From IMG/VR virus record IMGVR_UViG_3300042386_001217, positions 1 through 61,836 of that record: a stretch of DNA of 61,836 bases. The stretch is one strand, 5' to 3'. Shown piece after piece: positions 1-61,836 of this stretch (within the stretch, counting starts at the first letter, position 1; every line of letters starts with the position of its first letter). This DNA is from a virus. Both the position numbers and the translations under genes were made by a program. The notes under the pieces are model-generated. The model did not search any database and had not been told where the DNA came from. It saw only the letters and a list, made by a program, of their open reading frames with translations.

Positions 1-935
1 TTATCTTGTAATTCTTTATTTTTTATAATTACATAACCTAATGAACCCATTCTATTATGTTTTTTAAACATATCGTCATTATCTTTTGATGTTGTACACC
101 ATTTTGTTCCTGCGCCATACTTACAAGAAGCCTCAAAAGTTAACGGTATTACCAATAAAAATTCATCATTCTCAAATAGTTTAATATATTCATGAGGTTC
201 AACTTTAAATTTTTCAATTATTACCTCTCTATTTATTAGACTTTCTTTTTTTGGTTTATATGATGTATATACAGGTTTTTGACCTTTACCTGTTTGTGTG
301 TCTTTTTTTTCTGCTTTTCTTTTTTGAGAACAGGCTGCTTTTTTTTGTGAATCAGACATTTTACCTGCAACACCAGCCGCTCTACATTTTGGATATGCTC
401 CTTTAGAAGTATCAGGTCTTCCGCATGGTGGGTGTTTACCATCAACTTTTCTACAAATATTAACCCAAGGACCTTTTGGTTGTTTACTACCCTTAGGTTT
501 TTTCTTAGTTCCAAACCAAACTGCCAAATCTTCAGTTAATAAATTTATTAATGTTTCAACATCCTCAGAAACATTGTTTGATGTTCCACCTACAGACGAA
601 ATACTAACTCTACCAGCTCCTAATCCATCATCATCTTGATTCTGTTGTCTCTTTTTTAATTCATTAGATATTTTAATGGCGTTGTGTTCTTTTGTTTTAA
701 TATTTTTACTGTCCATAATACCATCATAACTATCATATTGTAATTCAGCACTTACGTATTTTGATAAAGGCTCAATATATGGGTCTAAAGACGTTTTATC
801 CCAAAGTTTTAAACCAAGACTAATTGGTGGTTTATACGCTCCCGAGCCACCTGTTATTGTAGCCTCATTTATGTTATTCCAAACAATTGAATCATTTGAT
901 TTTATATCTTTAAATATAACTTTATCTTTTGACAT
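1..935 (-). CDS. DUF5872-like / YGAGTKWC-family protein, C-terminus cut by window edge
   Basis: Partial gene, open for 311 codons from the ATG at 933-935 to the window edge without a stop. Residues ~155-210 form a Cys/Lys-rich block (PWVNICRK, HPPCGRP, YPKCR, MSDSQKKAACSQKRKAE) that I recognise as DUF5872-like, a domain of large phages and giant viruses. Residues 262-283 carry PLTFEASC and KYGAGTKWCTT, a signature shared with the proteins at 20224-22068 and 59233-60876. The function of both parts is unknown. A TATTTAT box lies about 20 nt upstream. Presence of a coding gene is certain, its role is not. It is fused differently from its two paralogues, which lack the DUF5872 block. Confidence 0.8.
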   Translation of the reverse strand, partial: MSKDKVIFKDIKSNDSIVWNNINEATITGGSGAYKPPISLGLKLWDKTSLDPYIEPLSKYVSAELQYDSYDGIMDSKNIKTKEHNAIKISNELKKRQQNQDDDGLGAGRVSISSVGGTSNNVSEDVETLINLLTEDLAVWFGTKKKPKGSKQPKGPWVNICRKVDGKHPPCGRPDTSKGAYPKCRAAGVAGKMSDSQKKAACSQKRKAEKKDTQTGKGQKPVYTSYKPKKESLINREVIIEKFKVEPHEYIKLFENDEFLLVIPLTFEASCKYGAGTKWCTTSKDNDDMFKKHNRMGSLGYVIIKNKELQD

Positions 936-968
936 TTTAATTTTATCTTTATATAAATATTTCGAATT

Positions 969-1205
969 ATGGTTAATTATAATATTTTTAATCTTTTTAC
1001 TCTAAAAAATGATGAAGAGTTTCAAACATTGATAGATTCTTTAAATAAAGAACAATCAATATATTTTTTAGTTAATTCTGTGAAACACGCGCATAGACAA
1101 GGATTATATACATTAGAAGAGTCCGAAATTATTTCAAAATGTATACGAAAAATTTATTCACCTGAAATAATACAAAATGATGTAAACGAAAAAAGGGACG
1201 AATAA
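969..1205 (+). CDS. small hypothetical protein
   Basis: 78-residue protein, divergent from the partial gene at 1-935 and convergent with the capsid gene. It is mildly charged and helical, with no recognised motif, signal peptide or membrane segment. Its TAA stop sits in the loop of a bidirectional terminator at 1195-1212. Supported by intact ATG, clean boundaries and a terminator; function unknown. Confidence 0.6.
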   Translation: MVNYNIFNLFTLKNDEEFQTLIDSLNKEQSIYFLVNSVKHAHRQGLYTLEESEIISKCIRKIYSPEIIQNDVNEKRDE

Positions 1206-1218
1206 TCGTCCCTTTTTT
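1195..1218. terminator. bidirectional terminator between convergent genes
   Basis: Perfect 7-bp stem (GGGACGA / TCGTCCC) with a 4-nt loop, flanked by A-run and T-run, so it can act on both strands. It lies between the plus-strand small gene and the end of the capsid gene. Confidence 0.85.
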
Positions 1219-1237
1219 ATTGTTTAGATATGTTAGA

Positions 1238-3079
1238 TTATCTCAATTCTCTCAAATCGAATGTTCTAACACCATCAACAGTCACTTTACCGTAGAAACG
1301 GTTGTTAACCATCTTCTTAGCGTATCTTGTCATGATACCTTTGATTGGTGTGAAGTTGAATGGGTTATACATTGTTGGAGTTAACTGTAGAGGAACATAT
1401 GGTGCGTATACATAACCAGTGTCTAACAATGAGTTACCTTTGTGTCCAATCAACAATGTGTTTGCTGGGAAGTAAGGGTCTCTGTAAACCTGATATCTAC
1501 CTGCCAATGTACCAACTCTTTCAATACCCATGTTGTATTGGTCTTGCTCAGGAGCTGCGTTTGATACGTGGAAGTATTCCAAATCATCAAAAATTGCACT
1601 GATTTCAGAAGATACAACAATCCAGTTAGCTCCGCCTCTTAAAGTAGATTTGTGGATTTGTGCTGACAATTGGTTGATTGCTGTAATCAAAGTCTGATTC
1701 CAATCTTTTTGTGTGTATTGTGTTAATGGATTTGCAGTTGTACCTCTTTTCCAACCGTTGTAATCCCATCTCAAAGTCCATGCTGCACCTTTTCTCAAAT
1801 CTCTCAAGATTTCTCTATCAATTTCTGCTGCAACTTGCTCAGACAATAAAGCTGTTAATTCAGCTTCAGCGTCAATGTTGTGGAATGCTGCAACGTCTTG
1901 TGCTAATTCAGGAGACCATTGTGCTCTCAATTTTCTTTCAGTTACAGAAACTGTTACTGATTCCAAATCAAAAGAAACTTCACCGATTTCATCTTCAAAT
2001 TCTAAGTTTTGATAGATTCTGTAAGTAGCTGTAAACACGTTAGTAGTTGATGTATTTGCGTTTGTTGTAATACCCGAATATCCATCTAAAGAACCTGAAC
2101 CTATTGAACATGGAACCTGTGTGTCAATTTCTAAGTAAATAACACCATTAGCATCACATATGTTGTCATAAGCACCACCGTTTCCACCGTAGTTACTTGA
2201 TGTACCTGGGAAAGTAGTCGTTTGTTGTGAACCATATTCAACAATACCGTTACCATATTTTTGAGTAACAACTCTAAATAACAATGGACCACTACCTAAT
2301 GTTGTTCCTGAGAAACCATTTATAACAGTACCTGCCACCGCACCTGCAGTAGTGTTTTGTTGAATTGTTAATCCAGCTAAGAATTCTTCAGTATCCATTT
2401 CGTTACCGTTAGGTCCGATTAATTTACCAGCACCTGCGTAGTTGAAACCTGACATACCAATCAATACTTTTCTAAACTCAGTACTTGCTGCATATCCTGA
2501 TTGGATTAAATTACTACCGTTCCATACTACAGTTGTAGCTGTAATTGTTCTTGCACTAAACTTACCTTTAGAATAGTCAAATAACCCTGGAGGGTCTAAT
2601 GCTGCTTCGTTACCTTCATAGAATCTATCATATAAATTCTTATCATTTGCACCATAACCAGTGTCAGGTGAAGAAGGTCCGTTAGGTGCTCCATAAGGTG
2701 CGAAGTGTGTACCACCCACAGTTGGGTCTTGACCCATGTCATAACCCTGAATTTTAGGTACGAAGTAGAACAATTTACCGATAGGTAAGTTCATAGCTTG
2801 TACTGATACGATGTCGTTAGCCAACAACTTAGAGAAAACTCTTCTTACGATTGGGAATACAACCGTTTCGAAAGAACCGTCTGAAGATGTGCTAGCAGCT
2901 TCGTTTATTAAGTGTGATGCTTGGTTTTCATAAAGTTGAGCGATGTTTTCTTTAACATGACCTCTCAAACCTTCTAGGAACCCAAGTCTGTCCCATTTGT
3001 TGATTGTATCTTCTTTGATAACTTTAAGGTGCTTAAGACCGATGTTACCAACAAGACCTGATTCTAATAATGCTCCCAT
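1238..3079 (-). CDS. major capsid protein, T4 gp23-like
   Basis: 613 residues. The N-terminal region has the gp23 pattern: a basic/helical prosequence, then VVFPIVRRVFSKLLANDIVS near residues 75-95, equivalent to the conserved FPLVRRVF region of T4 gp23. LINE at 57-60 followed by AAST matches the T4 prohead protease consensus [LI]-x-E, so maturation after Glu60 is predicted. It builds the hexameric capsid lattice. It lies just downstream of the scaffold gene and in the same order as T4 21-22-23. The leader between 3080 and 3107 is A-rich without Shine-Dalgarno, usual for Bacteroidota. Confidence 0.93.
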   Translation of the reverse strand: MGALLESGLVGNIGLKHLKVIKEDTINKWDRLGFLEGLRGHVKENIAQLYENQASHLINEAASTSSDGSFETVVFPIVRRVFSKLLANDIVSVQAMNLPIGKLFYFVPKIQGYDMGQDPTVGGTHFAPYGAPNGPSSPDTGYGANDKNLYDRFYEGNEAALDPPGLFDYSKGKFSARTITATTVVWNGSNLIQSGYAASTEFRKVLIGMSGFNYAGAGKLIGPNGNEMDTEEFLAGLTIQQNTTAGAVAGTVINGFSGTTLGSGPLLFRVVTQKYGNGIVEYGSQQTTTFPGTSSNYGGNGGAYDNICDANGVIYLEIDTQVPCSIGSGSLDGYSGITTNANTSTTNVFTATYRIYQNLEFEDEIGEVSFDLESVTVSVTERKLRAQWSPELAQDVAAFHNIDAEAELTALLSEQVAAEIDREILRDLRKGAAWTLRWDYNGWKRGTTANPLTQYTQKDWNQTLITAINQLSAQIHKSTLRGGANWIVVSSEISAIFDDLEYFHVSNAAPEQDQYNMGIERVGTLAGRYQVYRDPYFPANTLLIGHKGNSLLDTGYVYAPYVPLQLTPTMYNPFNFTPIKGIMTRYAKKMVNNRFYGKVTVDGVRTFDLRELR

Positions 3080-3107
3080 TTTTTTATTTTTTTAAGTTTT
3101 GTTTAGT

Positions 3108-4496
3108 TTATTTTAATTTTGACATCAAATCTTTCATTCTTAAGAATTGTGGATTTTCATATGTCTTGTTTTCAACCAAGTTTGTTGAACCTTTAGTTGG
3201 TGTTCTATCAATAGATTCTACGATAGATTCTTTAACAACTTTATTCTCTTTACCACCTAATTCATTTTTTATTTGTGAATAAAGATTTTTTGATTCCTTG
3301 ATTGTTTCGACGTTATCAAAACGTCTCATGATGTTTATTTTTTCTTGTTTAGTTGTAGAATGTTCTGTAAACAATCTAGTTGCGTATGCCAAGTTTGAAT
3401 TGAAAACCGCTACCTCGTTAAGTTTTTCTCTGAAGATATTCAAAGCTTTTCTGTATTCTTCGTTTTTAAGTCTTAAAACTCTAACTTCTTCTTCTAAAGC
3501 TTTGTTAGTAACAACTTTCATTTTAGGAAGACCGTCTCTCTTAGGATAGTTTCTTGAACCATTACCATAAGTTCTTGAAGCTTCTTTCATTTCATCTTCA
3601 CGTGTCTCAAAACCTGCATCATCTCTTCTTGATTTCATTGATTTTAAATCTTTTTTAGACAATGCCCCGTGTTCCATTCCTTCTTTTTCATCTTCATGGT
3701 CATCATAACCTTGACCTTCTTTAAATTCACCTTTTACGTATTTTTTAGCTTCAGGTGCTGATTTACCGTGAGGTCCTTTGTGAATGTTTTCACCCTTGAA
3801 CGATACCTTACCAGGTCCTTTACCCATACCTACACCTACATAGGTTTTTTCTTTAGACTCCATCATACCTTCTTTTTCGTCATCGTCTTCATCATCGTCA
3901 TCTGAGATTTCAATTTCATAAACAACTTCTTCAGTCATTTCGTCTGTTAAATCTTCATCTGAACCTAATGATAATTCATCAGATAAATCTTCTTCACCCC
4001 CACCAATAGGAAGTGTCATTGTGTCTGTTTGAGATAAAACATCAACATCTAACTCATCACCCATTTTTTGAACGATAAGCCTGTCACTGTCACCCATACC
4101 CATAACAATCTTCATTAATTCTTCATCTGATGCACCGACCATGTTTAAAGGTTCGATTTCATCACCCATCATGTCATCATCATCATCCATCATAGTGATA
4201 TCATCTGTCATAGACATTTCACCACCAGCGTCGTCAGATGCTGTCATGTCGATAGTCATAGAATCTTCGTCTTCATCTTCTTTCATATCCATCATGTGGA
4301 TACCTTCTGTGTTGTAAGATTCATCTGCCATCATTTCTTCGTCAGTCCCTTCAAATAGAGACTCTTTTACTAATTCTTCGATTTCTTCCTTCATTGTAGA
4401 AGCAAGTATTCCCTTTGCGTTTTCAGAAACTACATTTTCCAAATTCTTCATTTGTAAAAGAGCTTCTTCAACCAATGATTTTTTTTCTGAATTCAT
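3108..4496 (-). CDS. prohead core / scaffold protein, gp22-like
   Basis: 462 residues from ATG at 4496; an upstream TTG in frame at 4505 is a less likely start. Very acidic (runs of Asp/Glu with Met-rich patches, ~60-220), then a Lys/Gly-rich middle and a predicted coiled coil (~330-400) ending MKDLMSKLK. Composition, length class and position between protease and major capsid genes fit the T4 gp22 scaffold, which fills the prohead and is digested by the protease. Early SLVE may be a cleavage site. Identification is by synteny and composition rather than by a conserved motif. A TATTTAT box lies ~30 nt upstream of the start. Confidence 0.75.
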   Translation of the reverse strand: MNSEKKSLVEEALLQMKNLENVVSENAKGILASTMKEEIEELVKESLFEGTDEEMMADESYNTEGIHMMDMKEDEDEDSMTIDMTASDDAGGEMSMTDDITMMDDDDDMMGDEIEPLNMVGASDEELMKIVMGMGDSDRLIVQKMGDELDVDVLSQTDTMTLPIGGGEEDLSDELSLGSDEDLTDEMTEEVVYEIEISDDDDEDDDEKEGMMESKEKTYVGVGMGKGPGKVSFKGENIHKGPHGKSAPEAKKYVKGEFKEGQGYDDHEDEKEGMEHGALSKKDLKSMKSRRDDAGFETREDEMKEASRTYGNGSRNYPKRDGLPKMKVVTNKALEEEVRVLRLKNEEYRKALNIFREKLNEVAVFNSNLAYATRLFTEHSTTKQEKINIMRRFDNVETIKESKNLYSQIKNELGGKENKVVKESIVESIDRTPTKGSTNLVENKTYENPQFLRMKDLMSKLK

Positions 4497-4581
4497 TTTT
4501 AGCAATAAAAATTTGTTTTATTTTTCATATAAATATATCCATTTGCTAAAAAAGTTAGTTTTGTGTGGGTGTTAAAATAAA

Positions 4582-4603
4582 AAAACCCGATTTCTCGGGT
4601 TTT
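4582..4603 (-). terminator. terminator downstream of protease/DUF4494-like genes
   Basis: Stem AAAACCCGA / TCGGGTTTT with a 4-nt loop and, on the minus strand, a following T-run. It separates the 4630-5572 gene pair from the scaffold-capsid operon. Confidence 0.8.
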
Positions 4604-4629
4604 AATTTGACTTTTAAGCTTAAAATTTT

Positions 4630-4839
4630 TTATTCAAAAACTTCATCAATTTTGCTTTCGGCGACCGAAGTAATTCTCCAATCGTGTTGAAAACCTTTAA
4701 ACTTGTCGGTAACTTTCGCTTCAACATCGGTTACATTATAACCTCTAACAAGTTTTTCTTCTCTAATTTTTTTAATTTTTCCTGAGTTCTCGTCAATCAA
4801 ATCGTACTGAACTTTTGCAACAAAATATTTTTCGTCCAT
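4630..4839 (-). CDS. DUF4494-like small protein
   Basis: 69 residues beginning MDEKYFVAKVQYD, with EEKLVRGYNVTDVEAKVTDKF in the middle and RITSVAESKIDEVF at the end. This layout (strand, strand, T-x-VEA helix, strand, I-x-x-A) resembles DUF4494 proteins common in Bacteroidota and their phages. Function unknown. It is 10 nt downstream of the protease gene and probably cotranscribed with it. Confidence 0.6.
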   Translation of the reverse strand: MDEKYFVAKVQYDLIDENSGKIKKIREEKLVRGYNVTDVEAKVTDKFKGFQHDWRITSVAESKIDEVFE

Positions 4840-4849
4840 AATTTTAATT

Positions 4850-5572
4850 TTATCTATGTCCCAAATAATCGTTCAATTTTGTCATTAAGTCAAGTGATTT
4901 TCCTAATCCGCCATCAATTCTTGGTTCTTGTTTGTCTTTTTTATCTACATCAATATTTTCGTCATATAATTTTCTATCATCTTTGTTAGAGTAAAGATAT
5001 GCTCCAGGTGTAGACGGATTCATAACCAAGTCAAAACATATAATTTCAAAATCTTCTTGAACTTCGTTGTGTTCACCTTTTTTCGCCAAAGAACCAACAC
5101 CTCTCGAAGATATGCCCATAGTAACACCTTGTCTCATCAAGTTTGCTGCAATGTCACCTTTAGTAGAAACAACACCTCTTTCATGAAAACCTGGTGAAGT
5201 CAATAATCTTAACTTACCCATTAAAACATTATCGTCCCACCATACATCATCAATAATATGTGATACTCTGTCCAAATCAATTAAAGAAGATTCAGGGTGA
5301 TTTAATTCTGAAGTTGATAAACCTTTTTGAATTAATGATTTATATTTTTCAGCCTCTCTTCTTAATATTTTTTCAGGGTAAACTCTTCCGTTTCTATTTG
5401 GTACCCCATACTTTTGTAAAGTTGCGTAAAACACAAAAGGTTTTGAATGGTCTATTTGGGTTTTATTAATTTGTGCAAAATTCTCGTTTAAAGAATCTTT
5501 CCAAGAAATACTACCCGCATCATATTCAATTAATATACCTTTACCAGTTTCGTTTGGTCCTAAAATTTTCAT
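4850..5572 (-). CDS. prohead core protease, T4 gp21-like
   Basis: 240 residues. Serine protease of the gp21 / herpesvirus-assemblin fold: NRNGRVYP at 59-66, the His motif SELNHPE (His92), and the Ser motif GISSRGVGS (Ser155/156). Cleaves scaffold and capsid proteins after [LI]-x-E during head maturation. Standard position between portal-side genes and scaffold. A TATTTAT box lies ~15 nt upstream of the ATG. Confidence is high because both catalytic motifs and the gene order agree. Confidence 0.92.
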   Translation of the reverse strand: MKILGPNETGKGILIEYDAGSISWKDSLNENFAQINKTQIDHSKPFVFYATLQKYGVPNRNGRVYPEKILRREAEKYKSLIQKGLSTSELNHPESSLIDLDRVSHIIDDVWWDDNVLMGKLRLLTSPGFHERGVVSTKGDIAANLMRQGVTMGISSRGVGSLAKKGEHNEVQEDFEIICFDLVMNPSTPGAYLYSNKDDRKLYDENIDVDKKDKQEPRIDGGLGKSLDLMTKLNDYLGHR

Positions 5573-5604
5573 AATCCTTTTTTCATTATAAATATAAGGA
5601 CTAT

Positions 5605-6051
5605 TTAAACTTTCATTTTTTCTTTTGTTTTGGCATATTGAATTGTAAAATATTTTGAATCTGATAAAACCTCGTTGTAGATTTTGTTAATTATTTTTGT
5701 TAGTTCTTCAGATATTTCATTAGATTTAAAATCTGCATCTTGTTTTGTAAAAAAAGTTATTTCTAAATTTAAGAACGATGCTTTTTTTAATCTTATACCA
5801 CTTGTTCTTAAATCCATATCAACAATAAAGTGGTCTTTAAATAATTTTTTATTTGCTACTTCTAATATTTTATGTTTTATTGTTCTTGTGATAGAACCTA
5901 CGGTAATACTCCAATTTTCCTTTTCCACTTTTGGAGTTACCCATGTTTGTAATACTAAATAAATTGATTTTAATTCTGTCGTATCGACACTACCAAAATA
6001 ACATTTGGCATCTTTAAACAATTCTAATTTGAATGTTTTTCCTTTTTTCAT
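5605..6051 (-). CDS. hypothetical protein in head module
   Basis: 148 residues, basic and beta-rich, with a Trp-containing centre (VLQTWVTPKVEKENWSIT) and a Lys-rich tail. No motif recognised. Located upstream of the protease gene on the same strand, so a late structural or assembly role is possible but not shown. Confidence 0.6.
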   Translation of the reverse strand: MKKGKTFKLELFKDAKCYFGSVDTTELKSIYLVLQTWVTPKVEKENWSITVGSITRTIKHKILEVANKKLFKDHFIVDMDLRTSGIRLKKASFLNLEITFFTKQDADFKSNEISEELTKIINKIYNEVLSDSKYFTIQYAKTKEKMKV

Positions 6052-6160
6052 TTTTAAATGAGTTCATATAAGTAAGTTTATTTTTACAAAATATAAGAAA
6101 AAAAAAGATATTAACAAAATTGAAAAAAGTTTTTATATTTATTATCATATAACAAAAAAT

Positions 6161-6355
6161 ATGATTGTAATAAAAATAGAAAAAGGTGAGAGTTTGGACA
6201 AGGCTTTAAAAAGGTACAAATACAAAGTCATCTCAACTAAACAGATTGAAGAGTTGAGAAAAAGACAGGAGTATGTAAAAAAGACAACAATCAAAAGAGA
6301 AAAGATGAAGAAAGCCAAATACAAACAAGCGATGATAAATAAGTTTGTAGATTGA
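6161..6355 (+). CDS. rpsU: ribosomal protein bS21, phage-encoded
   Basis: 64 residues beginning MIVIKIEKGESLDKALKRYKYK and continuing with ELRKRQEYVKKTTIKREKMKKAKYKQ; the KALKRYK, ELRKRQ and basic C-terminal helix are the bS21 signature at normal family length. bS21 binds the 30S platform near the anti-Shine-Dalgarno sequence; phage copies are known in large phages and probably replace host bS21 to bias initiation. In a phage whose genes look leaderless this is notable. It stands alone on the plus strand inside the minus-strand head module; a TATTTAT box lies 18 nt before the ATG. Confidence 0.9.
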   Translation: MIVIKIEKGESLDKALKRYKYKVISTKQIEELRKRQEYVKKTTIKREKMKKAKYKQAMINKFVD

Positions 6356-6383
6356 TATTTATTGTTAAATAAATAACAATATT

Positions 6384-6632
6384 ATGAAATCAATTAAAAA
6401 TTTTATTAAATCACTTTTGGGTGATGGTTCTGATGTATCATCTAAAAGATTTTCAGGTATTGTTACCTTACTAAACTTAATTGTTTTGGCTTATGTTGCA
6501 ACACAAAAGACTGGTGTTTGTCCTGAGTACATGTACGACACACTTTCATTATTGTGTGGTAGTTTTTTAGGACTTACAACTATTGAGGCAATTTTTGGTA
6601 AGAAAAAGAATCCTGAAACAAAATCAGAGTAA
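6384..6632 (+). CDS. holin-like two-helix membrane protein
   Basis: 82 residues: a charged N-terminus (IKSLLGDGSDVSSKRFSG), a hydrophobic segment (~27-45), a short loop with CPEYMYD, a second hydrophobic segment (~52-70) and a Lys-rich tail. Size and two-TM topology are holin-like, but no specific holin family is recognisable, so this is an inference. Ends in a terminator at 6637-6662. Confidence 0.55.
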   Translation: MKSIKNFIKSLLGDGSDVSSKRFSGIVTLLNLIVLAYVATQKTGVCPEYMYDTLSLLCGSFLGLTTIEAIFGKKKNPETKSE

Positions 6633-6636
6633 ATGA

Positions 6637-6664
6637 AAAACCCATCGATTTCGATGGGTTTTTA
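6637..6664. terminator. bidirectional terminator
   Basis: Stem ACCCATCGA / TCGATGGGT with a 2-nt loop between A-run and T-run; separates the convergent holin-like gene and the 6667-7395 gene. Confidence 0.85.
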
Positions 6665-6666
6665 TT

Positions 6667-7395
6667 TTAAAGTCCTTCTGAAAGTTTTTTAAGTTTATAA
6701 TAAGAAATTGTGTCAACAAACGTCTTTTCTACTCTTTCTTTTGTTTCTTTAATTTTAGTTTTTGTCTCCTCATCTGAAGGTTGAACTGAATCTAATTTTG
6801 TGATAACTTCAGTCTTTAATCTTTCGATACCTTCGTTAAGTTCTTCAGTACTCATTTTTAATAATGACCTTAACTCAAACAATTCAGACTCCGATAATGT
6901 TGAAAATTCTTTTGCGAATGTATCAGCAGCGATTCCAAACATATTTTCAAGTGGAATATTAATTGTTTCTGTTATTGTTTTTTCTTCAATTTTTGTTTCG
7001 GTTAATCTCTTGTGTAATTCTTTTTTTGATTCAACAAGTTTAACAAAATCTTCTGAAGTTTTAGCGAAAACCAAATCATCTAAAAGTTTGTAGTTATTTT
7101 CAACTTTTTCATTTAAAGTTTCAACCCAAGAATCAAATTCTTGGAATTGTTTTTTGTTTTCTTTAATTGTATTTTTTATATCCTCAACAGACAATGATAA
7201 GAATTCTCTTGCCACATCTTCTTTCAAATTGTTCATTTTCATAATTGAACCGTAGTTCAAATATACTTTACCAACTTCTTTGTTGTCGTCCATAAATTCT
7301 TTGAATTCTTTTACTACTGTTTTGAACTCAGGTTTTTTATATACATTAACAAAGTGGTTTTCTACTATACTTTTTAATATTCCAAAATTTCTCAT
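6667..7395 (-). CDS. hypothetical coiled-coil protein, possible head-assembly factor
   Basis: 242 residues, highly charged and almost wholly helical, with long heptad-like stretches (60-120, 165-240). It starts MRNFGILKSIVEN, which contains an [LI]-x-E type motif. The gene follows the portal gene in transcription order and has a TATTTAT box exactly 4 nt before its ATG. Position suggests a prohead core component; no family motif was recognised. Confidence 0.65.
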   Translation of the reverse strand: MRNFGILKSIVENHFVNVYKKPEFKTVVKEFKEFMDDNKEVGKVYLNYGSIMKMNNLKEDVAREFLSLSVEDIKNTIKENKKQFQEFDSWVETLNEKVENNYKLLDDLVFAKTSEDFVKLVESKKELHKRLTETKIEEKTITETINIPLENMFGIAADTFAKEFSTLSESELFELRSLLKMSTEELNEGIERLKTEVITKLDSVQPSDEETKTKIKETKERVEKTFVDTISYYKLKKLSEGL

Positions 7396-7399
7396 ATCA

Positions 7400-7406
7400 A
7401 TAAATA
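7400..7406 (-). promoter_or_regulatory. TATTTAT late-type box
   Basis: 4 nt before ATG 7395 on the minus strand. Confidence 0.6.
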
Positions 7407-7408
7407 TC

Positions 7409-9229
7409 TTATTTATTTAATAGTTCTTCCAGTTTATTTTCAATTTCCAATAATGACTTTCTTCCTTTAGATAAATCAATTTCTTCTGAACCGTTTACCA
7501 TATCACCTTCCAAAATCAAATTCATGTCTCTATCTAAAATTGATTCAGGAGCTAATTCACCTCCTGGTGGTGGGGGTGGAGGACCACCAGCTTCTTCACC
7601 ACCCATTGGTGGTGGTGGAGCTCCTAAGTCACCCATACCTCCTTCAGGTGGTGCACCACCTTCAGGTGCGGTTCCTGCGGGTTCGTCAGGTTTTTTACCA
7701 TATAACTTATCAACCGTGTCAAATAATCCTGTATGGATAATAACCTCTGCGGTTTTTGTAAGTTCAGCACCAACAGCTCTTTCGATTCTTTGTTGTTGGA
7801 TATCAAGTTTGATTTCTTCGTCAGAAAATCCAAGAATGTGTTTTTTAGCCCAAGTTGCAGAAACAGGTTGTATTCCTAAACCAGGGTCAGAAACCGCATC
7901 TTTATACAATAACATTTTTTCTTTCCAAGTATCAATTTTAAGTAAATCCGCTTGTGTTGAAGGATTTGTAAGACCTAATGTAAAGTTCGTTAATTCATCT
8001 TCAAAACCCAAGACAAACAAGTGAATAATTGCAATTTTGTTTAATTCTTGAATCATTGATTTTTGGATTCTGTTGATTGTACGTGCGAATCTAATATCCT
8101 GTAACGCCAAATTTTTACCGTCCCCAACCGCTTCTTCAAAACCTAAGAACGCTTTTGGTACACGAAGTGCCGTAACTAATTTTTTCTGAATATATTCAAT
8201 ATCCGCAATTTCAGAAAGGTTTTGAGCTCCTGCCAATGTCTCAATTGGACTTGTTTGTGCTGGGTCACGAACAGGGATAAAGAAATCTTGGTCAACCGCC
8301 ATTTGGTTCATACGCAAATCAACGTTACCTGTTTTTGGGTCAACAACTTGGTCACGTTTAAACTTATTGGCAATTCTTTGGATATATGGTTCAACATCCT
8401 TGTCATCCATATTTCCAACAAATATTTTAAATACCCTTCTTTCAGGTGCTCTTGATGTTCTATAAATCAACATCGCATCTTCAGAAAGTAAAAGTTGTTT
8501 CCAAACCCTTCTTGCTTTTTCCAACATAGAAGTACCATAAGGAAGTTTTCGGTCATCACCTAATAATCTGAAGTGAGCAACTTCCCAAGTATTAAATTCC
8601 ATGTCTTTTACTTTCCAAACAAATTTCAAAGCTCTTGCGTCTTCAGAAGTGTTATGTGCTGGCTTAACTTTCATACCCCTTTCTAATCTTTCGATTTCGA
8701 TATTTGGTAATTGTTGACAACCAACAATACCTTTTTCAGGGTCTAATTTTAAATAAACAAAGTTATCACCATACTTACATGTGTTTCTTGTCCACATTGG
8801 TAAGTTTGTATTAATATCTAATCTATTATTAAATAAATCGGCTAACACACCTTTAATACGAGATGATTCAGAATAAATTTGTAAAATAAAACCATCTTCA
8901 TTTGTTGTTGTAGATTCCTCGGCATATATGTCCAAAGCAGTAGAAATCTCAGGTGTATATTCCATCGATTCGTAATCATAATATGATGCCAATCTTGTTG
9001 GTTCATAATAGATTGCTTGTGTATAAAGATTGTTTTCAATCTTTGCCCATTGTTGTCCTAAATAATAACTTTGTTGTGCTTGAAGTTTTTGTTTTTCAAA
9101 CTCTTCCTTATTATCAGTTTTAAGAAGTTCTTTTTTGTCGAATTTGTATATTGGTGGCTGTTGGCTCAGTGTTGAGTCAGGACCAAAGACTCTTGTAAGT
9201 CGTTGCCATACGGTTAAATTATCTGCCAT
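7409..9229 (-). CDS. portal protein, T4 gp20-like
   Basis: 606 residues. N-terminal SYYLGQQW, LASYYDYESMEYTPEISTALDIYAEEST (~85-112), then WTRNTCKYGDNFVYLKLD and, centrally, VGDGKNLALQDIRFARTI, match the gp20 family, which forms the dodecameric vertex through which DNA is packaged. The C-terminus has a Pro/Gly-rich run (PPPPPPGGE, ~535-565), a phage-specific linker before a final acidic helix. It sits directly downstream of the terminase, as expected. Confidence 0.92.
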   Translation of the reverse strand: MADNLTVWQRLTRVFGPDSTLSQQPPIYKFDKKELLKTDNKEEFEKQKLQAQQSYYLGQQWAKIENNLYTQAIYYEPTRLASYYDYESMEYTPEISTALDIYAEESTTTNEDGFILQIYSESSRIKGVLADLFNNRLDINTNLPMWTRNTCKYGDNFVYLKLDPEKGIVGCQQLPNIEIERLERGMKVKPAHNTSEDARALKFVWKVKDMEFNTWEVAHFRLLGDDRKLPYGTSMLEKARRVWKQLLLSEDAMLIYRTSRAPERRVFKIFVGNMDDKDVEPYIQRIANKFKRDQVVDPKTGNVDLRMNQMAVDQDFFIPVRDPAQTSPIETLAGAQNLSEIADIEYIQKKLVTALRVPKAFLGFEEAVGDGKNLALQDIRFARTINRIQKSMIQELNKIAIIHLFVLGFEDELTNFTLGLTNPSTQADLLKIDTWKEKMLLYKDAVSDPGLGIQPVSATWAKKHILGFSDEEIKLDIQQQRIERAVGAELTKTAEVIIHTGLFDTVDKLYGKKPDEPAGTAPEGGAPPEGGMGDLGAPPPPMGGEEAGGPPPPPPGGELAPESILDRDMNLILEGDMVNGSEEIDLSKGRKSLLEIENKLEELLNK

Positions 9230-9269
9230 TATCTATTAATTATAATTCATTTGGTTTATGAATAAAGAT

Positions 9270-11045
9270 TTATCTTCTTCCTCCACCGAATAACCATAAA
9301 TACTTTTCATAATCACTTTTTGTCGGATTACTACCAAATCTATCGCCATAAGAACTTGGCGACATTACTGGTATCCCAGGATTAAAATCAATTAATGATT
9401 TTTGTGTACTGTCATTATGAACTTCCCATGAGTTCAATAATGCCTTGGTTTGTTCAGTTACTTTTTCTAGTTGATTGTAGGCGTTTTGTCCAACGTATAA
9501 TGCCATTGATATTGACATAATTAAATCATCATGATGACCTTTCATGTGGTCTGGCCTACCATTTATATATACAAATGTGTTCATTTCACCCAACAATCTT
9601 GGTGAATATACTTTAAATCCATGTCTTAACGACTCTTCAAATGCTGATATAATCTGAACACGTTTAGCATTAAAATTAATTCCTGGAATTTTTTCCATTG
9701 CTTTAGGATTATAATCCCATACATTTGCATAATTAACACCATCAACATAAAGATTTTTATATCCCATTTCTTGTAGTTTTCTTGATGTTGATACACCCAT
9801 ACCACCTGTAATATCGACAACAATTAAAGAGTCATAATATACCGCCCATTTATATGCGATTTCAGCCGCAACGTCAGGTGGGATTTTACCAAGGTATTCA
9901 GCAACTTGTTCTCTTTCGTCAAAATCAACAACTTGAAACGATGTGTAATCTTCTGAATCACCTCTTGAAACGTCAATACCCATAATGTATCTGTGTCCGA
10001 CTTGTGGTTCTTTCCAAATCCAAAGTTGATTTTGTACCATTTTGGATTCTGGTTGACATACCATCTCAGTTCTTATTTTTTCAATAATTTTACTATCTAT
10101 AACATTATCACCTGAACCCAAGAAATTACATTCTAATTCCTGTGATATTTTTCTTCTATCAAACTTTAATTTTTTGGCCATTTTTTCAAACCAATCAGAA
10201 TGTGGTTTGTAACCTTCATCCATTAGTTTTTTAAAATCGTCATAATTTCTTTCATTGTGTGGGACACCCTCATAAGAAATTGTTTCTAAATCTTTGTATT
10301 CGTCCCTATTGAGATAATAATGAATAATATCTTTAACTTTAATGAATTGTAAGTCTTTGGTATATCTTGGGTCTCTCCACCAATACATTTCAGTTATTTT
10401 AAAGTTATTCATCCCCTTAATTGATTGGTCATAGATTGGATAATAAATCGAATCATAACCATTCGGAGTTGAAATAACTATAACTTTACCACCTGTTGAA
10501 AGTGATGCCATACAAGCTGCCCAAAAGTCGTCACCCGCCTCAATGTAAGCAGCCTCGTCAAATATTAATACGGTAGGGGTATAACCACGAAGTGCGTCAT
10601 TAGATGTTGCAACCGCTTTAACCTCACAACCATTCGTTAGTTTCCAATGGCGAGCAGCATTTTTTTCACTTGAGAAATCAATTCCCATCCAATTTGGCCA
10701 CTGTTCTGTAAATTGTTTAATTTTGTTTGCAAATTCGACAGACGTGTCCAATTTGTTGGCAATGATAAGAATCTTTTCAGGTTTTTCTTTTTTTGCAAAT
10801 ACTAACTTTTTTGATGTCCACGCGGCTGTTACTGTAGAAACACCTGCTTGACGATATTTTAATGCGATGTTTTCTTCGTATTCATCGTAGTCATTAACAA
10901 GTTGTATTTGGTCTGAAAATAAATCTAAAGGTACAAAACGTTGTACCGTGTTGTCATATGTTTGAAGATATGTTCTTAATGCATAAGGTGTACTCTTGAC
11001 ACATTTTGCATATTCAATAAGTGCTTGTTCTCTATTTAAGCTCAT
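9270..11045 (-). CDS. terminase large subunit, T4 gp17-like
   Basis: 591 residues. ATPase domain: Walker A-like YRQAGVST (64-71), Walker B VLIFDEAAYI (159-168, Asp163-Glu164), coupling motif ISTPNG (191-196). Nuclease domain of RNase H fold: MGIDVSRGDSEDYTS, VVDITGGMG and HHDDLIMSISMAL supply the acidic residues. It cuts concatemers and drives DNA into the prohead through the portal. A TATTTAT box lies 5 nt before the ATG. No small terminase was recognised in the window. Confidence 0.94.
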   Translation of the reverse strand: MSLNREQALIEYAKCVKSTPYALRTYLQTYDNTVQRFVPLDLFSDQIQLVNDYDEYEENIALKYRQAGVSTVTAAWTSKKLVFAKKEKPEKILIIANKLDTSVEFANKIKQFTEQWPNWMGIDFSSEKNAARHWKLTNGCEVKAVATSNDALRGYTPTVLIFDEAAYIEAGDDFWAACMASLSTGGKVIVISTPNGYDSIYYPIYDQSIKGMNNFKITEMYWWRDPRYTKDLQFIKVKDIIHYYLNRDEYKDLETISYEGVPHNERNYDDFKKLMDEGYKPHSDWFEKMAKKLKFDRRKISQELECNFLGSGDNVIDSKIIEKIRTEMVCQPESKMVQNQLWIWKEPQVGHRYIMGIDVSRGDSEDYTSFQVVDFDEREQVAEYLGKIPPDVAAEIAYKWAVYYDSLIVVDITGGMGVSTSRKLQEMGYKNLYVDGVNYANVWDYNPKAMEKIPGINFNAKRVQIISAFEESLRHGFKVYSPRLLGEMNTFVYINGRPDHMKGHHDDLIMSISMALYVGQNAYNQLEKVTEQTKALLNSWEVHNDSTQKSLIDFNPGIPVMSPSSYGDRFGSNPTKSDYEKYLWLFGGGRR

Positions 11046-11050
11046 TAAAT

Positions 11051-11057
11051 ATAAATA
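11051..11057 (-). promoter_or_regulatory. TATTTAT late-type box
   Basis: 5 nt before the terminase ATG (11045). Confidence 0.65.
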
Positions 11058-11064
11058 TCCCGAA

Positions 11065-12405
11065 TTATCCCTTCGGTTTATCTATACCAAAATCATCTAA
11101 AAATGATAAGTCAATATTATCGTCATCATCGTCATCTGATGGTGGAAGTGTTGGCATATCCTCATCGTCATCATCTTCATACGAATCAAAACTTCCTAAA
11201 ATTTCTTCCAAATCCATCTTATTTAAATCATCAATTACCGTATCGGCAATTTCTTCCATTTCAGAATATGCGGATTGGTCACCACTATTAATTCTTTGAG
11301 CTAAAGAAATAAATCTTCTTTTTGGTATTTTAATCATTTCTCTAAAAACAAGTCCTTGAACTGTTTTCATACCTTCCTCATCTTCAAATATCTTAGCAGG
11401 TAACGCTTCTCTTAGTTTCTCCCAAAGATATGCACCTATGATAATATCAAAAATTTCATTTACCGCAGTATCTGCAACACCTCTAACCATTTGAGCTTGT
11501 ACTGGGTCTTCAGGTAGTGAAGGCGCCAAAATAATATCTTTATAACCTTTTAATAATTCGTGAACCAAAATTGGAAATATAACACCTCTTGCTTTAACAA
11601 TTAAATTACCTGTTTGTTCTCCGTTTTCATCTTCCTCAAACTCAACTTCTTCATCACCACCAAATCCTTGACCTGACGCTGAAATCTGTTCTAATGTTTC
11701 AGGTGGGAACATCCAATAAAGATAATCATTCATAGCCATCAAAGCACCATATTTGTCTGTAATTCCTGGCTCCATTTCTTCTAATCTTTCTCTTACTAAT
11801 TCAAACATGTAGTGTCCTTTTTTGGCAAATCCTTGGGATATTGCATTAAAGAATCTACGTCTTGCAACCATGTAATCAAAGTTTTCAAACGCATCTAAAA
11901 ATTCATCCACATCTTCACCATGCGCTGCAAATGCTTGTTCAATATCTTCAGATGAAAATTCTTCAGATGTTTTTTGAAGATTTGGATTTACAGGACCTCC
12001 TATTGGCATGAACTTCGCGTCAAATTTAATATAACCTCTGTATTTCGGGTCTAACAATTCGTTTTCAGCCAATTCTACAGCCATATTTTCAAGTTCTCTT
12101 TCCCTTGAAGATTCAAATCTTTTGATGTCACCCAAGGTTCTCATCATAGTCATTTGAAGACCCATAAGGTCTCTTGGTGCATTTACACCCAAATATCTTT
12201 GTAATTTTCCAACAACATCTGAAAATCTTTTTGTTGCTGCTTTTTCTTCAAAAGACTGTCTCTCATTTTCTTTCTTTTTTGGTAAGAATGGACTGTCTGA
12301 GTATGGAGTATCACCACGTTCAATTTTTGATTTTAACTGAGGGTTCATTCTAAAACCTTCAGGTTCATCTATAGGTGCTTCAAATATACGATTTCTGTTT
12401 TTCAT
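11065..12405 (-). CDS. hypothetical late protein with acidic tail
   Basis: 446 residues. Mostly helical (RFSDVVGKLQRYLG, VARRRFFNAISQGFAKKGHYMFE, DTAVNEIFDIIIGAYLWEKL), with a very acidic C-terminus (DDDDEDMP and DDDDDD runs, ~415-435). Starts within the stop of the preceding gene (TAATG), so translation is coupled. Located between terminase and a group of repeat-rich genes; likely structural or assembly-related by context. Early RIFEA could be an [LI]-x-E site. No family recognised. Confidence 0.65.
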   Translation of the reverse strand: MKNRNRIFEAPIDEPEGFRMNPQLKSKIERGDTPYSDSPFLPKKKENERQSFEEKAATKRFSDVVGKLQRYLGVNAPRDLMGLQMTMMRTLGDIKRFESSRERELENMAVELAENELLDPKYRGYIKFDAKFMPIGGPVNPNLQKTSEEFSSEDIEQAFAAHGEDVDEFLDAFENFDYMVARRRFFNAISQGFAKKGHYMFELVRERLEEMEPGITDKYGALMAMNDYLYWMFPPETLEQISASGQGFGGDEEVEFEEDENGEQTGNLIVKARGVIFPILVHELLKGYKDIILAPSLPEDPVQAQMVRGVADTAVNEIFDIIIGAYLWEKLREALPAKIFEDEEGMKTVQGLVFREMIKIPKRRFISLAQRINSGDQSAYSEMEEIADTVIDDLNKMDLEEILGSFDSYEDDDDEDMPTLPPSDDDDDDNIDLSFLDDFGIDKPKG

Positions 12406-13418
12406 TATTTTAAATTATAACCTAATTTAGTGAAAGTATCAAAACTTAACCATTTTGGTACTCTACCTTTAGGACCTGGCTTTTGAGCTGGTTCTATTTT
12501 AAATGGGTTTTTTCTACTTGGTTTTTCTTTTTCCTTTTCTTTTTCCTTTGTTCTTTCAGGTGCTTTAGCAGGTGCTGCACTTCCAGCTTCACCTAATTCA
12601 CCTTTAGGACCTGGCTTTTGTTCAGGTTTTATTCTAAAAGGATTTTTTGTTTTTGGTTTTTCCTTTTCTTTAGTTTTTTCTTTTTCTTTTGGAGCAGCTT
12701 CACCAGCACCCTTAGGACCTGGCTTTTGAGAAGGTTCTATTTTAAAAGGATTACCAGGTTTTTTCTTTTCTTTTTCCTTTTCTTTAGTTCTATCAGGAGC
12801 TTCCTTAGTTCTTGTTGAGGATTCGATTAATTCCATGAGGTCTTTTTTACTTATTGACTCAGGTATATACTTTTCAACTAACTTTGTCAAGCTTTCTTCA
12901 AGTTTTTTTACTGATTCGGCCTTTTCAGGTAACTTTTTAAAGTTTGTTTTATCTGAAAATTCTTTAGCCCATTTACACCATTTTTCTTTAGCTCTTTCAC
13001 TTTTTGAACTATTGCATTTCCACCAAAAATATTTTTGTTGTCTTTTAGATTCAAATCTTTCATTTAATTCTTTATCAGAATCGTCATCCATACCATCAGG
13101 AGCCATTTTTTGATGTGGTGTTTGAGTTATTTCACCAGCGCTTGGGTCTTCAACATCCATTTCAGTATCTTCATTAGTCACAATTAAACCACCTTGTTGA
13201 GTTGGTTTAACTTCTTTTCCGCCTGGCATTGCCAAACCTTTTTGTGCCATCTGTTTTACTTCATCAGGTGTATATTCCATACCTGTTGTTTGAAATGGTC
13301 TTGCTTCAACCAATCTATTATACAATAGATTTACTTGAGACTCCGATAAACCTCTTAATGTATTATAACTGAACCCTTCAGTTATTAGTTTTTCTATTTT
13401 TGAACCTATGTTAGACAT
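12405..13418 (-). CDS. hypothetical protein with three NPFKIEPxQKPGPKG repeats
   Basis: 337 residues. N-terminal helical part contains KLITEG, an [LI]-x-E type site. A Trp/Cys-rich patch follows (KYFWWKCNSSKSERAKEKWCKW, ~130-150). The C-terminal half has three copies of N-P-F-[KR]-I-[EK]-P-x-Q-K-P-G-P-K-G (starting near 12713, 12606 and 12470), separated by Lys/Glu linkers (KEKEKEK). The basic repeats suggest nucleic-acid or scaffold contact, but that is inference. Overlaps both neighbours. Confidence 0.65.
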   Translation of the reverse strand: MSNIGSKIEKLITEGFSYNTLRGLSESQVNLLYNRLVEARPFQTTGMEYTPDEVKQMAQKGLAMPGGKEVKPTQQGGLIVTNEDTEMDVEDPSAGEITQTPHQKMAPDGMDDDSDKELNERFESKRQQKYFWWKCNSSKSERAKEKWCKWAKEFSDKTNFKKLPEKAESVKKLEESLTKLVEKYIPESISKKDLMELIESSTRTKEAPDRTKEKEKEKKKPGNPFKIEPSQKPGPKGAGEAAPKEKEKTKEKEKPKTKNPFRIKPEQKPGPKGELGEAGSAAPAKAPERTKEKEKEKEKPSRKNPFKIEPAQKPGPKGRVPKWLSFDTFTKLGYNLK

Positions 13419-13815
13419 GTGTTAAATCTTTTTCTATTTTTAATACTATATCTCTTTCGTATAGTTTATCGATTACTTTTTCTTCTGTGTCACCAAAATG
13501 AAAAACTAATCGTGTTTGGCTTTCATCATAATATTCGTTTTCTATATCTTCCCACGCCAACGCAATTACATTATCCACTGCGTCATATATGGAAAAAAAG
13601 TCAGAGTTTTGAATGACGTTTAATTTTATTTTGTCATTTTTCAAAACACCGACTTTAGATATAAAATCAATGTGTGGTGGTTGGGGGTTTCCTCCTGCTG
13701 GAGATGAATCCCAACCCTCACCATCTATTTCGTTTTCTGTTGAGAATATAAACTCGTAAAGATTATCACCTTTAAAGTTTGGACCCAACTCGTTTACAAA
13801 AACTAACTTATTCAT
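13411..13815 (-). CDS. hypothetical protein in head-region operon
   Basis: 134 residues, acidic, with a Gly/Pro-rich loop (SSPAGGNPQPPH) and beta-rich ends. It overlaps the upstream gene by 4 nt (ATGA) and the downstream gene by 8 nt, so the three are one translationally coupled unit. No motif recognised. Confidence 0.65.
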   Translation of the reverse strand: MNKLVFVNELGPNFKGDNLYEFIFSTENEIDGEGWDSSPAGGNPQPPHIDFISKVGVLKNDKIKLNVIQNSDFFSIYDAVDNVIALAWEDIENEYYDESQTRLVFHFGDTEEKVIDKLYERDIVLKIEKDLTHV

Positions 13816-15065
13816 AGAATTTCACCTCTTGGAGAAACTTTGATTTGTTTTCCATCATTTTCAAAAACCAAGTTTTTTAAATTGGTCTTACCAACAAACT
13901 TAGCGTTTTCATTTTCACTTAAGATAAATTCTGCAGTTAATTCTTGTTCTATTGTTTCGGAAAGTTTTTTAATTTCATCAATTACACCAACTTTGTTGAT
14001 TTTTCTTTTGATGAAAGTTTTTACTTTTTTCTTTTCACTTTGTTTTTTTTCTTCTTCAGTTATTACGAAATATTTTGATAAAATTTTATCAACTTTAGAT
14101 TCTGTAAATAACTCATCTAAAAATCTTCCGTGTTTGTGACTTGATTCACCTACCTCAGGTTGAACAGACACTTCATCTGAACCGTCAGCACCTAAATCTA
14201 AAGGAACTTCGTCTGTTGTTGCTCCCATAGCTGGCTCCGACATATCCATAGATTCGTCACCCGTTTCCTCACCTTCAATTTTACCAACAATTTCTTCAAT
14301 ATCAGTATCCTCTAATACTGATAAATCTAAAGCAGATAAAACAGAATTTAAAACGTATTTAACGTCTTCAGGTGTCATTTCGTTTTCATCACCAAAAGTT
14401 CTTAATTTTTGACCTAATTTTCCTGTAAGTTTTTGAATTGTTTTAAAAGTTACCTCTTCTCCTTCGTCACCCATATCACCCATTGGTTCAGTTCCCATAT
14501 CACCCATTGGTTCAGTTCCCATATCATCCATTGGTTCAGTTCCCATATCATCCATTGGTTCAGTTCCCATATCATCCATTGGTTCAGTTCCCATATCACC
14601 CATTGCAGGTGCAGATGGTTCAGGTGCTGCTGGAGGTGTTGGTAATTCAGCCGCAGGTTCTGATGGTGCCGCAGGTATCTGTTGTTTTGGTGTTTTTAAT
14701 ACAAACTTTTTTTCTTCACCAAACAATTCAGTACCATTAATATTTTCATTAAGTCTATTTAATTCACCAGCCAAAAGATTTAATTTCTTAAATGCTTGTG
14801 AATATGACTTCATATACTTTCTATTAGCCATTGGTTCTACATAATCCAAAGAAGATTCTGTCAAACCTCTTTTAAGAATATATCCATTTTTTTCATTAAC
14901 AATTCCATAAACATATCCATCTGCTAATGTTCTTGTATATGAAGTTGTTTCATTAATATTTATTTCTTCTTTAGGAGCTTCACCGTATCTTGCAATTTCC
15001 ATGATACGTGCAATTTTTTCCATTCCTTGAAGTTTTTCGCTACCTATTGGTTTTAAATCTGCCAT
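13812..15065 (-). CDS. late protein with MGTEPM[DG]D repeats
   Basis: 417 residues. N-terminal ~110 residues helical; then a Pro/Ala linker and five tandem 8-residue repeats M-G-T-E-P-M-[DG]-D (DNA period 24 bp, ~14469-14600). An acidic region follows, and the last 90 residues are basic and helical, ending VFENDGKQIKVSPRGEIL. The low-complexity acidic centre and position upstream of the terminase suggest a scaffold or core role, but no family is recognised. Confidence 0.65.
   Translation of the reverse strand: MADLKPIGSEKLQGMEKIARIMEIARYGEAPKEEININETTSYTRTLADGYVYGIVNEKNGYILKRGLTESSLDYVEPMANRKYMKSYSQAFKKLNLLAGELNRLNENINGTELFGEEKKFVLKTPKQQIPAAPSEPAAELPTPPAAPEPSAPAMGDMGTEPMDDMGTEPMDDMGTEPMDDMGTEPMGDMGTEPMGDMGDEGEEVTFKTIQKLTGKLGQKLRTFGDENEMTPEDVKYVLNSVLSALDLSVLEDTDIEEIVGKIEGEETGDESMDMSEPAMGATTDEVPLDLGADGSDEVSVQPEVGESSHKHGRFLDELFTESKVDKILSKYFVITEEEKKQSEKKKVKTFIKRKINKVGVIDEIKKLSETIEQELTAEFILSENENAKFVGKTNLKNLVFENDGKQIKVSPRGEIL
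14469..14600. repeat. 24-bp in-frame tandem repeat, about 5 copies
   Basis: Unit CCCATATCACCCATTGGTTC plus 4 nt, repeated with CACC/CATC variation. It encodes the MGTEPM[DG]D repeats and is likely to vary in copy number by slippage. Confidence 0.85.
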
Positions 15066-15089
15066 TTTTATATTGTTTAATTTTTATTT

Positions 15090-15548
15090 TTATGAGTTTA
15101 GTCCATTAAATCCTCCCAATGTAATTGCTCCAGGTTGTGGTGCCAATCCCCTTTGGTTTCCCATCCAAATTGGATTATTTGTGTCAAACGTAACAATATC
15201 TCCAACAGTATCGCCTGTACCAGGTACATATCCAACTATTGGTTGGTTATAAATACTTGCATCTGCGTTAGTAGGAAAATTAGAAGGTGTTGGTGTTACT
15301 GTAGGAGTAACGGTTGATGTTACGGTTGGTGTAACGGTTTTTGTTGGCGTTATTGTTGGTGTAACTGATGGTGTTACGGTTTTTGTTGGCGTGATTGATG
15401 GTGTTGGCGTATTCGTTGCTGTTACAGACGGTGTTACGGTTTTTGTTGGCGTGATTGATGGTGTTGGCGTATTCGTTGCTGTTACAGACGGTGTTGGCGT
15501 AACTGTTGGTGTTTGGGTTGGGGTAGGTGTAGGTGTTTCGGTTGCCAT
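15090..15548 (-). CDS. Thr/Pro-repeat protein, probable virion decoration or fibre part
   Basis: 152 residues. Residues 1-95 are T-P-x-x-T-P repeats ([20 protein letters not shown] and variants); the last ~55 residues form a compact Gly/Asn-rich domain ([30 protein letters not shown]). A related Thr/Pro stretch occurs in the gene at 54609-55550. Such stretches form extended rods in fibres or surface proteins, but a precise virion location is not shown. A TATTTAT box lies ~16 nt upstream. Confidence 0.65.
15371..15490. repeat. two exact 60-bp tandem repeats
   Basis: 15371-15430 and 15431-15490 are identical as read. In frame within the Thr/Pro-repeat gene; identity suggests recent duplication. 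Confidence 0.85.
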
Positions 15549-15578
15549 TTATTTTTTCTTTATAAATATACTATTTAC

Positions 15579-16355
15579 TTAAAATATTCTATTTTCTTTA
15601 AGCGATAGTTGTTTATCTATGATTTTATCTTCGGCTTCTTTGAATTTACCGATATATCCATTTCTTCTTAAAACTTTAAAAACTAAATTTTCGTAGGAAT
15701 ATTCGCCACCTTTTTTAAGACCACATTCCCTATAATTTTTTAATTTTTTACCATATTTTTTAAATAATTCAGATGAGGTTTCAATATCTTCATTACTTGC
15801 CGCATCAATCACACCATCAATAATTTCCATCCATTGTTCAGATTTTTCTTTAACTTTATTTAAATCTATTTTTGGATTTTCTCTTTTTGGTGAAATTACC
15901 CAATCGTTATCTAATACAGAATAAATTCCTGCAGAAAAACGAGGACCACCACTACTGTCTTCAATATACACCTCAACATCATACCCTTTAATTTTTATAT
16001 CATGTTTTAAATTAAAAGCCTTTTTCTTTAATTTAAACAACTCTTCATATAGTTCAGAATCTTTACCGTAATTAGATAATGAGGTTATAATATGTAAATC
16101 AACATCCGAATATTCGGACCAATTATAGTTGGCCAACGAACCTGTCATTCTAATATCTTCAACGAAAATATCAACTTTAACGTAGTCAATAAAAAGTTCG
16201 GCAATTTTTAATAATCTTTCTCTTATTTCAGGTTTTAGTTTCAACGACGAAGCATCAACCTCGTTCATAGGTTTGTCAGTTGGATTACTCCAAATTTCAG
16301 ATGATAATTCATCTTTTACTTCAAAACTTTTTATTATTGTTTCGACATTCTTCAC
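15579..16355 (-). CDS. nucleotidyltransferase-like protein (GTG start)
   Basis: 258 residues from GTG at 16353-16355. The longer in-frame reading from TTG at 16376 is less likely because TATTTAT lies exactly 4 nt before the GTG, as for other late genes here. M-T-G-S-L (GS at 72-73) followed by YSDVDLHII (Asp84, Asp86) is the catalytic G-S...D-x-D motif of Pol-beta-type nucleotidyltransferases; VEVYIED may supply the third acidic residue. The substrate (RNA end, protein or antibiotic-like) cannot be inferred. Confidence 0.7.
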
Positions 16356-16359
16356 AATA

Positions 16360-16366
16360 ATAAATA
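16360..16366 (-). promoter_or_regulatory. TATTTAT late-type box
   Basis: 4 nt before GTG 16355; decides the start of the nucleotidyltransferase-like gene. Confidence 0.6.
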
Positions 16367-16376
16367 CAACAAACAA

Positions 16377-16619
16377 TTACAATTTTTTAAAATCGAATTT
16401 TTTGTTGATTTGTGAAGAAAAATATTTTCCTTGTGATTCCGCAAGTCTGAATTGAACGTACATTTCATGTGGTACATCTTTGTATTCATATTCTTGACCT
16501 GTACTAAATTTTACCGTCATTGTTTTTGTTGCGGTATCATATTTGCTTTCTGTAATGTTTGATGATTTAACAATATTGTATATTACAGTTCCTTTGATTT
16601 CTTCTCTTAAAATAGCCAT
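16377..16619 (-). CDS. KTSC-domain protein
   Basis: 80 residues. SSNITESKYDTATKTMTVKF, YEYKDVP and AESQGKYFSSQINKKF match the KTSC domain (a small fold named for its Lys-Thr-Ser-Cys variant motif, found in phages and fused to nucleic-acid enzymes). Function unknown. TATTTAT lies 4 nt before its ATG, the same spacing and bases as for the next gene. Confidence 0.75.
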   Translation of the reverse strand: MAILREEIKGTVIYNIVKSSNITESKYDTATKTMTVKFSTGQEYEYKDVPHEMYVQFRLAESQGKYFSSQINKKFDFKKL

Positions 16620-16623
16620 AATA

Positions 16624-16630
16624 ATAAATA
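16624..16630 (-). promoter_or_regulatory. TATTTAT late-type box
   Basis: 4 nt before ATG 16619; same TATTTATTATT as at 16355. Confidence 0.6.
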
Positions 16631-16634
16631 CGAA

Positions 16635-16661
16635 AAAACCCCCACTTTGTGTAGGGGTTTT
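16635..16661 (-). terminator. terminator of the UVR-protein gene
   Basis: AAAACCCC / GGGGTTTT stem with a small mismatched upper part; on the minus strand it follows the end of the 16665-17132 gene. Confidence 0.75.
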
Positions 16662-16664
16662 ACT

Positions 16665-17132
16665 TTAAGACTTCATTTTATTTATTTTGTCTCGGAGCTT
16701 TATTGCTGACTCAAAGTCTTGTTTTGAAATTGCTTCGTCAAGTTTTCCTTGTAGTTCCAAAAGTTCATTTTGGTTTGATTCAAATTTTCTAATCTTATCT
16801 CTTAACTCAACCGCTTTTTCAAATTCTTGTTTTTCAACACATAATTCTAATTCTTGTTTTAATTTAGAAATTGTGTCGTCAGTTTTTTTACCTTTTTGTT
16901 TAGGATTTCCATTAGTTAATGTTGTAATAACATGATACCTAAACGAACCGTCAGGTGTTGAATAGGTAGTTTTGGTCCATTCACCATTTTCATCACTACC
17001 TTTTTCTTCTTTTAATTTTGGGTGTTCATCATAATTAATGTCGAATCTGTTCATACCTTCCATCATTTCATCAAACTCTTTCATTAATTGTTTAATTGAT
17101 TTTCCGTAATTTTTTCCAAATAAGTCAAACAT
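16665..17132 (-). CDS. protein with two UVR motifs, possible ClpC adaptor
   Basis: 155 residues. The C-terminal half has two UVR-type helical hairpins: EKQEFEKAVELRDKIRKFE (~98-116) and ISKQDFESAIKLRDKINKMK (~134-153). UVR motifs occur in UvrB/UvrC, in ClpC middle domains and in the ClpC adaptor McsA. The N-terminal part (KQLMKEFDEMMEGMNRFD) is unassigned and lacks McsA zinc-finger cysteines. It is divergent from the ClpC-like gene, which also has a UVR motif, so an adaptor role is a reasonable inference. A TATATTTG box lies upstream. Confidence 0.7.
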   Translation of the reverse strand: MFDLFGKNYGKSIKQLMKEFDEMMEGMNRFDINYDEHPKLKEEKGSDENGEWTKTTYSTPDGSFRYHVITTLTNGNPKQKGKKTDDTISKLKQELELCVEKQEFEKAVELRDKIRKFESNQNELLELQGKLDEAISKQDFESAIKLRDKINKMKS

Positions 17133-17237
17133 ACTTTTTTATTAAATTTAAAATGTTTATTTTTTTTACAAATATACAAAAGTGTGCCAATTAAACAATA
17201 CTGACTTTTTGTCATATTTACGTGACAATTTGACACA

Positions 17238-17268
17238 TTTGATATTTTGGAAATAAATTTTATATTTG
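17238..17268 (+). promoter_or_regulatory. host-type promoter for the ClpC-like gene
   Basis: TTTG (17238-17241), 19 nt, TATATTTG (17261-17268); the ATG at 17275 is 6 nt beyond the box. Confidence 0.7.
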
Positions 17269-17274
17269 AACCAT

Positions 17275-19347
17275 ATGATAGACGCTGAAGACCGTAATGA
17301 AAAAATGGGTGATAAGAAAAACCCAAAGGCAGATTCAAAATCAAACACTCCCGTATTGGACAACTTTTCTCGTGACCTTATTAAATTGGCTCAAGAAGGA
17401 AAGTTAGACCCTGTTATTGGTAGAGAGAATGAAATTATCAGACTTGCTCAGATTCTTTCAAGAAGAAAGAAAAATAACCCAATATTGGTTGGTGAACCAG
17501 GTTGTGGTAAAACTGCAGTTGTTGAAGGACTTGCGATGAAAATATTTGAAGGTGATTGTCCACAAAATCTTTTGGATAAAAGAATTGTAAGTTTGGATAT
17601 GACATCAATCGTTGCTGGTACAAAGTATCGTGGTCAGTTTGAAGAACGAATGAAAGTTATTACTGACGAGTTACGTGAAGCCCATGATGTGATTATCTTT
17701 ATTGATGAAATTCACACTATTATCGGAGCTGGTAATTCTTCAGGTTCTTTGGACGCGTCTAACATATTCAAGCCCGCTCTTGCTCGTGGAGAACTCCAAT
17801 GTATCGGTGCAACTACTTTAGATGAATATCGTGAACACATCGAAAAGGATGGTGCTTTGGAAAGAAGATTTCAAAAAGTTATTGTGGAACCTACTTCAAT
17901 TACTGACACAATTAAGATTCTTGAAAAAGCAAAAGAAAATTACGAAAAACACCACAAGGTACATTTCAGTGACGAGGCAATTAAGGCTTGTGTTTATTTG
18001 GCGGATAGATACATCACAGACCGTGAGTTTCCTGACAAAGCCATTGATATCATGGATGAAGTTGGTGCTAGATGTCAAATTACAGTTAAAGTTCCCGAAA
18101 TTATTGAGGAACTTAAAGAAGAAGCTAACAAAATTAAACAATTAAAAATTGATGTTGTTAGAAACCAAAGATTTGAAGAAGCTGCAGAATTACGTGACCG
18201 TGAAAGAAAGGTTTTAAAAAGACTTCAAGAAGAAAAAGAAAACTTCGAGAACAACAGAAGCAACAACCGAAAGGAAGTTGGTGATGACATGGTTTATGAA
18301 GTTGTTGCGGCAATGACCAAAATTCCCGTGACAAAACTTTCACAAAGTGAATCAGAGTCATTGTTACATTTAGAAGAAAACCTACAACAATCCGTTATCG
18401 GTCAAAACGAAGCAGTCGCAAAGATTTCAAGAGCAATCCGTAGAAACAGGGTTGGTATTAAAGAACCAAATAAACCTATAGGTTCATTTATCTTCTTGGG
18501 TTCTACAGGTATTGGTAAGACTCACTTGGCAAAACAATTGGCAAGAGAAATCTTTGGTGATTCAGAAGCTTTAATTAGGGTTGATATGTCCGAATATCAA
18601 GAAAAATTTACAATGACAAGATTGATTGGTTCACCTCCTGGTTATGTTGGACACAATGAAGGTGGACAATTAACTGAACAGGTAAAAAACAAACCTTATT
18701 CTGTTATCTTGTTTGATGAAATTGAAAAGGCACACAAGGACATATTCACCCTTCTTCTTCAAACTATGGACGAAGGATTCTTAACAGATAGTTTGGGTCG
18801 TAAAATCAACTTCAAAAATACTTTGATTATTATGACTTCAAATATCGGAGCAAGAAAAATTCAAGACTTCGGAACTGGTGTTGGTTTTGGTACAACAACA
18901 AGAATTGAAAAAGAGGTTGAAATGAAGAAAATGATGATTGAAGATGAGCTTCGCAAATTCTTTCCACCTGAATTTATTAACCGTGTTGATGACATTGTAT
19001 TTTTCAATCCTTTGAAAGAAAATGAAATTTCTCAAATTGTTAATATCGAATTGGGTAAACTTATCAAGAGATTAGAAGGTATGAAATACCTAATCAAAAT
19101 TGATGAAACTTTGGTTTCAAAAATCGCTGAAATTGGTTTTGATGAAAAGTTTGGTGCTCGACCAATCAAAAGAGCAATTCAATCTCAAATCGAAGATTTT
19201 ATATCTGATGAAATCTTGAAGGGTAATGTTGTGATTGACAAACCATACACTTTGGGTTATCAGGATGACAAAGTGGTTTTCATTGAAGAACGGGTTGAAG
19301 AACCAAAACCTAAAAAGACAAGAAAGAAAAAGTCTGAGGTAGAATAA
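17275..19347 (+). CDS. clpC-like: ClpC-like AAA+ protein unfoldase without N-domain
   Basis: 690 residues from ATG 17275 (ATG 17305 is an alternative). Two AAA+ modules: GEPGCGKT (73-80) with [12 protein letters not shown], and GSTGIGKT with [11 protein letters not shown]. Between them a UVR-containing middle part ([19 protein letters not shown]). GTGVGFGTT in D2 contains V-G-F, like the ClpP-docking loop of ClpC/ClpX, so it may feed the host ClpP. The usual ~150-residue Clp_N domain is missing, leaving a short linker that may be recognised through the divergent UVR protein. Strong promoter and terminator of its own. Confidence 0.9.
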
Positions 19348-19376
19348 AAAAAGGGGTCGATTAAGACCCCTTTTTT
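19347..19376. terminator. bidirectional terminator
   Basis: GGGGTC / GACCCC with a 6-nt loop, extended by A-run/T-run; between the convergent ClpC-like and peptidase genes. Confidence 0.9.
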
Positions 19377-19378
19377 AT

Positions 19379-20200
19379 TTAACTAAATAACATCCATTGT
19401 TGGACTTTTGGAACATTTGAATACATATCGTACCCAAGAGATTCAATGATTTCTTTAACCATATCAATAGAGTTAAACAAATCTTCGACAACAACGTATT
19501 CATTTGCAGTGTGGTATCTGTAGTACCCACAAGATACGTTAATACAAGAAACATTAAACCTTGCAGTGACCTGTGATACATCGGTATAAGGGTGTTGCAT
19601 CAATCTACGGTTTTGACCAATATACTTTTCAAGTAACGGTTCAACCTTATCAAAGAAATCAGAATCCCTATCAAACAATTTTACACCCCAACAATATTCG
19701 GTAATCATGTAGTTTTCAGGAGCGTCAAACTGAATACCGTAACCTACATTACTGAAAAATTCAGGGTCGGCTTTTCTTGAGCCGTGACAACCAGTTTCTT
19801 CAGAAACAAATAACGCAACTTTCAAAACAGGTAATTGTTCTAACAAATCCAAACAAGCGTACACGCCGCACTTATCGTCACCACCAATACCAACAGGCGC
19901 ACCTGTTTCTTTATGATATGCTTTAAGCGATAATTTGTCTTCACCTGAATAGTTTGGTAACATTTCTTCTCTAACCACCATTTCGGTAATTGAGTGTACC
20001 GTGTCTGTATGAGCAATCACACAAGGATAATAATCCGCAACACCTTTGGTTACGTAGATATTACCGTTTTCTTGTACTTTGTAGTCGTATCCCTTTGTAC
20101 TTAAGTAATTTACCAAATACTCAATCATGAGTTCTTCTTGATAAGTTTTGGTTGGTATGGATAATACCTCTTTTAAATGTTCTATCTTTTGCGGTGTCAT
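19379..20200 (-). CDS. M20-family (peptidase T-like) metallopeptidase
   Basis: 273 residues from ATG 20200. Metal/catalytic motifs: AHTDTVH, GIGGDDKCGVYA, SEETGCHGS, QFDAPE and a C-terminal RYHTANEYV; these are the two-zinc M20 pattern of aminopeptidases and tripeptidases. It would trim short peptides in the cytoplasm, possibly those released by ClpC-ClpP, a link suggested only by adjacency. Start chosen because the minus-strand box TATCTTTG (20208-20215) ends 7 nt before this ATG; longer readings start with TTG or inside the box. Confidence 0.8.
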   Translation of the reverse strand: MTPQKIEHLKEVLSIPTKTYQEELMIEYLVNYLSTKGYDYKVQENGNIYVTKGVADYYPCVIAHTDTVHSITEMVVREEMLPNYSGEDKLSLKAYHKETGAPVGIGGDDKCGVYACLDLLEQLPVLKVALFVSEETGCHGSRKADPEFFSNVGYGIQFDAPENYMITEYCWGVKLFDRDSDFFDKVEPLLEKYIGQNRRLMQHPYTDVSQVTARFNVSCINVSCGYYRYHTANEYVVVEDLFNSIDMVKEIIESLGYDMYSNVPKVQQWMLFS

Positions 20201-20207
20201 ATACATG

Positions 20208-20215
20208 CAAAGATA
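20208..20215 (-). promoter_or_regulatory. host-type -7 box for the peptidase gene
   Basis: TATCTTTG on the minus strand, followed after 7 nt by the ATG. Confidence 0.6.
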
Positions 20216-20223
20216 CAAAAAAA

Positions 20224-22068
20224 TTATATAATATCAAAAAGTTTGTAATTTTTCAACAAAGTTTCCAGTTGTTCTAAACTAACGAGTAATCTTTTTCTTT
20301 TGTAACCCTTAGTAAGTTCAATTAACACTTCATTTTGTGGTTCAACACCAACTATCTCAAAATAAGTGTCAGGTTGTGTTGGTATATTTTTTCTAACGTT
20401 GAATCCGAAATTTTTAACAATGTAATCAACAATTTTAGAATACTCATCAATATCATCAAATAACCCGTCTTCATTATCCATAATACTATCGTACAGTTTT
20501 TCAATTTCACCTCTTATATCACTATTAAGTTCTGAAACTAAAGTGTCCTCGTCACGATACTCATAAGAATTTTCTATAACATCAGGAAGACTTAAAGTTG
20601 TAATTGACATGGCAATCGTCTTTTCTATTGAGTTTTTTGGGTCCGAATTTTCTTCATAAAGTTTTAACATGTCTTCAACACTGATAGAATAACTTTTAAA
20701 ACACTTAATCATCTTAATACCCAAAGGTCCCAAACAATCACAAAATTCGTCTTTAATAGCCTGTTCCAATCCTACTTCATAAGCTCTATCAGATGCCATT
20801 GAATAAGAACTAATCATATCATCTTTGAATCTATCATAAGTTCCAAGAATTTGGGCCATTTCTTTATAAACTTCCCAATTTCTGCGTTCTTCTGTTTCAA
20901 GAAAATCAAAACTAGGTCTTAATATTTTTACAATCTTTTTTAATTTTCCCAAATTTTCATCATCCAAATAACCAAACATATAACCCTCATCAAATTCTTC
21001 TTTCGCGGTATAAGAATCGGTCCACTCTCTTGATGAATACCCATAAGAGTATGATGTAATAGCAATCATTTCAGATATTGTATAATCGTATAGTTCGTAT
21101 TTGAATAACTTGAAGTATTCTTCATTGTCTTCGAACATCATGAATAATGTTCCGTTTTCAATTTCAAAATTGGTGTTAGGTAAAAAAACCTCATCTTCTT
21201 TTATTTTACCTTCTTGGTACTTTTTAAGTATTTGGTATTCGTTTGTTGAAATGTTTAATATATCATCCAAAATTAAATTAATACCTGGCATTTTTTCGAA
21301 CATAATATCGAAAGTAGACCTAGCATCCTGTTGGTCCCAAACTTCAGTACTTTCTTTTTTGTTGTTTGGTATTCTTAATGCAAACTTACCATATTTTCTG
21401 TCATTACTTTTTTTATTAATGACATAAACAAATTTTGAACTTCTAGTATAATCTTCAAAATGTCTATCCGTATCTCTTGATGATACACACCATTTTGTAC
21501 CCGCACCATACACACATGATGCTGTGTAACTCAAAGGTTGGACAATTAGGTAATTAGCATCTTCGTATAATTTTTTGGATTCTTTTTTGGCTTTTTTAAT
21601 TTCGTCTTTAGCGAATGTATATTCTTTGATATGTTTATAATATTCTCGAAGTGCATTTATACTATCATAAGAATTAATATCTTTTGGTGCTTTTAATATT
21701 TTGTCGTACACCAATGCAAAATTTTGTAAGTCACCATTTTTTAATCTATTTTGAAAATCTGTCTCAATACCCTTATTAGTCCTTTTTTCAATCAACTCCA
21801 TGTATGTAGATATATCAAACATGGTATCATCTAATGAATACGGATTCAATCCAGGATTTAATTCTATTTGTCTAAATAGCCAAGGGATGTATTTTTTGGT
21901 TGGGCTCAAATCTCGGTCCCAAATCAAACGAAACAATTCGTCTTTGTTTTCTTCAGTTGTCCTTGTCGGCCAATTAATATTCAAACTTTTGAATTTGGTT
22001 AATAAATCAGAGCGTCGGTCTTCAACCAATAACATTGACATTACTTCATTAATAACATTTTCTGACAT
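20224..22068 (-). CDS. YGAGTKWC-family protein, complete
   Basis: 614 residues from the second of two tandem ATGs (22068), which is 5 nt from TATTTAT; the first would be only 2 nt away. LLVEDRRSDLLTKFK (13-27) aligns with ILSEGRKEDVYNKFK of the 59233 gene. The signature PLSYTASCVYGAGTKWC ends at residue 194, followed by SSRDTDRHFEDYTRSSKFVYVI and KYGKFALRI. The remainder is acidic and helical. Function unknown; conserved Cys/Trp could be a metal or catalytic site. Both N-terminus and signature are shared with the paralogue. Confidence 0.8.
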   Translation of the reverse strand: MSENVINEVMSMLLVEDRRSDLLTKFKSLNINWPTRTTEENKDELFRLIWDRDLSPTKKYIPWLFRQIELNPGLNPYSLDDTMFDISTYMELIEKRTNKGIETDFQNRLKNGDLQNFALVYDKILKAPKDINSYDSINALREYYKHIKEYTFAKDEIKKAKKESKKLYEDANYLIVQPLSYTASCVYGAGTKWCVSSRDTDRHFEDYTRSSKFVYVINKKSNDRKYGKFALRIPNNKKESTEVWDQQDARSTFDIMFEKMPGINLILDDILNISTNEYQILKKYQEGKIKEDEVFLPNTNFEIENGTLFMMFEDNEEYFKLFKYELYDYTISEMIAITSYSYGYSSREWTDSYTAKEEFDEGYMFGYLDDENLGKLKKIVKILRPSFDFLETEERRNWEVYKEMAQILGTYDRFKDDMISSYSMASDRAYEVGLEQAIKDEFCDCLGPLGIKMIKCFKSYSISVEDMLKLYEENSDPKNSIEKTIAMSITTLSLPDVIENSYEYRDEDTLVSELNSDIRGEIEKLYDSIMDNEDGLFDDIDEYSKIVDYIVKNFGFNVRKNIPTQPDTYFEIVGVEPQNEVLIELTKGYKRKRLLVSLEQLETLLKNYKLFDII

Positions 22069-22073
22069 CATAA

Positions 22074-22080
22074 ATAAATA
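22074..22080 (-). promoter_or_regulatory. TATTTAT late-type box
   Basis: 5 nt before ATG 22068. Confidence 0.6.
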
Positions 22081-22086
22081 CTTTGA

Positions 22087-22134
22087 TTTGTTTGTTTGAG
22101 AATATATTTATATCTTTGTAAACAAGTTCTTTGA
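22087..22134 (+). promoter_or_regulatory. promoter and boxA-like leader of the tmRNA gene
   Basis: TTTG (22087-22090), 20 nt, TATCTTTG (22111-22118), then GTTCTTTGA at 22126-22134, like the boxA seen before the tRNA arrays. Confidence 0.65.
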
Positions 22135-22140
22135 AAATAT

Positions 22141-22528
22141 GGGGGTGAAATAGAATCGATTGGCGTGATTAATGAATGGACGCACGTATGAGCTGAATTA
22201 ACTCATTAAAAACTGATTTAAACAATTAAACGGCAACGTTTTGAACAAAATGGCTGCTTGCGGTTTAATCCGTGAGGAAGCTGCTGTTGTAGCCTAATCG
22301 GCACAACACACTCAGGTCGGGAGACATATAACCTAGGAACAGAAGTCTTTTAAGATGTGGTTTCTATCTCAAAAGGAACAAAAGGGTGTAGTTCACCTTA
22401 AGGACTACCACCGTCGCTGAGCGGTGTGAAAACTCAGATATTTTGGAACATTAGAAAATGTTAACCTAAACGTGTAGGGTCTATTTTTTAGGGCGAACAA
22501 GACCGCAGGGCAGTACTGCGCATCTCCA
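22141..22528 (+). ncRNA. ssrA: tmRNA (transfer-messenger RNA), phage-encoded
   Basis: 388-nt RNA that rescues stalled ribosomes. The 5' end GGGGGTGAAATAGAATCGA matches the tmRNA pattern GGGGCUGAUUCUGGAUUCGA; GGGGGTG pairs with CATCTCC (22521-22527) as a 7-bp acceptor stem with discriminator A and no encoded CCA. CGCAG/CTGCG forms a T-stem but the loop GGCAGTA lacks the usual TTCRA. Tag frame: TTAAAC then GGC AAC GTT TTG (from 22232), ending GAG GAA GCT GCT GTT GTA GCC TAA (22297), 21 codons, C-terminal EEAAVVA. Own promoter and terminator. Confidence 0.85.
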
Positions 22529-22540
22529 CTTAATTCTACA

Positions 22541-22570
22541 AAAGTGGTCTATATTGACCACTTTTTTTTT
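22541..22570 (+). terminator. tmRNA terminator
   Basis: AAAGTGGTC / GACCACTTT, 6-nt loop, long T-run. Confidence 0.9.
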
Positions 22571-22600
22571 GTAAATATAAAAAATTGTCGTACCTTTGTA
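22568..22600 (+). promoter_or_regulatory. host-type promoter
   Basis: TTTG at the end of the tmRNA terminator T-run, 19 nt, TACCTTTG (22591-22598). Leader TTGTTAATCACC is shared with the next gene. Confidence 0.65.
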
Positions 22601-22618
22601 TTGTTAATCACCAACATT

Positions 22619-23044
22619 ATGAAAAACATCATCAATACCACCGACATCAAAACCGTAAACTTCATAGGAGGTCGCAAAGGCCAGTTCCGTGTAATCGTAA
22701 AATCCAGAGGGGGTTTCATGATTACCGTAGATTCACGATATAATCAAGACGAATATTACAGTAAAAACCCAGCATCAATCTTGTCAGAATACCAGAAAGG
22801 TGCAATCCAAACCATCCAGTTCAAAGCAGAAGGTACCGACCATTGGTTAACCGTATTTGCTCGTTCAGGTAAAAAGGTATTTTTCATCGATGAAGATATG
22901 TTGAGAAATGTAACTGTCGGAGTTATCAACAGTTTCTTCTTGAATACCAACTTGTATAACCAAAATCAATATCAAGCGGTTAATGCAAAAACTTGGGCCT
23001 GCATGGCATACGTAATGAACGAACCTGAATTGGTGATGGCGTAA
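22619..23044 (+). CDS. hypothetical protein
   Basis: 141 residues from ATG 22619 (the in-frame extension upstream runs into the tmRNA terminator and is rejected). Mixed alpha/beta with GGRKGQFRVIVKSRGGFMI and DHWLTVFARSGKKVFFIDED; no known family. Transcribed alone from a host-type promoter and closed by its own terminator. Its 5' leader is nearly identical to that of the next gene, hinting at common regulation. Confidence 0.65.
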   Translation: MKNIINTTDIKTVNFIGGRKGQFRVIVKSRGGFMITVDSRYNQDEYYSKNPASILSEYQKGAIQTIQFKAEGTDHWLTVFARSGKKVFFIDEDMLRNVTVGVINSFFLNTNLYNQNQYQAVNAKTWACMAYVMNEPELVMA

Positions 23045-23063
23045 GATAAATAACACAAAATTA

Positions 23064-23089
23064 CTCCACTTAAAAAGTGGGGTTTTTTT
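23064..23089 (+). terminator. terminator
   Basis: CTCCACTT / AAGTGGGG-type stem with a short A loop and T-run after the 22619 gene. Confidence 0.85.
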
Positions 23090-23123
23090 GTGCAATAAAT
23101 TTTTTTAATTCAGAAATTATCCG

Positions 23124-23131
23124 TAACTTTG
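23124..23131 (+). promoter_or_regulatory. host-type -7 box with shared leader
   Basis: TAACTTTG followed by TATTGTTAATCACC, the same leader as at 22599; no clear -33 element. Confidence 0.5.
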
Positions 23132-23151
23132 TATTGTTAATCACCACCACT

Positions 23152-23892
23152 ATGAACACCATCACTAAACACAACACCAAAGTAAGAAACTATCAGGGTC
23201 AGAACTCTTTCATCACAAAAATGAAAGAAGTAGTAAACAAATGGGGTGGCTTGACCGAAAGACAAGCCATGGCAGTAGAAAAAGCTTTTGCAGAACCCGC
23301 TAAAAAAGTGGAATTGGAATTCCTCCCTGAGCGTATCAAAACTATCGTACAGTACAAAGGTGAGAATACTTTTGTAATGGATATCAAAGCAAAGTTCGAA
23401 AAATGGGGAACTTTGACCGACGCTCAAATCAACGCAGCAAACAAGGCGATTGTTCGTGAAGAAGAAGCAAAACAACGTATGGATGTGAACATCGACGTGA
23501 TTGGTGAAACCATCGTGGTTGGTCGTAACACAGGTGAAACCTTGAAAAAACAAAAGGGTTTACAGTTCAACCCAATGTTGTTGGATATCACTGAGGTTGT
23601 TACCTTAACTGCAAAAGCGGTAAAGTTCAAAGGTAAATTGACCACCAAAAACTGTGGTGTGTGTAAGTCTTGTGGTCGTACCTTGACCGATGAGTTCTCT
23701 CGTTTGACAGGATACGGTAAGACATGTGCAAAACACATGGGTGTTGAATACATCAAGGACAAATCTGAAGTTGAGCGTTTTAACAAGGATGTTCTTGCAA
23801 AGATTGAGGAAATCGGTGAGATGGAGTTTTGGGTTCCTCGTCGTCAAATCAAAGTATGGAACGGTGATTCTGCAATCTTATTGAAATTCTAA
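23152..23892 (+). CDS. two-repeat protein with DUF6011-like zinc finger
   Basis: 246 residues from ATG 23152. Two tandem ~60-residue repeats, NYQGQNSFITKMKEVVNKWG and QYKGENTFVMDIKAKFEKWG, each followed by LT-x-x-Q-x-x-A-x-x-KA. The C-terminal part has C-G-V-C-K-S-C-G-R-T-L then SRLTGYGKTCAKH, a probable four-Cys zinc site like DUF6011. Probable nucleic-acid-associated protein, but the role is unknown. Followed directly by the glycosylase-like gene (2-nt gap), so likely one operon. Confidence 0.7.
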   Translation: MNTITKHNTKVRNYQGQNSFITKMKEVVNKWGGLTERQAMAVEKAFAEPAKKVELEFLPERIKTIVQYKGENTFVMDIKAKFEKWGTLTDAQINAANKAIVREEEAKQRMDVNIDVIGETIVVGRNTGETLKKQKGLQFNPMLLDITEVVTLTAKAVKFKGKLTTKNCGVCKSCGRTLTDEFSRLTGYGKTCAKHMGVEYIKDKSEVERFNKDVLAKIEEIGEMEFWVPRRQIKVWNGDSAILLKF

Positions 23893-23893
23893 T

Positions 23894-24367
23894 ATGCAGA
23901 CATTCCTTCCTTATCCCGACTTTAAAGATAGTTTCCGAGCCTTAGACAACAAAAGGCTCGGAAAACAAAGGGTTGAAACATTTCAAATTATTAACGCAAT
24001 CTTGGGGCGACCTCGTAAGGATGGTCGTCCCTACAAAGGATGGATAAACCATCCTTGTTCTGTTATGTGGAAAGACCACGTACCAGCTCTTCAGATGTAT
24101 TATAATGAATGTATTGAGGTTTGGGTTGAACGTGGGTTTAAAAACACAATGCAAAGGGAAGAATACGTTGGTGATATTGTTCTACCTGATTGGATTGGTT
24201 ATGAAGAATTCCACTCATCCCACAGAGCTAATCTATTAAGAAAGGATTTTGACTTCTATTCAAAGTTTGGATGGACCGAAAATCCTGAAGACCCTTACAT
24301 TTGGCACGATGAAAAAAAACTATGGTATAAACAAATGGTTGGTACCAATGAAAGAGTTTATATTTGA
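23894..24367 (+). CDS. pyrimidine-dimer glycosylase-like protein (MSMEG_6728 / endonuclease V type)
   Basis: 157 residues beginning MQTFLPYPDFKDSFRALDNKRLGKQRVE. MQTFLPY, LD-x-x-RLGKQRVE and HP-x-x-x-MW are hallmarks of the Pyr_excise/MSMEG_6728 family related to T4 endonuclease V (DenV), which cleaves glycosidic bonds at UV dimers. Normal family length. Cotranscribed with the zinc-finger gene upstream and followed by an HNH gene. Activity inferred from family. Confidence 0.75.
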   Translation: MQTFLPYPDFKDSFRALDNKRLGKQRVETFQIINAILGRPRKDGRPYKGWINHPCSVMWKDHVPALQMYYNECIEVWVERGFKNTMQREEYVGDIVLPDWIGYEEFHSSHRANLLRKDFDFYSKFGWTENPEDPYIWHDEKKLWYKQMVGTNERVYI

Positions 24368-24404
24368 TTATTACTTTGATAATACTTATGTTTAGAACAA
24401 TTAT

Positions 24405-24902
24405 ATGGAAACAGTACTTGTATTAAATTACGACTATACACCTTTGAATGTAACTTCTTTACGTAGGGGATTTGTATTGGTTGATAAGGGTAAGGCTGAA
24501 GTTCTTAGGGAATATGAAAACCCTATCATGACCACAGTTGGAAATTTTATTAGACCTCTGATTATACGTCTTCTGAAGTACATTAAATTTAGAAGAAAAA
24601 GAGATATCAAGATATCAAGGGCAAGAATTTATCAAAGAGATAAATACGTTTGCGTATATTGCGGCGGTAATAAAAAACTTACAATCGACCACGTAATTCC
24701 TAAATCAAGGGGAGGTGAAAACTCATGGGAAAACATGGTTACTTGTTGTTTTGATTGTAATTCAAGGAAGGGAAATAAAACACCAAAAGAAGCAAACATG
24801 ACTTTAAGGGTAAAACCTTATGAACCATCAGTCTTTTCTGAGTTGGTGGCAGGTCGTGCTTCAAAAATTTGGGAAGATTTTCAGCTTGAAATGTTTGGAT
24901 AA
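24405..24902 (+). CDS. HNH endonuclease
   Basis: 165 residues. Typical HNH: CVYCGG (first zinc pair), LTIDHVIPKSRGGENSWENMV (His/Asn of the ββα-Me core) and CCFDCNSRKGN (second pair). The N-terminal ~80 residues (LVLNYDYTPLNVTSLRRGFVLV) are the usual partner in a widespread McrA-like bacterial/phage family. Could be a restriction-like or homing nuclease; no intron or intein is visible nearby. Confidence 0.85.
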   Translation: METVLVLNYDYTPLNVTSLRRGFVLVDKGKAEVLREYENPIMTTVGNFIRPLIIRLLKYIKFRRKRDIKISRARIYQRDKYVCVYCGGNKKLTIDHVIPKSRGGENSWENMVTCCFDCNSRKGNKTPKEANMTLRVKPYEPSVFSELVAGRASKIWEDFQLEMFG

Positions 24903-24924
24903 TTTAAATTCTTTCGTATATTTG
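24894..24924 (+). promoter_or_regulatory. promoter of tRNA-Leu(UAA)
   Basis: TTTG (24894-24897), 19 nt, TATATTTG (24917-24924). Confidence 0.65.
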
Positions 24925-24946
24925 TAAAAGAATTGTTATTTGAATT

Positions 24947-25032
24947 GCTCGGGTGGCGGAATAGGTAGACGCGCTGGACTTAAAATCCAGTTGTCCGAAA
25001 AGACAGTACGGGTTCGATTCCCGTCCCGAGTA
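24947..25032 (+). tRNA. tRNA-Leu(UAA)
   Basis: Cloverleaf with GCTCGGG/CCCGAGT acceptor, loop CTTAAAA (anticodon TAA), class II variable arm and T-loop TTCGATT; CCA not encoded. A stand-alone gene with its own promoter and terminator. Confidence 0.95.
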
Positions 25033-25039
25033 CTAATAA

Positions 25040-25068
25040 AAAAAAGGTGTCTCTCGACACCTTTTTTT
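25040..25068 (+). terminator. tRNA-Leu terminator
   Basis: GGTGTC / GACACC, 4-nt loop, A-run and T-run; could also serve the minus-strand gene at 25118. Confidence 0.9.
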
Positions 25069-25117
25069 AGATTTAGGACCCCTCCTCTCTTGTTTTAAAG
25101 TTTATTCCGATAAAGAA

Positions 25118-25762
25118 TTAACCTGTTACGGTTGTTCTTATTTTATCGGCTAACTTTTCATCTCTATCTTGGATGCCCTTGAGAGTGTCGGATATTTGTG
25201 AACTTATTTTTCCTGACAAGTTACTTTTAAAACTTGAATCATCAAGTAATTTATTTAATGCGTTTCTTAATTCTGTTCCAGCGGTTCCCATTTCTTGGTC
25301 GACACCAGTTTTTAAAACATTGTCTCTGAAACATTCAACATATGCGTGTGCAACTATTTCAGATACATAATCGTGGTCACTCATCAACTTTGAAATTTCG
25401 TCATTTGGAACTTCCATTATTGCTTCTTTAACACAGTCTTTTGATTGTTCATCAATTTTTAGATTTGAATTTATGTGGTCGGCAAATCTACTTTTAAATT
25501 CTACCATTAATGAATCATCTAAATCACCAAATAAAGATTTTAGAATATCAAAAACAGCTTCGTTAATTAACGAACTTGAAAAATTTCTTTTTTTGAAAGA
25601 ATTAACTTTATTAACAAGACTTTCAAAGACACAATCAAAATCTTCACAATTTTTCAAAGTAGAAAGATGTGAATTGATTATTTTTGATTCAATAATCAAA
25701 CTTTCTTTTTTTGTTTGATTTTCTGATATAAGTTCGTTATGTATTTTTTTTCTAAGACTCAT
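25118..25762 (-). CDS. hypothetical late protein
   Basis: 214 residues, helical and acidic. Begins MSLRKKIHNELISENQ; LISE-N is an [LI]-x-E site like the other late proteins here. TATTTAT lies 4 nt before the ATG. Last gene of the minus-strand late operon 25118-31089. No family recognised. Confidence 0.65.
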   Translation of the reverse strand: MSLRKKIHNELISENQTKKESLIIESKIINSHLSTLKNCEDFDCVFESLVNKVNSFKKRNFSSSLINEAVFDILKSLFGDLDDSLMVEFKSRFADHINSNLKIDEQSKDCVKEAIMEVPNDEISKLMSDHDYVSEIVAHAYVECFRDNVLKTGVDQEMGTAGTELRNALNKLLDDSSFKSNLSGKISSQISDTLKGIQDRDEKLADKIRTTVTG

Positions 25763-25766
25763 ATTG

Positions 25767-25773
25767 ATAAATA
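25767..25773 (-). promoter_or_regulatory. TATTTAT late-type box
   Basis: 4 nt before ATG 25762, in the middle of a late operon. Confidence 0.6.
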
Positions 25774-27357
25774 TTATGCAACTCCTGTTTCTGAGTTTTG
25801 AGTATTATTTAATGAATATATTTCAGTTTCCTCCATTCCAAATGGTTTTGGTAGATTTTCAATGTCTTTAACTCCACTTGTAAATAAATTTGTTAAACCA
25901 GATATTTTTGTTCTTCCGCTACGTAAAGTACCACAATACTTAATACCCTTTTTTATATTCTTAATCTCATCTGTTTCTGTTTTAATTTCTAACTCAGGAT
26001 TTGCCTTATATAAAGTCAATGTTTGTTTTACCAATTTTGGATATTCAGATAATAAAAACTTACAATAATCAAAATCAAGTTTTTCACCTTTGTCACCTGA
26101 TGCAACAATAACTCTTGCGTATTCTTTAACTCTACCAAAAGATTGAGGTAATTTTTTGTTTTCAACTGTCTTATTGTTAGTTGATGGACTAACTTGTGTT
26201 TGACCACTTTCTTTTTTTCTTTTATCAATCTCGTCTTTATATATAAAATCAATTAAATAAGTATCAATATAACCAGGGTCATTAGGATATGTTATTTTGT
26301 TATCCATTCTATATTTTTCAATTGCCTTATATAACATATCATCAAATAGTTGTGGGTTGGTACCTTCTGATGGTTTGGGTAAATTTATTTTTTTTCTTAT
26401 TTCATCAACAATAGGTGCTTTATCAGGAAAAAGTTTATCTTTACCCTTTGGTCTTATTGCACCAAATGATTGATTATATACCCTGAAATTTATTAAAGAG
26501 TTTGAATCTACATTACCCAAATCTTCATATTGTTTAACACCTCCTAATAATTTTTGACTTCCAGGTCCATCAATAACATTGAATACGGTTTGTTCAAATA
26601 ATAAATTAATTAAACCTTCGGATTTTCTAATAAAGAAATTTTCAAATATTTTTTTGTTTGTTGTCTTTGATAGTTCTGTTTCAATATTTGTATCACTTGT
26701 AACTATACCTGTAATTGCTCCCTGATAATATTCAATTACCGCTTCAATATATGAAAACAAAGGACTGTTATTATTATAGGATAATAAGTTTTTAGCTCTT
26801 TTTACCGTACTAATTACTTGTGGGTCTTCATTAAATTGAGCATTTTTTCTGGCGTTAAATGTATAAATAACCGCTCTATTATTATCTAAGAATGTTACTT
26901 TTTTTGCAACATCAATTATACCTTTTAATTGAGGGTCTGAACTTAAACTTTCTAAAGTTTCTTTTTGGGATTGTGAAACCCCATCTTGATTTACCGCACC
27001 ACCACTCTTATATGTGTTCCCATAAGTTGTCCACGCATTTTTAGTTAAATTACCACAAACACCATATCCCTGACCTTTATTTAATTTACCGTTGGGGTAT
27101 CCTGTTGCCCACCCCGCAGCGTTAATATCCAACCAATCTTGGAATTTTTTGACTTCATCAGTATTACCAACAGGACAAGCCTGTACTGGTGGAGGAGTAA
27201 CAACTTCTTTTTCTTTATAATACCAAACACCATCCTTTTCTTTTTTTTCAATATTTGGGTCTGTTATTTTCGCAGCCTTTTTCTTTCCCACAGCGCCTGA
27301 ACCTAATGAAATCCATCCATCACCTGGTTGTTCTAATATTAGTGAAACTAAACTCAT
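25774..27357 (-). CDS. late protein with peptidoglycan-binding-like domain
   Basis: 527 residues. Begins MSLVSLILEQPG ([LI]-x-E site). Residues ~65-110 contain VKKFQDWLD, GKLNKGQGYG and TKNAW, the same domain as in the 28745-30796 protein; it resembles PG_binding_1-type helical domains found in phage lysins. The rest is unassigned. Predicted virion-associated or lysis-related; no catalytic motif was seen. Confidence 0.65.
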   Translation of the reverse strand: MSLVSLILEQPGDGWISLGSGAVGKKKAAKITDPNIEKKEKDGVWYYKEKEVVTPPPVQACPVGNTDEVKKFQDWLDINAAGWATGYPNGKLNKGQGYGVCGNLTKNAWTTYGNTYKSGGAVNQDGVSQSQKETLESLSSDPQLKGIIDVAKKVTFLDNNRAVIYTFNARKNAQFNEDPQVISTVKRAKNLLSYNNNSPLFSYIEAVIEYYQGAITGIVTSDTNIETELSKTTNKKIFENFFIRKSEGLINLLFEQTVFNVIDGPGSQKLLGGVKQYEDLGNVDSNSLINFRVYNQSFGAIRPKGKDKLFPDKAPIVDEIRKKINLPKPSEGTNPQLFDDMLYKAIEKYRMDNKITYPNDPGYIDTYLIDFIYKDEIDKRKKESGQTQVSPSTNNKTVENKKLPQSFGRVKEYARVIVASGDKGEKLDFDYCKFLLSEYPKLVKQTLTLYKANPELEIKTETDEIKNIKKGIKYCGTLRSGRTKISGLTNLFTSGVKDIENLPKPFGMEETEIYSLNNTQNSETGVA

Positions 27358-27366
27358 TACTTATAA

Positions 27367-28710
27367 TTATTCAAAACCTGAATTATCTGAATTTAGTTGA
27401 TAGTTTTTACCATTTAAATTAAACCCGCCAATATTTGATTTTGTAGGTGTACCTGTAAGGTTTTGCTTTGCCATCCATTTTTTGAAACTTGCTTCATCAT
27501 CTGTATATTTTTCATTGGATTCAACGCCACGTTTTTTAGGTTTTTTTTGTGTTGGTTTATACCCTTTTATTGCGTATACAATAAGACTACCAAGTCCAGG
27601 TAGTGATAACTGTAAAAAATCTAAACTATCTTCTACAATTTCTTCAGACCATGCAGTATTGTTACAGTCGGCAACGTCTGAATCAAATTTAGTTTGTCTG
27701 TCTGAAGGAAGTTTATTATCGTTACCTAAATCGTATTCTTCATCTGAATATCCTTTTTCACTAAAACATTTATCAAAATACAATTGTTCATTTTCATCCG
27801 AAGTGTATGCAGCAATCAACCCAACAATTGGTAAGTAAATTGCGGCTGGTTTCATTATTGAAAGGTTTCCCCAACTCAGTGGCTTTTCTGTTTCTTTTAG
27901 AAAAATGCTTTTAGCTAGTTCAATAAACTTATTTTTATTAATAGCTGTATTTTCTGGCAGTTTGGCATATGCATCGTTTAGTATCTCAACAAACTTATCA
28001 AAATCAATTTGCTCGCCTGATTTTAAAGCAATACTAATACACTCATTAATAAATCCAGGCCTGTTTTTCGTAAGATTTAAAATTTCTAATGGTACTGCTT
28101 GTGAGTCAATAACGTTTTTAATAACCTGTGACAATTCTAAGGTTATTTTTGTTGCAGTATTAACGACACCAGGTTTTAATTTTACCTTATTTAATAGATT
28201 TTTAGCGTTATTAGAACCAATCTCATCTGAAAGTTCACTTAATATATTATCATAAGTGGTACTACCTTCATCCATTAATTTTTGTAAAATTTTAAAATTA
28301 TCTATAATATCCTGACTTTTACTTAATGTTGTTGTTAAATCACTACTCACTTCAGGAATTTTATCATAAACTTTTACAATAGATTTTATTATATCATCAG
28401 TCCAATTTCCCGCTGGTAACTGTACAATGTCATCAAGTATTTTTGTCATATCTAACGCATTGACAGCGGCATCATCAACACCAAAAGACGTTTTGTAAAA
28501 TAACTTAAGCGCATTTTTTTCTATATCACTAATACTTGAAAGTAAGGTTCTTTCAATTTGAGCAGCATTTCCCAGTAAATTAATTGCTTTCCAACTTGAT
28601 TTTAAGGCGGTACTAACTGCTAACGATGGTAAAGAACTTTCATTTAAAAAATATGTCTCATTCAATGACATTAATTGTTTTATTCTTTTTATTTCTGATA
28701 AAATTTCCAT
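27367..28710 (-). CDS. hypothetical late protein with EIKRIKxLMxLNE N-terminus
   Basis: 447 residues. Begins MEILSEIKRIKQLMSLNE-T, related to the N-termini at 31089 and 48943 and ending in an [LI]-x-E type site. A long helical region is followed by hydrophobic segments (AAIYLPIVGLIAAYT ~300; LQLSLPGLGSLIVYAIKG ~370) and a Lys-rich tail. A TATTTAT box lies ~20 nt upstream. Possibly an internal or ejected protein, by inference only. Confidence 0.65.
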   Translation of the reverse strand: MEILSEIKRIKQLMSLNETYFLNESSLPSLAVSTALKSSWKAINLLGNAAQIERTLLSSISDIEKNALKLFYKTSFGVDDAAVNALDMTKILDDIVQLPAGNWTDDIIKSIVKVYDKIPEVSSDLTTTLSKSQDIIDNFKILQKLMDEGSTTYDNILSELSDEIGSNNAKNLLNKVKLKPGVVNTATKITLELSQVIKNVIDSQAVPLEILNLTKNRPGFINECISIALKSGEQIDFDKFVEILNDAYAKLPENTAINKNKFIELAKSIFLKETEKPLSWGNLSIMKPAAIYLPIVGLIAAYTSDENEQLYFDKCFSEKGYSDEEYDLGNDNKLPSDRQTKFDSDVADCNNTAWSEEIVEDSLDFLQLSLPGLGSLIVYAIKGYKPTQKKPKKRGVESNEKYTDDEASFKKWMAKQNLTGTPTKSNIGGFNLNGKNYQLNSDNSGFE

Positions 28711-28744
28711 AATCTAAGTTTTTATTATAAATATGTAATATTTT

Positions 28745-30796
28745 TTATTTGTTTAATGTTTCTGTGTCAGATTCAATTTCTCCCCTACCCCTACCCAATG
28801 ATACAACAGTATCTATTAGATTTTTAGCATTTTCTTTACCAATTTTTGAATCTGTTGATTGTTTAGATTGCATTAAATAATTATTCATTTTATCTATTTC
28901 AGTTTTTGACTTTTCTAAACTTAATTTTTTTGCAGCTTCCGCGTCATCTATTATTTTTTTCAATAAATTACCAACAAATTTAGTTGTATTTTTTTCTAAT
29001 TTGTTTTTTACATCCTCAAACTTATTTTTAAGTTCTTGGTCTTCAGTCATAGACTTAAGAATATCAATATAATCGCTTATCAACTCTTTATTGGTCATTT
29101 GTGCCAATATTTCTTCTTCCATTTCATCCCATTTCGAAAATAACACTCCACCCGCTAATGACATTTCTAAACCCGCTTTTTTAAGTGCTGTTTTACCAAT
29201 TCCTGGAACATCTTTAGCAGCTTTGTTAATAGCATCCGAAACTTCTTTACTTTTTGTTATTTCTTTTACTTCAGATTTTAAATCTCCCAATTCTCTTAAT
29301 GATTGTAGGACTCCTTGCTCTTCTTTTGATAAGGTCTTAACAATATTACTAACTTCTTGTTCTGTAGTTGCATTTGCAAATTTTTTCATAAGGTTTTTTG
29401 ATACCGTAGGAGAAACTTTAATACCTAATTTACCAACAAATGGTGTTAAAGCCAATAACGCACTTACTTTTGCACCTTCAGTTTCACCTTGTTCATATTG
29501 CATTTTAGCGGCGTATAAATCCATACCAGCACTTATTAACAATAATGGCCATGTGGCGGGTAATAAAGCTAAAACTAATGAACCTGCATTAAGTAATGTA
29601 GGTCCCCAATCTTCCCAAGTTGTTTTATTAAAAAATGACCACTTGTCATAATAAATTAAGTAACCTTCTTGGTCTAAAGTACCAAAACCACTATATGTAC
29701 CACCATTAATAACTTCTTTGAATTTTATATTAACACCTTTAATTGGTACTGTAAAACTTTTAACTGTTGGCTTTGTAAAAAAAGGTGGTTTTGTTGTGTA
29801 TAATAAAGCTGCACTATTATCTTTGTCTATTATATTTTTTTTAAATTTATCAAATGACGATACATCATCATATGTCCAAAATTCTGTTGTGGCATCTGCT
29901 GGAATTTCATACTCACCAGACGCAGCGTAAATTTCAACTCTAGTTTGACTCTTTGCAATTTTATCTGCAAATTCTTTATTTGATTTTAATTCTTCAGGGC
30001 TTAATACTTGAGGTTTAACTACTGTTGTTGCGTCTCGATAACTTACTTGTCTTTGTGGTTTATTAAATTCAAGTTTTGATTTTCCTGTTGTAGTTAAATA
30101 CGAATTTTTTTTATTGAACCAATCGGTTCTTACTTTTTCATTTTGGTACCATGCTTTTGTAGTATTAGGACCAAAAGTACCGTATCCTTGACCTTTATTT
30201 AATTTACCACTTAAATACCAAGTAGGGTAGTTATCATCTAAAAAATCTTGGAAAGCTTTGACTTCTTCAGTACTTTTTGGCTTATCTTCCTCAATAAAGT
30301 TTCTTTGCCATGGTGCGACATTCGTATAATTATTATACCAAGACGTATAATCACTTACTTCTTGATTTTTTCTATATGAAGGATAGTAAGTGGGTGTGTA
30401 GTTATATGGACTTACCGCCCCTTCTCTAGGTTTACCAAAATTTTGAGGTAATGATTGTTTTAATTTTTGTGCGTTTGCTTCTTGTCTTGTTTGAATCTTT
30501 GGTTGTTTAATCGCGTTTCTTAATGATGCTGTCGAATACCATGTATTTATCGCACTTCTTTTTGTATAATCAGTTACTGTTTTTGGATACTGTCCGTTTT
30601 TAATTTCAGGGTACAACTGTGATGCGGGCATTTTTGTTTTATTAACAGGTTCTAATTTTAAATTCCCAAATTGGTCATAATAATAATCTGACATTTGTTC
30701 AACCAAAACTTTATTTTCTGTTAAAGTTTTACTCATATCGTACTTCATACGAAGTAAAATTTCATTCAATATGTCTTGTGGATTTTGATTTTTCAT
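28745..30796 (-). CDS. large late protein: PG-binding-like domain plus hydrophobic pretoxin-like segment
   Basis: 683 residues. Early DILNE and TLTE-N motifs; residues ~175-215 have VKAFQDFLD, GKLNKGQGYG and TKAW, as in the 25774 protein. Residues ~400-455 (LVLALLPATWPLLLISAG, AKVSALLALTPFVGKLG) resemble hydrophobic pre-toxin regions of polymorphic toxins. The C-terminus is helical and charged. It could be an ejected or membrane-active virion protein; this is an inference. Overlaps the upstream gene by 1 nt (TAATG). Confidence 0.65.
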   Translation of the reverse strand: MKNQNPQDILNEILLRMKYDMSKTLTENKVLVEQMSDYYYDQFGNLKLEPVNKTKMPASQLYPEIKNGQYPKTVTDYTKRSAINTWYSTASLRNAIKQPKIQTRQEANAQKLKQSLPQNFGKPREGAVSPYNYTPTYYPSYRKNQEVSDYTSWYNNYTNVAPWQRNFIEEDKPKSTEEVKAFQDFLDDNYPTWYLSGKLNKGQGYGTFGPNTTKAWYQNEKVRTDWFNKKNSYLTTTGKSKLEFNKPQRQVSYRDATTVVKPQVLSPEELKSNKEFADKIAKSQTRVEIYAASGEYEIPADATTEFWTYDDVSSFDKFKKNIIDKDNSAALLYTTKPPFFTKPTVKSFTVPIKGVNIKFKEVINGGTYSGFGTLDQEGYLIYYDKWSFFNKTTWEDWGPTLLNAGSLVLALLPATWPLLLISAGMDLYAAKMQYEQGETEGAKVSALLALTPFVGKLGIKVSPTVSKNLMKKFANATTEQEVSNIVKTLSKEEQGVLQSLRELGDLKSEVKEITKSKEVSDAINKAAKDVPGIGKTALKKAGLEMSLAGGVLFSKWDEMEEEILAQMTNKELISDYIDILKSMTEDQELKNKFEDVKNKLEKNTTKFVGNLLKKIIDDAEAAKKLSLEKSKTEIDKMNNYLMQSKQSTDSKIGKENAKNLIDTVVSLGRGRGEIESDTETLNK

Positions 30797-31089
30797 TATA
30801 AAAGTGTGTTTGCTTTACCTCGAGTTAATCCCGATTCCCATTTTGATTTACCGATTTGATTTCCTTTACCTCGTGTAACACCTGAATCCCATTTAGATTT
30901 TGGGTCTAATGTATTTCCTTTTCCTCTTTTAACCCCGCTATCCCATTTTGTAACTGTTGGGTATCCCCCTTCTCCACCACCTGATTCACCACCACCCGTA
31001 GATGTTGATGCTGCAGGTGCAGGTGCGGCCTCCTCATCCTCAGAAAGATTCATCATTTTTTTAATTCTTTTAATTTCTTCGGTCAGCAT
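30796..31089 (-). CDS. small late protein with three KW[DE]SGxxRGK repeats
   Basis: 97 residues. Begins MLTEEIKRIKKMMNLSE, close to the N-termini at 28710 and 48943, then a Gly/Ala/Ser linker and three copies of K-W-[DE]-S-G-[VL]-[TK]-R-G-K-[GA]-N. The Trp/Arg repeats may bind nucleic acid or another virion protein. First gene of the late operon running down to 25118; TATTTAT is 6 nt before its ATG. No family name known to me. Confidence 0.7.
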   Translation of the reverse strand: MLTEEIKRIKKMMNLSEDEEAAPAPAASTSTGGGESGGGEGGYPTVTKWDSGVKRGKGNTLDPKSKWDSGVTRGKGNQIGKSKWESGLTRGKANTLL

Positions 31090-31095
31090 TTAAAG

Positions 31096-31102
31096 ATAAA
31101 TA
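31096..31102 (-). promoter_or_regulatory. TATTTAT late-type box
   Basis: 6 nt before ATG 31089. Confidence 0.6.
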
Positions 31103-31117
31103 CCTTAAGAAATTAAA

Positions 31118-31411
31118 TTATTCGTATTCAGGTTTTGGTAATTTTTCAGGATATACAACGTAATACTCATTTAAAAATGTTTTTAAATCTTCTTCGTCAA
31201 TATAATCAAAAAAATCATCGTTAGGGTCCTCACCCTCATCTTCAAATAAAAAGTCAGTTAGTGGTGATAGATATTCAAAACCAAATTCTTCAAAATAAGA
31301 ATTTTCAATAACATCAGTTCTAATCATGTCTTCTTCGTCATTAACCATTCTAAAAACAACTTCAGTTATTCTCTCACTTTGGTTGTATGACACAATTTCA
31401 ATTATTTCCAT
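31118..31411 (-). CDS. hypothetical acidic protein
   Basis: 97 residues, strongly acidic (EDEGEDPNDDFFDYIDEED), with beta-rich N-terminus (IIEIVSYNQSERITEVVFRM). No recognised motif. Divergent from the small basic gene at 31493. Confidence 0.6.
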   Translation of the reverse strand: MEIIEIVSYNQSERITEVVFRMVNDEEDMIRTDVIENSYFEEFGFEYLSPLTDFLFEDEGEDPNDDFFDYIDEEDLKTFLNEYYVVYPEKLPKPEYE

Positions 31412-31492
31412 TTTTTTAATTCAATAAAATTTATTACCTTTGCATAACAAAATATCTCAATATTTAGCAAAAGACCATTTATAATTTAAATT

Positions 31493-31699
31493 ATGTTATT
31501 TAAAAAACAAAAATCCACAGTTGACGTTAAAGTTTTTAGAAAAGCTTGTGTTGTAATTGACTCTTGTACAACGTATACTCAACTAAAAAGAGCAATGAAT
31601 TACGTTGATTTGTACTACAAAATGTACAATGATTTTAAAACGTACAACCATTTACAAAATTTGGTTTCACAAAAAATGGTTGATGTAAAAATATTCTAA
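31493..31699 (+). CDS. small hypothetical basic protein
   Basis: 68 residues, Lys- and Tyr-rich, no motif. A host-type box TACCTTTG lies at 31435-31442, giving a ~45-nt leader, longer than for most genes here. Ends at a bidirectional terminator. Confidence 0.6.
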   Translation: MLFKKQKSTVDVKVFRKACVVIDSCTTYTQLKRAMNYVDLYYKMYNDFKTYNHLQNLVSQKMVDVKIF

Positions 31700-31702
31700 T
31701 AA

Positions 31703-31727
31703 AAAACCCACCTTTGTGGTGGGTTTT
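31703..31727. terminator. bidirectional terminator
   Basis: AAACCCACC / GGTGGGTTT with a 5-nt loop, between convergent genes. Confidence 0.85.
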
Positions 31728-31731
31728 GATA

Positions 31732-32505
31732 TTAATTGAATTTTGAAAATCTTTTAAACCATTTTAAGGATTCCTGAATTGATTCCTTAACTTTTTCTAC
31801 TTCTTCGGGGTCTTCCATTTCTCTGAACACACCACTATTGTTGATAGGTCCTTCAGAATCAAATTCATAAGGTTCCCACTCTCCACCTAAATCTTCTTTT
31901 CCATCATAGGTGTTATTCATTGCAATTTCTAAGTCTCTTAACATTGCCCTTGCATCAGGGTCGTTATCGTGTTGTGAAACGTAGTCTAAAACATCCTGTT
32001 GTTTTTTTAAACCTGAACCATAATCTTCATCTTTATCACCAGGTTCAAATTGCTCAGGTCCACCTGAATCAAAATCGTAAGCACTGAAATCAATATCAGA
32101 ATAAGGTTCTTGTAATGACGCTGAAACTTCTTCAGCCATATAATCAAAACCTTGACTATACATTGGTTCAGGGTTTTTAACAGTATATCCACATTCGTTA
32201 CATTCGCCTTCGTACATCATTCCACTACCACACTCTTCACACATTTCACCTTCTGCAACATAATCAAACTCATCTTGTAATTTTGCAACATCACCTTTAC
32301 TTTCACGTAAGTTAAAATTTGAATAAGTCCTAACACCACCGTTAGCAGTTACTTGAACTCCTTTTTTATCGCCAGCTGGGTCGTATACTCCTATTCTGTT
32401 ATCAGGTTGTTGTAGTTGCAATGTTTGATAACCATTATAAGGTTGTTTGTGTTGGTTAAGAAGGGCTTTCTTTTCCTCGTCAGAAATGTTTAACATATAT
32501 CTCAT
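31732..32505 (-). CDS. hypothetical late protein with zinc-ribbon
   Basis: 257 residues. CEECGSGMMYEGECNECG (~88-105) is a clear C-x2-C...C-x2-C zinc-ribbon. Flanks are acidic and low complexity; the C-terminus is a basic helix (ESLKWFKRFSKFN). TATTTAT lies 5 nt before the ATG. No family or function identified. Confidence 0.65.
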   Translation of the reverse strand: MRYMLNISDEEKKALLNQHKQPYNGYQTLQLQQPDNRIGVYDPAGDKKGVQVTANGGVRTYSNFNLRESKGDVAKLQDEFDYVAEGEMCEECGSGMMYEGECNECGYTVKNPEPMYSQGFDYMAEEVSASLQEPYSDIDFSAYDFDSGGPEQFEPGDKDEDYGSGLKKQQDVLDYVSQHDNDPDARAMLRDLEIAMNNTYDGKEDLGGEWEPYEFDSEGPINNSGVFREMEDPEEVEKVKESIQESLKWFKRFSKFN

Positions 32506-32510
32506 ACAAT

Positions 32511-32517
32511 ATAAATA
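32511..32517 (-). promoter_or_regulatory. TATTTAT late-type box
   Basis: 5 nt before ATG 32505. Confidence 0.6.
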
Positions 32518-32543
32518 TAGTTGAATTTCATAATTTATTTTTT

Positions 32544-32551
32544 TATCATTG
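32544..32551 (+). promoter_or_regulatory. variant host-type -7 box
   Basis: TATCATTG, one mismatch from TAnnTTTG, 4 nt before the ATG at 32556; TTG at 32521 is 20 nt upstream. Confidence 0.45.
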
Positions 32552-32555
32552 TTAA

Positions 32556-32852
32556 ATGAATTTTGTTGTTGATATTGACTCGTATGCCGAAGGAGCGGTT
32601 TTGCTCAGTGGGTTTGAAGATTGTATTATTGGTATTGTTGAAGAATTTGGAAATGGTAGAAGAATGCTTTATAGTAAAGATATGATTTTAGATAAACTTA
32701 AAAGTCGAGATTCAATGACATCAGAAGAAGCTGAAGAATTTTATGATTACAATATTTTGGGTTTACACGCTGGTGAACAAAACGCAGTATTCTTGGATTT
32801 GGAACTTACACCTGAAAAAAAGGATAAAGAATATATCTACAAATTAAAATGA
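32556..32852 (+). CDS. conserved-looking hypothetical protein
   Basis: 98 residues: AVLLSGFEDCIIGIVEEFGNGRRMLYSKD, then SMTSEEAEEFYDYNILG and AVFLDLE. The pattern (helix, ILGLHAGE turn, strand) is seen in uncharacterised phage proteins. It begins the plus-strand accessory block and overlaps the next gene by 4 nt (ATGA), so they are coupled. Confidence 0.65.
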   Translation: MNFVVDIDSYAEGAVLLSGFEDCIIGIVEEFGNGRRMLYSKDMILDKLKSRDSMTSEEAEEFYDYNILGLHAGEQNAVFLDLELTPEKKDKEYIYKLK

Positions 32853-33208
32853 AAAGAAGTGAACTAACATACGGAACAGAGATAGGTTCACAACTTGTTA
32901 AAGTAGATTTAAATAAATTTGAATTATTCAAAGAAAAGAAATTAAATACTACTGATAAACATTACGCCCAAAGAATCGAAGAAATTAAAAAAGAATTAAT
33001 TGACCTTTTGGATGAAAAAAGATGGAATGATATTATTTGGATGACAATTAAATTCAAACCATATGAAACATTAAAAGTTCATTTATACCAAAAAGAAGAT
33101 GGTGAATATATTACAACCATAATTGGTCCTAAAGAGTGGAATAAAAACTACGATTACATTGGGACATTTGTATTGTCATCAGAATCCAATACTTTTAGAA
33201 AGATTTGA
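32849..33208 (+). CDS. hypothetical protein
   Basis: 119 residues, Lys-rich, alternating helices and strands; no motif. Coupled to the preceding gene by ATGA overlap. Confidence 0.6.
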   Translation: MKRSELTYGTEIGSQLVKVDLNKFELFKEKKLNTTDKHYAQRIEEIKKELIDLLDEKRWNDIIWMTIKFKPYETLKVHLYQKEDGEYITTIIGPKEWNKNYDYIGTFVLSSESNTFRKI

Positions 33209-33235
33209 ATTTAACAAAATAATTAACTAACTTTG
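33204..33235 (+). promoter_or_regulatory. host-type promoter, leaderless start
   Basis: TTTG (33204-33207), 20 nt, TAACTTTG (33228-33235), ATG 4 nt later at 33240. The -33 element overlaps the end of the previous gene. Confidence 0.75.
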
Positions 33236-33239
33236 TATT

Positions 33240-33890
33240 ATGAAATTGATTTTAGAAAAAGGACAAAATCTTTTTTTTACGAGTGATACACATTATTCAC
33301 ACTCAAACATCTGTCGTGCAACAACAAGATGGACCGATGCTGATAGTGTGACTCGCGATTTCAAAAGTTTGGAACACATGAACGATACACTTGTTAACAA
33401 CATCAATGAAGTTGTTGGACAAGATGATATTCTAATTCACTTGGGTGACTGGTCTTTTGGTGGTTTTGAAATGATTGAAGAATTCCGTAATAGAATTCTT
33501 TGTAAGAATGTTCACTTGGTTTTTGGAAACCACGACCACCACATTAGAAGAAACAAAGGTGGTATTCAAGAGATATTCAGTTCAACTCAAGATTACTTAC
33601 ACTTGGATTTACGAATTCCAAAAGGTAAAGAAGTTGACAAATTAACTTTGGTTTGTATGCACTTTCCAATTGCAAGTTGGGATGGAATGAATGATGGAGT
33701 TCCCCACTTGCACGGACACGTTCACTTACCAAGACATCAAAGGATTGGACAGGGTAAGGTTATGGATGTTGGTGTTGACGGAAATGACTTATACCCAATT
33801 TCCATCCAAGAGATTAGAACGATAATGAAGGATAGACCAGTAAGAAGTTTGTCACTTCCTAAAGACCACCATGAAAAAAGATTGATATAA
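33240..33890 (+). CDS. calcineurin-like metallophosphoesterase
   Basis: 216 residues. FTSDTHYSHSN (D-x-H), LGDWSFGG (GD), VFGNHDHH (GNHD), MHFPI and HGHVHLP give the complete two-metal phosphoesterase set. Cytoplasmic by sequence. Possible substrates include 2',3'-cyclic phosphates or other phosphodiesters; the nearby RNA-repair genes make an RNA end possible. Coupled to the next small gene (TAATG). Confidence 0.85.
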   Translation: MKLILEKGQNLFFTSDTHYSHSNICRATTRWTDADSVTRDFKSLEHMNDTLVNNINEVVGQDDILIHLGDWSFGGFEMIEEFRNRILCKNVHLVFGNHDHHIRRNKGGIQEIFSSTQDYLHLDLRIPKGKEVDKLTLVCMHFPIASWDGMNDGVPHLHGHVHLPRHQRIGQGKVMDVGVDGNDLYPISIQEIRTIMKDRPVRSLSLPKDHHEKRLI

Positions 33891-34042
33891 TGTTTTTTGT
33901 TGGTTTGATTATAGGTTTGTTGTGGGGAATTATATGGTGTTTTAAATACCATATATCCCCACTTCAAGAACAGAATGAAGAATTAACAATCGGAATGCAC
34001 GATTGTATAAAATCAGGTTTAATAGATAATAAGGAAGAATAA
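33890..34042 (+). CDS. small membrane protein
   Basis: 50 residues starting at the TAATG overlap with the phosphoesterase gene: MFFVGLIIGLLWGIIWCF is a single hydrophobic helix, followed by a polar tail (LQEQNEELTIGMHDCIKSG). No family known. Supported by tight packing between genes. Confidence 0.6.
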   Translation: MFFVGLIIGLLWGIIWCFKYHISPLQEQNEELTIGMHDCIKSGLIDNKEE

Positions 34043-34043
34043 T

Positions 34044-34463
34044 ATGATACAATATTCAAGCGAAGGTAAAAACCTTTATTTAGTTCGTGGTATTCCTGGT
34101 TCAGGAAAATCTACATTTGCAAAACAACTCGGCGCGACTCATTTTGAAACTGACACTTATTTTATGGTTGATGGTGAATATAAATTCGACCCAACCAAGC
34201 TACGAGAAGCTCATAATTGGTGTCAAGGAGAAGTGGAACTTGCAATGATTATGAATCAAACAACAGGTGACCACTCAGATATTGTCGTTTCAAATACATT
34301 CACACAAGAATGGGAAATGGAACCATATTTTCTTTTGGCTAAAAGTTGGGGTTATCGTGTGTTCTGTTTGATAGTTGAAAACAGACATGAAGGTAAAAAC
34401 GAACATGGTGTTCCTGAAGAAAAACTTCAGATAATGAAAGACAGATTTGAAATTAAATTATAA
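34044..34463 (+). CDS. P-loop kinase (AAA_33 / PNKP-kinase-like)
   Basis: 139 residues. Walker A GIPGSGKST (16-24), then ATHFETDTYFMVDGEYKFDP, the acidic D-x-[DY] region, and a lid-type region near NRHEGKNEHGVP. Resembles AAA_33/N4BP2-type polynucleotide or small-molecule kinases. With the RNA ligase at 37258 it could repair 5'-OH RNA ends, as T4 Pnkp does; the phosphatase half of Pnkp is absent. Assignment of substrate is inference. Confidence 0.75.
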   Translation: MIQYSSEGKNLYLVRGIPGSGKSTFAKQLGATHFETDTYFMVDGEYKFDPTKLREAHNWCQGEVELAMIMNQTTGDHSDIVVSNTFTQEWEMEPYFLLAKSWGYRVFCLIVENRHEGKNEHGVPEEKLQIMKDRFEIKL

Positions 34464-34469
34464 AAACAT

Positions 34470-35306
34470 ATGAAAAGAATACTAACACTCTTACTCGTAA
34501 TGTTGACCGCTTTTAGTGTCAACGCAAAATGTGACTGGACTGGTCATTGGATGAAAAAAGTCAATCAACAAGGAAATGTATTTACATTCCAAACAAATTT
34601 ACACATGGATACCTGTACTAGTTATCTTTGGTTGGTCTATGATTATCAATTGAAAAGAACTGATACAATGCCAGATTTCAGAGGATTTACACAAATTCAA
34701 TTCAATACTAAAGGTAAGTATAGAGTTGGTTTGAAGGCAATTGATAAGTGTAATAATTGCGACACCACATTCAAATATGAGGTTGATATTACAATTTTTG
34801 GTAAAGCGGATGTTACATATAGAATTGGAGTTCATAATTGCAAATCATACACTTTTGAACTTACAAATATGAATGATACTTGTACTGAATATTATTACAC
34901 AATATACAAGAGTTTGTATTTTGATACTATGAGTAAAACTAAATGGGAAAAATTAACTGACTCAGCAATTTATTTCGGTTATGATTTCGATGATAAAGAT
35001 TTAGTTTATTATAACATGGCTTCGCAAAGAATCGTACAACACAAATTTACGGACTCAGGTAGACACTTACTTGTTGGTTATTGGTATAACAAATGTACTG
35101 GTATTGATACATGGATTATGAGAAAAATGATTGTGTGTCCAACAGAACCAACATCAGGAATTACTAGGTTTAATAAATCAGAACCAAAATTAATCGGAGT
35201 TTACGATATGTTGGGTCGTCCTGTGTACAATATTAGAGAAAATGAAATTCTAATTTACTTGTATAGTGACGGAACAAGACGTAAAATTTATAAAACAAAT
35301 AAATAA
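34470..35306 (+). CDS. secreted protein with T9SS-type C-terminal signal
   Basis: 278 residues. Sec signal peptide (MKRILTLLLVMLTAFSVNA), then two Cys-rich beta domains (TCTSYLWLVYDYQ; CNNCDTTFKYEVDITIFG). The final ~45 residues, with GVYDMLGRPV, NEILIYLYSDG and KIYKTNK, match the type IX secretion sorting domain of Bacteroidota proteins (Y-D-x-L-G-R-x-V ... Y ... DG ... K). Probably carried to the host surface or outside. The ligand or role is unknown. Confidence 0.65.
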   Translation: MKRILTLLLVMLTAFSVNAKCDWTGHWMKKVNQQGNVFTFQTNLHMDTCTSYLWLVYDYQLKRTDTMPDFRGFTQIQFNTKGKYRVGLKAIDKCNNCDTTFKYEVDITIFGKADVTYRIGVHNCKSYTFELTNMNDTCTEYYYTIYKSLYFDTMSKTKWEKLTDSAIYFGYDFDDKDLVYYNMASQRIVQHKFTDSGRHLLVGYWYNKCTGIDTWIMRKMIVCPTEPTSGITRFNKSEPKLIGVYDMLGRPVYNIRENEILIYLYSDGTRRKIYKTNK

Positions 35307-35332
35307 GGTATTTAATAATTAAACAATAAAAT

Positions 35333-36061
35333 ATGAAAAAACTATTATTCTCACTCGCTTTAATAGGTATGATTAGTTTTATGGGTTGTAAAAAAGAAAC
35401 CATAACACCAAATCCTGAACCTATCGTAAATCTTATGGTCGATGAAGAACCAAATGCGGTTGTAGATTCTATGGGTACTGTCATCTTTGACAATCCAATG
35501 ACATCTGACGTAACACCATTAACAGACGCAAAAATAATGGATTATCCTTTATTCTTGGATTATGACCCTTTTACTATGGTTGTATCAAGAACAAACAAAA
35601 TCGATTCTTGTGTAAAAGGTATTGAAACTACAAAGGCAGAAAAAGAGCTGTTAACAAAGGCTCATTTGGCCAAAATAGAATGTCAAAAACAAAATAAGTT
35701 GACAATCGCAAGAATTCACAGAGAAATTGAATCTTGGGCTAAAACTCAAAAAGAAAATTACTACAAGAATTGGTATATGGTTGAAAAAGGAAAATTAGAT
35801 GATTCTTTAAAAAGAGGTTTGTTAACACAGACTCAATATAAAGAAAAGTTAACTTCTTTGGAAAAAACTTGGTCAGGTAAAATGTCATACTTGAATGGTC
35901 AGGTTAAAGAAAAAATAAAGTTAAGTGTTGAAAGAGCGGAGGCTAGCGGTAAAATAAAAGATTGTGAAAAAATATATCTACAAAAAGTTTTAGATATTCT
36001 TGGAAAGACAAGATACAAGAAGTGGATTGAATGTCACAAATACAACTATAAGAGAAAATAA
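35333..36061 (+). CDS. lipoprotein
   Basis: 242 residues. Signal peptide with lipobox-like FMGC (Cys19), then KKETITPNPEP, as in Bacteroidota lipoproteins. The mature part is a helical, Lys-rich protein (ETTKAEKELLTKAHLAKIECQKQNK, DCEKIYLQKVLDILGK). Expected in the envelope. In phages such proteins often block superinfection, but nothing in the sequence proves this here. Confidence 0.75.
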   Translation: MKKLLFSLALIGMISFMGCKKETITPNPEPIVNLMVDEEPNAVVDSMGTVIFDNPMTSDVTPLTDAKIMDYPLFLDYDPFTMVVSRTNKIDSCVKGIETTKAEKELLTKAHLAKIECQKQNKLTIARIHREIESWAKTQKENYYKNWYMVEKGKLDDSLKRGLLTQTQYKEKLTSLEKTWSGKMSYLNGQVKEKIKLSVERAEASGKIKDCEKIYLQKVLDILGKTRYKKWIECHKYNYKRK

Positions 36062-36086
36062 AATAAAAAATAATTAATATTAGAAG

Positions 36087-36115
36087 CCCCGAGATTTGAA
36101 CACTCGGGGTTTTTT
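36087..36115 (+). terminator. terminator whose loop holds the next promoter's -33 element
   Basis: CCCCGAG / CTCGGGG stem with 9-nt loop ATTTGAACA and T-run. The TTTG in the loop (36095-36098) is 20 nt from TATCTTTG at 36119. Confidence 0.8.
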
Positions 36116-36126
36116 ATTTATCTTTG
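36095..36126 (+). promoter_or_regulatory. host-type promoter inside a terminator hairpin
   Basis: TTTG (36095-36098), 20 nt, TATCTTTG (36119-36126); ATG 36132 is 5 nt further. Confidence 0.7.
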
Positions 36127-36131
36127 CATCT

Positions 36132-36527
36132 ATGAAAAAACTATTATTCATTTTATCCGTTCTTCCACTCAGTTTGTTTTCACAATACATGAGTTTCCCA
36201 ACCCACTATGACGCACAGGAAACATCAAGACACATCATACACGGTGATTTGGGACATTATCTGTTAGATACTGTAGAATTTTCCGTAGAAAAAAAGAATG
36301 GTGACTTCAAAACAAAAGATATAACATCGGACAAGGTTATCGAAAACGTAACCAAAATTTTTTCAAAAGGTAATTGTGAATTTACAAGTAAAACCAATGG
36401 TGGTTATATTTTCACGATTTCAGTTATAAGTAAAAAAGATGAAACTGTAATATTAAAAAAGGTAATCTTTTATGTTGATGCACACACCCAAAAAATTAAA
36501 TCAATCGAAATCATAAAAGGAGAATAA
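36132..36527 (+). CDS. secreted hypothetical protein
   Basis: 131 residues from ATG 36132; an in-frame extension starting with TTG at 36096 lies inside a terminator and is rejected. Signal peptide MKKLLFILSVLPLSLFSQ, then a small beta-rich domain (GGYIFTISVISKKDETVILKK). No family identified. The next gene starts 2 nt after its stop. Confidence 0.7.
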   Translation: MKKLLFILSVLPLSLFSQYMSFPTHYDAQETSRHIIHGDLGHYLLDTVEFSVEKKNGDFKTKDITSDKVIENVTKIFSKGNCEFTSKTNGGYIFTISVISKKDETVILKKVIFYVDAHTQKIKSIEIIKGE

Positions 36528-36528
36528 T

Positions 36529-37239
36529 ATGAAATTTTTTAGCGAAGAAATAAAATTACTTTCAGTCTATATACTTGTACTATTTGTAATGATTCAACTG
36601 TCATTAATGAATGGACAGTCTAAAAACAGCACATCTTCAGTACAAATTGATACTATGGTTAAAAAAGATACTGTAGTTAAAGTTGAAGATACTTTGATTG
36701 ATGTTAAAGATAATGTCGCATTATTCATTGGTGATTCCCACACCGCAAATGAACAAAGTGGTTGGCAAAGAGTGTTGTGTAATAAAACAGGTATGAAATA
36801 TAACAATGCATCTGTTGGTGGAAAAACAACTTATTGGATGTTGGAGATGGGTGTGTATAAATTAAACAATAAAATAGACTATTGTTTTGTTTATGGTGGT
36901 GCGAATGACATGTATTCAAGTCATATTACACCAACAGAAGCGTTAAATAATATTAAAGGTATTGCAAGAATGTGTAAGGGATTGGGTATTAAATGTTATG
37001 TTTTAACAGGATTTGACCCAAGAAAATGTACAAGAACCCAAAACCCAAATTATGTTCCAAGATATGAAAAACTTCAAGAACTTATTTTAACTGAATACTT
37101 GGAAGGTGCAACACCAATAGATGTAAGAGTTGTTGATAGAAAAGATTGTTGGGATAATCTATGTCACATGTCACCCGCAGGACATAAAAAAATTGCGGAA
37201 AAAATTATTAAGGATTTAAAGTTAAAAACAATCAATTAA
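36529..37239 (+). CDS. SGNH/GDSL hydrolase, membrane-anchored
   Basis: 236 residues. N-terminal membrane helix (LSVYILVLFVMIQLSL), linker, then FIGDSHT (Ser70, block I), ASVGGKT (block II), YGGANDM (block III) and DNLCHMSPAGHKKIA (block V, Asp/His). Family acts as esterase, deacetylase or lipase on sugars and lipids; outside the cytoplasm by topology. Could modify surface polysaccharide. Preceded by a secreted protein and lipoprotein, forming an envelope-directed cluster. Confidence 0.8.
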   Translation: MKFFSEEIKLLSVYILVLFVMIQLSLMNGQSKNSTSSVQIDTMVKKDTVVKVEDTLIDVKDNVALFIGDSHTANEQSGWQRVLCNKTGMKYNNASVGGKTTYWMLEMGVYKLNNKIDYCFVYGGANDMYSSHITPTEALNNIKGIARMCKGLGIKCYVLTGFDPRKCTRTQNPNYVPRYEKLQELILTEYLEGATPIDVRVVDRKDCWDNLCHMSPAGHKKIAEKIIKDLKLKTIN

Positions 37240-37245
37240 TTTTCG

Positions 37246-37253
37246 TATCTTTG
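37246..37253 (+). promoter_or_regulatory. host-type -7 box for the RNA ligase
   Basis: TATCTTTG, ATG 4 nt later at 37258; the -33 element is weak. Confidence 0.55.
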
Positions 37254-37257
37254 CGTT

Positions 37258-38298
37258 ATGTTAAAGGAATTAGATGAACTTTCAGTAAAAGGTTTGGTTA
37301 CCAAACAAGTTCATAAGAACTTGCCTTTATCTATTTGGAATTATTCTCCAAAGGCACAATACGAAAGTGCTTGGGACCAATATCCGTTATTACTTCAGAC
37401 CAGAGGTTTAATTATAGATAATGATGGTAATGTTGCTGCTCGACCATTTAAGAAATTCTTTAACATAGAAGAAAATAGACACACACCAACTCAAGACTTT
37501 GAAGTCTTTGAAAAGATGGATGGTTCTTTGGGTATAATGTTCAAATACAAAGGAGAGATGGTGTGTGCAACTCGTGGTTCATTCAATTCAGACCAATCGT
37601 CTTGGATGACTAAATTTGCCAATGAACATAACTACCAAAATATAATCGTTGAGGGTTTTACTTATTTGTTTGAAATAATCTATCCTGAAAACAGAATAGT
37701 TGTTGATTATAATGGTCAAGAAAGATTGGTATTGTTGGGAATAATCAACACTGAAACAGGGGAAGAACTACCATATGATGATATTTCATTTGATGGTTGG
37801 GATATTGTTGAAAAATATGATGGAATTCGGGATTATTCCGAATTGAAGGTTAAAGTTGAGCAAAACGCTGAAGGATTTGTTGTTCGTTTTTCAAACGGAG
37901 ACCGAATGAAAATCAAAGGAGAAGAATACTTGCGTCTTCATAAGATAATGACCAACATATCAACCACTGGTGTTTGGGAACATTTATCTAATGGTGGTGA
38001 CATCAACGAACTACTAAAAGATGTTCCTGATGAGTTCTATAACAAAGTTAAAGAATATGCCGACAGATTGAAATATGGATTTTATCAGGTTTCTGAACAT
38101 TGCGGAAAATCTCATGATTATTTCCGTTATGGAAAATATGGTGATAGGGAATTTGAACCAACAAAGAAACAATTTGCCGAACATGTTCTTCAACACTCAC
38201 ATCCACCTTACAGACCTGTTATGTTTGCAATGTGGGATGGAAAACCTTATGAAAAGTTAATTTGGAACATATTAAAACCTGAATGGAAAAAACTATGA
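37258..38298 (+). CDS. RNA ligase, T4 Rnl1-type
   Basis: 346 residues. Motif I EKMDGSLG with Lys86 as the predicted AMP-accepting nucleophile; TRGSFNS; motif III-like YLFEIIYP; motif IV EGFVVRF; motif V MKIKGEEYLR. This order matches the Rnl1 group, which reseals tRNA cut in the anticodon loop. Upstream kinase and downstream CYTH protein (ATGA overlap) support an RNA-end-healing set. Probably leaderless. Confidence 0.85.
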   Translation: MLKELDELSVKGLVTKQVHKNLPLSIWNYSPKAQYESAWDQYPLLLQTRGLIIDNDGNVAARPFKKFFNIEENRHTPTQDFEVFEKMDGSLGIMFKYKGEMVCATRGSFNSDQSSWMTKFANEHNYQNIIVEGFTYLFEIIYPENRIVVDYNGQERLVLLGIINTETGEELPYDDISFDGWDIVEKYDGIRDYSELKVKVEQNAEGFVVRFSNGDRMKIKGEEYLRLHKIMTNISTTGVWEHLSNGGDINELLKDVPDEFYNKVKEYADRLKYGFYQVSEHCGKSHDYFRYGKYGDREFEPTKKQFAEHVLQHSHPPYRPVMFAMWDGKPYEKLIWNILKPEWKKL

Positions 38299-38756
38299 AG
38301 ACATTTAAAGAAATTGAACGCAAATTTTTATTGAAACGTTTTCCAAGATTAGAAAAGATTAACACTGTTTATCAGATAGAACAGTGGTATCACCATGATG
38401 GATTTAGATATAGAAAACAAATTGAACTTCCTACCCAAAAGGTTGTCTTCTTCAAAACAAAGAAGACAAACCTTTCAAAGGGTGTAAACCAAGAAGAAGA
38501 AACATCATTAACTCGGGAAGAATTTGACCAATTAGATTTATCGAACTCACTTCATATTAAAAAAACCAGAACGGTAATTAAGTACAAAGGTCACAAATTT
38601 GAGATTGACAAATACGACGGAATTAACATTATTATTTTGGAAATTGAGTTGAAAGATTTGGAAGAAAAGATTATTATTCCAAAGTACATTGATAAGGAAA
38701 TATTATACGAAGTAACAGGAATAAAAGAATTTAGCAACAAAAAATTAGCAGAATGA
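38295..38756 (+). CDS. CYTH / triphosphate tunnel metalloenzyme
   Basis: 153 residues from ATG 38295, in a 4-nt ATGA overlap with the RNA ligase. Begins MKTFKEIERKFLLK, the E-x-E-x-K signature, followed by YRKQIELP, FFKTKK, TRTVIKYKGHKFEIDKYDG and ILEIELKDLEEK, giving alternating basic and acidic tunnel strands. Family members hydrolyse inorganic or RNA triphosphate, or make cAMP. Coupling to a ligase favours RNA 5'-end processing, by inference. Confidence 0.8.
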   Translation: MKTFKEIERKFLLKRFPRLEKINTVYQIEQWYHHDGFRYRKQIELPTQKVVFFKTKKTNLSKGVNQEEETSLTREEFDQLDLSNSLHIKKTRTVIKYKGHKFEIDKYDGINIIILEIELKDLEEKIIIPKYIDKEILYEVTGIKEFSNKKLAE

Positions 38757-39070
38757 CAAACGAAGATTGGATAGAAGAATTATTTCACGACGCATATAAA
38801 CTCGGAATATTCAAAAAGATGCATCCAAAAATTGACGAACTACAACAATTACACCCCGATTTAAAATATGTCGAATTGGTAGAATTGGCTTTCATGGAAC
38901 TTAGGAGAAAACATGAAGAAAGTACTGAAAAATTATCTGATGAAGAATTGCAGAAATATTATATAAAATATGCCTCTTTTGAAGATACTGATGACACATA
39001 TACCTTTGGGGAATTTAAAAACAAAATATATAAAGACGAAAAGTTCAGAAAGGCTTATATAAATGAATAA
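38753..39070 (+). CDS. hypothetical protein
   Basis: 105 residues, acidic and helical; starts in ATGA overlap with the CYTH gene and overlaps the next gene by 8 nt. No motif recognised. Confidence 0.6.
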   Translation: MTNEDWIEELFHDAYKLGIFKKMHPKIDELQQLHPDLKYVELVELAFMELRRKHEESTEKLSDEELQKYYIKYASFEDTDDTYTFGEFKNKIYKDEKFRKAYINE

Positions 39071-39251
39071 GTGGTTTGTCAATAAAAACAAATTTTCAAG
39101 TTTTCCTGGTCACATTTGGTTTGTACCTTGTATCAGTATTTGGTACGATAAAAATACATTCTTGGAAACAGGGGTAGAAACACCCGCATTTGGTGTCCAA
39201 ATCGCTTGGTTAAGATGGTCTTATGGATTTACAATACAGAAAGGATATTGA
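39063..39251 (+). CDS. small Trp-rich hypothetical protein
   Basis: 62 residues with several Trp/Phe (NKWFVNKN, HIWFVPCISIWYD, IAWLRWSYGFTI). Similar small beta-rich proteins occur in many large phages without known function. Confidence 0.55.
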   Translation: MNKWFVNKNKFSSFPGHIWFVPCISIWYDKNTFLETGVETPAFGVQIAWLRWSYGFTIQKGY

Positions 39252-39254
39252 TAA

Positions 39255-39470
39255 ATGAACAACATCGATAATAAATACATTGTTGACGGAATCACTATCA
39301 ATAAAACAAAAGAGGGGTATAGAGTTTTTACAATACCAACCCAACATTTTGATATTGTTAATTTAGATGAATTAACTAACGATAGATTTGATTATGAAAT
39401 TAAAAGACAGGAAAAATATCAAAAAGATAGTTCCGAATTAATTAACTTATGGTTAAATGAAAATGAATAA
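39255..39470 (+). CDS. hypothetical protein with MNNIDNKY start
   Basis: 71 residues. Begins MNNIDNKYIVDG; the same N-terminal pattern occurs in the next two genes. No domain recognised in the remainder. Confidence 0.55.
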   Translation: MNNIDNKYIVDGITINKTKEGYRVFTIPTQHFDIVNLDELTNDRFDYEIKRQEKYQKDSSELINLWLNENE

Positions 39471-39645
39471 CGTAGATAAACAATATGCTGTTTATGAAAA
39501 AGAACCAGCACACCAAAATAAAGAAAATGGTGTTATCTTAGCTCCCTTCAAAACTAAGGAAGAAGCAGAAAAGGCTAAACAAAAATATGGATACACTTCA
39601 GATAACTATTACGTAGATTTATTAAAATATGAACAATATAGATAA
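39463..39645 (+). CDS. hypothetical protein with MNNVDKQY start
   Basis: 60 residues from ATG 39463 (ATG 39457 also possible). MNNVDKQYAVYEKEP, then FKTKEEAEKAKQKYG, a common small alpha/beta pattern. It overlaps the previous and next genes by 8 and 17 nt. Confidence 0.5.
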   Translation: MNNVDKQYAVYEKEPAHQNKENGVILAPFKTKEEAEKAKQKYGYTSDNYYVDLLKYEQYR

Positions 39646-40885
39646 ACAATACCAGCAGCTACTCAAAGACATTATTGAGTATGGTGTAGAAAAACGAGAT
39701 AGGACAGGAACAGGAACTAAAAGTATATTTGGTTATACTATCCGTCATAATATGAAAGAGGGTTTCCCTCTTTTAACAACCAAGAAGATGGCTTGGAAAA
39801 CTATGGTAACTGAATTACTATGGTTCCTTCGTGGTGATACAAACATTAAGTTCCTTGTTGATAATGGTTGTCATATTTGGGATGGTGATGCATATAAAAG
39901 ATTCTCAACAGAGGCAACACTAATTAAAGAAGGATATGAATCTGGTGATATTTTGGGTTCACAACCACACATTGATAAAATGTTTAGTGACCCCGAAAAA
40001 TTAATAATTTTATCAAAAGAAGAGTTCATCAACAAAATCAAAACTGATGATGAGTTTGCTAAGGAGTGGGGAGAATTAGGTCCAATTTACGGTGCACAGT
40101 GGAGAAGTTGGTTCAAAATGGGAAGTGTCATGAATAATGATTTTGAATCTAATATGCAATTAATTGAAATAGACCAAATCACAAGCCTAATTAACGACCT
40201 TAAAACAAACCCAGACTCAAGACGATTAATGGTTAATGCTTGGAATGTAGGAGAATTAGCACAAATGGTTCTTCCACCTTGTCATTATGGATTTCAAGTT
40301 TATACAAGAGAGTTGAGTATAGAAGAGAAATGGGAACAATATACTAAATCAGGGTTGAATATTGAAATAAATGAAACACCATTAGAATTAAAACATATGG
40401 GAACATTGTTCTACCCTAAATCATTACCACAACGAGCAATCTCTTTAATGTGGAATCAACGTTCAGTAGATACATTCTTAGGTTTACCATTTAACATCGC
40501 TTCATATGGGTTGTTGTTAATGATGTTAGCCGATGAGGTAAATATGGTTCCCGATGAATTGATTGGTAATTTGGGTGATACACACATATACTTAAATCAT
40601 ATTGAACAAGCAAAAGAACAGATTGGTAGAAAGTTAACTGACGAGGAAAGGTATAATATATGGTTTAATAACAACTACGAAACAGGTATGGAAAGATATT
40701 TTGACCCTAATAATTTACCTGATTTCGATAATGAATATTATGTACCAACACCAAAAAGAACAAGAGAGCCTTTTGAATTACCAACGGTCCATGTGAGAGA
40801 TGGTATTTTCTGTAGTTCAATTAATGATATTATTTTAGAAAATTATAAATCACACCCAGCAATCAAAGCTCCTTTATCAAATTAA
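39629..40885 (+). CDS. thyA: thymidylate synthase with two insertions
   Basis: 418 residues, against about 264-300 for typical ThyA. RDRTGTGTKSIFGY, LLWFLRGDTN, GPIYGAQWR, SRRLMVNAWN, LPPCHYGFQ (catalytic Cys), QRSVDTFLGLPFNI and LGDTHIYLNH are all present, so the enzyme should make dTMP from dUMP. The extra length lies after the HIWDGDAYKR strand (~50 residues) and after VYTRELS (~35 residues), both at surface loops. The first residues, MNNIDKQY, resemble those of the two preceding small genes. Confidence 0.92.
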   Translation: MNNIDKQYQQLLKDIIEYGVEKRDRTGTGTKSIFGYTIRHNMKEGFPLLTTKKMAWKTMVTELLWFLRGDTNIKFLVDNGCHIWDGDAYKRFSTEATLIKEGYESGDILGSQPHIDKMFSDPEKLIILSKEEFINKIKTDDEFAKEWGELGPIYGAQWRSWFKMGSVMNNDFESNMQLIEIDQITSLINDLKTNPDSRRLMVNAWNVGELAQMVLPPCHYGFQVYTRELSIEEKWEQYTKSGLNIEINETPLELKHMGTLFYPKSLPQRAISLMWNQRSVDTFLGLPFNIASYGLLLMMLADEVNMVPDELIGNLGDTHIYLNHIEQAKEQIGRKLTDEERYNIWFNNNYETGMERYFDPNNLPDFDNEYYVPTPKRTREPFELPTVHVRDGIFCSSINDIILENYKSHPAIKAPLSN

Positions 40886-40889
40886 TAAC

Positions 40890-41414
40890 ATGGAAACACC
40901 TTTTATAATAGAACAAAAAACATTTCAAGATGAACGTGGTAACTTTTGTGCGACTCCTTTTTTAAATAAATCAGGAAAATCATTAGTTAAGAATTGGGTT
41001 CAAGTTAACACCAGTGTTAGTTTTGAAAAATACACAATTCGTGGTTTACATTACCAAGAAGAACCTTTTGAACAATCAAAATATCTGAAAGTAGTGTGGG
41101 GTAAAATATATAACATGATTGTTTGTATTGATAAAATAAGTCCAGACTTTGGTTTAACGTATATATTTGAAGTAGATAAGGACCACGCTGTTTTTGTACC
41201 GAGAGGATATGCAAATGGACTAATTACTTTGGAACCAAATACAATAATTCAATATTTTGTGGACAATAGTTATTCACCTGAACACGAAAAATCAATCAAA
41301 TATAGTTCGGTAAAAGATTTTGACATTATAGTAAAAAGATTTACAGATTCACCTGTAATATCCGATAAAGATTTAAATGGTATTGATTTTAAAGAACTTA
41401 CTACCAATTACTAA
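40890..41414 (+). CDS. RmlC-like dTDP-sugar 3,5-epimerase
   Basis: 174 residues of the RmlC cupin. TIRGLHYQ carries the first catalytic His; PRGYANGLITL replaces the usual A-H-G with A-N-G, so the second conserved His is Asn; Y-x-P-E-H-E-x-x-I-x-Y and SDKD are kept. May act on dTDP-4-keto sugars or may be altered in activity. It follows thyA by 4 nt and could share a dTDP link, a speculation. Its end overlaps the convergent PPK2 gene by 14 bp. Confidence 0.75.
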   Translation: METPFIIEQKTFQDERGNFCATPFLNKSGKSLVKNWVQVNTSVSFEKYTIRGLHYQEEPFEQSKYLKVVWGKIYNMIVCIDKISPDFGLTYIFEVDKDHAVFVPRGYANGLITLEPNTIIQYFVDNSYSPEHEKSIKYSSVKDFDIIVKRFTDSPVISDKDLNGIDFKELTTNY

Positions 41415-43080
41415 AATTCTCTTCAACAATCCAAAGAGCAAATTTTTGAATTTTTGAATTAATTTTTGGTAGACTATATTCAGAATCACCCAAAGATGAT
41501 ATTGCGGCATTTATTAATGCGGATTGCATTTTTGGGTGAAGTTCTCTAAGTTTGTCCATCGCTTCTTCCCTATCATCAGACAAATCCATCCATTTAACTT
41601 GGTCTTCAATCCACTCTAATGGTGCGTAAAGATAAGGTGGTGCACCAAACATATTTACAATACCTGTTTGTCTTAATGTTTCTAAATATTCTTTGGATAT
41701 GTCCCAATCTTCAGGTGAAAAATTAGAATATAATTCATCTTTTTTGAAAAAATTGTCAAGTTCTTTAACTTCCAACATTAATTTTTCTGATGTTTTTAAT
41801 TCAAACTCTTCAATAATCCCTTCTTTTAGACTGGTCACAATTTCAGGATAAATCATCCCTATATTTTTTTCTTCTTTATCAGGATAATCAGTATAGGTTA
41901 AAACTACTCTTAACGCATTTAAAATACCTGTCCTTTTATCATTAGTATCAATCAAATACCAAGGCGCAACTTCTTTAGTTTTAAGTAATGCGGTTTTTTT
42001 ATACTTTGTGTAGTCTTCCCACTTCTCAACTGACTTTGCGTCATTTGGTGAATATTTCCAATACTTAAGTGGTGACTTTTGTCTCATTTCAAAACGCTTA
42101 AGTTGTGTTTCTTTTGTAATTGAAAACCAAAACTTGAATATAGGAACTCCCGCACTAACTAAACTCTGTTCAAACGGTCCAACACCCTCCATAAATTCTT
42201 GATATTCTTCAAACGAAGAATAACCCATTACAGGTTCAACAATACCTCTGTTGTACCAACTTCTATCAAATAATATTATCTTATTTGGTTCCATTTGACT
42301 TTGATATCTTTGAAACCAATTCTTTCTTTCTTTTTTTGTTGGTATACCTAACGCCACAACTTTAAAATACTTTGGGTCCATGTATTCGGTCATTGTTTTG
42401 ATGATTGTTCCTTTACCTGCAGAATCTCTACCTTCAAAAACAATTACAAATGGTTTACCTGATGTTTTAACCATCTCTTGTAGTTTTAATAATTCAACTT
42501 GTAATGGTCTTAATTCTTTAAAAAATTTCTTTTTCTTTAATTTAGATTTTTCAATTTCAACACCACCTTTTCTCAATAAAAAATCTTCCAATTCATCATC
42601 TTCTTCTGAATCATCGGCATCGTTGTATATTGCTTGTCTAATCTTTAAAGACTCAATATATTTTTTAAGATATTTTTTTACGTTCTCAACTGTATCACCA
42701 GACTTAAGTAATTTTCTGTCAATATTTCTTAAAAATTCATCAGTAATATCTTCATCTTTTAATTGTTGTATAAATTCATCAAAATCTTCAGGATTAAGAC
42801 CATCCAATTCCAATACATCTTTTAATTTTTCAATAGACTCATTTAAATCTTCTTTACCAACAATATCATCAGACTCAAGTATCCACATGTCTGTTTCAGG
42901 GATTAGGGTAAGTGTGGAACCATTATCCCACTTCATTCTATATTGATAACCAACACCAAAAGGTACTTTTTCAATTGCTCTAACTTCACCAGCAGTGCCA
43001 AAAGGAACTCTTAAAGAGTCTCCTTCCATGTAGTGACAAATAATTCTATCACCAACTTTTAATTCGGGATTAAGTTCCAT
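41401..43080 (-). CDS. ppk2: polyphosphate kinase 2 with extra N- and C-terminal domains
   Basis: 559 residues from ATG 43080 (a TTG reading to 43095 is rejected). N-terminal ~65 residues resemble DUF4314 (GDRIICHYM, GTAGEVRAIE, MKWDNGSTL, LIPETDMW). A charged linker is followed by PPK2: GRDSAGKGT (Walker A), LFDRSWYNRGIVE (lid/Walker B region), FWFSITKETQLKRF, W-K-Y-S-P-N-D. PPK2 uses polyphosphate to phosphorylate nucleotides. The last ~130 residues are unassigned. TATTTAT lies 5 nt before the ATG, so it groups with late genes. Confidence 0.85.
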   Translation of the reverse strand: MELNPELKVGDRIICHYMEGDSLRVPFGTAGEVRAIEKVPFGVGYQYRMKWDNGSTLTLIPETDMWILESDDIVGKEDLNESIEKLKDVLELDGLNPEDFDEFIQQLKDEDITDEFLRNIDRKLLKSGDTVENVKKYLKKYIESLKIRQAIYNDADDSEEDDELEDFLLRKGGVEIEKSKLKKKKFFKELRPLQVELLKLQEMVKTSGKPFVIVFEGRDSAGKGTIIKTMTEYMDPKYFKVVALGIPTKKERKNWFQRYQSQMEPNKIILFDRSWYNRGIVEPVMGYSSFEEYQEFMEGVGPFEQSLVSAGVPIFKFWFSITKETQLKRFEMRQKSPLKYWKYSPNDAKSVEKWEDYTKYKKTALLKTKEVAPWYLIDTNDKRTGILNALRVVLTYTDYPDKEEKNIGMIYPEIVTSLKEGIIEEFELKTSEKLMLEVKELDNFFKKDELYSNFSPEDWDISKEYLETLRQTGIVNMFGAPPYLYAPLEWIEDQVKWMDLSDDREEAMDKLRELHPKMQSALINAAISSLGDSEYSLPKINSKIQKFALWIVEENFSNW

Positions 43081-43085
43081 AATTA

Positions 43086-43092
43086 ATAAATA
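43086..43092 (-). promoter_or_regulatory. TATTTAT late-type box before PPK2
   Basis: 5 nt before ATG 43080. Confidence 0.6.
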
Positions 43093-43110
43093 CAATATTT
43101 ATATATAAAT

Positions 43111-43722
43111 ATGAAGATTACTATAACTGAAGAGCAATATAATTTGATTCTTGAAGCCGCATTTATTGATAAGGTTAAAGAAAAATTGGAACAATTTAAG
43201 TCTTTAACCGAAAAAATAATATCCGATTTAAAACAATCGTATAATTTTCATATTAAATTTGGGTTGACTTATGGTGCTGGTATTGGGGCGGTAATAGGTC
43301 CAATAACTAATTTCTTACATGGTAGATATCCTGAAATTGACTCACATCAGATTAATATGTTGGCAGTTGCCGCGATAATGATTGTCTTTTTTGAAAACAA
43401 AGAAATTGAAAAGATTGAAAAAAAGATTTCAGAAGAAAATTTGGAAAATGAATTGGCTGAAGCGGTAAACTTCACATCATTCTTTAGTAGAAAATTTTCA
43501 AAGTTTTTTAATGTGTTAGGTGCTAGTATTCAAAGAGCTAGTGATATTGTTAGTTATGCATTTCTTTTACCGTTATTAACTGAAATGTACAAATTAATGT
43601 CTGGTGGACTCGATAGTCTTGATTTTGACCTCATCTCTAAAAGCATTTTGTACGCAACAGGTATTATGGTTTCATCCAATCTCCTTAAGAGAATGGTGGA
43701 TAATATGAGAATTAAAGGATAA
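43111..43722 (+). CDS. hypothetical membrane protein
   Basis: 203 residues. Begins MKITITEEQYNLILEAAF, an N-terminus seen in other large-phage proteins and containing LILE. Hydrophobic segments at ~52-68 (LTYGAGIGAVIGPIT), ~82-95 (NMLAVAAIMIVFF), ~150-160 and ~180-195. Divergent from the PPK2 gene with which it shares a 30-bp AT-rich intergenic region holding TATTTAT boxes on both strands. Confidence 0.65.
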   Translation: MKITITEEQYNLILEAAFIDKVKEKLEQFKSLTEKIISDLKQSYNFHIKFGLTYGAGIGAVIGPITNFLHGRYPEIDSHQINMLAVAAIMIVFFENKEIEKIEKKISEENLENELAEAVNFTSFFSRKFSKFFNVLGASIQRASDIVSYAFLLPLLTEMYKLMSGGLDSLDFDLISKSILYATGIMVSSNLLKRMVDNMRIKG

Positions 43723-43723
43723 T

Positions 43724-44014
43724 TTACTTTAATTCAAAATAGATTGTGTCATTGGCATAATACAATCTATGGGCTAGTTTCTTTTCAACCAATTTACCCA
43801 TTTCTGCCAATTGTTCAGATTCAGAAAGTTTCACACCTTTAATTTTTAATTTTGGCGATTTTTTTTGTGATTCAGTCTTAACTCTCATAGGTTTAAAATA
43901 TTCGTCAAGTGCAAAGATAAGCTCTTCTCTACTTTTATCAAAATTTAAACCTTCTTTTTTACAGAGATTTTTAAGTTCCACTAAATTGAGTTTTTGAAGC
44001 TCATTTTTTTCCAT
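43724..44014 (-). CDS. SAP-like domain protein
   Basis: 96 residues. LQKLNLVELKNLCKKEGLNFD with REELIFALDEYF is a SAP-type helix-turn-helix that commonly binds DNA. Basic linker and beta-rich C-terminus follow. Overlaps the upstream metallopeptidase-like gene by 14 nt, so they are cotranscribed. Role unknown. Confidence 0.65.
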   Translation of the reverse strand: MEKNELQKLNLVELKNLCKKEGLNFDKSREELIFALDEYFKPMRVKTESQKKSPKLKIKGVKLSESEQLAEMGKLVEKKLAHRLYYANDTIYFELK

Positions 44015-44609
44015 ACCTTTTATCGTATTCTTTTCTTAACTCTTTTTTTAACTTTGAATAGTCTGATTTTGACATTGTTTTTTCATCAAATGTTCTTTTG
44101 TACCAATCGTCCAAAGCATCCTCTAAAGATACTTTTCTTAATTTCATAACTCTTCTTAAACCTTGTAAAACCGCTGGTATTTCGTGTGGTTGTAAATAAT
44201 ATGTATAATCTGTCGGTTGGTCTTCAAAATCTAATTCATTAAATTCTTCATCAGGTCTTAGACCGATATTTTGCATATGGTGTTCGTATTCGTGTCTAAC
44301 AATATCATTTAAATCAGCAATTAAATCATAAAGTAATTCAGGGTAATAATCTTCATTGATAAAAAGAACAACTTGCATTGTTGAGCTTTCGTCATCATAG
44401 TTTCCGTCAACAAAATACTTTTGATTATTTTCTTTCCATTCTTTATTCCAATCAAAATATACACTCATATCGTGTTTATAATAATCTTCACCATTAATCT
44501 CCAATGGTAATTCATACGAACCTACTTCGCCCGTTCTAACAATTTTAATAATGTCTTTGACAATATTTCTTGTTGGTAAATCTAATCCTTCTGTTATTAT
44601 GCGTTCCAT
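44001..44609 (-). CDS. HExxH zinc metallopeptidase-like protein
   Basis: 202 residues. IVRHEYEHHMQ (H-E-x-x-H at 106-110) with a downstream QPHEIPAVLQGLRR that may provide a third ligand; this combination recurs in phage proteins of unknown substrate. Begins MERIITEG, an [LI]-x-E site. Probably cotranscribed with neighbours on either side. Could process virion or host proteins; not demonstrated. Confidence 0.7.
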   Translation of the reverse strand: MERIITEGLDLPTRNIVKDIIKIVRTGEVGSYELPLEINGEDYYKHDMSVYFDWNKEWKENNQKYFVDGNYDDESSTMQVVLFINEDYYPELLYDLIADLNDIVRHEYEHHMQNIGLRPDEEFNELDFEDQPTDYTYYLQPHEIPAVLQGLRRVMKLRKVSLEDALDDWYKRTFDEKTMSKSDYSKLKKELRKEYDKRYGKK

Positions 44610-45073
44610 ATTACTTCATTTACTGAAACATAGGCACCTAAATTACAAATTTTTTCAAATAATTCAACTTCATAGGTTATTACTTGTAAAAATTTAGTGA
44701 ACCTAATTGAGTCAATACTAAATTTATTGCCTTCACGACCTGATAGTAAAAACATCATGTCTTTTATTTTTTCTTTTTCAACATTTTTTATTCTTTCATC
44801 AAGGTCAAAGTCTATAATTTCAGCACTAAACATAAAATATATTACCCAATCACCAACACTAATCATAGGTTTGGCATCATTTAATTTATATTTTACTTTC
44901 ATAGTACCAAATGGTGTTGGTTTATCATGTTCGTATGGTGTCCCCATAGGGAAATACATTGGAACATCATAAACATCATTTAAAAACATATCTAAACAAG
45001 GTTCTGACATTTCTATTTTTTTAGAAATATTTTCTAAAGCTTCCTCCTTACTTTGATATATTATTCTTTCCAT
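44597..45073 (-). CDS. hypothetical protein
   Basis: 158 residues beginning MERIIYQSKEEALEN. Beta-rich with WVIYFMFSAEIIDFDLDERI; no family recognised. First gene of the minus operon 45073-43724; TATTTAT is 5 nt before the ATG. Its end overlaps the next gene by 13 nt, whose start (MERIITEG) is similar. Confidence 0.6.
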   Translation of the reverse strand: MERIIYQSKEEALENISKKIEMSEPCLDMFLNDVYDVPMYFPMGTPYEHDKPTPFGTMKVKYKLNDAKPMISVGDWVIYFMFSAEIIDFDLDERIKNVEKEKIKDMMFLLSGREGNKFSIDSIRFTKFLQVITYEVELFEKICNLGAYVSVNEVIWNA

Positions 45074-45078
45074 AATAG

Positions 45079-45085
45079 ATAAATA
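45079..45085 (-). promoter_or_regulatory. TATTTAT late-type box
   Basis: 5 nt before ATG 45073. Confidence 0.6.
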
Positions 45086-45087
45086 CC

Positions 45088-45117
45088 TTGAATAAATTAA
45101 TAATAGTAATATATTTG
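45088..45117 (+). promoter_or_regulatory. host-type promoter, leaderless start
   Basis: TTG (45088-45090), 19 nt, TATATTTG (45110-45117), ATG 4 nt later at 45122. The region also contains the TATTTAT box of the divergent gene. Confidence 0.7.
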
Positions 45118-45121
45118 TTTT

Positions 45122-45547
45122 ATGGAATTATTGAATACTCACCCAATCAAAAAATCAGACTTGGGTTTTCACGGAAATTTATTTGGTGGTAAAATTTTGG
45201 CTTGGGTTGACGCCGCAGCATCCGCACTTTCAATGCAACTTTGCGACAGTCCAAGAATGGTAACTGTAACACTTGATGAATGTAAATTCATTAAACCAGG
45301 TAAAGAAGGTCAACTACTAAAAATCTATGGAAAACCATTAAAAGTTGGTAATACATCAATCACCTTATACTTGGAAGCTCGTTCACATAGTGTTTATACA
45401 GGGGCCCAAACAGTGATACTCCACACCAAGATTACATTTGTAAGAATTGATGAAGAAGGTAATCCAATTCCAATTAGTGATAGAGCAAGAAATCGTATAT
45501 CAAGAATTATCAATGGTGAAGAAGTAAAAGGTGACGTAGCCCTTTAA
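45122..45547 (+). CDS. acyl-CoA thioesterase (hotdog fold, YciA-like)
   Basis: 141 residues. GFHGNLFGGKILAWVDAAAS is the hotdog thioesterase signature (G-x-L-F-G-G ... W-x-D with catalytic Asp); then VTLDECKFIKPGKEGQLLKIYG and ARSHSVYTGAQTVILHTKITFV. Full family length. Hydrolyses acyl-CoAs in the cytoplasm; in a phage it may redirect host fatty-acid flow. Leaderless start. Confidence 0.85.
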   Translation: MELLNTHPIKKSDLGFHGNLFGGKILAWVDAAASALSMQLCDSPRMVTVTLDECKFIKPGKEGQLLKIYGKPLKVGNTSITLYLEARSHSVYTGAQTVILHTKITFVRIDEEGNPIPISDRARNRISRIINGEEVKGDVAL

Positions 45548-45570
45548 TATCCTTTGGGATAATTATTGGT

Positions 45571-46152
45571 ATGAAAAGACTTTTATTATTTTTAGTATTA
45601 TTACCACTTGTTTCTTTTGTACCACCTAAAAGAAACAAAGTTGCATTTCAAAATGACATCTTCAAAGGAGAATATTCCGAAACTTTAGAACAACCATTAT
45701 GGGTCGAATATAAGGTACAGTGTCCGACAGGAACTGCATCAAGAACGGGTATGGATTTCTACACAAATGATTCCATATTCACCTCAGACTCAAAAGATTA
45801 TGAAAATAATGTATACGATAAAGGGCACTTAGCGCCAGCTGCGGACTTCAGTTGTGACAAACCAACATTATTTAAAACATTTTCTTATTTAAATTGTGCA
45901 CTTCAAAATCAATACCTTAATAGAGGTGTTTGGAGGATGTTAGAAATACAAGAAAGAGACTTGGCGAAGAAGTATGAAGTTAAGGTTAAAATTGTATTGG
46001 ACTTTAACGGAAAATGTGAGGTGTTGACATCAGGAGCAACGGTTCCTGTTGGATTTTTTAAGTACATAACATTCAACAAAACAACACTAAAGTATTATTT
46101 TGGAAATGAAAAACCAGTCAGTCCTAACCCCGAACATTATTTATTAAAATAA
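45571..46152 (+). CDS. secreted DNA/RNA non-specific endonuclease (NUC1/EndoG type)
   Basis: 193 residues. Signal peptide (MKRLLLFLVLLPLVSFVPP). VYDKGHLAPAADFS is the D-[RK]-G-H motif with His86 as general base; LNCALQNQYLNRGVWRMLE supplies the metal-binding Asn region. The enzyme would act in the periplasm or outside, possibly on incoming or released DNA. Somewhat shorter than typical members; the core motifs are complete. Confidence 0.85.
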   Translation: MKRLLLFLVLLPLVSFVPPKRNKVAFQNDIFKGEYSETLEQPLWVEYKVQCPTGTASRTGMDFYTNDSIFTSDSKDYENNVYDKGHLAPAADFSCDKPTLFKTFSYLNCALQNQYLNRGVWRMLEIQERDLAKKYEVKVKIVLDFNGKCEVLTSGATVPVGFFKYITFNKTTLKYYFGNEKPVSPNPEHYLLK

Positions 46153-46190
46153 TAATCAATAATAACAGATAATAATCAATAATAACAGAG
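46151..46190. repeat. 20-bp tandem duplication in intergenic region
   Basis: AATAATCAATAATAACAGA repeated back to back immediately after the nuclease stop and before a terminator. Confidence 0.8.
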
Positions 46191-46213
46191 GGGACCTAAG
46201 TGGTCCCTTTTTT
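46190..46213 (+). terminator. terminator
   Basis: GGGACC / GGTCCC with 5-nt loop and T-run after the nuclease gene. Confidence 0.9.
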
Positions 46214-46255
46214 GGTTATAAGGGGTTTGACTTTTTACAATAAATGGTTTAAACT

Positions 46256-46597
46256 ATGAATATGAAAATGGAAAATATAAAACAGAGATTAACACAAATT
46301 TGGAAACAATTGTCACTTTACACAATTATTGCAATTACATTGACGGTTGGAATTTGTATTGGTTATTATTACGATTTTATCAAAAATAGTTTAACTAGAA
46401 ATAAACCATCATCAGTTAAAAGAGAAGAAGTCACTTTAGCAATTGATGAACGTAATAATCTACTAATCGTTAAAAAATCTGACGGTACTTATACCACTTA
46501 TCAAGATTCAGTAGGTTACATGATTTTCAACTTGTACGCAAAAAATATTTGGGGACAAGCTGCAAATCCTAAAACACAAACAACAGATGTTAAATAA
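46256..46597 (+). CDS. single-pass membrane protein, unknown
   Basis: 113 residues (starts at 46256 or 46262). Charged N-terminus, hydrophobic helix (SLYTIIAITLTVGICIGYYY, ~20-40), then a small soluble domain (REEVTLAIDERNNLLIVKKSDG). Overlaps the lytic transglycosylase gene by 11 nt, so a spanin/lysis accessory role is conceivable but unproven. Confidence 0.6.
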   Translation: MNMKMENIKQRLTQIWKQLSLYTIIAITLTVGICIGYYYDFIKNSLTRNKPSSVKREEVTLAIDERNNLLIVKKSDGTYTTYQDSVGYMIFNLYAKNIWGQAANPKTQTTDVK

Positions 46598-47126
46598 AAC
46601 AGTAAAATTCGCCTATCTTTTATTTTGTTCCGTAATATTATTTGCGGTGTTCACACTTTTCTCTGAATTTAAAACTAAAAAGAATTCAGATTATGAGATG
46701 TATGGTAAACCTAACTCACCATATAGTCTTCAAATGTATAATTCAATTGAAAAGTATTCTAATCAATATAAGATTCCAAAACACGTTGCCTATAACGTGG
46801 CATATTGTGAATCAGGATACAGAGGTCCATTTCATTGGTCTTATCAACCCGTACATATTTCAAACATGGGTGCGGTAGGACCAATGCAAATTATTCCAAT
46901 GTATGCTCACAAATACGCAGGTAAACGTGTAACCGCAAATGAACTTATGAAAAATATTGACTTAAATGTCAAAGTAAGTATGAAAATGTTACGAGCGTGG
47001 TACAACATTCATGGTAATTGGACTGATGCTTGTGGTGCGTACAATTCAGGTCAACCAATCCACAACGCATACGCTATTTTCTGTTCTTCTAACAAAAATT
47101 ACAAGATTAATTGGATTTCCTATTAA
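46587..47126 (+). CDS. lytic transglycosylase (SLT), membrane-anchored
   Basis: 179 residues. N-terminal hydrophobic segment (FAYLLFCSVILFAVFTLF), then VAYNVAYCESGYRG (catalytic Glu75), GAVGPMQIIP and GAYNSGQP: the standard SLT/GEWL motif set. Cleaves peptidoglycan glycan strands. Either an anchored endolysin or a wall-remodelling enzyme; its coupling to a small membrane protein supports a lysis module. Confidence 0.85.
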   Translation: MLNKTVKFAYLLFCSVILFAVFTLFSEFKTKKNSDYEMYGKPNSPYSLQMYNSIEKYSNQYKIPKHVAYNVAYCESGYRGPFHWSYQPVHISNMGAVGPMQIIPMYAHKYAGKRVTANELMKNIDLNVKVSMKMLRAWYNIHGNWTDACGAYNSGQPIHNAYAIFCSSNKNYKINWISY

Positions 47127-47141
47127 TTTTTTGTAACTTTG
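47111..47141 (+). promoter_or_regulatory. host-type promoter, leaderless start
   Basis: TTG (47111-47113), 20 nt, TAACTTTG (47134-47141), ATG 4 nt later. Confidence 0.75.
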
Positions 47142-47145
47142 TAAT

Positions 47146-47841
47146 ATGAAAATTACTTTCATTAGTGACACGCACACCAAACACAAAAAAGTAACTAGTT
47201 TGTTACCTGGTGGTGATTTGTTAATTCACGCTGGCGATTTAAGTTCTATGGGTTACCAACATGAAATCGTACAGTTCCTAAAATGGTTCAATGGTTTGGA
47301 TAACTACACACATAAAGTTTTTATCGCTGGTAATCATGATTTTGGATTTCAAGATATTCCTGACGTTTGTAAAAAGTTTTTAGATATTTATGACGAAGTA
47401 ACTTATCTTCAAGACAATTTACATTTGATTGGCGAAGACTATCAAACCGCAGTAAAAGTTTATGGTGCCCCATGGCAACCTGAATTTCATAATTGGGCGT
47501 TCAACTTACCAAGACAAGGTAAAGAGTTAGAAGATGTTTGGAACAATATCCCTATGGATACCGACATTCTTGTAACACACGGACCCGCTTGGGGACATTT
47601 GGATACTGTTAAATTTAATCCGACTTTTAATCTTGGTTGTGAATTACTAGCCGAAAGAATCAAAGTTGTAAAACCAAAGATTCACGTTTGTGGACACATC
47701 CACACTGGATATGGATATAAATTTGATGGTGACACACACTACTTCAACGCTGCGGTTTTGGATGAAAGTTACAACTTCACCCAAAAACCTTTGACTGTTG
47801 AGTGGAACAAAGAAACTAACGAAATCGAGTTTTTAGACTAA
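47146..47841 (+). CDS. calcineurin-like metallophosphoesterase (MPPED-like)
   Basis: 231 residues. FISDTHTKHKK, HAGDLSSMG, AGNHDFGF, VTHGPAWGHLD and CGHIHTGYG form the full metal site of MPPED/class III phosphodiesterases. Second such enzyme in the window, unlike the 33240 copy in motif detail. Substrate unknown. Leaderless start from its own promoter; next gene begins 1 nt after its stop. Confidence 0.85.
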   Translation: MKITFISDTHTKHKKVTSLLPGGDLLIHAGDLSSMGYQHEIVQFLKWFNGLDNYTHKVFIAGNHDFGFQDIPDVCKKFLDIYDEVTYLQDNLHLIGEDYQTAVKVYGAPWQPEFHNWAFNLPRQGKELEDVWNNIPMDTDILVTHGPAWGHLDTVKFNPTFNLGCELLAERIKVVKPKIHVCGHIHTGYGYKFDGDTHYFNAAVLDESYNFTQKPLTVEWNKETNEIEFLD

Positions 47842-47842
47842 T

Positions 47843-48415
47843 ATGAAAAAAGAATATAACGAGTGGTATTGGAAACTATACAGATGGTTTAAGTGGGATG
47901 CCAAACATCTTCATCGTGATATTGCTCAGGGTTTTAGAAACTTATGGAAATGGTTCCCAATCATTTGGAAAGACCGTGATTGGGATGACCATTTTATTTT
48001 TGAAGTTCTGAAATTTAAAATCAAGAATACTGCTAACTATACCGAAAAAAAACAAAGGTTTGTTGGATGGGAAAACGAAGTTCGATATATGAGAATATGT
48101 GAAACATTAATTGATAGAATTCAAAATGAATATTATCAAAGTGAACATTTTGATTATTATGATTTTGACATGAATTTTGTTCCGACAAAAAATGACCTGT
48201 ATGAAGCTGTGTTTGACGTTAAACGTGACGATACTGACCAATACATTAAAAAATACCCACACGCATTAAGAAGAGCCAAAAAGGACCCAAGATTTAAAAA
48301 TTATTTTAGTGGTGAAAGAAATGGTTATATCGCGGTAGGTATTATTAGACACGAGAAAGCAAAAAAACTACTATTTAAAATTCTTGAACAAAGAATTGAA
48401 CATTGGTGGGATTAA
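47843..48415 (+). CDS. conserved-type phage hypothetical protein
   Basis: 190 residues, Trp-rich N-terminus (NEWYWKLYRWFKWDAKHLHRD, LWKWFPIIWKDRDWDDHF) and helical remainder. I have the impression of similar proteins in large phages but cannot name a family. Cotranscribed with the phosphoesterase. Confidence 0.65.
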   Translation: MKKEYNEWYWKLYRWFKWDAKHLHRDIAQGFRNLWKWFPIIWKDRDWDDHFIFEVLKFKIKNTANYTEKKQRFVGWENEVRYMRICETLIDRIQNEYYQSEHFDYYDFDMNFVPTKNDLYEAVFDVKRDDTDQYIKKYPHALRRAKKDPRFKNYFSGERNGYIAVGIIRHEKAKKLLFKILEQRIEHWWD

Positions 48416-48431
48416 AAATATTGACAAAGAT

Positions 48432-48893
48432 ATGGAAAAAGTAAAAATATACCTTGACGACGTAAGGACACCAATTAAAAATGATTGGATTGTCGTTAGA
48501 AACTATGATGAGTTCGTAGATAAAGTTGAAGAAGTTGGAATTGAAAACATTGATGCGATTTCTTTTGACCACGATTTGGGTGATACCGCAATGAAAGAAT
48601 ACTTTGATAATGTATCCCCCAACTATACATTAAACTATGACAACATTCATGAAAAAACAGGATATGATTGTGCAAAGTGGTTGGTTAACCATTTCTACAA
48701 TAAAAATCCTGAAGCAACAACAAAACATAGAATGTTTCGTGGAACAAAGATTGAATTTCCAAATGTATATGTTCATTCGGCAAATCCAATTGGAGCTTCA
48801 AACATTATGGGTTACATTAATAACTTCTTAATGAACGAAGCTCAACCACAAACCTGTGTTCGGGTTTCAATACCACACACTGTTGATGAGTAA
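48432..48893 (+). CDS. cyclic-phosphate processing receiver-domain protein (cREC_REC)
   Basis: 153 residues from ATG 48432 (an in-frame ATG at 48384 lies inside the previous gene). VKIYLDDVRTP, ISFDHDLGD and TGYDCAKWLVNHF are the receiver-like Asp sites of the cREC_REC family, linked by genome context to RNA 2',3'-cyclic phosphate processing. Fits with the RNA ligase, kinase and phosphoesterases nearby. Activity not proven. Confidence 0.75.
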   Translation: MEKVKIYLDDVRTPIKNDWIVVRNYDEFVDKVEEVGIENIDAISFDHDLGDTAMKEYFDNVSPNYTLNYDNIHEKTGYDCAKWLVNHFYNKNPEATTKHRMFRGTKIEFPNVYVHSANPIGASNIMGYINNFLMNEAQPQTCVRVSIPHTVDE

Positions 48894-48895
48894 TT

Positions 48896-48921
48896 AAAAA
48901 CCACCTTATGGTGGTTTTTTT
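48896..48921 (+). terminator. terminator
   Basis: AAAACCACC / GGTGGTTTT with a 4-nt loop and T-run after the 48432 gene. Confidence 0.88.
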
Positions 48922-48931
48922 ATGTCGTTTA

Positions 48932-48938
48932 TATTTAT
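48932..48938 (+). promoter_or_regulatory. TATTTAT late-type box before the M23 peptidase
   Basis: 4 nt before ATG 48943, right after a terminator. Confidence 0.65.
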
Positions 48939-48942
48939 TGTT

Positions 48943-49641
48943 ATGAAAAAATCAAAATTGTCTTTGAATGAAGAACTAAAAACTATAAGAAGACTTTCAG
49001 GGTTAAATGAAGGTTTGGTCGATGATATCGTAGATAAACTAAAATCATTTGGTGGTTCTGTGGTTGATAAATTTGAAGATTACATTGACAGTGATTCTGA
49101 AGATAATAAAGAAGAAAAAAAAGATGGTGAAAAGTCTATGGTTGACAAGATTAAGAATTTCTTTTCCGATAATGAGGAAATTGAGACTAAAGTTGAGAAA
49201 ATTGTTTGGCCAACATGTAACTCTGATAGTAAAATCACAAGTGATTTTGATGAGATGAGAGGTTCTGAACAACACAAAGGTGTTGATATCAATGTAAATT
49301 CAGGGACAAAAATTGTTAGTCCTTTTGATGGTAAGGTTGAAGTCGCATCGTTTACCAACGACAGATGTGGTGGTATGATACAAATAAAACAGGTTGACTC
49401 AATAACAAAAGAAAAGACAAGTATGTCTGCGAAATTCTGTCATATGAAACAAATTGATGTTTCAGTGGGAGATACTGTAATGGCTGGTGAAGTAGTTGGA
49501 TTATCAGGGGGAGGTGCAAGTGATAAAGGTGCTGGAAATTCAAAAGGAGCTCACTTACATTTTGAACTTTTAGACGGGAATAGACATGTTAACCCTGAAA
49601 AAACAATAAAAGACAAAAAATTTTGTCCAAAACCAAATTAA
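48943..49641 (+). CDS. M23 (LytM-type) peptidase with late-type N-terminus
   Basis: 232 residues from ATG 48943; TATTTAT is 4 nt upstream, so the longer reading from 48922 is rejected. Begins SLNEELKTIRRLSGLNE-G, matching the N-termini at 28710 and 31089. Acidic linker (~30-85), then M23: HKGVDINVNSGTKIVSPFDG (H-x3-D), KFCHMKQI, and AHLHFELLDG (H-x-H). Cleaves peptidoglycan cross-bridges; may be packaged in the virion and processed after LNE. Confidence 0.85.
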   Translation: MKKSKLSLNEELKTIRRLSGLNEGLVDDIVDKLKSFGGSVVDKFEDYIDSDSEDNKEEKKDGEKSMVDKIKNFFSDNEEIETKVEKIVWPTCNSDSKITSDFDEMRGSEQHKGVDINVNSGTKIVSPFDGKVEVASFTNDRCGGMIQIKQVDSITKEKTSMSAKFCHMKQIDVSVGDTVMAGEVVGLSGGGASDKGAGNSKGAHLHFELLDGNRHVNPEKTIKDKKFCPKPN

Positions 49642-49643
49642 TT

Positions 49644-49674
49644 TTTGACTTTTAAAAAAACTTTTGTAACTTTG
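49644..49674 (+). promoter_or_regulatory. promoter of the first tRNA array leader
   Basis: TTTG (49644-49647), 19 nt, TAACTTTG (49667-49674). Confidence 0.7.
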
Positions 49675-49700
49675 TACCATATTTAATAGAAAACAAAACA

Positions 49701-49796
49701 ATGACACTCGTAAACAAACATATTGTGAAACAATTTATTCAATTCTGTCAGAATTGGTATGTTCGCACATATGCAAGTTCGGGTGACCTAGGTTAA
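49701..49796 (+). CDS. possible 31-residue leader peptide
   Basis: ATG...TAA reading MTLVNKHIVKQF ... SSGDLG. Its 3' end contains AGTTCGGGT, which can pair with the 5' arm of the following terminator. Coding status is uncertain; position and structure suggest an attenuation leader. Confidence 0.45.
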   Translation: MTLVNKHIVKQFIQFCQNWYVRTYASSGDLG

Positions 49797-49851
49797 TAAA
49801 AAACAGCCTAAGATAAACAACCAACCCGAACTCACAAGGTTCGGGTTTTTT
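49776..49851 (+). promoter_or_regulatory. attenuator: mutually exclusive hairpins before the tRNA array
   Basis: AGTTCGGGT (49776-49784) can pair with ACCCGAACT (49824-49832), and AACCCGAAC (49823-49831) can pair with GTTCGGGTT (49839-49847) plus T-run. The two structures exclude each other. Confidence 0.65.
49823..49851 (+). terminator. terminator upstream of the first tRNA array
   Basis: 9-bp AACCCGAAC / GTTCGGGTT stem, 7-nt loop, T-run. No promoter lies between it and tRNA-Phe, so read-through is needed. Confidence 0.8.
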
Positions 49852-49857
49852 GTTTTA

Positions 49858-49869
49858 GTTCTTTGACAT
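49858..49869 (+). promoter_or_regulatory. boxA-like sequence GTTCTTTGACAT
   Basis: Resembles the boxA antitermination site of stable-RNA operons. Identical copies precede arrays at 51995 and 57803. Confidence 0.55.
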
Positions 49870-49884
49870 ATTGGTAACCAAAAT

Positions 49885-49957
49885 GGACAGGTAGCTCAGG
49901 TGGTAGAGCACTGGACTGAAAATCCAGGTGTCGCGGGTTCAACTCCCGCCCTGTCCA
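49885..49957 (+). tRNA. tRNA-Phe(GAA)
   Basis: Acceptor GGACAGG/CCTGTCC, loop CTGAAAA, T-loop TTCAACT, discriminator A, no encoded CCA. Confidence 0.95.
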
Positions 49958-49966
49958 CAAATACAT

Positions 49967-50043
49967 TGGTGATTAGCTCAGTTGGTTAGAGCACTACGCT
50001 GATACCGTAGGGGTCACAGGTTCAAGTCCTGTATCACCAACCA
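49967..50043 (+). tRNA. tRNA-Ile(GAU) with encoded CCA
   Basis: Acceptor TGGTGAT/ATCACCA, loop CTGATAC, T-loop TTCAAGT; CCA at 50041-50043. Confidence 0.94.
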
Positions 50044-50048
50044 TAAAT

Positions 50049-50119
50049 TACCCTTTCGTCTAATGGCAGGACAAGTGGTTTTGGTCCACTGAATGGAGGT
50101 TCGAGTCCTTCAGGGGTAA
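50049..50119 (+). tRNA. tRNA-Gln(UUG)
   Basis: Acceptor TACCCTT/AGGGGTA, loop TTTTGGT, T-loop TTCGAGT. Confidence 0.93.
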
Positions 50120-50125
50120 CAATAT

Positions 50126-50200
50126 GACCTTATAGCTCAATTGGCTTAGAGCACTACACTTTTAATGTAGGGGTTTCGGGTTCGAGTCCCGATGGGGTCA
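50126..50200 (+). tRNA. tRNA-Lys(UUU)
   Basis: Acceptor GACCTTA/TGGGGTC, loop CTTTTAA, T-loop TTCGAGT. Confidence 0.94.
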
Positions 50201-50331
50201 CAAAGGTTGATTGGGGAATCCCACAATGTTAACGTGTCGGTAGTTCGTTGTTGTGGGGGAGTTTGAACTGTCATAGTAATGCCAATCGTAAAAGGAGTCG
50301 TCCACTGAACCATCTTCTCTTTACCTTATTT
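50201..50331 (+). ncRNA. structured spacer RNA between tRNA-Lys and tRNA-Val
   Basis: 131 nt. GATTGG near 50207 can pair with CCAATC near 50281, enclosing CCCACAA / TTGTGGG. Not a tRNA by its loops; function unknown. Confidence 0.4.
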
Positions 50332-50403
50332 AGTTCCTTAGCTCAGCGGGAGAGCACTTGGCTTACATCCAAGGAGTCGTTGGTTCGAATCCAACAGGAA
50401 CTA
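50332..50403 (+). tRNA. tRNA-Val(UAC)
   Basis: Acceptor AGTTCCT/AGGAACT, loop CTTACAT, T-loop TTCGAAT. Confidence 0.95.
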
Positions 50404-50466
50404 CGGAGTTTCCCCACACTTCCACATGGCAGTCGGTCCGTTAATCCGATGAAGTGGGGAATATTT
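50404..50466 (+). ncRNA. hairpin spacer before tRNA-Tyr
   Basis: TTCCCCAC...TTC pairs with GAA.GTGGGGAA across about 30 nt, making one long stem. Function unknown. Confidence 0.4.
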
Positions 50467-50548
50467 GCCAGTATCGCATAGCGGCAATTGCACTTGACTG
50501 TAAATCAAGCCTCTTTTGAGTTCGTAGGTTCGAGTCCTACTGCTGGCA
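50467..50548 (+). tRNA. tRNA-Tyr(GUA)
   Basis: Acceptor GCCAGTA/TGCTGGC, loop CTGTAAA, long variable arm normal for Tyr, T-loop TTCGAGT. Confidence 0.94.
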
Positions 50549-50557
50549 CAAAATATA

Positions 50558-50633
50558 AGTCCATATGCCTGAGTGGTTCAAAGGGGCGGTCTGCAAAACC
50601 GTTATTCGTTGGTTCAAATCCAACTGTGGACTC
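50558..50633 (+). tRNA. tRNA-Cys(GCA)
   Basis: Acceptor AGTCCAT/GTGGACT, loop CTGCAAA, T-loop TTCAAAT; discriminator reads C, where bacterial tRNA-Cys normally has U. Confidence 0.88.
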
Positions 50634-50642
50634 AAAATACAT

Positions 50643-50715
50643 GGTGTCTGTAGTTCAGAGGAAGAACACTTGGTTGTGGTCCAAGATGTCGTGGGTTCGA
50701 TTCCCATCAGTCACC
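50643..50715 (+). tRNA. tRNA-His(GUG)
   Basis: Extra G-1 opposite C73, acceptor GTGTCTG/CAGTCAC with one T-T mismatch, loop TTGTGGT. Confidence 0.92.
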
Positions 50716-50722
50716 CAAAATT

Positions 50723-50794
50723 GGTTCTTTAGTTCAATGGACAGAACATGTGGCTACGGACTACAAAATGAGGGTTCGAGTCCTTCAGGAACCA
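50723..50794 (+). tRNA. tRNA-Arg(ACG)
   Basis: Acceptor GGTTCTT/AGGAACC, loop CTACGGA, T-loop TTCGAGT. A34 would need host TadA to become inosine. Confidence 0.92.
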
Positions 50795-50802
50795 CATTAT
50801 AC

Positions 50803-50873
50803 AGGCCAGTAGTGAAAGGGTATCACCACAGTCTCCAAAACTGTTATTGGCGGTTCGAATCCGTCCTGGTCTG
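50803..50873 (+). tRNA. tRNA-Trp(CCA)
   Basis: Acceptor AGGCCAG/CTGGTCT, loop CTCCAAA, discriminator G, T-loop TTCGAAT. Confidence 0.94.
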
Positions 50874-50883
50874 CAAAACAATT

Positions 50884-50915
50884 TTTGGTATTGTCAAGTT
50901 TTTTCTTTAACTTTG
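50884..50915 (+). promoter_or_regulatory. host-type promoter, leaderless start
   Basis: TTTG (50884-50887), 20 nt, TAACTTTG (50908-50915), ATG 4 nt later. Confidence 0.75.
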
Positions 50916-50919
50916 TAGT

Positions 50920-51462
50920 ATGGAAAAAGAAATAATATCTGAAATGGTTGATGATATGATTAATAGTTTTGGACTTTTCCAATCTGAAAACGAGAATTTC
51001 AAAACTACATTCAGTTATGAATTTTTGGGATATTGGAACAATAAATTAAGTATTGCTTTAGTTACTGAAGTTGACTGTATGGAAGTTTATCGTAATAACG
51101 ATAATGTACCTGAATTTCAGTACATTAGACGTAAAATAGACAAGGATATCAAAACCATCGAGAAATATGGTATTGTAGATAATCACCCATACACTCACAC
51201 ACACTTAATAAGAAAAAATTTTGAATTTTGGAAAAATACTGAATTGAAAAAATTGAAAAAAAGGGTTAAAGAACGTTTTGGTAAATATGTTCACGCAATC
51301 AGAGTAGATTTTGATAGTAACTATACTTTGTTTCCACGACTCAAAGTAATATTCAGTAGAGAATATTCAAATTGGGGTAATACGAGATATGACGCAATTA
51401 GAGAAATTCAAAATTTAATGTCTGAACTTGGATTCTCTAAACAGATAAGACTTAATTGGTAA
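50920..51462 (+). CDS. hypothetical protein in tRNA region
   Basis: 180 residues, charged, alpha/beta; IISEMVDD near the start. KKRVKERFGKYVHAIRVDFD and FPRLKVIFSREYSN recall uncharacterised phage proteins; no family named. Its own leaderless promoter separates it from the tRNA array. Confidence 0.65.
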   Translation: MEKEIISEMVDDMINSFGLFQSENENFKTTFSYEFLGYWNNKLSIALVTEVDCMEVYRNNDNVPEFQYIRRKIDKDIKTIEKYGIVDNHPYTHTHLIRKNFEFWKNTELKKLKKRVKERFGKYVHAIRVDFDSNYTLFPRLKVIFSREYSNWGNTRYDAIREIQNLMSELGFSKQIRLNW

Positions 51463-51463
51463 T

Positions 51464-51494
51464 TTTGCCGTTTAACTTTTTTGCCGTATCTTTG
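51464..51494 (+). promoter_or_regulatory. host-type promoter, leaderless start
   Basis: TTTG (51464-51467), 19 nt, TATCTTTG (51487-51494), ATG 4 nt later at 51499. Confidence 0.75.
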
Positions 51495-51498
51495 TAGT

Positions 51499-51975
51499 AT
51501 GGAAGTTCAATATATCAGCAGCGTTAAAGGTATCAAAGGTTATGCGGAATCACAAATCGCAAAGGGTGAAACCAATGACTGTGTTGTTAGAGCATTTGCA
51601 TCTTCATTTGAAATGGAATACGACGAAGCTCACAAGATTGTTGCAACCGAATTCAAGCGTAAACCAAGAAAAGGTACATTTGGTTTTGCAACAAAAATGA
51701 ACTTGTTCGCACAAAACGAAACCAAATTCAACGATAAGGGTGTAACTAAAATTTCACACGAACACAACACCATGTGTTACTACGTAAATGTTAAAGGTGT
51801 GAAAACCTTGAGAAATTGTACCTTGAATTACTTCCTTAAAAATTATGGTCAGGGTACTTACGTTGTTATTGTTCGTGGTCATGCGTTTACAGTTAAAGAT
51901 GGTGCGGTGATTGGTAACTCAGAAGATGCAAAAAAGACAAAGAAACACATCGTAGGTGCTTGGAAAATAGGTTAA
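51499..51975 (+). CDS. putative papain-like cysteine peptidase
   Basis: 158 residues from ATG 51499 (upstream TTG at 51481 lies within the promoter). ETNDCVVRAFASSFEMEYDEAH has the N-D-C-x-x-R-A helix start of papain-like/C39-like enzymes, and YVVIVRGHAFTVKDGAVIGN offers the His and following strand. Alternatively a non-peptidase relative of that fold. No signal peptide. Confidence 0.6.
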   Translation: MEVQYISSVKGIKGYAESQIAKGETNDCVVRAFASSFEMEYDEAHKIVATEFKRKPRKGTFGFATKMNLFAQNETKFNDKGVTKISHEHNTMCYYVNVKGVKTLRNCTLNYFLKNYGQGTYVVIVRGHAFTVKDGAVIGNSEDAKKTKKHIVGAWKIG

Positions 51976-51990
51976 TACTTTCTACCTTTG
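51960..51990 (+). promoter_or_regulatory. promoter of the second tRNA array
   Basis: TTG (51960-51962), 20 nt, TACCTTTG (51983-51990); overlaps the end of the previous gene. Confidence 0.65.
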
Positions 51991-51994
51991 TAAG

Positions 51995-52006
51995 GTTCTT
52001 TGACAT
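51995..52006 (+). promoter_or_regulatory. boxA-like GTTCTTTGACAT
   Basis: Same 12 nt as at 49858 and 57803, just after the transcription start region. Confidence 0.55.
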
Positions 52007-52017
52007 CTTGAAATAAT

Positions 52018-52102
52018 ACCGAAGTGGCGTAAAGGTAGCCGCGTTAGTCTTAGGAACTAATGTCTTCGTGACGTGTGGGTTCGATTCCCACCTTCGGTAC
52101 CA
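52018..52102 (+). tRNA. tRNA-Leu(UAG) with encoded CCA
   Basis: Acceptor ACCGAAG/CTTCGGT, loop CTTAGGA, class II variable arm, T-loop TTCGATT; CCA at 52100-52102. Confidence 0.93.
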
Positions 52103-52105
52103 AAT

Positions 52106-52186
52106 ATCAGTGTGGTGTAACGGTAGCCACGGTTGTCTCAAAAGCAACTCCCTCACGGGGTGTAGGTTCGATTCCTACCACTGATA
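52106..52186 (+). tRNA. tRNA-Leu(CAA)
   Basis: Acceptor ATCAGTG/CACTGAT, loop CTCAAAA, variable arm with CCC...GGGG, T-loop TTCGATT. Confidence 0.93.
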
Positions 52187-52191
52187 CAAAT

Positions 52192-52273
52192 TGGCAGGTA
52201 GCCTAGAGGCCAGGCAGCAGACTGTTAATCTGCGACTTAAATGTCTACGTGGGTTCGATTCCCACCCTGTCAG
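52192..52273 (+). tRNA. tRNA-Asn(GUU) with unusually long variable arm
   Basis: Acceptor TGGCAGG/CCTGTCA, discriminator G, loop CTGTTAA, T-loop TTCGATT. The variable region GACTTAAATGTCTAC forms a class II-like arm (GAC/GTC), which Asn tRNAs normally lack. Confidence 0.85.
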
Positions 52274-52372
52274 CAACGTGAGACTAAGACACAGAAACAA
52301 TATCAGGTCAGTGGAGGGGAAACCCGTAGAAGCGTTTTAACACTTGATAAGTAACGGATACCTCACCATTTT
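52274..52372 (+). ncRNA. structured spacer
   Basis: 99 nt; GTGAG near 52279 can pair with CTCAC near 52362, with a GGGGAAACCC hairpin inside. Function unknown. Confidence 0.35.
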
Positions 52373-52488
52373 GGTCAACTACGTAATGCGGGAAGGTACC
52401 CAAATCCTGAAGACACTACGGTCCATAACCATTTGGACGCGAGACGTTGTAAGGTTGTCTAGTGCAGGTTCGAGTCCTGTGTTGACCA
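52373..52488 (+). ncRNA. tRNA-like RNA, non-canonical core (element 1)
   Basis: 116 nt. Acceptor GGTCAAC/GTTGACC with discriminator A and a normal T-arm (GCAGG TTCGAGT CCTGT), but the D- and anticodon-arm region is replaced by ~80 nt with a GTCCA/TGGAC hairpin. No standard anticodon loop. RNase P and Z could still release it. Confidence 0.6.
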
Positions 52489-52543
52489 AGAGAGCTAACC
52501 CAGCTTCACAATGAAGGCTAATACCGTCGGAGTGGGGGTGACG

Positions 52544-52565
52544 GTCAGGAAAGACTGACTTTTTT
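52544..52565 (+). terminator. terminator of the second tRNA array
   Basis: GTCAG / CTGAC with 6-nt loop and T-run. Confidence 0.75.
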
Positions 52566-52574
52566 AAATAAAAG

Positions 52575-52606
52575 TTTGGCAGATTAAAAAATCTGTTGTA
52601 ATTTTG
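52575..52606 (+). promoter_or_regulatory. promoter of the tRNA-like array
   Basis: TTTG (52575-52578), 20 nt, TAATTTTG (52599-52606). Confidence 0.65.
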
Positions 52607-52612
52607 TATCAG

Positions 52613-52831
52613 AATATGGGGGGACGGTTGTTGGTGAAGTTGGTGGACCGTCCTCCCTGTCTGTTAAGTTATTTGAAATAAAGATATTGATAGTGGTCAC
52701 TCTTACAATGAAAGTCGACAAAGTAATTGTAAGGTTCATAGTGTTCAGCACCCTCTGCCAAGGCCTTGAGAAAACTCAAAAGAAGCAGTTAAGATTGGGA
52801 CGAGACGGGTATCCCATCACTATCATAATAT
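52613..52831 (+). ncRNA. structured 5' part of the tRNA-like transcript
   Basis: Contains GGGACGGT / ACCGTCCTCC as a strong stem near 52620-52660 and GATAGTG (near 52686) pairing with CACTATC (near 52818), closing a ~135-nt domain with TGGGA/TCCCA inside. No protein-coding signal. Confidence 0.45.
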
Positions 52832-52924
52832 AGTCAGGTGGCGGAATGGTAGACGCTCGCTTCAAGGTGCGGATAGTCAACGAAATGTAAAGCTAACGTA
52901 CAGGTTCGAATCCTGTCCTGACTA
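52832..52924 (+). ncRNA. tRNA-like RNA (element 2)
   Basis: 93 nt. Acceptor AGTCAGG/CCTGACT-A, Leu-like D-arm (GCG...CGC), T-arm ACAGG TTCGAAT CCTGT. The anticodon arm is only CGC/GCG with an 8-nt loop TTCAAGGT. Could be a diverged tRNA-Leu, but decoding is doubtful. Confidence 0.6.
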
Positions 52925-53002
52925 CGAATGTTCAATAGTGGTAATTACGGGTCCGCCTCCTTGCCTGGAAATATACACTGGACAAATTAAGGGAGGCAAC
53001 AT
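52925..53002 (+). ncRNA. hairpin spacer between elements 2 and 3
   Basis: GCCTCC near 52952 pairs with GGAGGC near 52993, with CCTGG/CTGG inside. Function unknown. Confidence 0.4.
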
Positions 53003-53115
53003 AGTCAGGTGGCGGAGAGGTAAACGCCCCGAATAGTGAAACGGAGTGGAATAAACCGCAGTATAGTTGAGATACACACAAGGTCCACATGCAGGTTCGA
53101 GTCCTGTCCTGACTA
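53003..53115 (+). ncRNA. tRNA-like RNA (element 3)
   Basis: 113 nt. Same acceptor AGTCAGG/CCTGACT-A and D-arm type, T-arm GCAGG TTCGAGT CCTGT, with ~62 nt between D-arm and T-arm that forms no 5+7 anticodon arm. Confidence 0.6.
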
Positions 53116-53257
53116 CAGACTCTCATCTATAGCTGTGTAGAGAACTGATGAGAATTGTTGGAGGACACAGACCTCACGAACAGTGGTTTAGGGCGAAGGT
53201 AGCACCCCTATCACGAAGAGTACCAAAAACCAAATGGTTTAAAAGCTCTTCAAACAT
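53116..53257 (+). ncRNA. structured spacer between elements 3 and 4
   Basis: Local hairpins TCTCATC/GATGAGA, GAGG/CCTC, TAGGG/CCCTA and GAAGAG/CTCTTC in order. Function unknown. Confidence 0.4.
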
Positions 53258-53334
53258 AGTCAGGTGGTGGAATGGTTAACACACCCACGTCGTGGACTAA
53301 GCGCAATTTACAGGTTCGAATCCTGTCCTGACTA
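53258..53334 (+). ncRNA. tRNA-like RNA (element 4), shortest
   Basis: 77 nt. Acceptor AGTCAGG/CCTGACT-A, D-arm GTG...CAC, T-arm ACAGG TTCGAAT CCTGT. The anticodon arm collapses to CCAC-GTC-GTGG, leaving no 7-nt loop. Confidence 0.6.
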
Positions 53335-53534
53335 CACGTTCCGAGACACTACAACGGATAGTGTGCCCAACACGATGAGAAACGGAGTGATGACCGTATG
53401 GGAACCTACATTGGAGTGGATGGGGATAACTCCTGAGCAAGTCAGCTCGACCTCGTAAGGACAAATGATTATTCCTAACCTAGTAATAGGGACAGCCATA
53501 ACACTTGTAAGTTGGATAGAATAGAGTGTTACAT
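53335..53534 (+). ncRNA. structured spacer between elements 4 and 5
   Basis: Hairpins ACACTA/TAGTGT, GAGC/GCTC and TAACACT/AGTGTTA. No coding signal. Confidence 0.4.
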
Positions 53535-53641
53535 AGTCAGGTGGTGGAATGCTAAGGGTAGAGTGATGATTGATTGGAAGACATTAAGTTGACACCCATT
53601 CGATACGTAGCTTAATACAGGTTCGAATCCTGTCCTGACTA
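53535..53641 (+). ncRNA. tRNA-like RNA (element 5)
   Basis: 107 nt. Acceptor AGTCAGG/CCTGACT-A and T-arm ACAGG TTCGAAT CCTGT retained; the D-arm is disturbed and the core instead offers ATTAAG/CTTAAT and GGGT/ACCC pairings. Confidence 0.55.
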
Positions 53642-53646
53642 CCAAT

Positions 53647-53886
53647 ATGGACACAAAATATATTATTACTGAATCAGGAAACATTGTTGTGTTTGGTCCC
53701 GTATTCAATCATTCGGATTTCAGACATATGAATCCTGTAAGAGCTGGATTTATTTCTTTTGGTGTAAATAAAGACGGAAATCCAACCTGTTCTTGTTATG
53801 GTAAAAGTATTAGTTTGGGTATGGAATCAGACCCAGAACTTGATACAAGAATTGCAAAATTTCAGTTGGATTTAATGGATTATTAA
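53647..53886 (+). CDS. conserved-type hypothetical protein within the tRNA-like array
   Basis: 79 residues: KYIITESGNIVVFGPVFNHSDFRHMNPVRAGFISF, then CSCYG and SDPELDTRIAKFQL. The HSDF-x-H-x-NPVRAGF pattern recurs in many phages with unknown function. It starts 5 nt after tRNA-like element 5 and precedes element 6, so it must be cotranscribed with them. Confidence 0.75.
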   Translation: MDTKYIITESGNIVVFGPVFNHSDFRHMNPVRAGFISFGVNKDGNPTCSCYGKSISLGMESDPELDTRIAKFQLDLMDY

Positions 53887-53910
53887 AAATAATTATCCTA
53901 TAATTATGTC

Positions 53911-54027
53911 AGTCAGATGGCGAAACGGAAGACGCTTAGTCCAGTGAAGTGAAAATTATAAGTAACAGAGGACGAATACCGTAACTGCAGTAATTCGGTT
54001 CTACAGGTTCAAGTCCTGTTCTGACTA
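53911..54027 (+). ncRNA. tRNA-like RNA (element 6)
   Basis: 117 nt. Acceptor AGTCAGA/TCTGACT-A (compensated relative to elements 2-5), D-arm GCG...CGC, T-arm ACAGG TTCAAGT CCTGT. GTCC/GGAC encloses ~27 nt where the anticodon loop should be, followed by a CGAAT/ATTCG arm. The paired acceptor change argues for selection on the stem. Confidence 0.65.
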
Positions 54028-54567
54028 CAAAAGACCCCACAATTAACAGAAGTACTCGTCTGTTATGGTGTGTGAACCCGACTGGAAGTCTTCGGGGCTA
54101 TGGGGGATAGATACACAGAGTGAAACACATATAACCTCTTATAAACGGGGTTCATTGGGAAGGGGAAGTTCTTCTTAAGTATGTGGGAATCTCAAAACAA
54201 ACAGAGTTCCCCAATTATGGATTAAGGGGGTGAGGGGCTTTAATTAGTCGTAATAGAATCCACAAGTTGTAGAAATACTGGACAATTCTACAATATACAC
54301 TCATATCTTCCGAGTGAGACTCCCACGTAACTATGGGGGTAGGGTCGAAGATGTCCTGAGGGTAGCACTGAACGCTGTATTGAAAACTCTATGACTAATC
54401 GATTAGATAAGTAAATATGGACGGAGTGTGAGAGTACAGGTCTGACGTGGATGGTTACTAAGTCCTATCGTATCGTAGGAATATCGTCAGAAATATATTA
54501 CGGATAATATCTAACAACTTAAAGGGTACTTCTGTAAATCCGCAGAGATGATACAGTACCCTTTTTT
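54028..54567 (+). ncRNA. large structured non-coding RNA ending in a terminator
   Basis: ~540 nt without an ORF. Strong stems include TAACAGA/TCTGTTA, GACT/AGTC, TTGTAGAA/TTCTACAA, TCCTA/TAGGA and the terminal GGGTAC/GTACCC. GAACCC (~54075) can pair with GGGTTC (~54148), a possible long-range or pseudoknot contact. Location beside tRNAs and size resemble the GOLLD/ROOL type of ornate phage RNAs, but no specific motif was verified. Confidence 0.55.
54521..54567 (+). terminator. terminator of the tRNA-like transcript
   Basis: AAAGGGTAC / GTACCCTTT with a 26-nt loop and T-run. Confidence 0.75.
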
Positions 54568-54608
54568 ATTTTCTTTGGTTACTTTGTATTTATCATTAAG
54601 TTCAAGGT

Positions 54609-55550
54609 ATGCCGAAAGTAAACGGAGTCGATACTTCAAGTATCAGTAAGGTAAATGGTATTTTAAAAACAAATATATCCAAATTAAATGGGATATCTGG
54701 TTTATTTGATGCATCACCAACACCAACGCCAACAAATACTCCAACTCCAAGTATTACACCGACAAGAACTGTTACACCAACGGTGACTCCTTCAATAACA
54801 CCAAGTATTACACCGACAAGAACTGTTACACCAACGGTGACTCCTTCAATAACACCAAGTATTACACCGACAAGAACTGTTACACCATCAGTTACACCAT
54901 CAATAACACCATCAGTTACACCATCAATAAGTGTTTCACCAACAAGAACACCAACTGTTACACCATCAGTTACACCATCAATAAGTGTTTCTCCAACAAG
55001 AACACCAACTGTTACACCAACAAGAACTCCTACCGTTACACCTACCGTAACACCTTCACCATCCGCTGCTGCATGTAACGATGTTAATGCAACATATGGT
55101 TCAACAGGTCAAGAATTTACTTACTGTCCACAAAACGTAACTGTTTCGTTAAATGGTACTAACTTGTCAAACGCAACTACAGTATTCGCATTTGGTTATG
55201 GTTGTGACCCTAATTTCTTGGCACCTGATGGATATTATGGTGACGGTTCAGGTAATTATGAATGGTCTGGAGGTGTGTTAACCCCGAATCCTACAATAGT
55301 TTTCGTAACTTGTAATACTGTAAACCTTTATACCGCACCTATGGCTAATGACATTTGTAATTGTATAGCACCTAACATACCATTTGGTCTTGATAGTACT
55401 CCATTAACATCCGCAAGTGCAATCTACACAGATTGTTGCACGGCAAATTTAGCAGGACCTGGTTGGTATTCAGAAAACTGTGGTACGGGTAGTATTGCTC
55501 GTGAATGGGATGGTACAGCATTTATTGGAGCACCATATACATGTCCATAA
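54609..55550 (+). CDS. Thr/Pro-repeat fibre-like protein with Cys-rich head
   Basis: 313 residues. N-terminus has three copies of S-[IK]-x-K-[VL]-N-G ([20 protein letters not shown]), a motif of phage fibre attachment segments. Residues ~36-155 are T-P-T-R-T / T-P-S-I-T-P repeats. The C-terminal ~155 residues contain many Cys and Gly/Tyr ([47 protein letters not shown]), a likely receptor-binding or disulfide-bonded head. Shares its repeats with the 15090 protein. TATTTAT lies ~18 nt upstream. Confidence 0.7.
54747..54880. repeat. 54-bp in-frame tandem repeats
   Basis: Copies start at 54747, 54801 and 54855 (last partial), identical as read; encode [11 protein letters not shown] blocks. Confidence 0.85.
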
Positions 55551-55582
55551 TTTGATATCTTAACTTTTTTATTTTAATTTTG
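55551..55582 (+). promoter_or_regulatory. host-type promoter, leaderless start
   Basis: TTTG (55551-55554), 20 nt, TAATTTTG (55575-55582), ATG 4 nt later. Confidence 0.7.
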
Positions 55583-55586
55583 TATT

Positions 55587-56180
55587 ATGAAATATACTGT
55601 AAACACCTATGGTTGGAGCATGGAAGCTCTTGGTAAATCACTAACTGACGAACAAGTTCAACTTATCAAAGAAAAAATGGTTGAAAAAGGTTATGATGAA
55701 ACATCAGAAATAAGATTTGAAGTTGAAGACTTTATGGAATTTGACCATTGGGATGGAGATTTGTTCCATGTTTCAAAAGCAATAGATAACCAAACATTAC
55801 ATTTTGAAATTGAAGATGAAAACGGAGAAAAGGTCGTTGCGTTTGGAATTGAAGATATTTCAAGACCATATGATGAAGATGGAAATGAAAAATATGAGTA
55901 TGATGAATTTTCTGCTTGGCCAAATGAAGAAACTTCAACAAACATTTGGTTAACAATCGATGAAAGTAAGGGTGGAGTTTTCACATACGAGATTGAATCT
56001 GAAGATGTTCCAAAACCTGAAGACTTTTCATACTCTATTGGTTGTGTTTCAACACCCGAAGGTGATTGGGATTATATCAACAATATCTATTTCAAGGGTC
56101 AAGAATTGGAAATAGTTGATTTCTTGGACAATACAGGAAAAGCGGCAACAATAGAAATTTTCACGTTAGAAGATATCTAA
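55587..56180 (+). CDS. hypothetical acidic protein
   Basis: 197 residues, strongly acidic, beta-rich (HFEIEDENGEKVVAFGIED, WLTIDESKGGVFTYEIESED). No family recognised. Followed 9 nt later by tRNA-Met. Confidence 0.65.
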   Translation: MKYTVNTYGWSMEALGKSLTDEQVQLIKEKMVEKGYDETSEIRFEVEDFMEFDHWDGDLFHVSKAIDNQTLHFEIEDENGEKVVAFGIEDISRPYDEDGNEKYEYDEFSAWPNEETSTNIWLTIDESKGGVFTYEIESEDVPKPEDFSYSIGCVSTPEGDWDYINNIYFKGQELEIVDFLDNTGKAATIEIFTLEDI

Positions 56181-56189
56181 TTGTTAAAA

Positions 56190-56263
56190 GGCGAGGTAGC
56201 TCAATTGGTCAGAGCGTCTGTTTCATACGCAGAAGGTTGTCAGTTCGATTCTGACCCTCGCTA
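56190..56263 (+). tRNA. tRNA-Met(CAU), elongator (or Ile2)
   Basis: Acceptor GGCGAGG/CCTCGCT, loop TTCATAC, T-loop TTCGATT; G1-U72 type, no C1-A72 mismatch. Could be tRNA-Ile with lysidine at C34. Confidence 0.9.
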
Positions 56264-56303
56264 CAAATTGATTATTAACAAATATTAACTTATATTTTAT
56301 TTA

Positions 56304-57572
56304 ATGGAATCTTTATCAAAAGTAGGAAACGGAATCGTGGGGTCCGAAATCATTAAAATCTCACAACAAATCAAGGAAATTGCGAAAAATAAACCCGTAG
56401 CAAATTTAACCATAGGTGACTTTGATTCAAAAAAATGGCCAATACCATTTAGACTCAAACAACTTATTGAAAAATATTACGAACAAAACTATACAAACTA
56501 TCCGAACTCACAAGGTGAATTGTCGTTGCGTGAAGCGGTAAGTAATTACTTGAACAGTCAATACGAGTTAAACTATAAACCAAGTGAAATTCTTATTGGT
56601 GGTGGTGTTAGACCGTTAATCTACACAGTATACAAAGGTACTGTAAATCAAGGTGAATCTGTGATTTATCCAGTACCATCTTGGAACAATAACCACTATT
56701 GTTTTCTTCACGGAGCAACCAAGAAAGAAATTGAATGTAAACCTGAAAATTCATTCTTTCCTACGGTTAGTGATATTGAAAATAGTATTGATGATTCAAC
56801 ATCTTTGATTTGTATTTGTTCGCCACAAAACCCAACAGGTAGGGTAATTCCATCAGAAACGTTAAAAGGTATTTGTGAAGTCATTATTAAAGAAAACAAG
56901 TTAAGAGCAACACAGGTAAATTCAAGACCAATATATCTTTTCTTCGACCAAATTTATTCCGATTTAACAGATAAAGAATTATTCACACACCCATTGTATG
57001 TTTGTCCTGAAATAAAAAATTATTTGATTTGTGCTGACGGAATTTCAAAATCATTAAGTGCTACAGGTATTAGAGTTGGTTGGATTTTTGGACCACAAGA
57101 TGTTATTGGTAAATTAACCGAAATATTTTCACACATTGGAGCTTGGGCACCAAAACCTGAACAAAACGCAGTTGCGGAATTTTTAAATGAAGAAAGGGAA
57201 GTTCACAAAGTTCATACAGAATTTACACGTGGTGAGTTCATGTATTATAGTTCATTGATTTGTGATAAAATTGAAGAATTAAAAGAAAAAGGTTTTAGAG
57301 TTGATTGTCAAAGACCTGAAGGTGGAATTTATATTTCAGTTTATTTTGATTATGCAAAATCATTTAGCTCAAGCGAAGAATTTGTTTATCATTTAATTAA
57401 TACCTATGGACTTGGAATTGTACCCTTTGAATTTTTTGGTTCAAAAGAAAACAGAGGATGGTTTAGAATCTCTTTAGGTAATATTGATGACGAAAATATT
57501 GATGAAATAATAGATATTATTGAAAATTCAGTATTAAAACTACATCAATTTGTAAATTCAATGGTATTTTAA
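56304..57572 (+). CDS. PLP-dependent aminotransferase, class I/II
   Basis: 422 residues. GIVGSEIIKI start, NYTNYPNSQGELSLREAV, CSPQNPTGRVIP (Asn/Pro substrate site), FDQIYSDL (cofactor Asp/Tyr), GISKSLSATGIRVGWIFGP (Schiff-base Lys) and a C-terminal GWFRISLGN Arg. Complete fold-type I enzyme of AspC/AlaT type. Substrate unknown. Uncommon as a phage auxiliary gene; base composition matches its neighbours. Confidence 0.88.
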   Translation: MESLSKVGNGIVGSEIIKISQQIKEIAKNKPVANLTIGDFDSKKWPIPFRLKQLIEKYYEQNYTNYPNSQGELSLREAVSNYLNSQYELNYKPSEILIGGGVRPLIYTVYKGTVNQGESVIYPVPSWNNNHYCFLHGATKKEIECKPENSFFPTVSDIENSIDDSTSLICICSPQNPTGRVIPSETLKGICEVIIKENKLRATQVNSRPIYLFFDQIYSDLTDKELFTHPLYVCPEIKNYLICADGISKSLSATGIRVGWIFGPQDVIGKLTEIFSHIGAWAPKPEQNAVAEFLNEEREVHKVHTEFTRGEFMYYSSLICDKIEELKEKGFRVDCQRPEGGIYISVYFDYAKSFSSSEEFVYHLINTYGLGIVPFEFFGSKENRGWFRISLGNIDDENIDEIIDIIENSVLKLHQFVNSMVF

Positions 57573-57584
57573 TTGACTTTTTTT

Positions 57585-57592
57585 AATTTTGA
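57585..57592 (+). promoter_or_regulatory. -7 box TAATTTTG before the second leader
   Basis: Context resembles the leader start at 49667, but no convincing -33 element. Confidence 0.4.
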
Positions 57593-57622
57593 CTATATTT
57601 AATTAAAAAACAAAGACTTTCG

Positions 57623-57694
57623 ATGCAAATTATAAAAAATATCACCATAGGCACAGAGACAGGGGCTGATACTTCACTAGTGAGGGTGGGATGA
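57623..57694 (+). CDS. possible 23-residue leader peptide
   Basis: ATG...TGA reading MQIIKNITIGTE ... VRVG. Its end GGGTGGG can pair with the terminator's 5' arm, as in the first leader. Confidence 0.35.
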   Translation: MQIIKNITIGTETGADTSLVRVG

Positions 57695-57721
57695 TATTGA
57701 ATAAAAATATTTAAAATCAGA

Positions 57722-57747
57722 ACCCACCCACAAGGTGGGTTTTTTTA
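57722..57747 (+). terminator. terminator / attenuator before the third tRNA array
   Basis: ACCCACC / GGTGGGT with T-run; the 5' arm CCCACCC is also complementary to GGGTGGG near 57684. Confidence 0.8.
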
Positions 57748-57753
57748 TTTTAA

Positions 57754-57785
57754 TTTGTTTTTATCAAAAAAAAGTAGTAACTTTG
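57754..57785 (+). promoter_or_regulatory. promoter of the third tRNA array
   Basis: TTTG (57754-57757), 20 nt, TAACTTTG (57778-57785). Confidence 0.7.
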
Positions 57786-57802
57786 TATCATAGTTGAGAA
57801 TG

Positions 57803-57814
57803 GTTCTTTGACAT
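57803..57814 (+). promoter_or_regulatory. boxA-like GTTCTTTGACAT
   Basis: Third identical copy, before tRNA-Glu. Confidence 0.55.
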
Positions 57815-57828
57815 ACGAGAAAAAAAAT

Positions 57829-57900
57829 GGCCCTTTCGTCTATCGGTAAGGACAGGTCCCTTTCACGGACCAGAGACGGGTTCGATTCCCGTAGGGGCTA
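57829..57900 (+). tRNA. tRNA-Glu(UUC)
   Basis: Acceptor GGCCCTT/AGGGGCT, loop CTTTCAC, T-loop TTCGATT. Confidence 0.94.
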
Positions 57901-57904
57901 CAAA

Positions 57905-58000
57905 TGAGTTATATCTTCAGGTACCCGTACCGCTAACGTGGGGCTAAGTAAGATACAATTTCGTACTGCGGGAAGTAGAATGCCTGTCTGAGATAACTCA
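57905..58000 (+). ncRNA. acceptor-like closed spacer RNA
   Basis: 96 nt closed by TGAGTTAT / ATAACTCA; no T-loop, so not a tRNA. Function unknown. Confidence 0.4.
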
Positions 58001-58005
58001 AAATT

Positions 58006-58079
58006 GCCTCCATAGCTCAGTTGGCCAGAGCAGCTGATTTGTAATCAGCGGGTCGTTGGTTCGAATCCGACTGGAGGCT
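58006..58079 (+). tRNA. tRNA-Thr(UGU)
   Basis: Acceptor GCCTCCA/TGGAGGC, loop TTTGTAA, T-loop TTCGAAT. Confidence 0.95.
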
Positions 58080-58089
58080 CAAAATAAAT

Positions 58090-58160
58090 CGCGAGTTGGT
58101 GTAATGGTAACATATTGGGCTCATAACCCAAAGTTCCGAGTTCGAGTCTCGGGTTCGCAA
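58090..58160 (+). tRNA. initiator tRNA-fMet(CAU)
   Basis: CGCGAGT/GTTCGCA gives a C1-A72 mismatch, and the anticodon stem TTGGG/CCCAA provides three G-C pairs next to loop CTCATAA. Both are initiator hallmarks needed for formylation and P-site binding. T-loop TTCGAGT. The acceptor stem has wobble pairs, so a diverged elongator cannot be fully excluded. Confidence 0.85.
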
Positions 58161-58205
58161 CTAAAGTGTCTTGGTGGACAAAATATGTTTGATTCTACCA
58201 AAATT

Positions 58206-58277
58206 GCGGGTGTCGTATAAAGGCTATTACTCCAGCCTTCCAAGCTGGAGATGGGAGTTCGATTCTCCCCACCCGCT
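58206..58277 (+). tRNA. tRNA-Gly(UCC)
   Basis: Acceptor GCGGGTG/CACCCGC, loop CTTCCAA, T-loop TTCGATT. Preceded by a short TTGGT/ACCAA hairpin at 58170-58201. Confidence 0.94.
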
Positions 58278-58484
58278 CAAAAAGAACCCTTCCTTACAGA
58301 AGACAGATTAGCACTGTTGAAAGAGACCTTGGCTTCGTGGGAGTAGCTACCCAATGAAGTAATCATGACCTGAGGTATTCTGTGATGGACCCTGCTCTAT
58401 GGTGCACTCATACCAGGTGAACAGTAAATTATGTTCAGTCAAATCCACAACTACGGTGAGCGTAGAAGGAAAGTTTCTTTTATT
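58278..58484 (+). ncRNA. structured spacer between the two tRNA-Gly genes
   Basis: 207 nt; CTTCCT near 58290 can pair with AGAAGG near 58463, closing most of the spacer. No coding signal. Confidence 0.4.
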
Positions 58485-58557
58485 GCGAGAGTAGCTCAGT
58501 TGGTAGAGCATCACCTTGCCAAGGTGAGGGTCGCGTGTTCGAATCACGTTTCTCGCT
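58485..58557 (+). tRNA. tRNA-Gly(GCC)
   Basis: Acceptor GCGAGAG/TTCTCGC, loop TTGCCAA, T-loop TTCGAAT. Confidence 0.94.
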
Positions 58558-58777
58558 CAATGAGTAAGAGATACTCATCAGTCTTTCATCCAAGACTCAT
58601 TTAACAATGGATGGGGATAAAAAATGTCCACCGACGGACTTTCGATTCGGAACTACGGATGCAAGACCAGCTTCGCCGACGTAAAGGTTGACTTTTTTAT
58701 GGGGGATGCTCCACAGGTTTTTGAAATAGAAAAAACCGAAATGACTACTCACCAGTAATCTCAAGGTGGGGAATAAC
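58558..58777 (+). ncRNA. structured spacer before tRNA-Asp
   Basis: 220 nt; ATGAGTA/TACTCAT and GTCTT/AAGAC hairpins at the start, then lower-complexity sequence. Function unknown. Confidence 0.4.
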
Positions 58778-58849
58778 GGTCCGTTAGTTAATCGGCTATA
58801 ATCCTGCCCTGTCACGGCAGTGTGGCGGGTTCGACTCCCGCACGGACCG
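58778..58849 (+). tRNA. tRNA-Asp(GUC)
   Basis: Acceptor GGTCCGT/ACGGACC, loop CTGTCAC, discriminator G, T-loop TTCGACT. Confidence 0.95.
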
Positions 58850-59028
58850 CAAATTTCAGTTAGGGTCGAGCCACGTTGTGCCACGACTGAAAAATAGGTA
58901 AAGAAGGATTAGAGGTGGCCGTGACTACTCTTTACCAAAAAATTAAAATGAGCTTCCCTACACCATTCGGTTAGTGACTAGTTAAAGGGGGACAAAAGTG
59001 GTACACAAGTCCACGGCTCATTTTTTTT
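58850..59028 (+). ncRNA. structured 3' RNA of the third array ending in a terminator
   Basis: TTTCAGT/ACTGAAA hairpin, GGTAAAG/CTTTACC hairpin, then AAAATGAGC (58945) pairing with GCTCATTTT (59016) around ~60 nt and a T-run. Confidence 0.5.
58945..59028 (+). terminator. terminator with long enclosed domain
   Basis: AAAATGAGC / GCTCATTTT stem and eight T residues. Confidence 0.65.
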
Positions 59029-59029
59029 A

Positions 59030-59036
59030 TATTTAT
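59030..59036 (+). promoter_or_regulatory. TATTTAT late-type box
   Basis: 4 nt before ATG 59041. Confidence 0.55.
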
Positions 59037-59040
59037 AGAT

Positions 59041-59127
59041 ATGTTAAAGAAATTTTGGTCATATCTCACATTCATTGAATACCACAGAATGAAGTCTATG
59101 ATACATTCAGGATGGGGTAAATTCTAA
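59041..59127 (+). CDS. 28-residue hypothetical protein
   Basis: MLKKFWSYLTFIEYHRMK then a GWGKF end. Short, but it has the TATTTAT-N4-ATG arrangement of confirmed genes and ends 1 nt before tRNA-Ala. Possibly a small membrane-associated peptide. Confidence 0.45.
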   Translation: MLKKFWSYLTFIEYHRMKSMIHSGWGKF

Positions 59128-59128
59128 T

Positions 59129-59202
59129 GGGCTGTTAGCTCAGATGGCTAGAGCACCTGCCTTGCACGCAGGGGGTCGAGAGTTCGAGTCTCTCACGGTC
59201 CA
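59129..59202 (+). tRNA. tRNA-Ala(UGC)
   Basis: Acceptor GGGCTGT/ACGGTCC, loop CTTGCAC, T-loop TTCGAGT. Confidence 0.94.
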
Positions 59203-59220
59203 CAATTTTAAATTAACAGA

Positions 59221-59227
59221 TATTTAT
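59221..59227 (+). promoter_or_regulatory. TATTTAT late-type box
   Basis: 5 nt before ATG 59233. Confidence 0.6.
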
Positions 59228-59232
59228 TAAAC

Positions 59233-60876
59233 ATGATATTGTCTGAAGGACGTAAAGAAGACGTTTACAATAAATTCAAAGGTAAAATCGATTCTGAAAG
59301 AAAATTAAATTCATTGATTGAACCTAAATCATTCTACGACATTGTGTTGGAAGAACCTTTCATGGAACAAACCAACTACAAATATTTGGAACCATTACTT
59401 ACTCAACATTTTTTATGGAATGATGTTTATCCAAGACAGGGTAAAGAACTCGAAGAGTTGGAACCAAACATGGTTTCCACTGCAAGGGATTATTTCATAA
59501 ACATCAGAAGAACAATTGCAAACATCATCCCAAAACTAGAATTTTTTGATAGAAATAAAGACAAATACCAAAAAAAAGATTTCAAACAATATATTGGTTG
59601 GGATTTTGATAGAGAGTTTTTGGATTTGACTGATGGGTTGATGAGAGCTCAGAATGAAAAGAAAGAAAAAGAAAAAGAGAGAAAAGAAATTGTAAAAATT
59701 TACGAAGATAACAGAGTGTTAATTGTAAAACCTTTATCACACGTTGCATCCTGTTATTACGGAGCAGGAACAAGATGGTGTACGACCATGAAAGGTCAAC
59801 CTGAGAGATTCAAACAATATACTAGAGACGCAAATCTTTATTACATCATTGTTAAAGGTGTACCATCGGATAATAAATTCTACAAAATAGCCATTAATCC
59901 AAAAAAAGGTCAAATGTTGAGAAATTCAACTTTTTATGATGCGTCAGATAACACCATGTCAGCATCAGAAAAAGAATTATTCTTTTCTTTGATACCACAA
60001 GAAGCATCGGCAAAACTACAAGAGGATATTAATGAAAGTTTCAAATCTCAGTGGAAACGAGATATGATAGACCAAATCGAAGATTTGACAACTATCCAAC
60101 AACGAACTGTAATAAAATTATCAAAAACAAAAGAATTAACTTTAATATTACGTTTTGACGATTGTCAACCTGTAGATTTTGAAGATGAAACAAACGATGA
60201 TGATTATATCAGATTTACATGTAGATATAGATTATCACCATATCCTTACGAGGTTATAGGTGCGACGAGTGTTTTTGATGACGATGGATATATTTTAGGT
60301 ATTATAGAAAACAAACGTACACACATCCAATATAATTTGGTGTTTGAATCGGACCCTCGTTTTGAAATTAATCCTGAAGATAAAGGAGATACACATTTAA
60401 ATGATGACTTTGAAATAAATTTTTCGAGTTCAGTTGAAAAAGACAAATTTGACAGTACAATGGATTTCTTGTTAGAAAGAACCATGCAAAAATTAAAATA
60501 CAAAGTTCAAAATTCAGAAAATCTAAAAGTTTATATGCAAAAATTAGGTTTAAAGGTACCAGCACAAAAATACGGAACAGGATTTTCATTTAGTAAACCA
60601 ACAGAAAATATTATAAAATTTTATGAGGTAATGGACAGTATACCTGAAGGGGAACCAATAAAGAGGGTGGATTTCATGGAAAAGGCGGGTATGGTTAAGA
60701 AAAAACCTGATGGAACATATGTCAATAGAGGTGGAGGTAATATCACAATCAAAGGTTATTTTTCATCGTGGTTTTCAGCATTAAACGCGGCAAAAATTAT
60801 CGAATATGTCGGAAAAAAAGGGTTCAAAAAAGGACCTCGTTACGAAGAATTTAGAGAAAAAATATTTTCAAAATAA
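59233..60876 (+). CDS. YGAGTRWC-family protein, paralogue
   Basis: 547 residues. MILSEGRKEDVYNKFK aligns with LLVEDRRSDLLTKFK of the 20224 protein. PLSHVASCYYGAGTRWC ends at 183, followed by TTMKGQPERFKQYTRDANLYYIIVKG and KFYKIAINPKKG. The C-terminal ~100 residues (RVDFMEKAGM, GYFSSWFSALNAAKIIEYVGKKG) look like a winged helix. Lys/Glu-rich linker before the signature. Function unknown; late-type promoter and early LSE suggest a virion-packaged protein. Confidence 0.8.
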   Translation: MILSEGRKEDVYNKFKGKIDSERKLNSLIEPKSFYDIVLEEPFMEQTNYKYLEPLLTQHFLWNDVYPRQGKELEELEPNMVSTARDYFINIRRTIANIIPKLEFFDRNKDKYQKKDFKQYIGWDFDREFLDLTDGLMRAQNEKKEKEKERKEIVKIYEDNRVLIVKPLSHVASCYYGAGTRWCTTMKGQPERFKQYTRDANLYYIIVKGVPSDNKFYKIAINPKKGQMLRNSTFYDASDNTMSASEKELFFSLIPQEASAKLQEDINESFKSQWKRDMIDQIEDLTTIQQRTVIKLSKTKELTLILRFDDCQPVDFEDETNDDDYIRFTCRYRLSPYPYEVIGATSVFDDDGYILGIIENKRTHIQYNLVFESDPRFEINPEDKGDTHLNDDFEINFSSSVEKDKFDSTMDFLLERTMQKLKYKVQNSENLKVYMQKLGLKVPAQKYGTGFSFSKPTENIIKFYEVMDSIPEGEPIKRVDFMEKAGMVKKKPDGTYVNRGGGNITIKGYFSSWFSALNAAKIIEYVGKKGFKKGPRYEEFREKIFSK

Positions 60877-60958
60877 TTTTTTAAAAAATTGTTGCTGGTA
60901 TACCCAAAATAACTGATTTTTGGTATATTTATTGGACGAAGGTAAATCCCCAAACTTA

Positions 60959-61129
60959 ATGGACCCAAATCAACTAAATAACGAAACTATGCCCGAAGTG
61001 GTTGAGCAGAATTTGACTGCACAAATCGAAGAACAGGTCGAGAAAATACTCGACTTCAATTACGATATGTTCGGTTCTTGGGAAGATGAATGGGATAACT
61101 CACAAGGTGATATTATTCTATTTATCTGA
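60959..61129 (+). CDS. small acidic hypothetical protein
   Basis: 56 residues from ATG 60959: MDPNQLNNETMPEVVEQN, then an acidic tail (SWEDEWDNSQGD). The longer in-frame reading from 60920 crosses a TATTTAT box and is rejected. Its end overlaps the next minus gene by 8 nt. Confidence 0.55.
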   Translation: MDPNQLNNETMPEVVEQNLTAQIEEQVEKILDFNYDMFGSWEDEWDNSQGDIILFI

Positions 61130-61253
61130 ACTGTTCAATTACTAACCAAACGGTCATTAGTCCACACAATAAAGTGAAGGACCAGCCAATTATTTTGTAA
61201 GAAAATTCTATTTGGTCTCTACGTTTTCCTTGCCAATCAAAATTGTTATCCAT
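61122..61253 (-). CDS. 43-residue membrane protein
   Basis: MDNNFDWQGKRRDQIEFSYK followed by a hydrophobic helix (IIGWSFTLLCGLMTVWLVIE). Preceded by TATAAATA on its own strand. Typical small phage membrane peptide; role unknown. Confidence 0.55.
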   Translation of the reverse strand: MDNNFDWQGKRRDQIEFSYKIIGWSFTLLCGLMTVWLVIEQFR

Positions 61254-61269
61254 TTTTATTTATAAGTAG

Positions 61270-61300
61270 TTGTTTAATTCAGAATTTTGTTTTAATTTTG
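61270..61300 (+). promoter_or_regulatory. host-type promoter
   Basis: TTG (61270-61272), 20 nt, TAATTTTG (61293-61300); ATG 61309 follows 8 nt later. Confidence 0.55.
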
Positions 61301-61308
61301 TACCGAGT

Positions 61309-61719
61309 ATGACATATAAACATCAATTCAAACGATTTCTACAAAAGTTAGCGGTCGACATATCACGAAGATTGGACCCTGCCAATATTGAAAAAAGTTC
61401 TCACGGTAGAGAATGTTATTCAATTTGTCAGAAATTGGTTAACAACCCAAACACTGAACTTATTGTTTCACCTTTGTCTTCAAAGAAATACATTAAATGT
61501 GACGACTCAAATATTTTTGTAATTCTTCAGGGTAGAACGGTACAAATTATTAATCACATCTATAGTTATTCTATATTGACGGATGAAAAAACTTGGGAAA
61601 AAATAATGAACCTTTTTAACCAAGAACAAGAAAAAAGATGTATTAGACTTGAGTCTGAAGCCGAAGTGAACATAAAAAAATCGTTGAAGAATATAAGTAG
61701 TAATTTAGACAAAAAATAA
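61309..61719 (+). CDS. hypothetical protein
   Basis: 136 residues from ATG 61309 (an upstream in-frame ATG at 61270-61272 is not present; earlier reading begins inside the promoter). Basic N-terminal helix (HQFKRFLQKLAVDISRRLD), central beta region (ELIVSPLSSKKYIKCDDSNIFV) and helical tail. No family recognised. Confidence 0.6.
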   Translation: MTYKHQFKRFLQKLAVDISRRLDPANIEKSSHGRECYSICQKLVNNPNTELIVSPLSSKKYIKCDDSNIFVILQGRTVQIINHIYSYSILTDEKTWEKIMNLFNQEQEKRCIRLESEAEVNIKKSLKNISSNLDKK

Positions 61720-61720
61720 T

Positions 61721-61836
61721 ATGAAAAGTAGTAATTTTAAATCAGCCTATCGTTTTGGTGGAACCGTGTTCATTCTCACAGTTCTAATATTTTCACTAAT
61801 CTTTGGATTCTTATTCAAAGGATGTAGTTCAGACAA
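61721..61836 (+). CDS. membrane protein, C-terminus cut by window edge
   Basis: First 38 codons only. Short polar start (MKSSNFKSAYRFGG), one hydrophobic helix (VFILTVLIFSLIFGFLF) and KGCSSD. The Cys after the helix hints at a lipobox, but F-K-G-C is a weak match. Starts 1 nt after the previous stop. Confidence 0.55.
   Translation, partial: MKSSNFKSAYRFGGTVFILTVLIFSLIFGFLFKGCSSD

Follow-up and report, generated by a model that had tools for sequence, protein, structure and literature searches.

The window analyzed here, i.e. the whole stretch of 61,836 bases from the IMG/VR virus record IMGVR_UViG_3300042386_001217 (probably a fragment), contains six tRNA-like elements that are best read, with fair though incomplete confidence, as phage small RNAs in which a constant tRNA(Leu)-like chassis is kept and an exchangeable structured core takes the place of the anticodon and variable arms; such RNAs would be matured like tRNAs, probably leucylatable and non-decoding. 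Comparison across viral contigs demonstrates, at the level of sequence, a constant chassis, hypervariable cores that are conserved and covary within a lineage, and a transferable unit whose cores alternate at fixed loci. The elements look like a natural plug-in RNA system that seems to have gone undescribed so far: a literature search made without preprints and many subscription papers brought up no comparable class of natural RNAs, and the sequence-only reading of the window had likewise recognized no described class that fits.

Six tRNA-like elements in an RNA island

The window encodes a terminase (phrog_5989), a major head protein, a tmRNA (22141–22531, a match to RF00023) and ~22 ordinary tRNAs. 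All six elements lie between the tRNA-Asn gene (52192) and the gene at 54609, in an almost gene-free, GC-rich (43%) region. They are all on the + strand. As the sequence-only reading had described them, they are 77–117 nt long, and each has a 7-bp acceptor stem, a discriminator A and a normal (5-bp/7-nt) T-arm, with no 5-bp/7-nt anticodon arm in any of them. The acceptor AGTCAGG/CCTGACT, which had been attributed to five elements, is in fact carried by four (52832, 53003, 53258 and 53535), and AGTCAGA/TCTGACT is indeed the pair found in the element at 53911. The supposed fifth sharer, element 1 (52373–52488, 116 nt), has the acceptor GGTCAAC/GTTGACC with A73 and the core ..GTAATGCGGGAAGGTACCCAAATCC..GGTTG.., and belongs to a distinct, second tRNA-like family.

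The other five elements differ from one another mainly inside. Element 2 (52832–52924, 93 nt) has a Leu-like chassis with a 3-bp/8-nt ‘anticodon’ hairpin, CGC-TTCAAGGT-GCG, and the variable-arm loop CAACGAAATGTAAA. The same type of chassis holds a core of about 62 nt in element 3 (53003–53115, 113 nt; Rfam tRNA score 36.7 bits) and a short core, with the hairpin CCAC-GTC-GTGG and its 3-nt loop, in element 4 (53258–53334, 77 nt; 46.2 bits). Element 5 (53535–53641, 107 nt) combines the AGTCAGG acceptor and T-arm with a non-standard D-region and a conserved 33-nt core segment; because it lacks an ordinary D-arm, at the place of which its relatives read TGGC-GAAA-GCTA, the D-arm is not universal to the chassis. 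In element 6 (53911–54027, 117 nt; 30.9 bits), a large-loop helix GTCC/GGAC is accompanied by a variable arm ACCG/CGGT.

The elements are hidden in existing annotations because tRNA finders either call them odd tRNAs or miss them. ARAGORN calls only the element at 52832, as a ‘tRNA-???’ with a 4-nt anticodon, and the Rfam tRNA cut-off is reached by four of the six (46, 40, 37 and 31 bits), compared with 52–74 bits for the ordinary tRNAs of the window. In the element region (52260–54600), no Rfam family except tRNA was found at E up to 1, and the best 150 of 200 matches in an Rfam search of 11 loci were all tRNA. The chassis pattern matches five times in the window and not once in 100 shuffles.

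The second family, with the chassis ..GTAATG-GG..GGT..CC-ARTCC..GGTTG.., was also observed at L085:3062 and L094:593 and in L099, L102, L194 and L197, besides 52373 of the window. The length of its inner arm varies between about 10 and 50 nt, the members in L085, L094, L099 and L102 being short cousins of element 1. In two relatives of element 1 (L073 and L118), the acceptor is fully compensated, to AGTCAAG/CTTGACT.

The elements had been credited with promoters of their own. They do lie inside predicted transcripts, but there are not six promoters: elements 2–6 share one transcript behind a Bacteroidota-type promoter, TTTG-N20-TAATTTTG (52575–52606, + strand), which was located by pattern scan and the function of which is predicted. 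Element 1 belongs to a transcript at 51.99–52.57 kb that is headed by the boxA-like leader TTCTTTGACAT (51996–52006, + strand), includes Leu, Leu and Asn tRNAs, and has a terminator-like hairpin (52543–52570, + strand) 3' of the element. Bacteroidota-like promoters (TTTG-N-TAnnTTTG) number 25 in the window by pattern scan, against 7.3 expected, and the boxA-like sequence occurs at three sites (49859, 51996 and 57804; 0.18 expected), all of them leaders of tRNA/ncRNA clusters. Across all loci, 34 of the 51 boxA-like sites are within 1 kb upstream of tRNA-shaped genes. In rRNA leaders, boxA has a role in antitermination, and the boxA-like leaders suggest a similar antitermination of phage RNA operons.

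Conserved non-coding stretches separate the tRNA and tRNA-like genes of the window (50202–50331, 52493–52559, 52665–52825, 53357–53530, 54031–54569, 57915–57991, 58291–58481 and 58537–58773). They are about 70–95% identical to other phage contigs and match no Rfam family (52260–54600 at E up to 1, the whole window at gathering cut-offs); they may represent a second layer of phage RNAs, one of about 370 nt (54196–54569). The RNA island also includes a class I/II aminotransferase gene (56304–57572) and a gene for a protein with long Thr/Pro-rich repeats (54609–55550).

The constant chassis and its leucine identity

The chassis consists of a 7-bp acceptor, mostly AGTCAGG/CCTGACT, the discriminator A, a T-arm ACAGG-TTCGANT-CCTGT and, usually, a tRNA-Leu D-arm, with a core of 20–115 nt in place of the anticodon and variable arms. 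Scans of other viral contigs revealed a class far larger than the window. An exact scan of IMG/VR viral contigs with the 5' chassis returned at least 120 stretches, and a scan with a separate pattern for the 3' chassis at least 120 matches. Nearly all the listed 5'-chassis matches read AGTCAGGTGGCGGAATGGTAGACGC – core – ACAGGTTCGANTCCTGTCCTGACTA, the 3' half being absent from the search pattern.

In the census set (237 fetched loci and the window), 688 distinct tRNA-shaped objects were found; a strict test recognized a canonical anticodon arm in 305 of them and none in the other 383. Because some of the 383 are ordinary tRNAs that fail the strict arm test (clusters 6, 7 and 9), counts are quoted here for the AGTCAGG set or its near variants. 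Three of the 264 distinct AGTCAGG elements pass the arm test, and the remaining 261 have no standard anticodon arm. The median element length is 104 nt, at least 205 of the fetched loci have one or more elements, and copies of the 3' chassis reach nine per contig, on one strand throughout each contig. One acceptor sequence predominates: among non-canonical elements that neither scan pattern could have selected, AGTCAGG recurs in 51 of 158, and the 305 canonical tRNAs of the same loci have 234 different acceptors, none of which occurs more than five times. The elements are preceded by AAT and followed by CAAA, as are the canonical tRNAs of the same contigs, and CCA is not encoded; this likeness of the flanks is in line with the same maturation.

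As far as seen, the elements are present in viral contigs only. Seven contigs from metagenome-assembled genomes (MAGs), found among 84,980 species, are probably phage contigs binned by mistake. The 52832 core is absent from 295 Bacteroidia genomes, 294 of which have no match to the chassis either, the exception being one of the seven MAGs. A set of 50,697 phage records contained no whole element, and four records of related or large phages had none either. The terminases of element-bearing contigs are 64–86% identical to that of the window in nine cases and about 31% in two, in addition to a group with phrog_2.

The features of canonical tRNAs are retained selectively. The 7-bp acceptor, the T-arm with a TTCRANY loop and the tertiary core are all found, whereas a 5-bp/7-nt arm bearing U33 and an anticodon is lacking in 261 of the 264 AGTCAGG elements and in the elements of the window. 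The 15:48 tertiary pair is A-T in 216 elements, G-C in eight and T-A in seven (Fisher p = 2.6e-7 for A/G versus T/C); this covariation implies that the tRNA elbow is kept. The T15:A48 combination, as opposed to the common A15:U48 and G15:C48, occurs in seven AGTCAGG elements, e.g. L118:856-926, L224:1842 and L206:2808.

The bacterial leucine identity set comprises A73, U8:A14, A15:U48, G18G19, A20a and the T-loop, and Escherichia coli tRNA-Leu from which the anticodon and variable arms have been removed can still be charged with leucine as long as it retains A73 and the contacts between D- and T-loop (PMC9976931). The complete set is present in 141 of 218 elements (65%), compared with 44 of 45 canonical tRNA-Leu (98%) and 16 of 260 other tRNAs (6%), and in 20 of the 57 elements selected by neither pattern (p = 5e-8). 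Leucine charging is therefore plausible for the majority of the elements. It cannot be common to all of them because at least one determinant is missing in 35% and because the D-arm is not universal, the 53535 family being without a normal one. Overall, the elements share with canonical bacterial and phage tRNA-Leu the acceptor, the D- and T-arms, A73, U8:A14, A15:U48, G18G19, A20a and the flanking processing context; they differ in having no anticodon or 5-bp/7-nt arm and usually no tRNA-type variable arm, in the mutual unrelatedness of their cores, and in the dominance of one acceptor sequence.

The constancy of the chassis brings in the only strong rival explanation, namely that the elements are decoys or sponges for acceptor-side enzymes (host LeuRS, EF-Tu, the CCA enzyme or defence nucleases that attack tRNA tails, such as Cas12a3), with a functional chassis and a core that is filler. 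The constant parts are exactly those that acceptor-side enzymes touch. Cas12a3 contacts the T-arm, the acceptor stem and CCA, with the other loops not needed (PMC12851939), and the over-representation of AGTCAGG even in unselected elements, against at most 5/305 for any canonical acceptor, points the same way. However, a tail nuclease would not require one acceptor sequence, and cores that covary, persist in unrelated contexts and are exchanged as whole units, as detailed below, are not filler; on balance, this explanation appears unlikely. Its version with anticodon nucleases as the target, which the sequence-only reading had raised, was rejected, given that the elements have no anticodon loop to offer.

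Conservation and exchange of the cores

The cores fall into 290 clusters, 233 of which are singletons. In scans specific for single cores, that of 52832 turned up in 16 contigs besides the window, that of 52373 in 14, and those of 53003 and 53535 in five each; the L016 ortholog of 53003 is 90.6% identical over 117 nt. An exact scan with the core of 53258 found no match elsewhere. The relatives have the same non-canonical cores, so the unusual structures are not assembly errors, a possibility that had been left open.

Within these families, the helices vary in a compensated manner. In the 52832 family (alignment A1, with L253 trimmed by one base and L118 left out), one variable-arm pair is UA in nine members and CG in five, and changes in the acceptor are compensated. 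The proposal that the acceptor stems are under selection is borne out most clearly by the 53535 family (alignment A2), where the acceptor of L246 is wholly replaced, from AGTCAGG/CCTGACT to AACAGAG/CTCTGTT, with five double compensatory changes and the same core. The element at 53911 and its L149 ortholog are likewise separated by double compensatory changes, both in the acceptor and in the variable arm. The 52832 orthologs are 93% alike per column, a value to which the bases within the core search pattern contribute by construction, whereas the 60 bases upstream and downstream show 30% identity (n = 12); hence, the boundaries of the unit coincide with the tRNA ends. Judged by these alignments, the cores are conserved genes, not filler.

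This pattern is difficult to reconcile with decaying tRNA genes or functionless recombination debris. The great variation in length and the many cores seen once are what decay would produce, but the T-loop, acceptor pairing, 15:48 pair and Leu determinants are kept in hundreds of elements, the stems change in a compensatory manner, and one core persists in 16 other contigs with unrelated flanks, so that decay is scarcely credible.

What the cores have in common is limited. Compared with dinucleotide shuffles, they fold more stably (mean z −0.74, p = 6e-13), but the neighboring sequence already reaches −0.43, so that the excess is modest. No sequence motif common to the cores was found, only weak enrichment of GTAAGTCC and similar words, and predicted antisense targets in the same contig show no excess over shuffled cores (116 cores).

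The exchange of cores is most apparent in a group of phages with a terminase of the family phrog_2, unlike the phrog_5989 of the window, in which two positions, A and B, each hold a single element directly behind a promoter. At locus B, five core groups (L097/L049, L100/L178, L147/L192, L188/L196/L221 and L213) alternate within nearly constant surroundings: identity is 89% over the 200 bases upstream, 88% downstream and 98% in the 3' chassis, and the cores themselves are mutually unrelated, at 29% identity, the same as for shuffled cores (29%). At locus A, one promoter region (70% identity upstream, 45% downstream) is followed by five different cores (26%, against 26% when shuffled); in L049, only 2 bases separate this locus from the terminase gene that follows it, and in L256 and L265 it holds the 52832 core of the window, in phages unrelated to the window. 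These swaps are best accounted for by recombination inside the constant ends, and the replacement of the middle between constant surroundings would be the mark of arms-race genes.

Core replacement also bears on the idea that the elements translate, either as frameshift readers with odd anticodon loops or as tRNAs in which the removal of a small intron restores the arm. The 8-nt TTCAAGGT loop of 52832 resembles a Leu(CAA) loop, and in the tRNA-Leu(CAA)-like gene L043:4113-4218 the anticodon loop, ATAATACTCAAAA, has 13 nt. However, the element at 53258 and many others are too short for this or have unrelated helices with loops of 3–26 nt, there is no common splice signal, and the cores are wholly different at one locus. 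The insertions into the anticodon loop once suggested for the window elements find no support either, the element at 53258 being too short and the cores being replaced, not interrupted, and translation by these RNAs is highly improbable.

In 13 elements, the end of the −7 box lies 4 nt upstream of the acceptor stem, a spacing seen in none of the 305 canonical tRNAs; transcription therefore probably starts at the element itself. This is relevant to the possibility that the elements are tRNA punctuation tags, i.e. RNase P and RNase Z sites that free conserved ncRNAs or mRNAs between them. The elements of the window do alternate with conserved RNAs, and 39% of all elements have an ORF start within 150 nt downstream. 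Elements at a predicted transcription start, in contrast, need no 5' cut, 32 of 126 elements are solitary, ordinary tRNAs would be equally serviceable, and conserved or swapped cores are left unexplained. The processing tags envisaged by the sequence-only reading could thus be a side effect inside arrays; as the main role, punctuation is improbable.

Possible roles and known counterparts

If the elements are, as we favor, small RNAs with exchangeable cores, their ends would come from the tRNA maturation enzymes (RNase P, RNase Z and CCA addition), with the 5' end of single elements set by transcription start at the first acceptor base. The product would be a stable, CCA-tailed, probably leucylatable RNA unable to decode, the core would be the effector, binding a protein or an RNA, and recombination inside the constant ends would swap cores, as expected in an arms race. 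Taken by itself, the swapping pattern would fit a role in countering host defences, in taking over the host or in excluding competing phages. A more far-reaching proposal, offered tentatively as a possibility with nearly as much for it as against it, is a modular RNA effector platform, in which the leucylatable, non-decoding chassis carries cores that are exchanged between phages, each with a target of its own in the host or in a rival.

Phages swap proteins in arms races, and the elements, if this proposal is true, would be an RNA counterpart of hypervariable accessory protein loci. One tRNA chassis with an exchanged functional part would be a new principle among small RNAs. The class would provide hundreds of natural tRNA-displayed RNA domains for tests of anti-defence and host take-over, along with natural material for testing which anticodon-less substrates LeuRS, RNase P, RNase Z and EF-Tu accept.

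Several known RNAs invite comparison. Like the elements, tmRNA (RF00023) has tRNA-like ends and another RNA in place of the anticodon arm; the elements differ in having no RF00023 match and no tag frame, in U3:A70 (G3:U70 in tmRNA), in an ordinary D-arm and in the length of 77–117 nt, and the window phage has a separate tmRNA (22141–22531). GOLLD and ROOL RNAs are associated with phages and tRNAs. They resemble the elements as structured non-coding RNAs of unknown role, but are several hundred nucleotides long and form single conserved families (PMC12286853); the elements have no Rfam match to them. The nearest idea is the artificial ‘tRNA scaffold’, where a foreign RNA takes the place of the anticodon arm for stable accumulation (PMC3753655); that scaffold is laboratory-made, whereas the elements, which would be its natural precedent, are found in hundreds of phage contigs, with an elbow of the Leu type and cores that are swapped. 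Some phage tRNAs evade anticodon nucleases (eLife 85183, cited in PMC12851939); these are also extra phage tRNA genes linked to defence, but they keep the loop with point changes and decode, which the elements cannot.

Other odd tRNA-like genes were observed in the same loci. A separate family of about 120–153 nt (L067:6498-6650, L069:4150-4301, L109:2090-2242 and L015:3495-3616) has the conserved core GTGGGTAAATGATG...GTAGTTTACAAGG ahead of the T-arm, and varied acceptor stems. Two further genes, L109:3009-3130 and L031:1916-2035, are tRNA-shaped, with a normal-looking anticodon arm and two consecutive T-arms.
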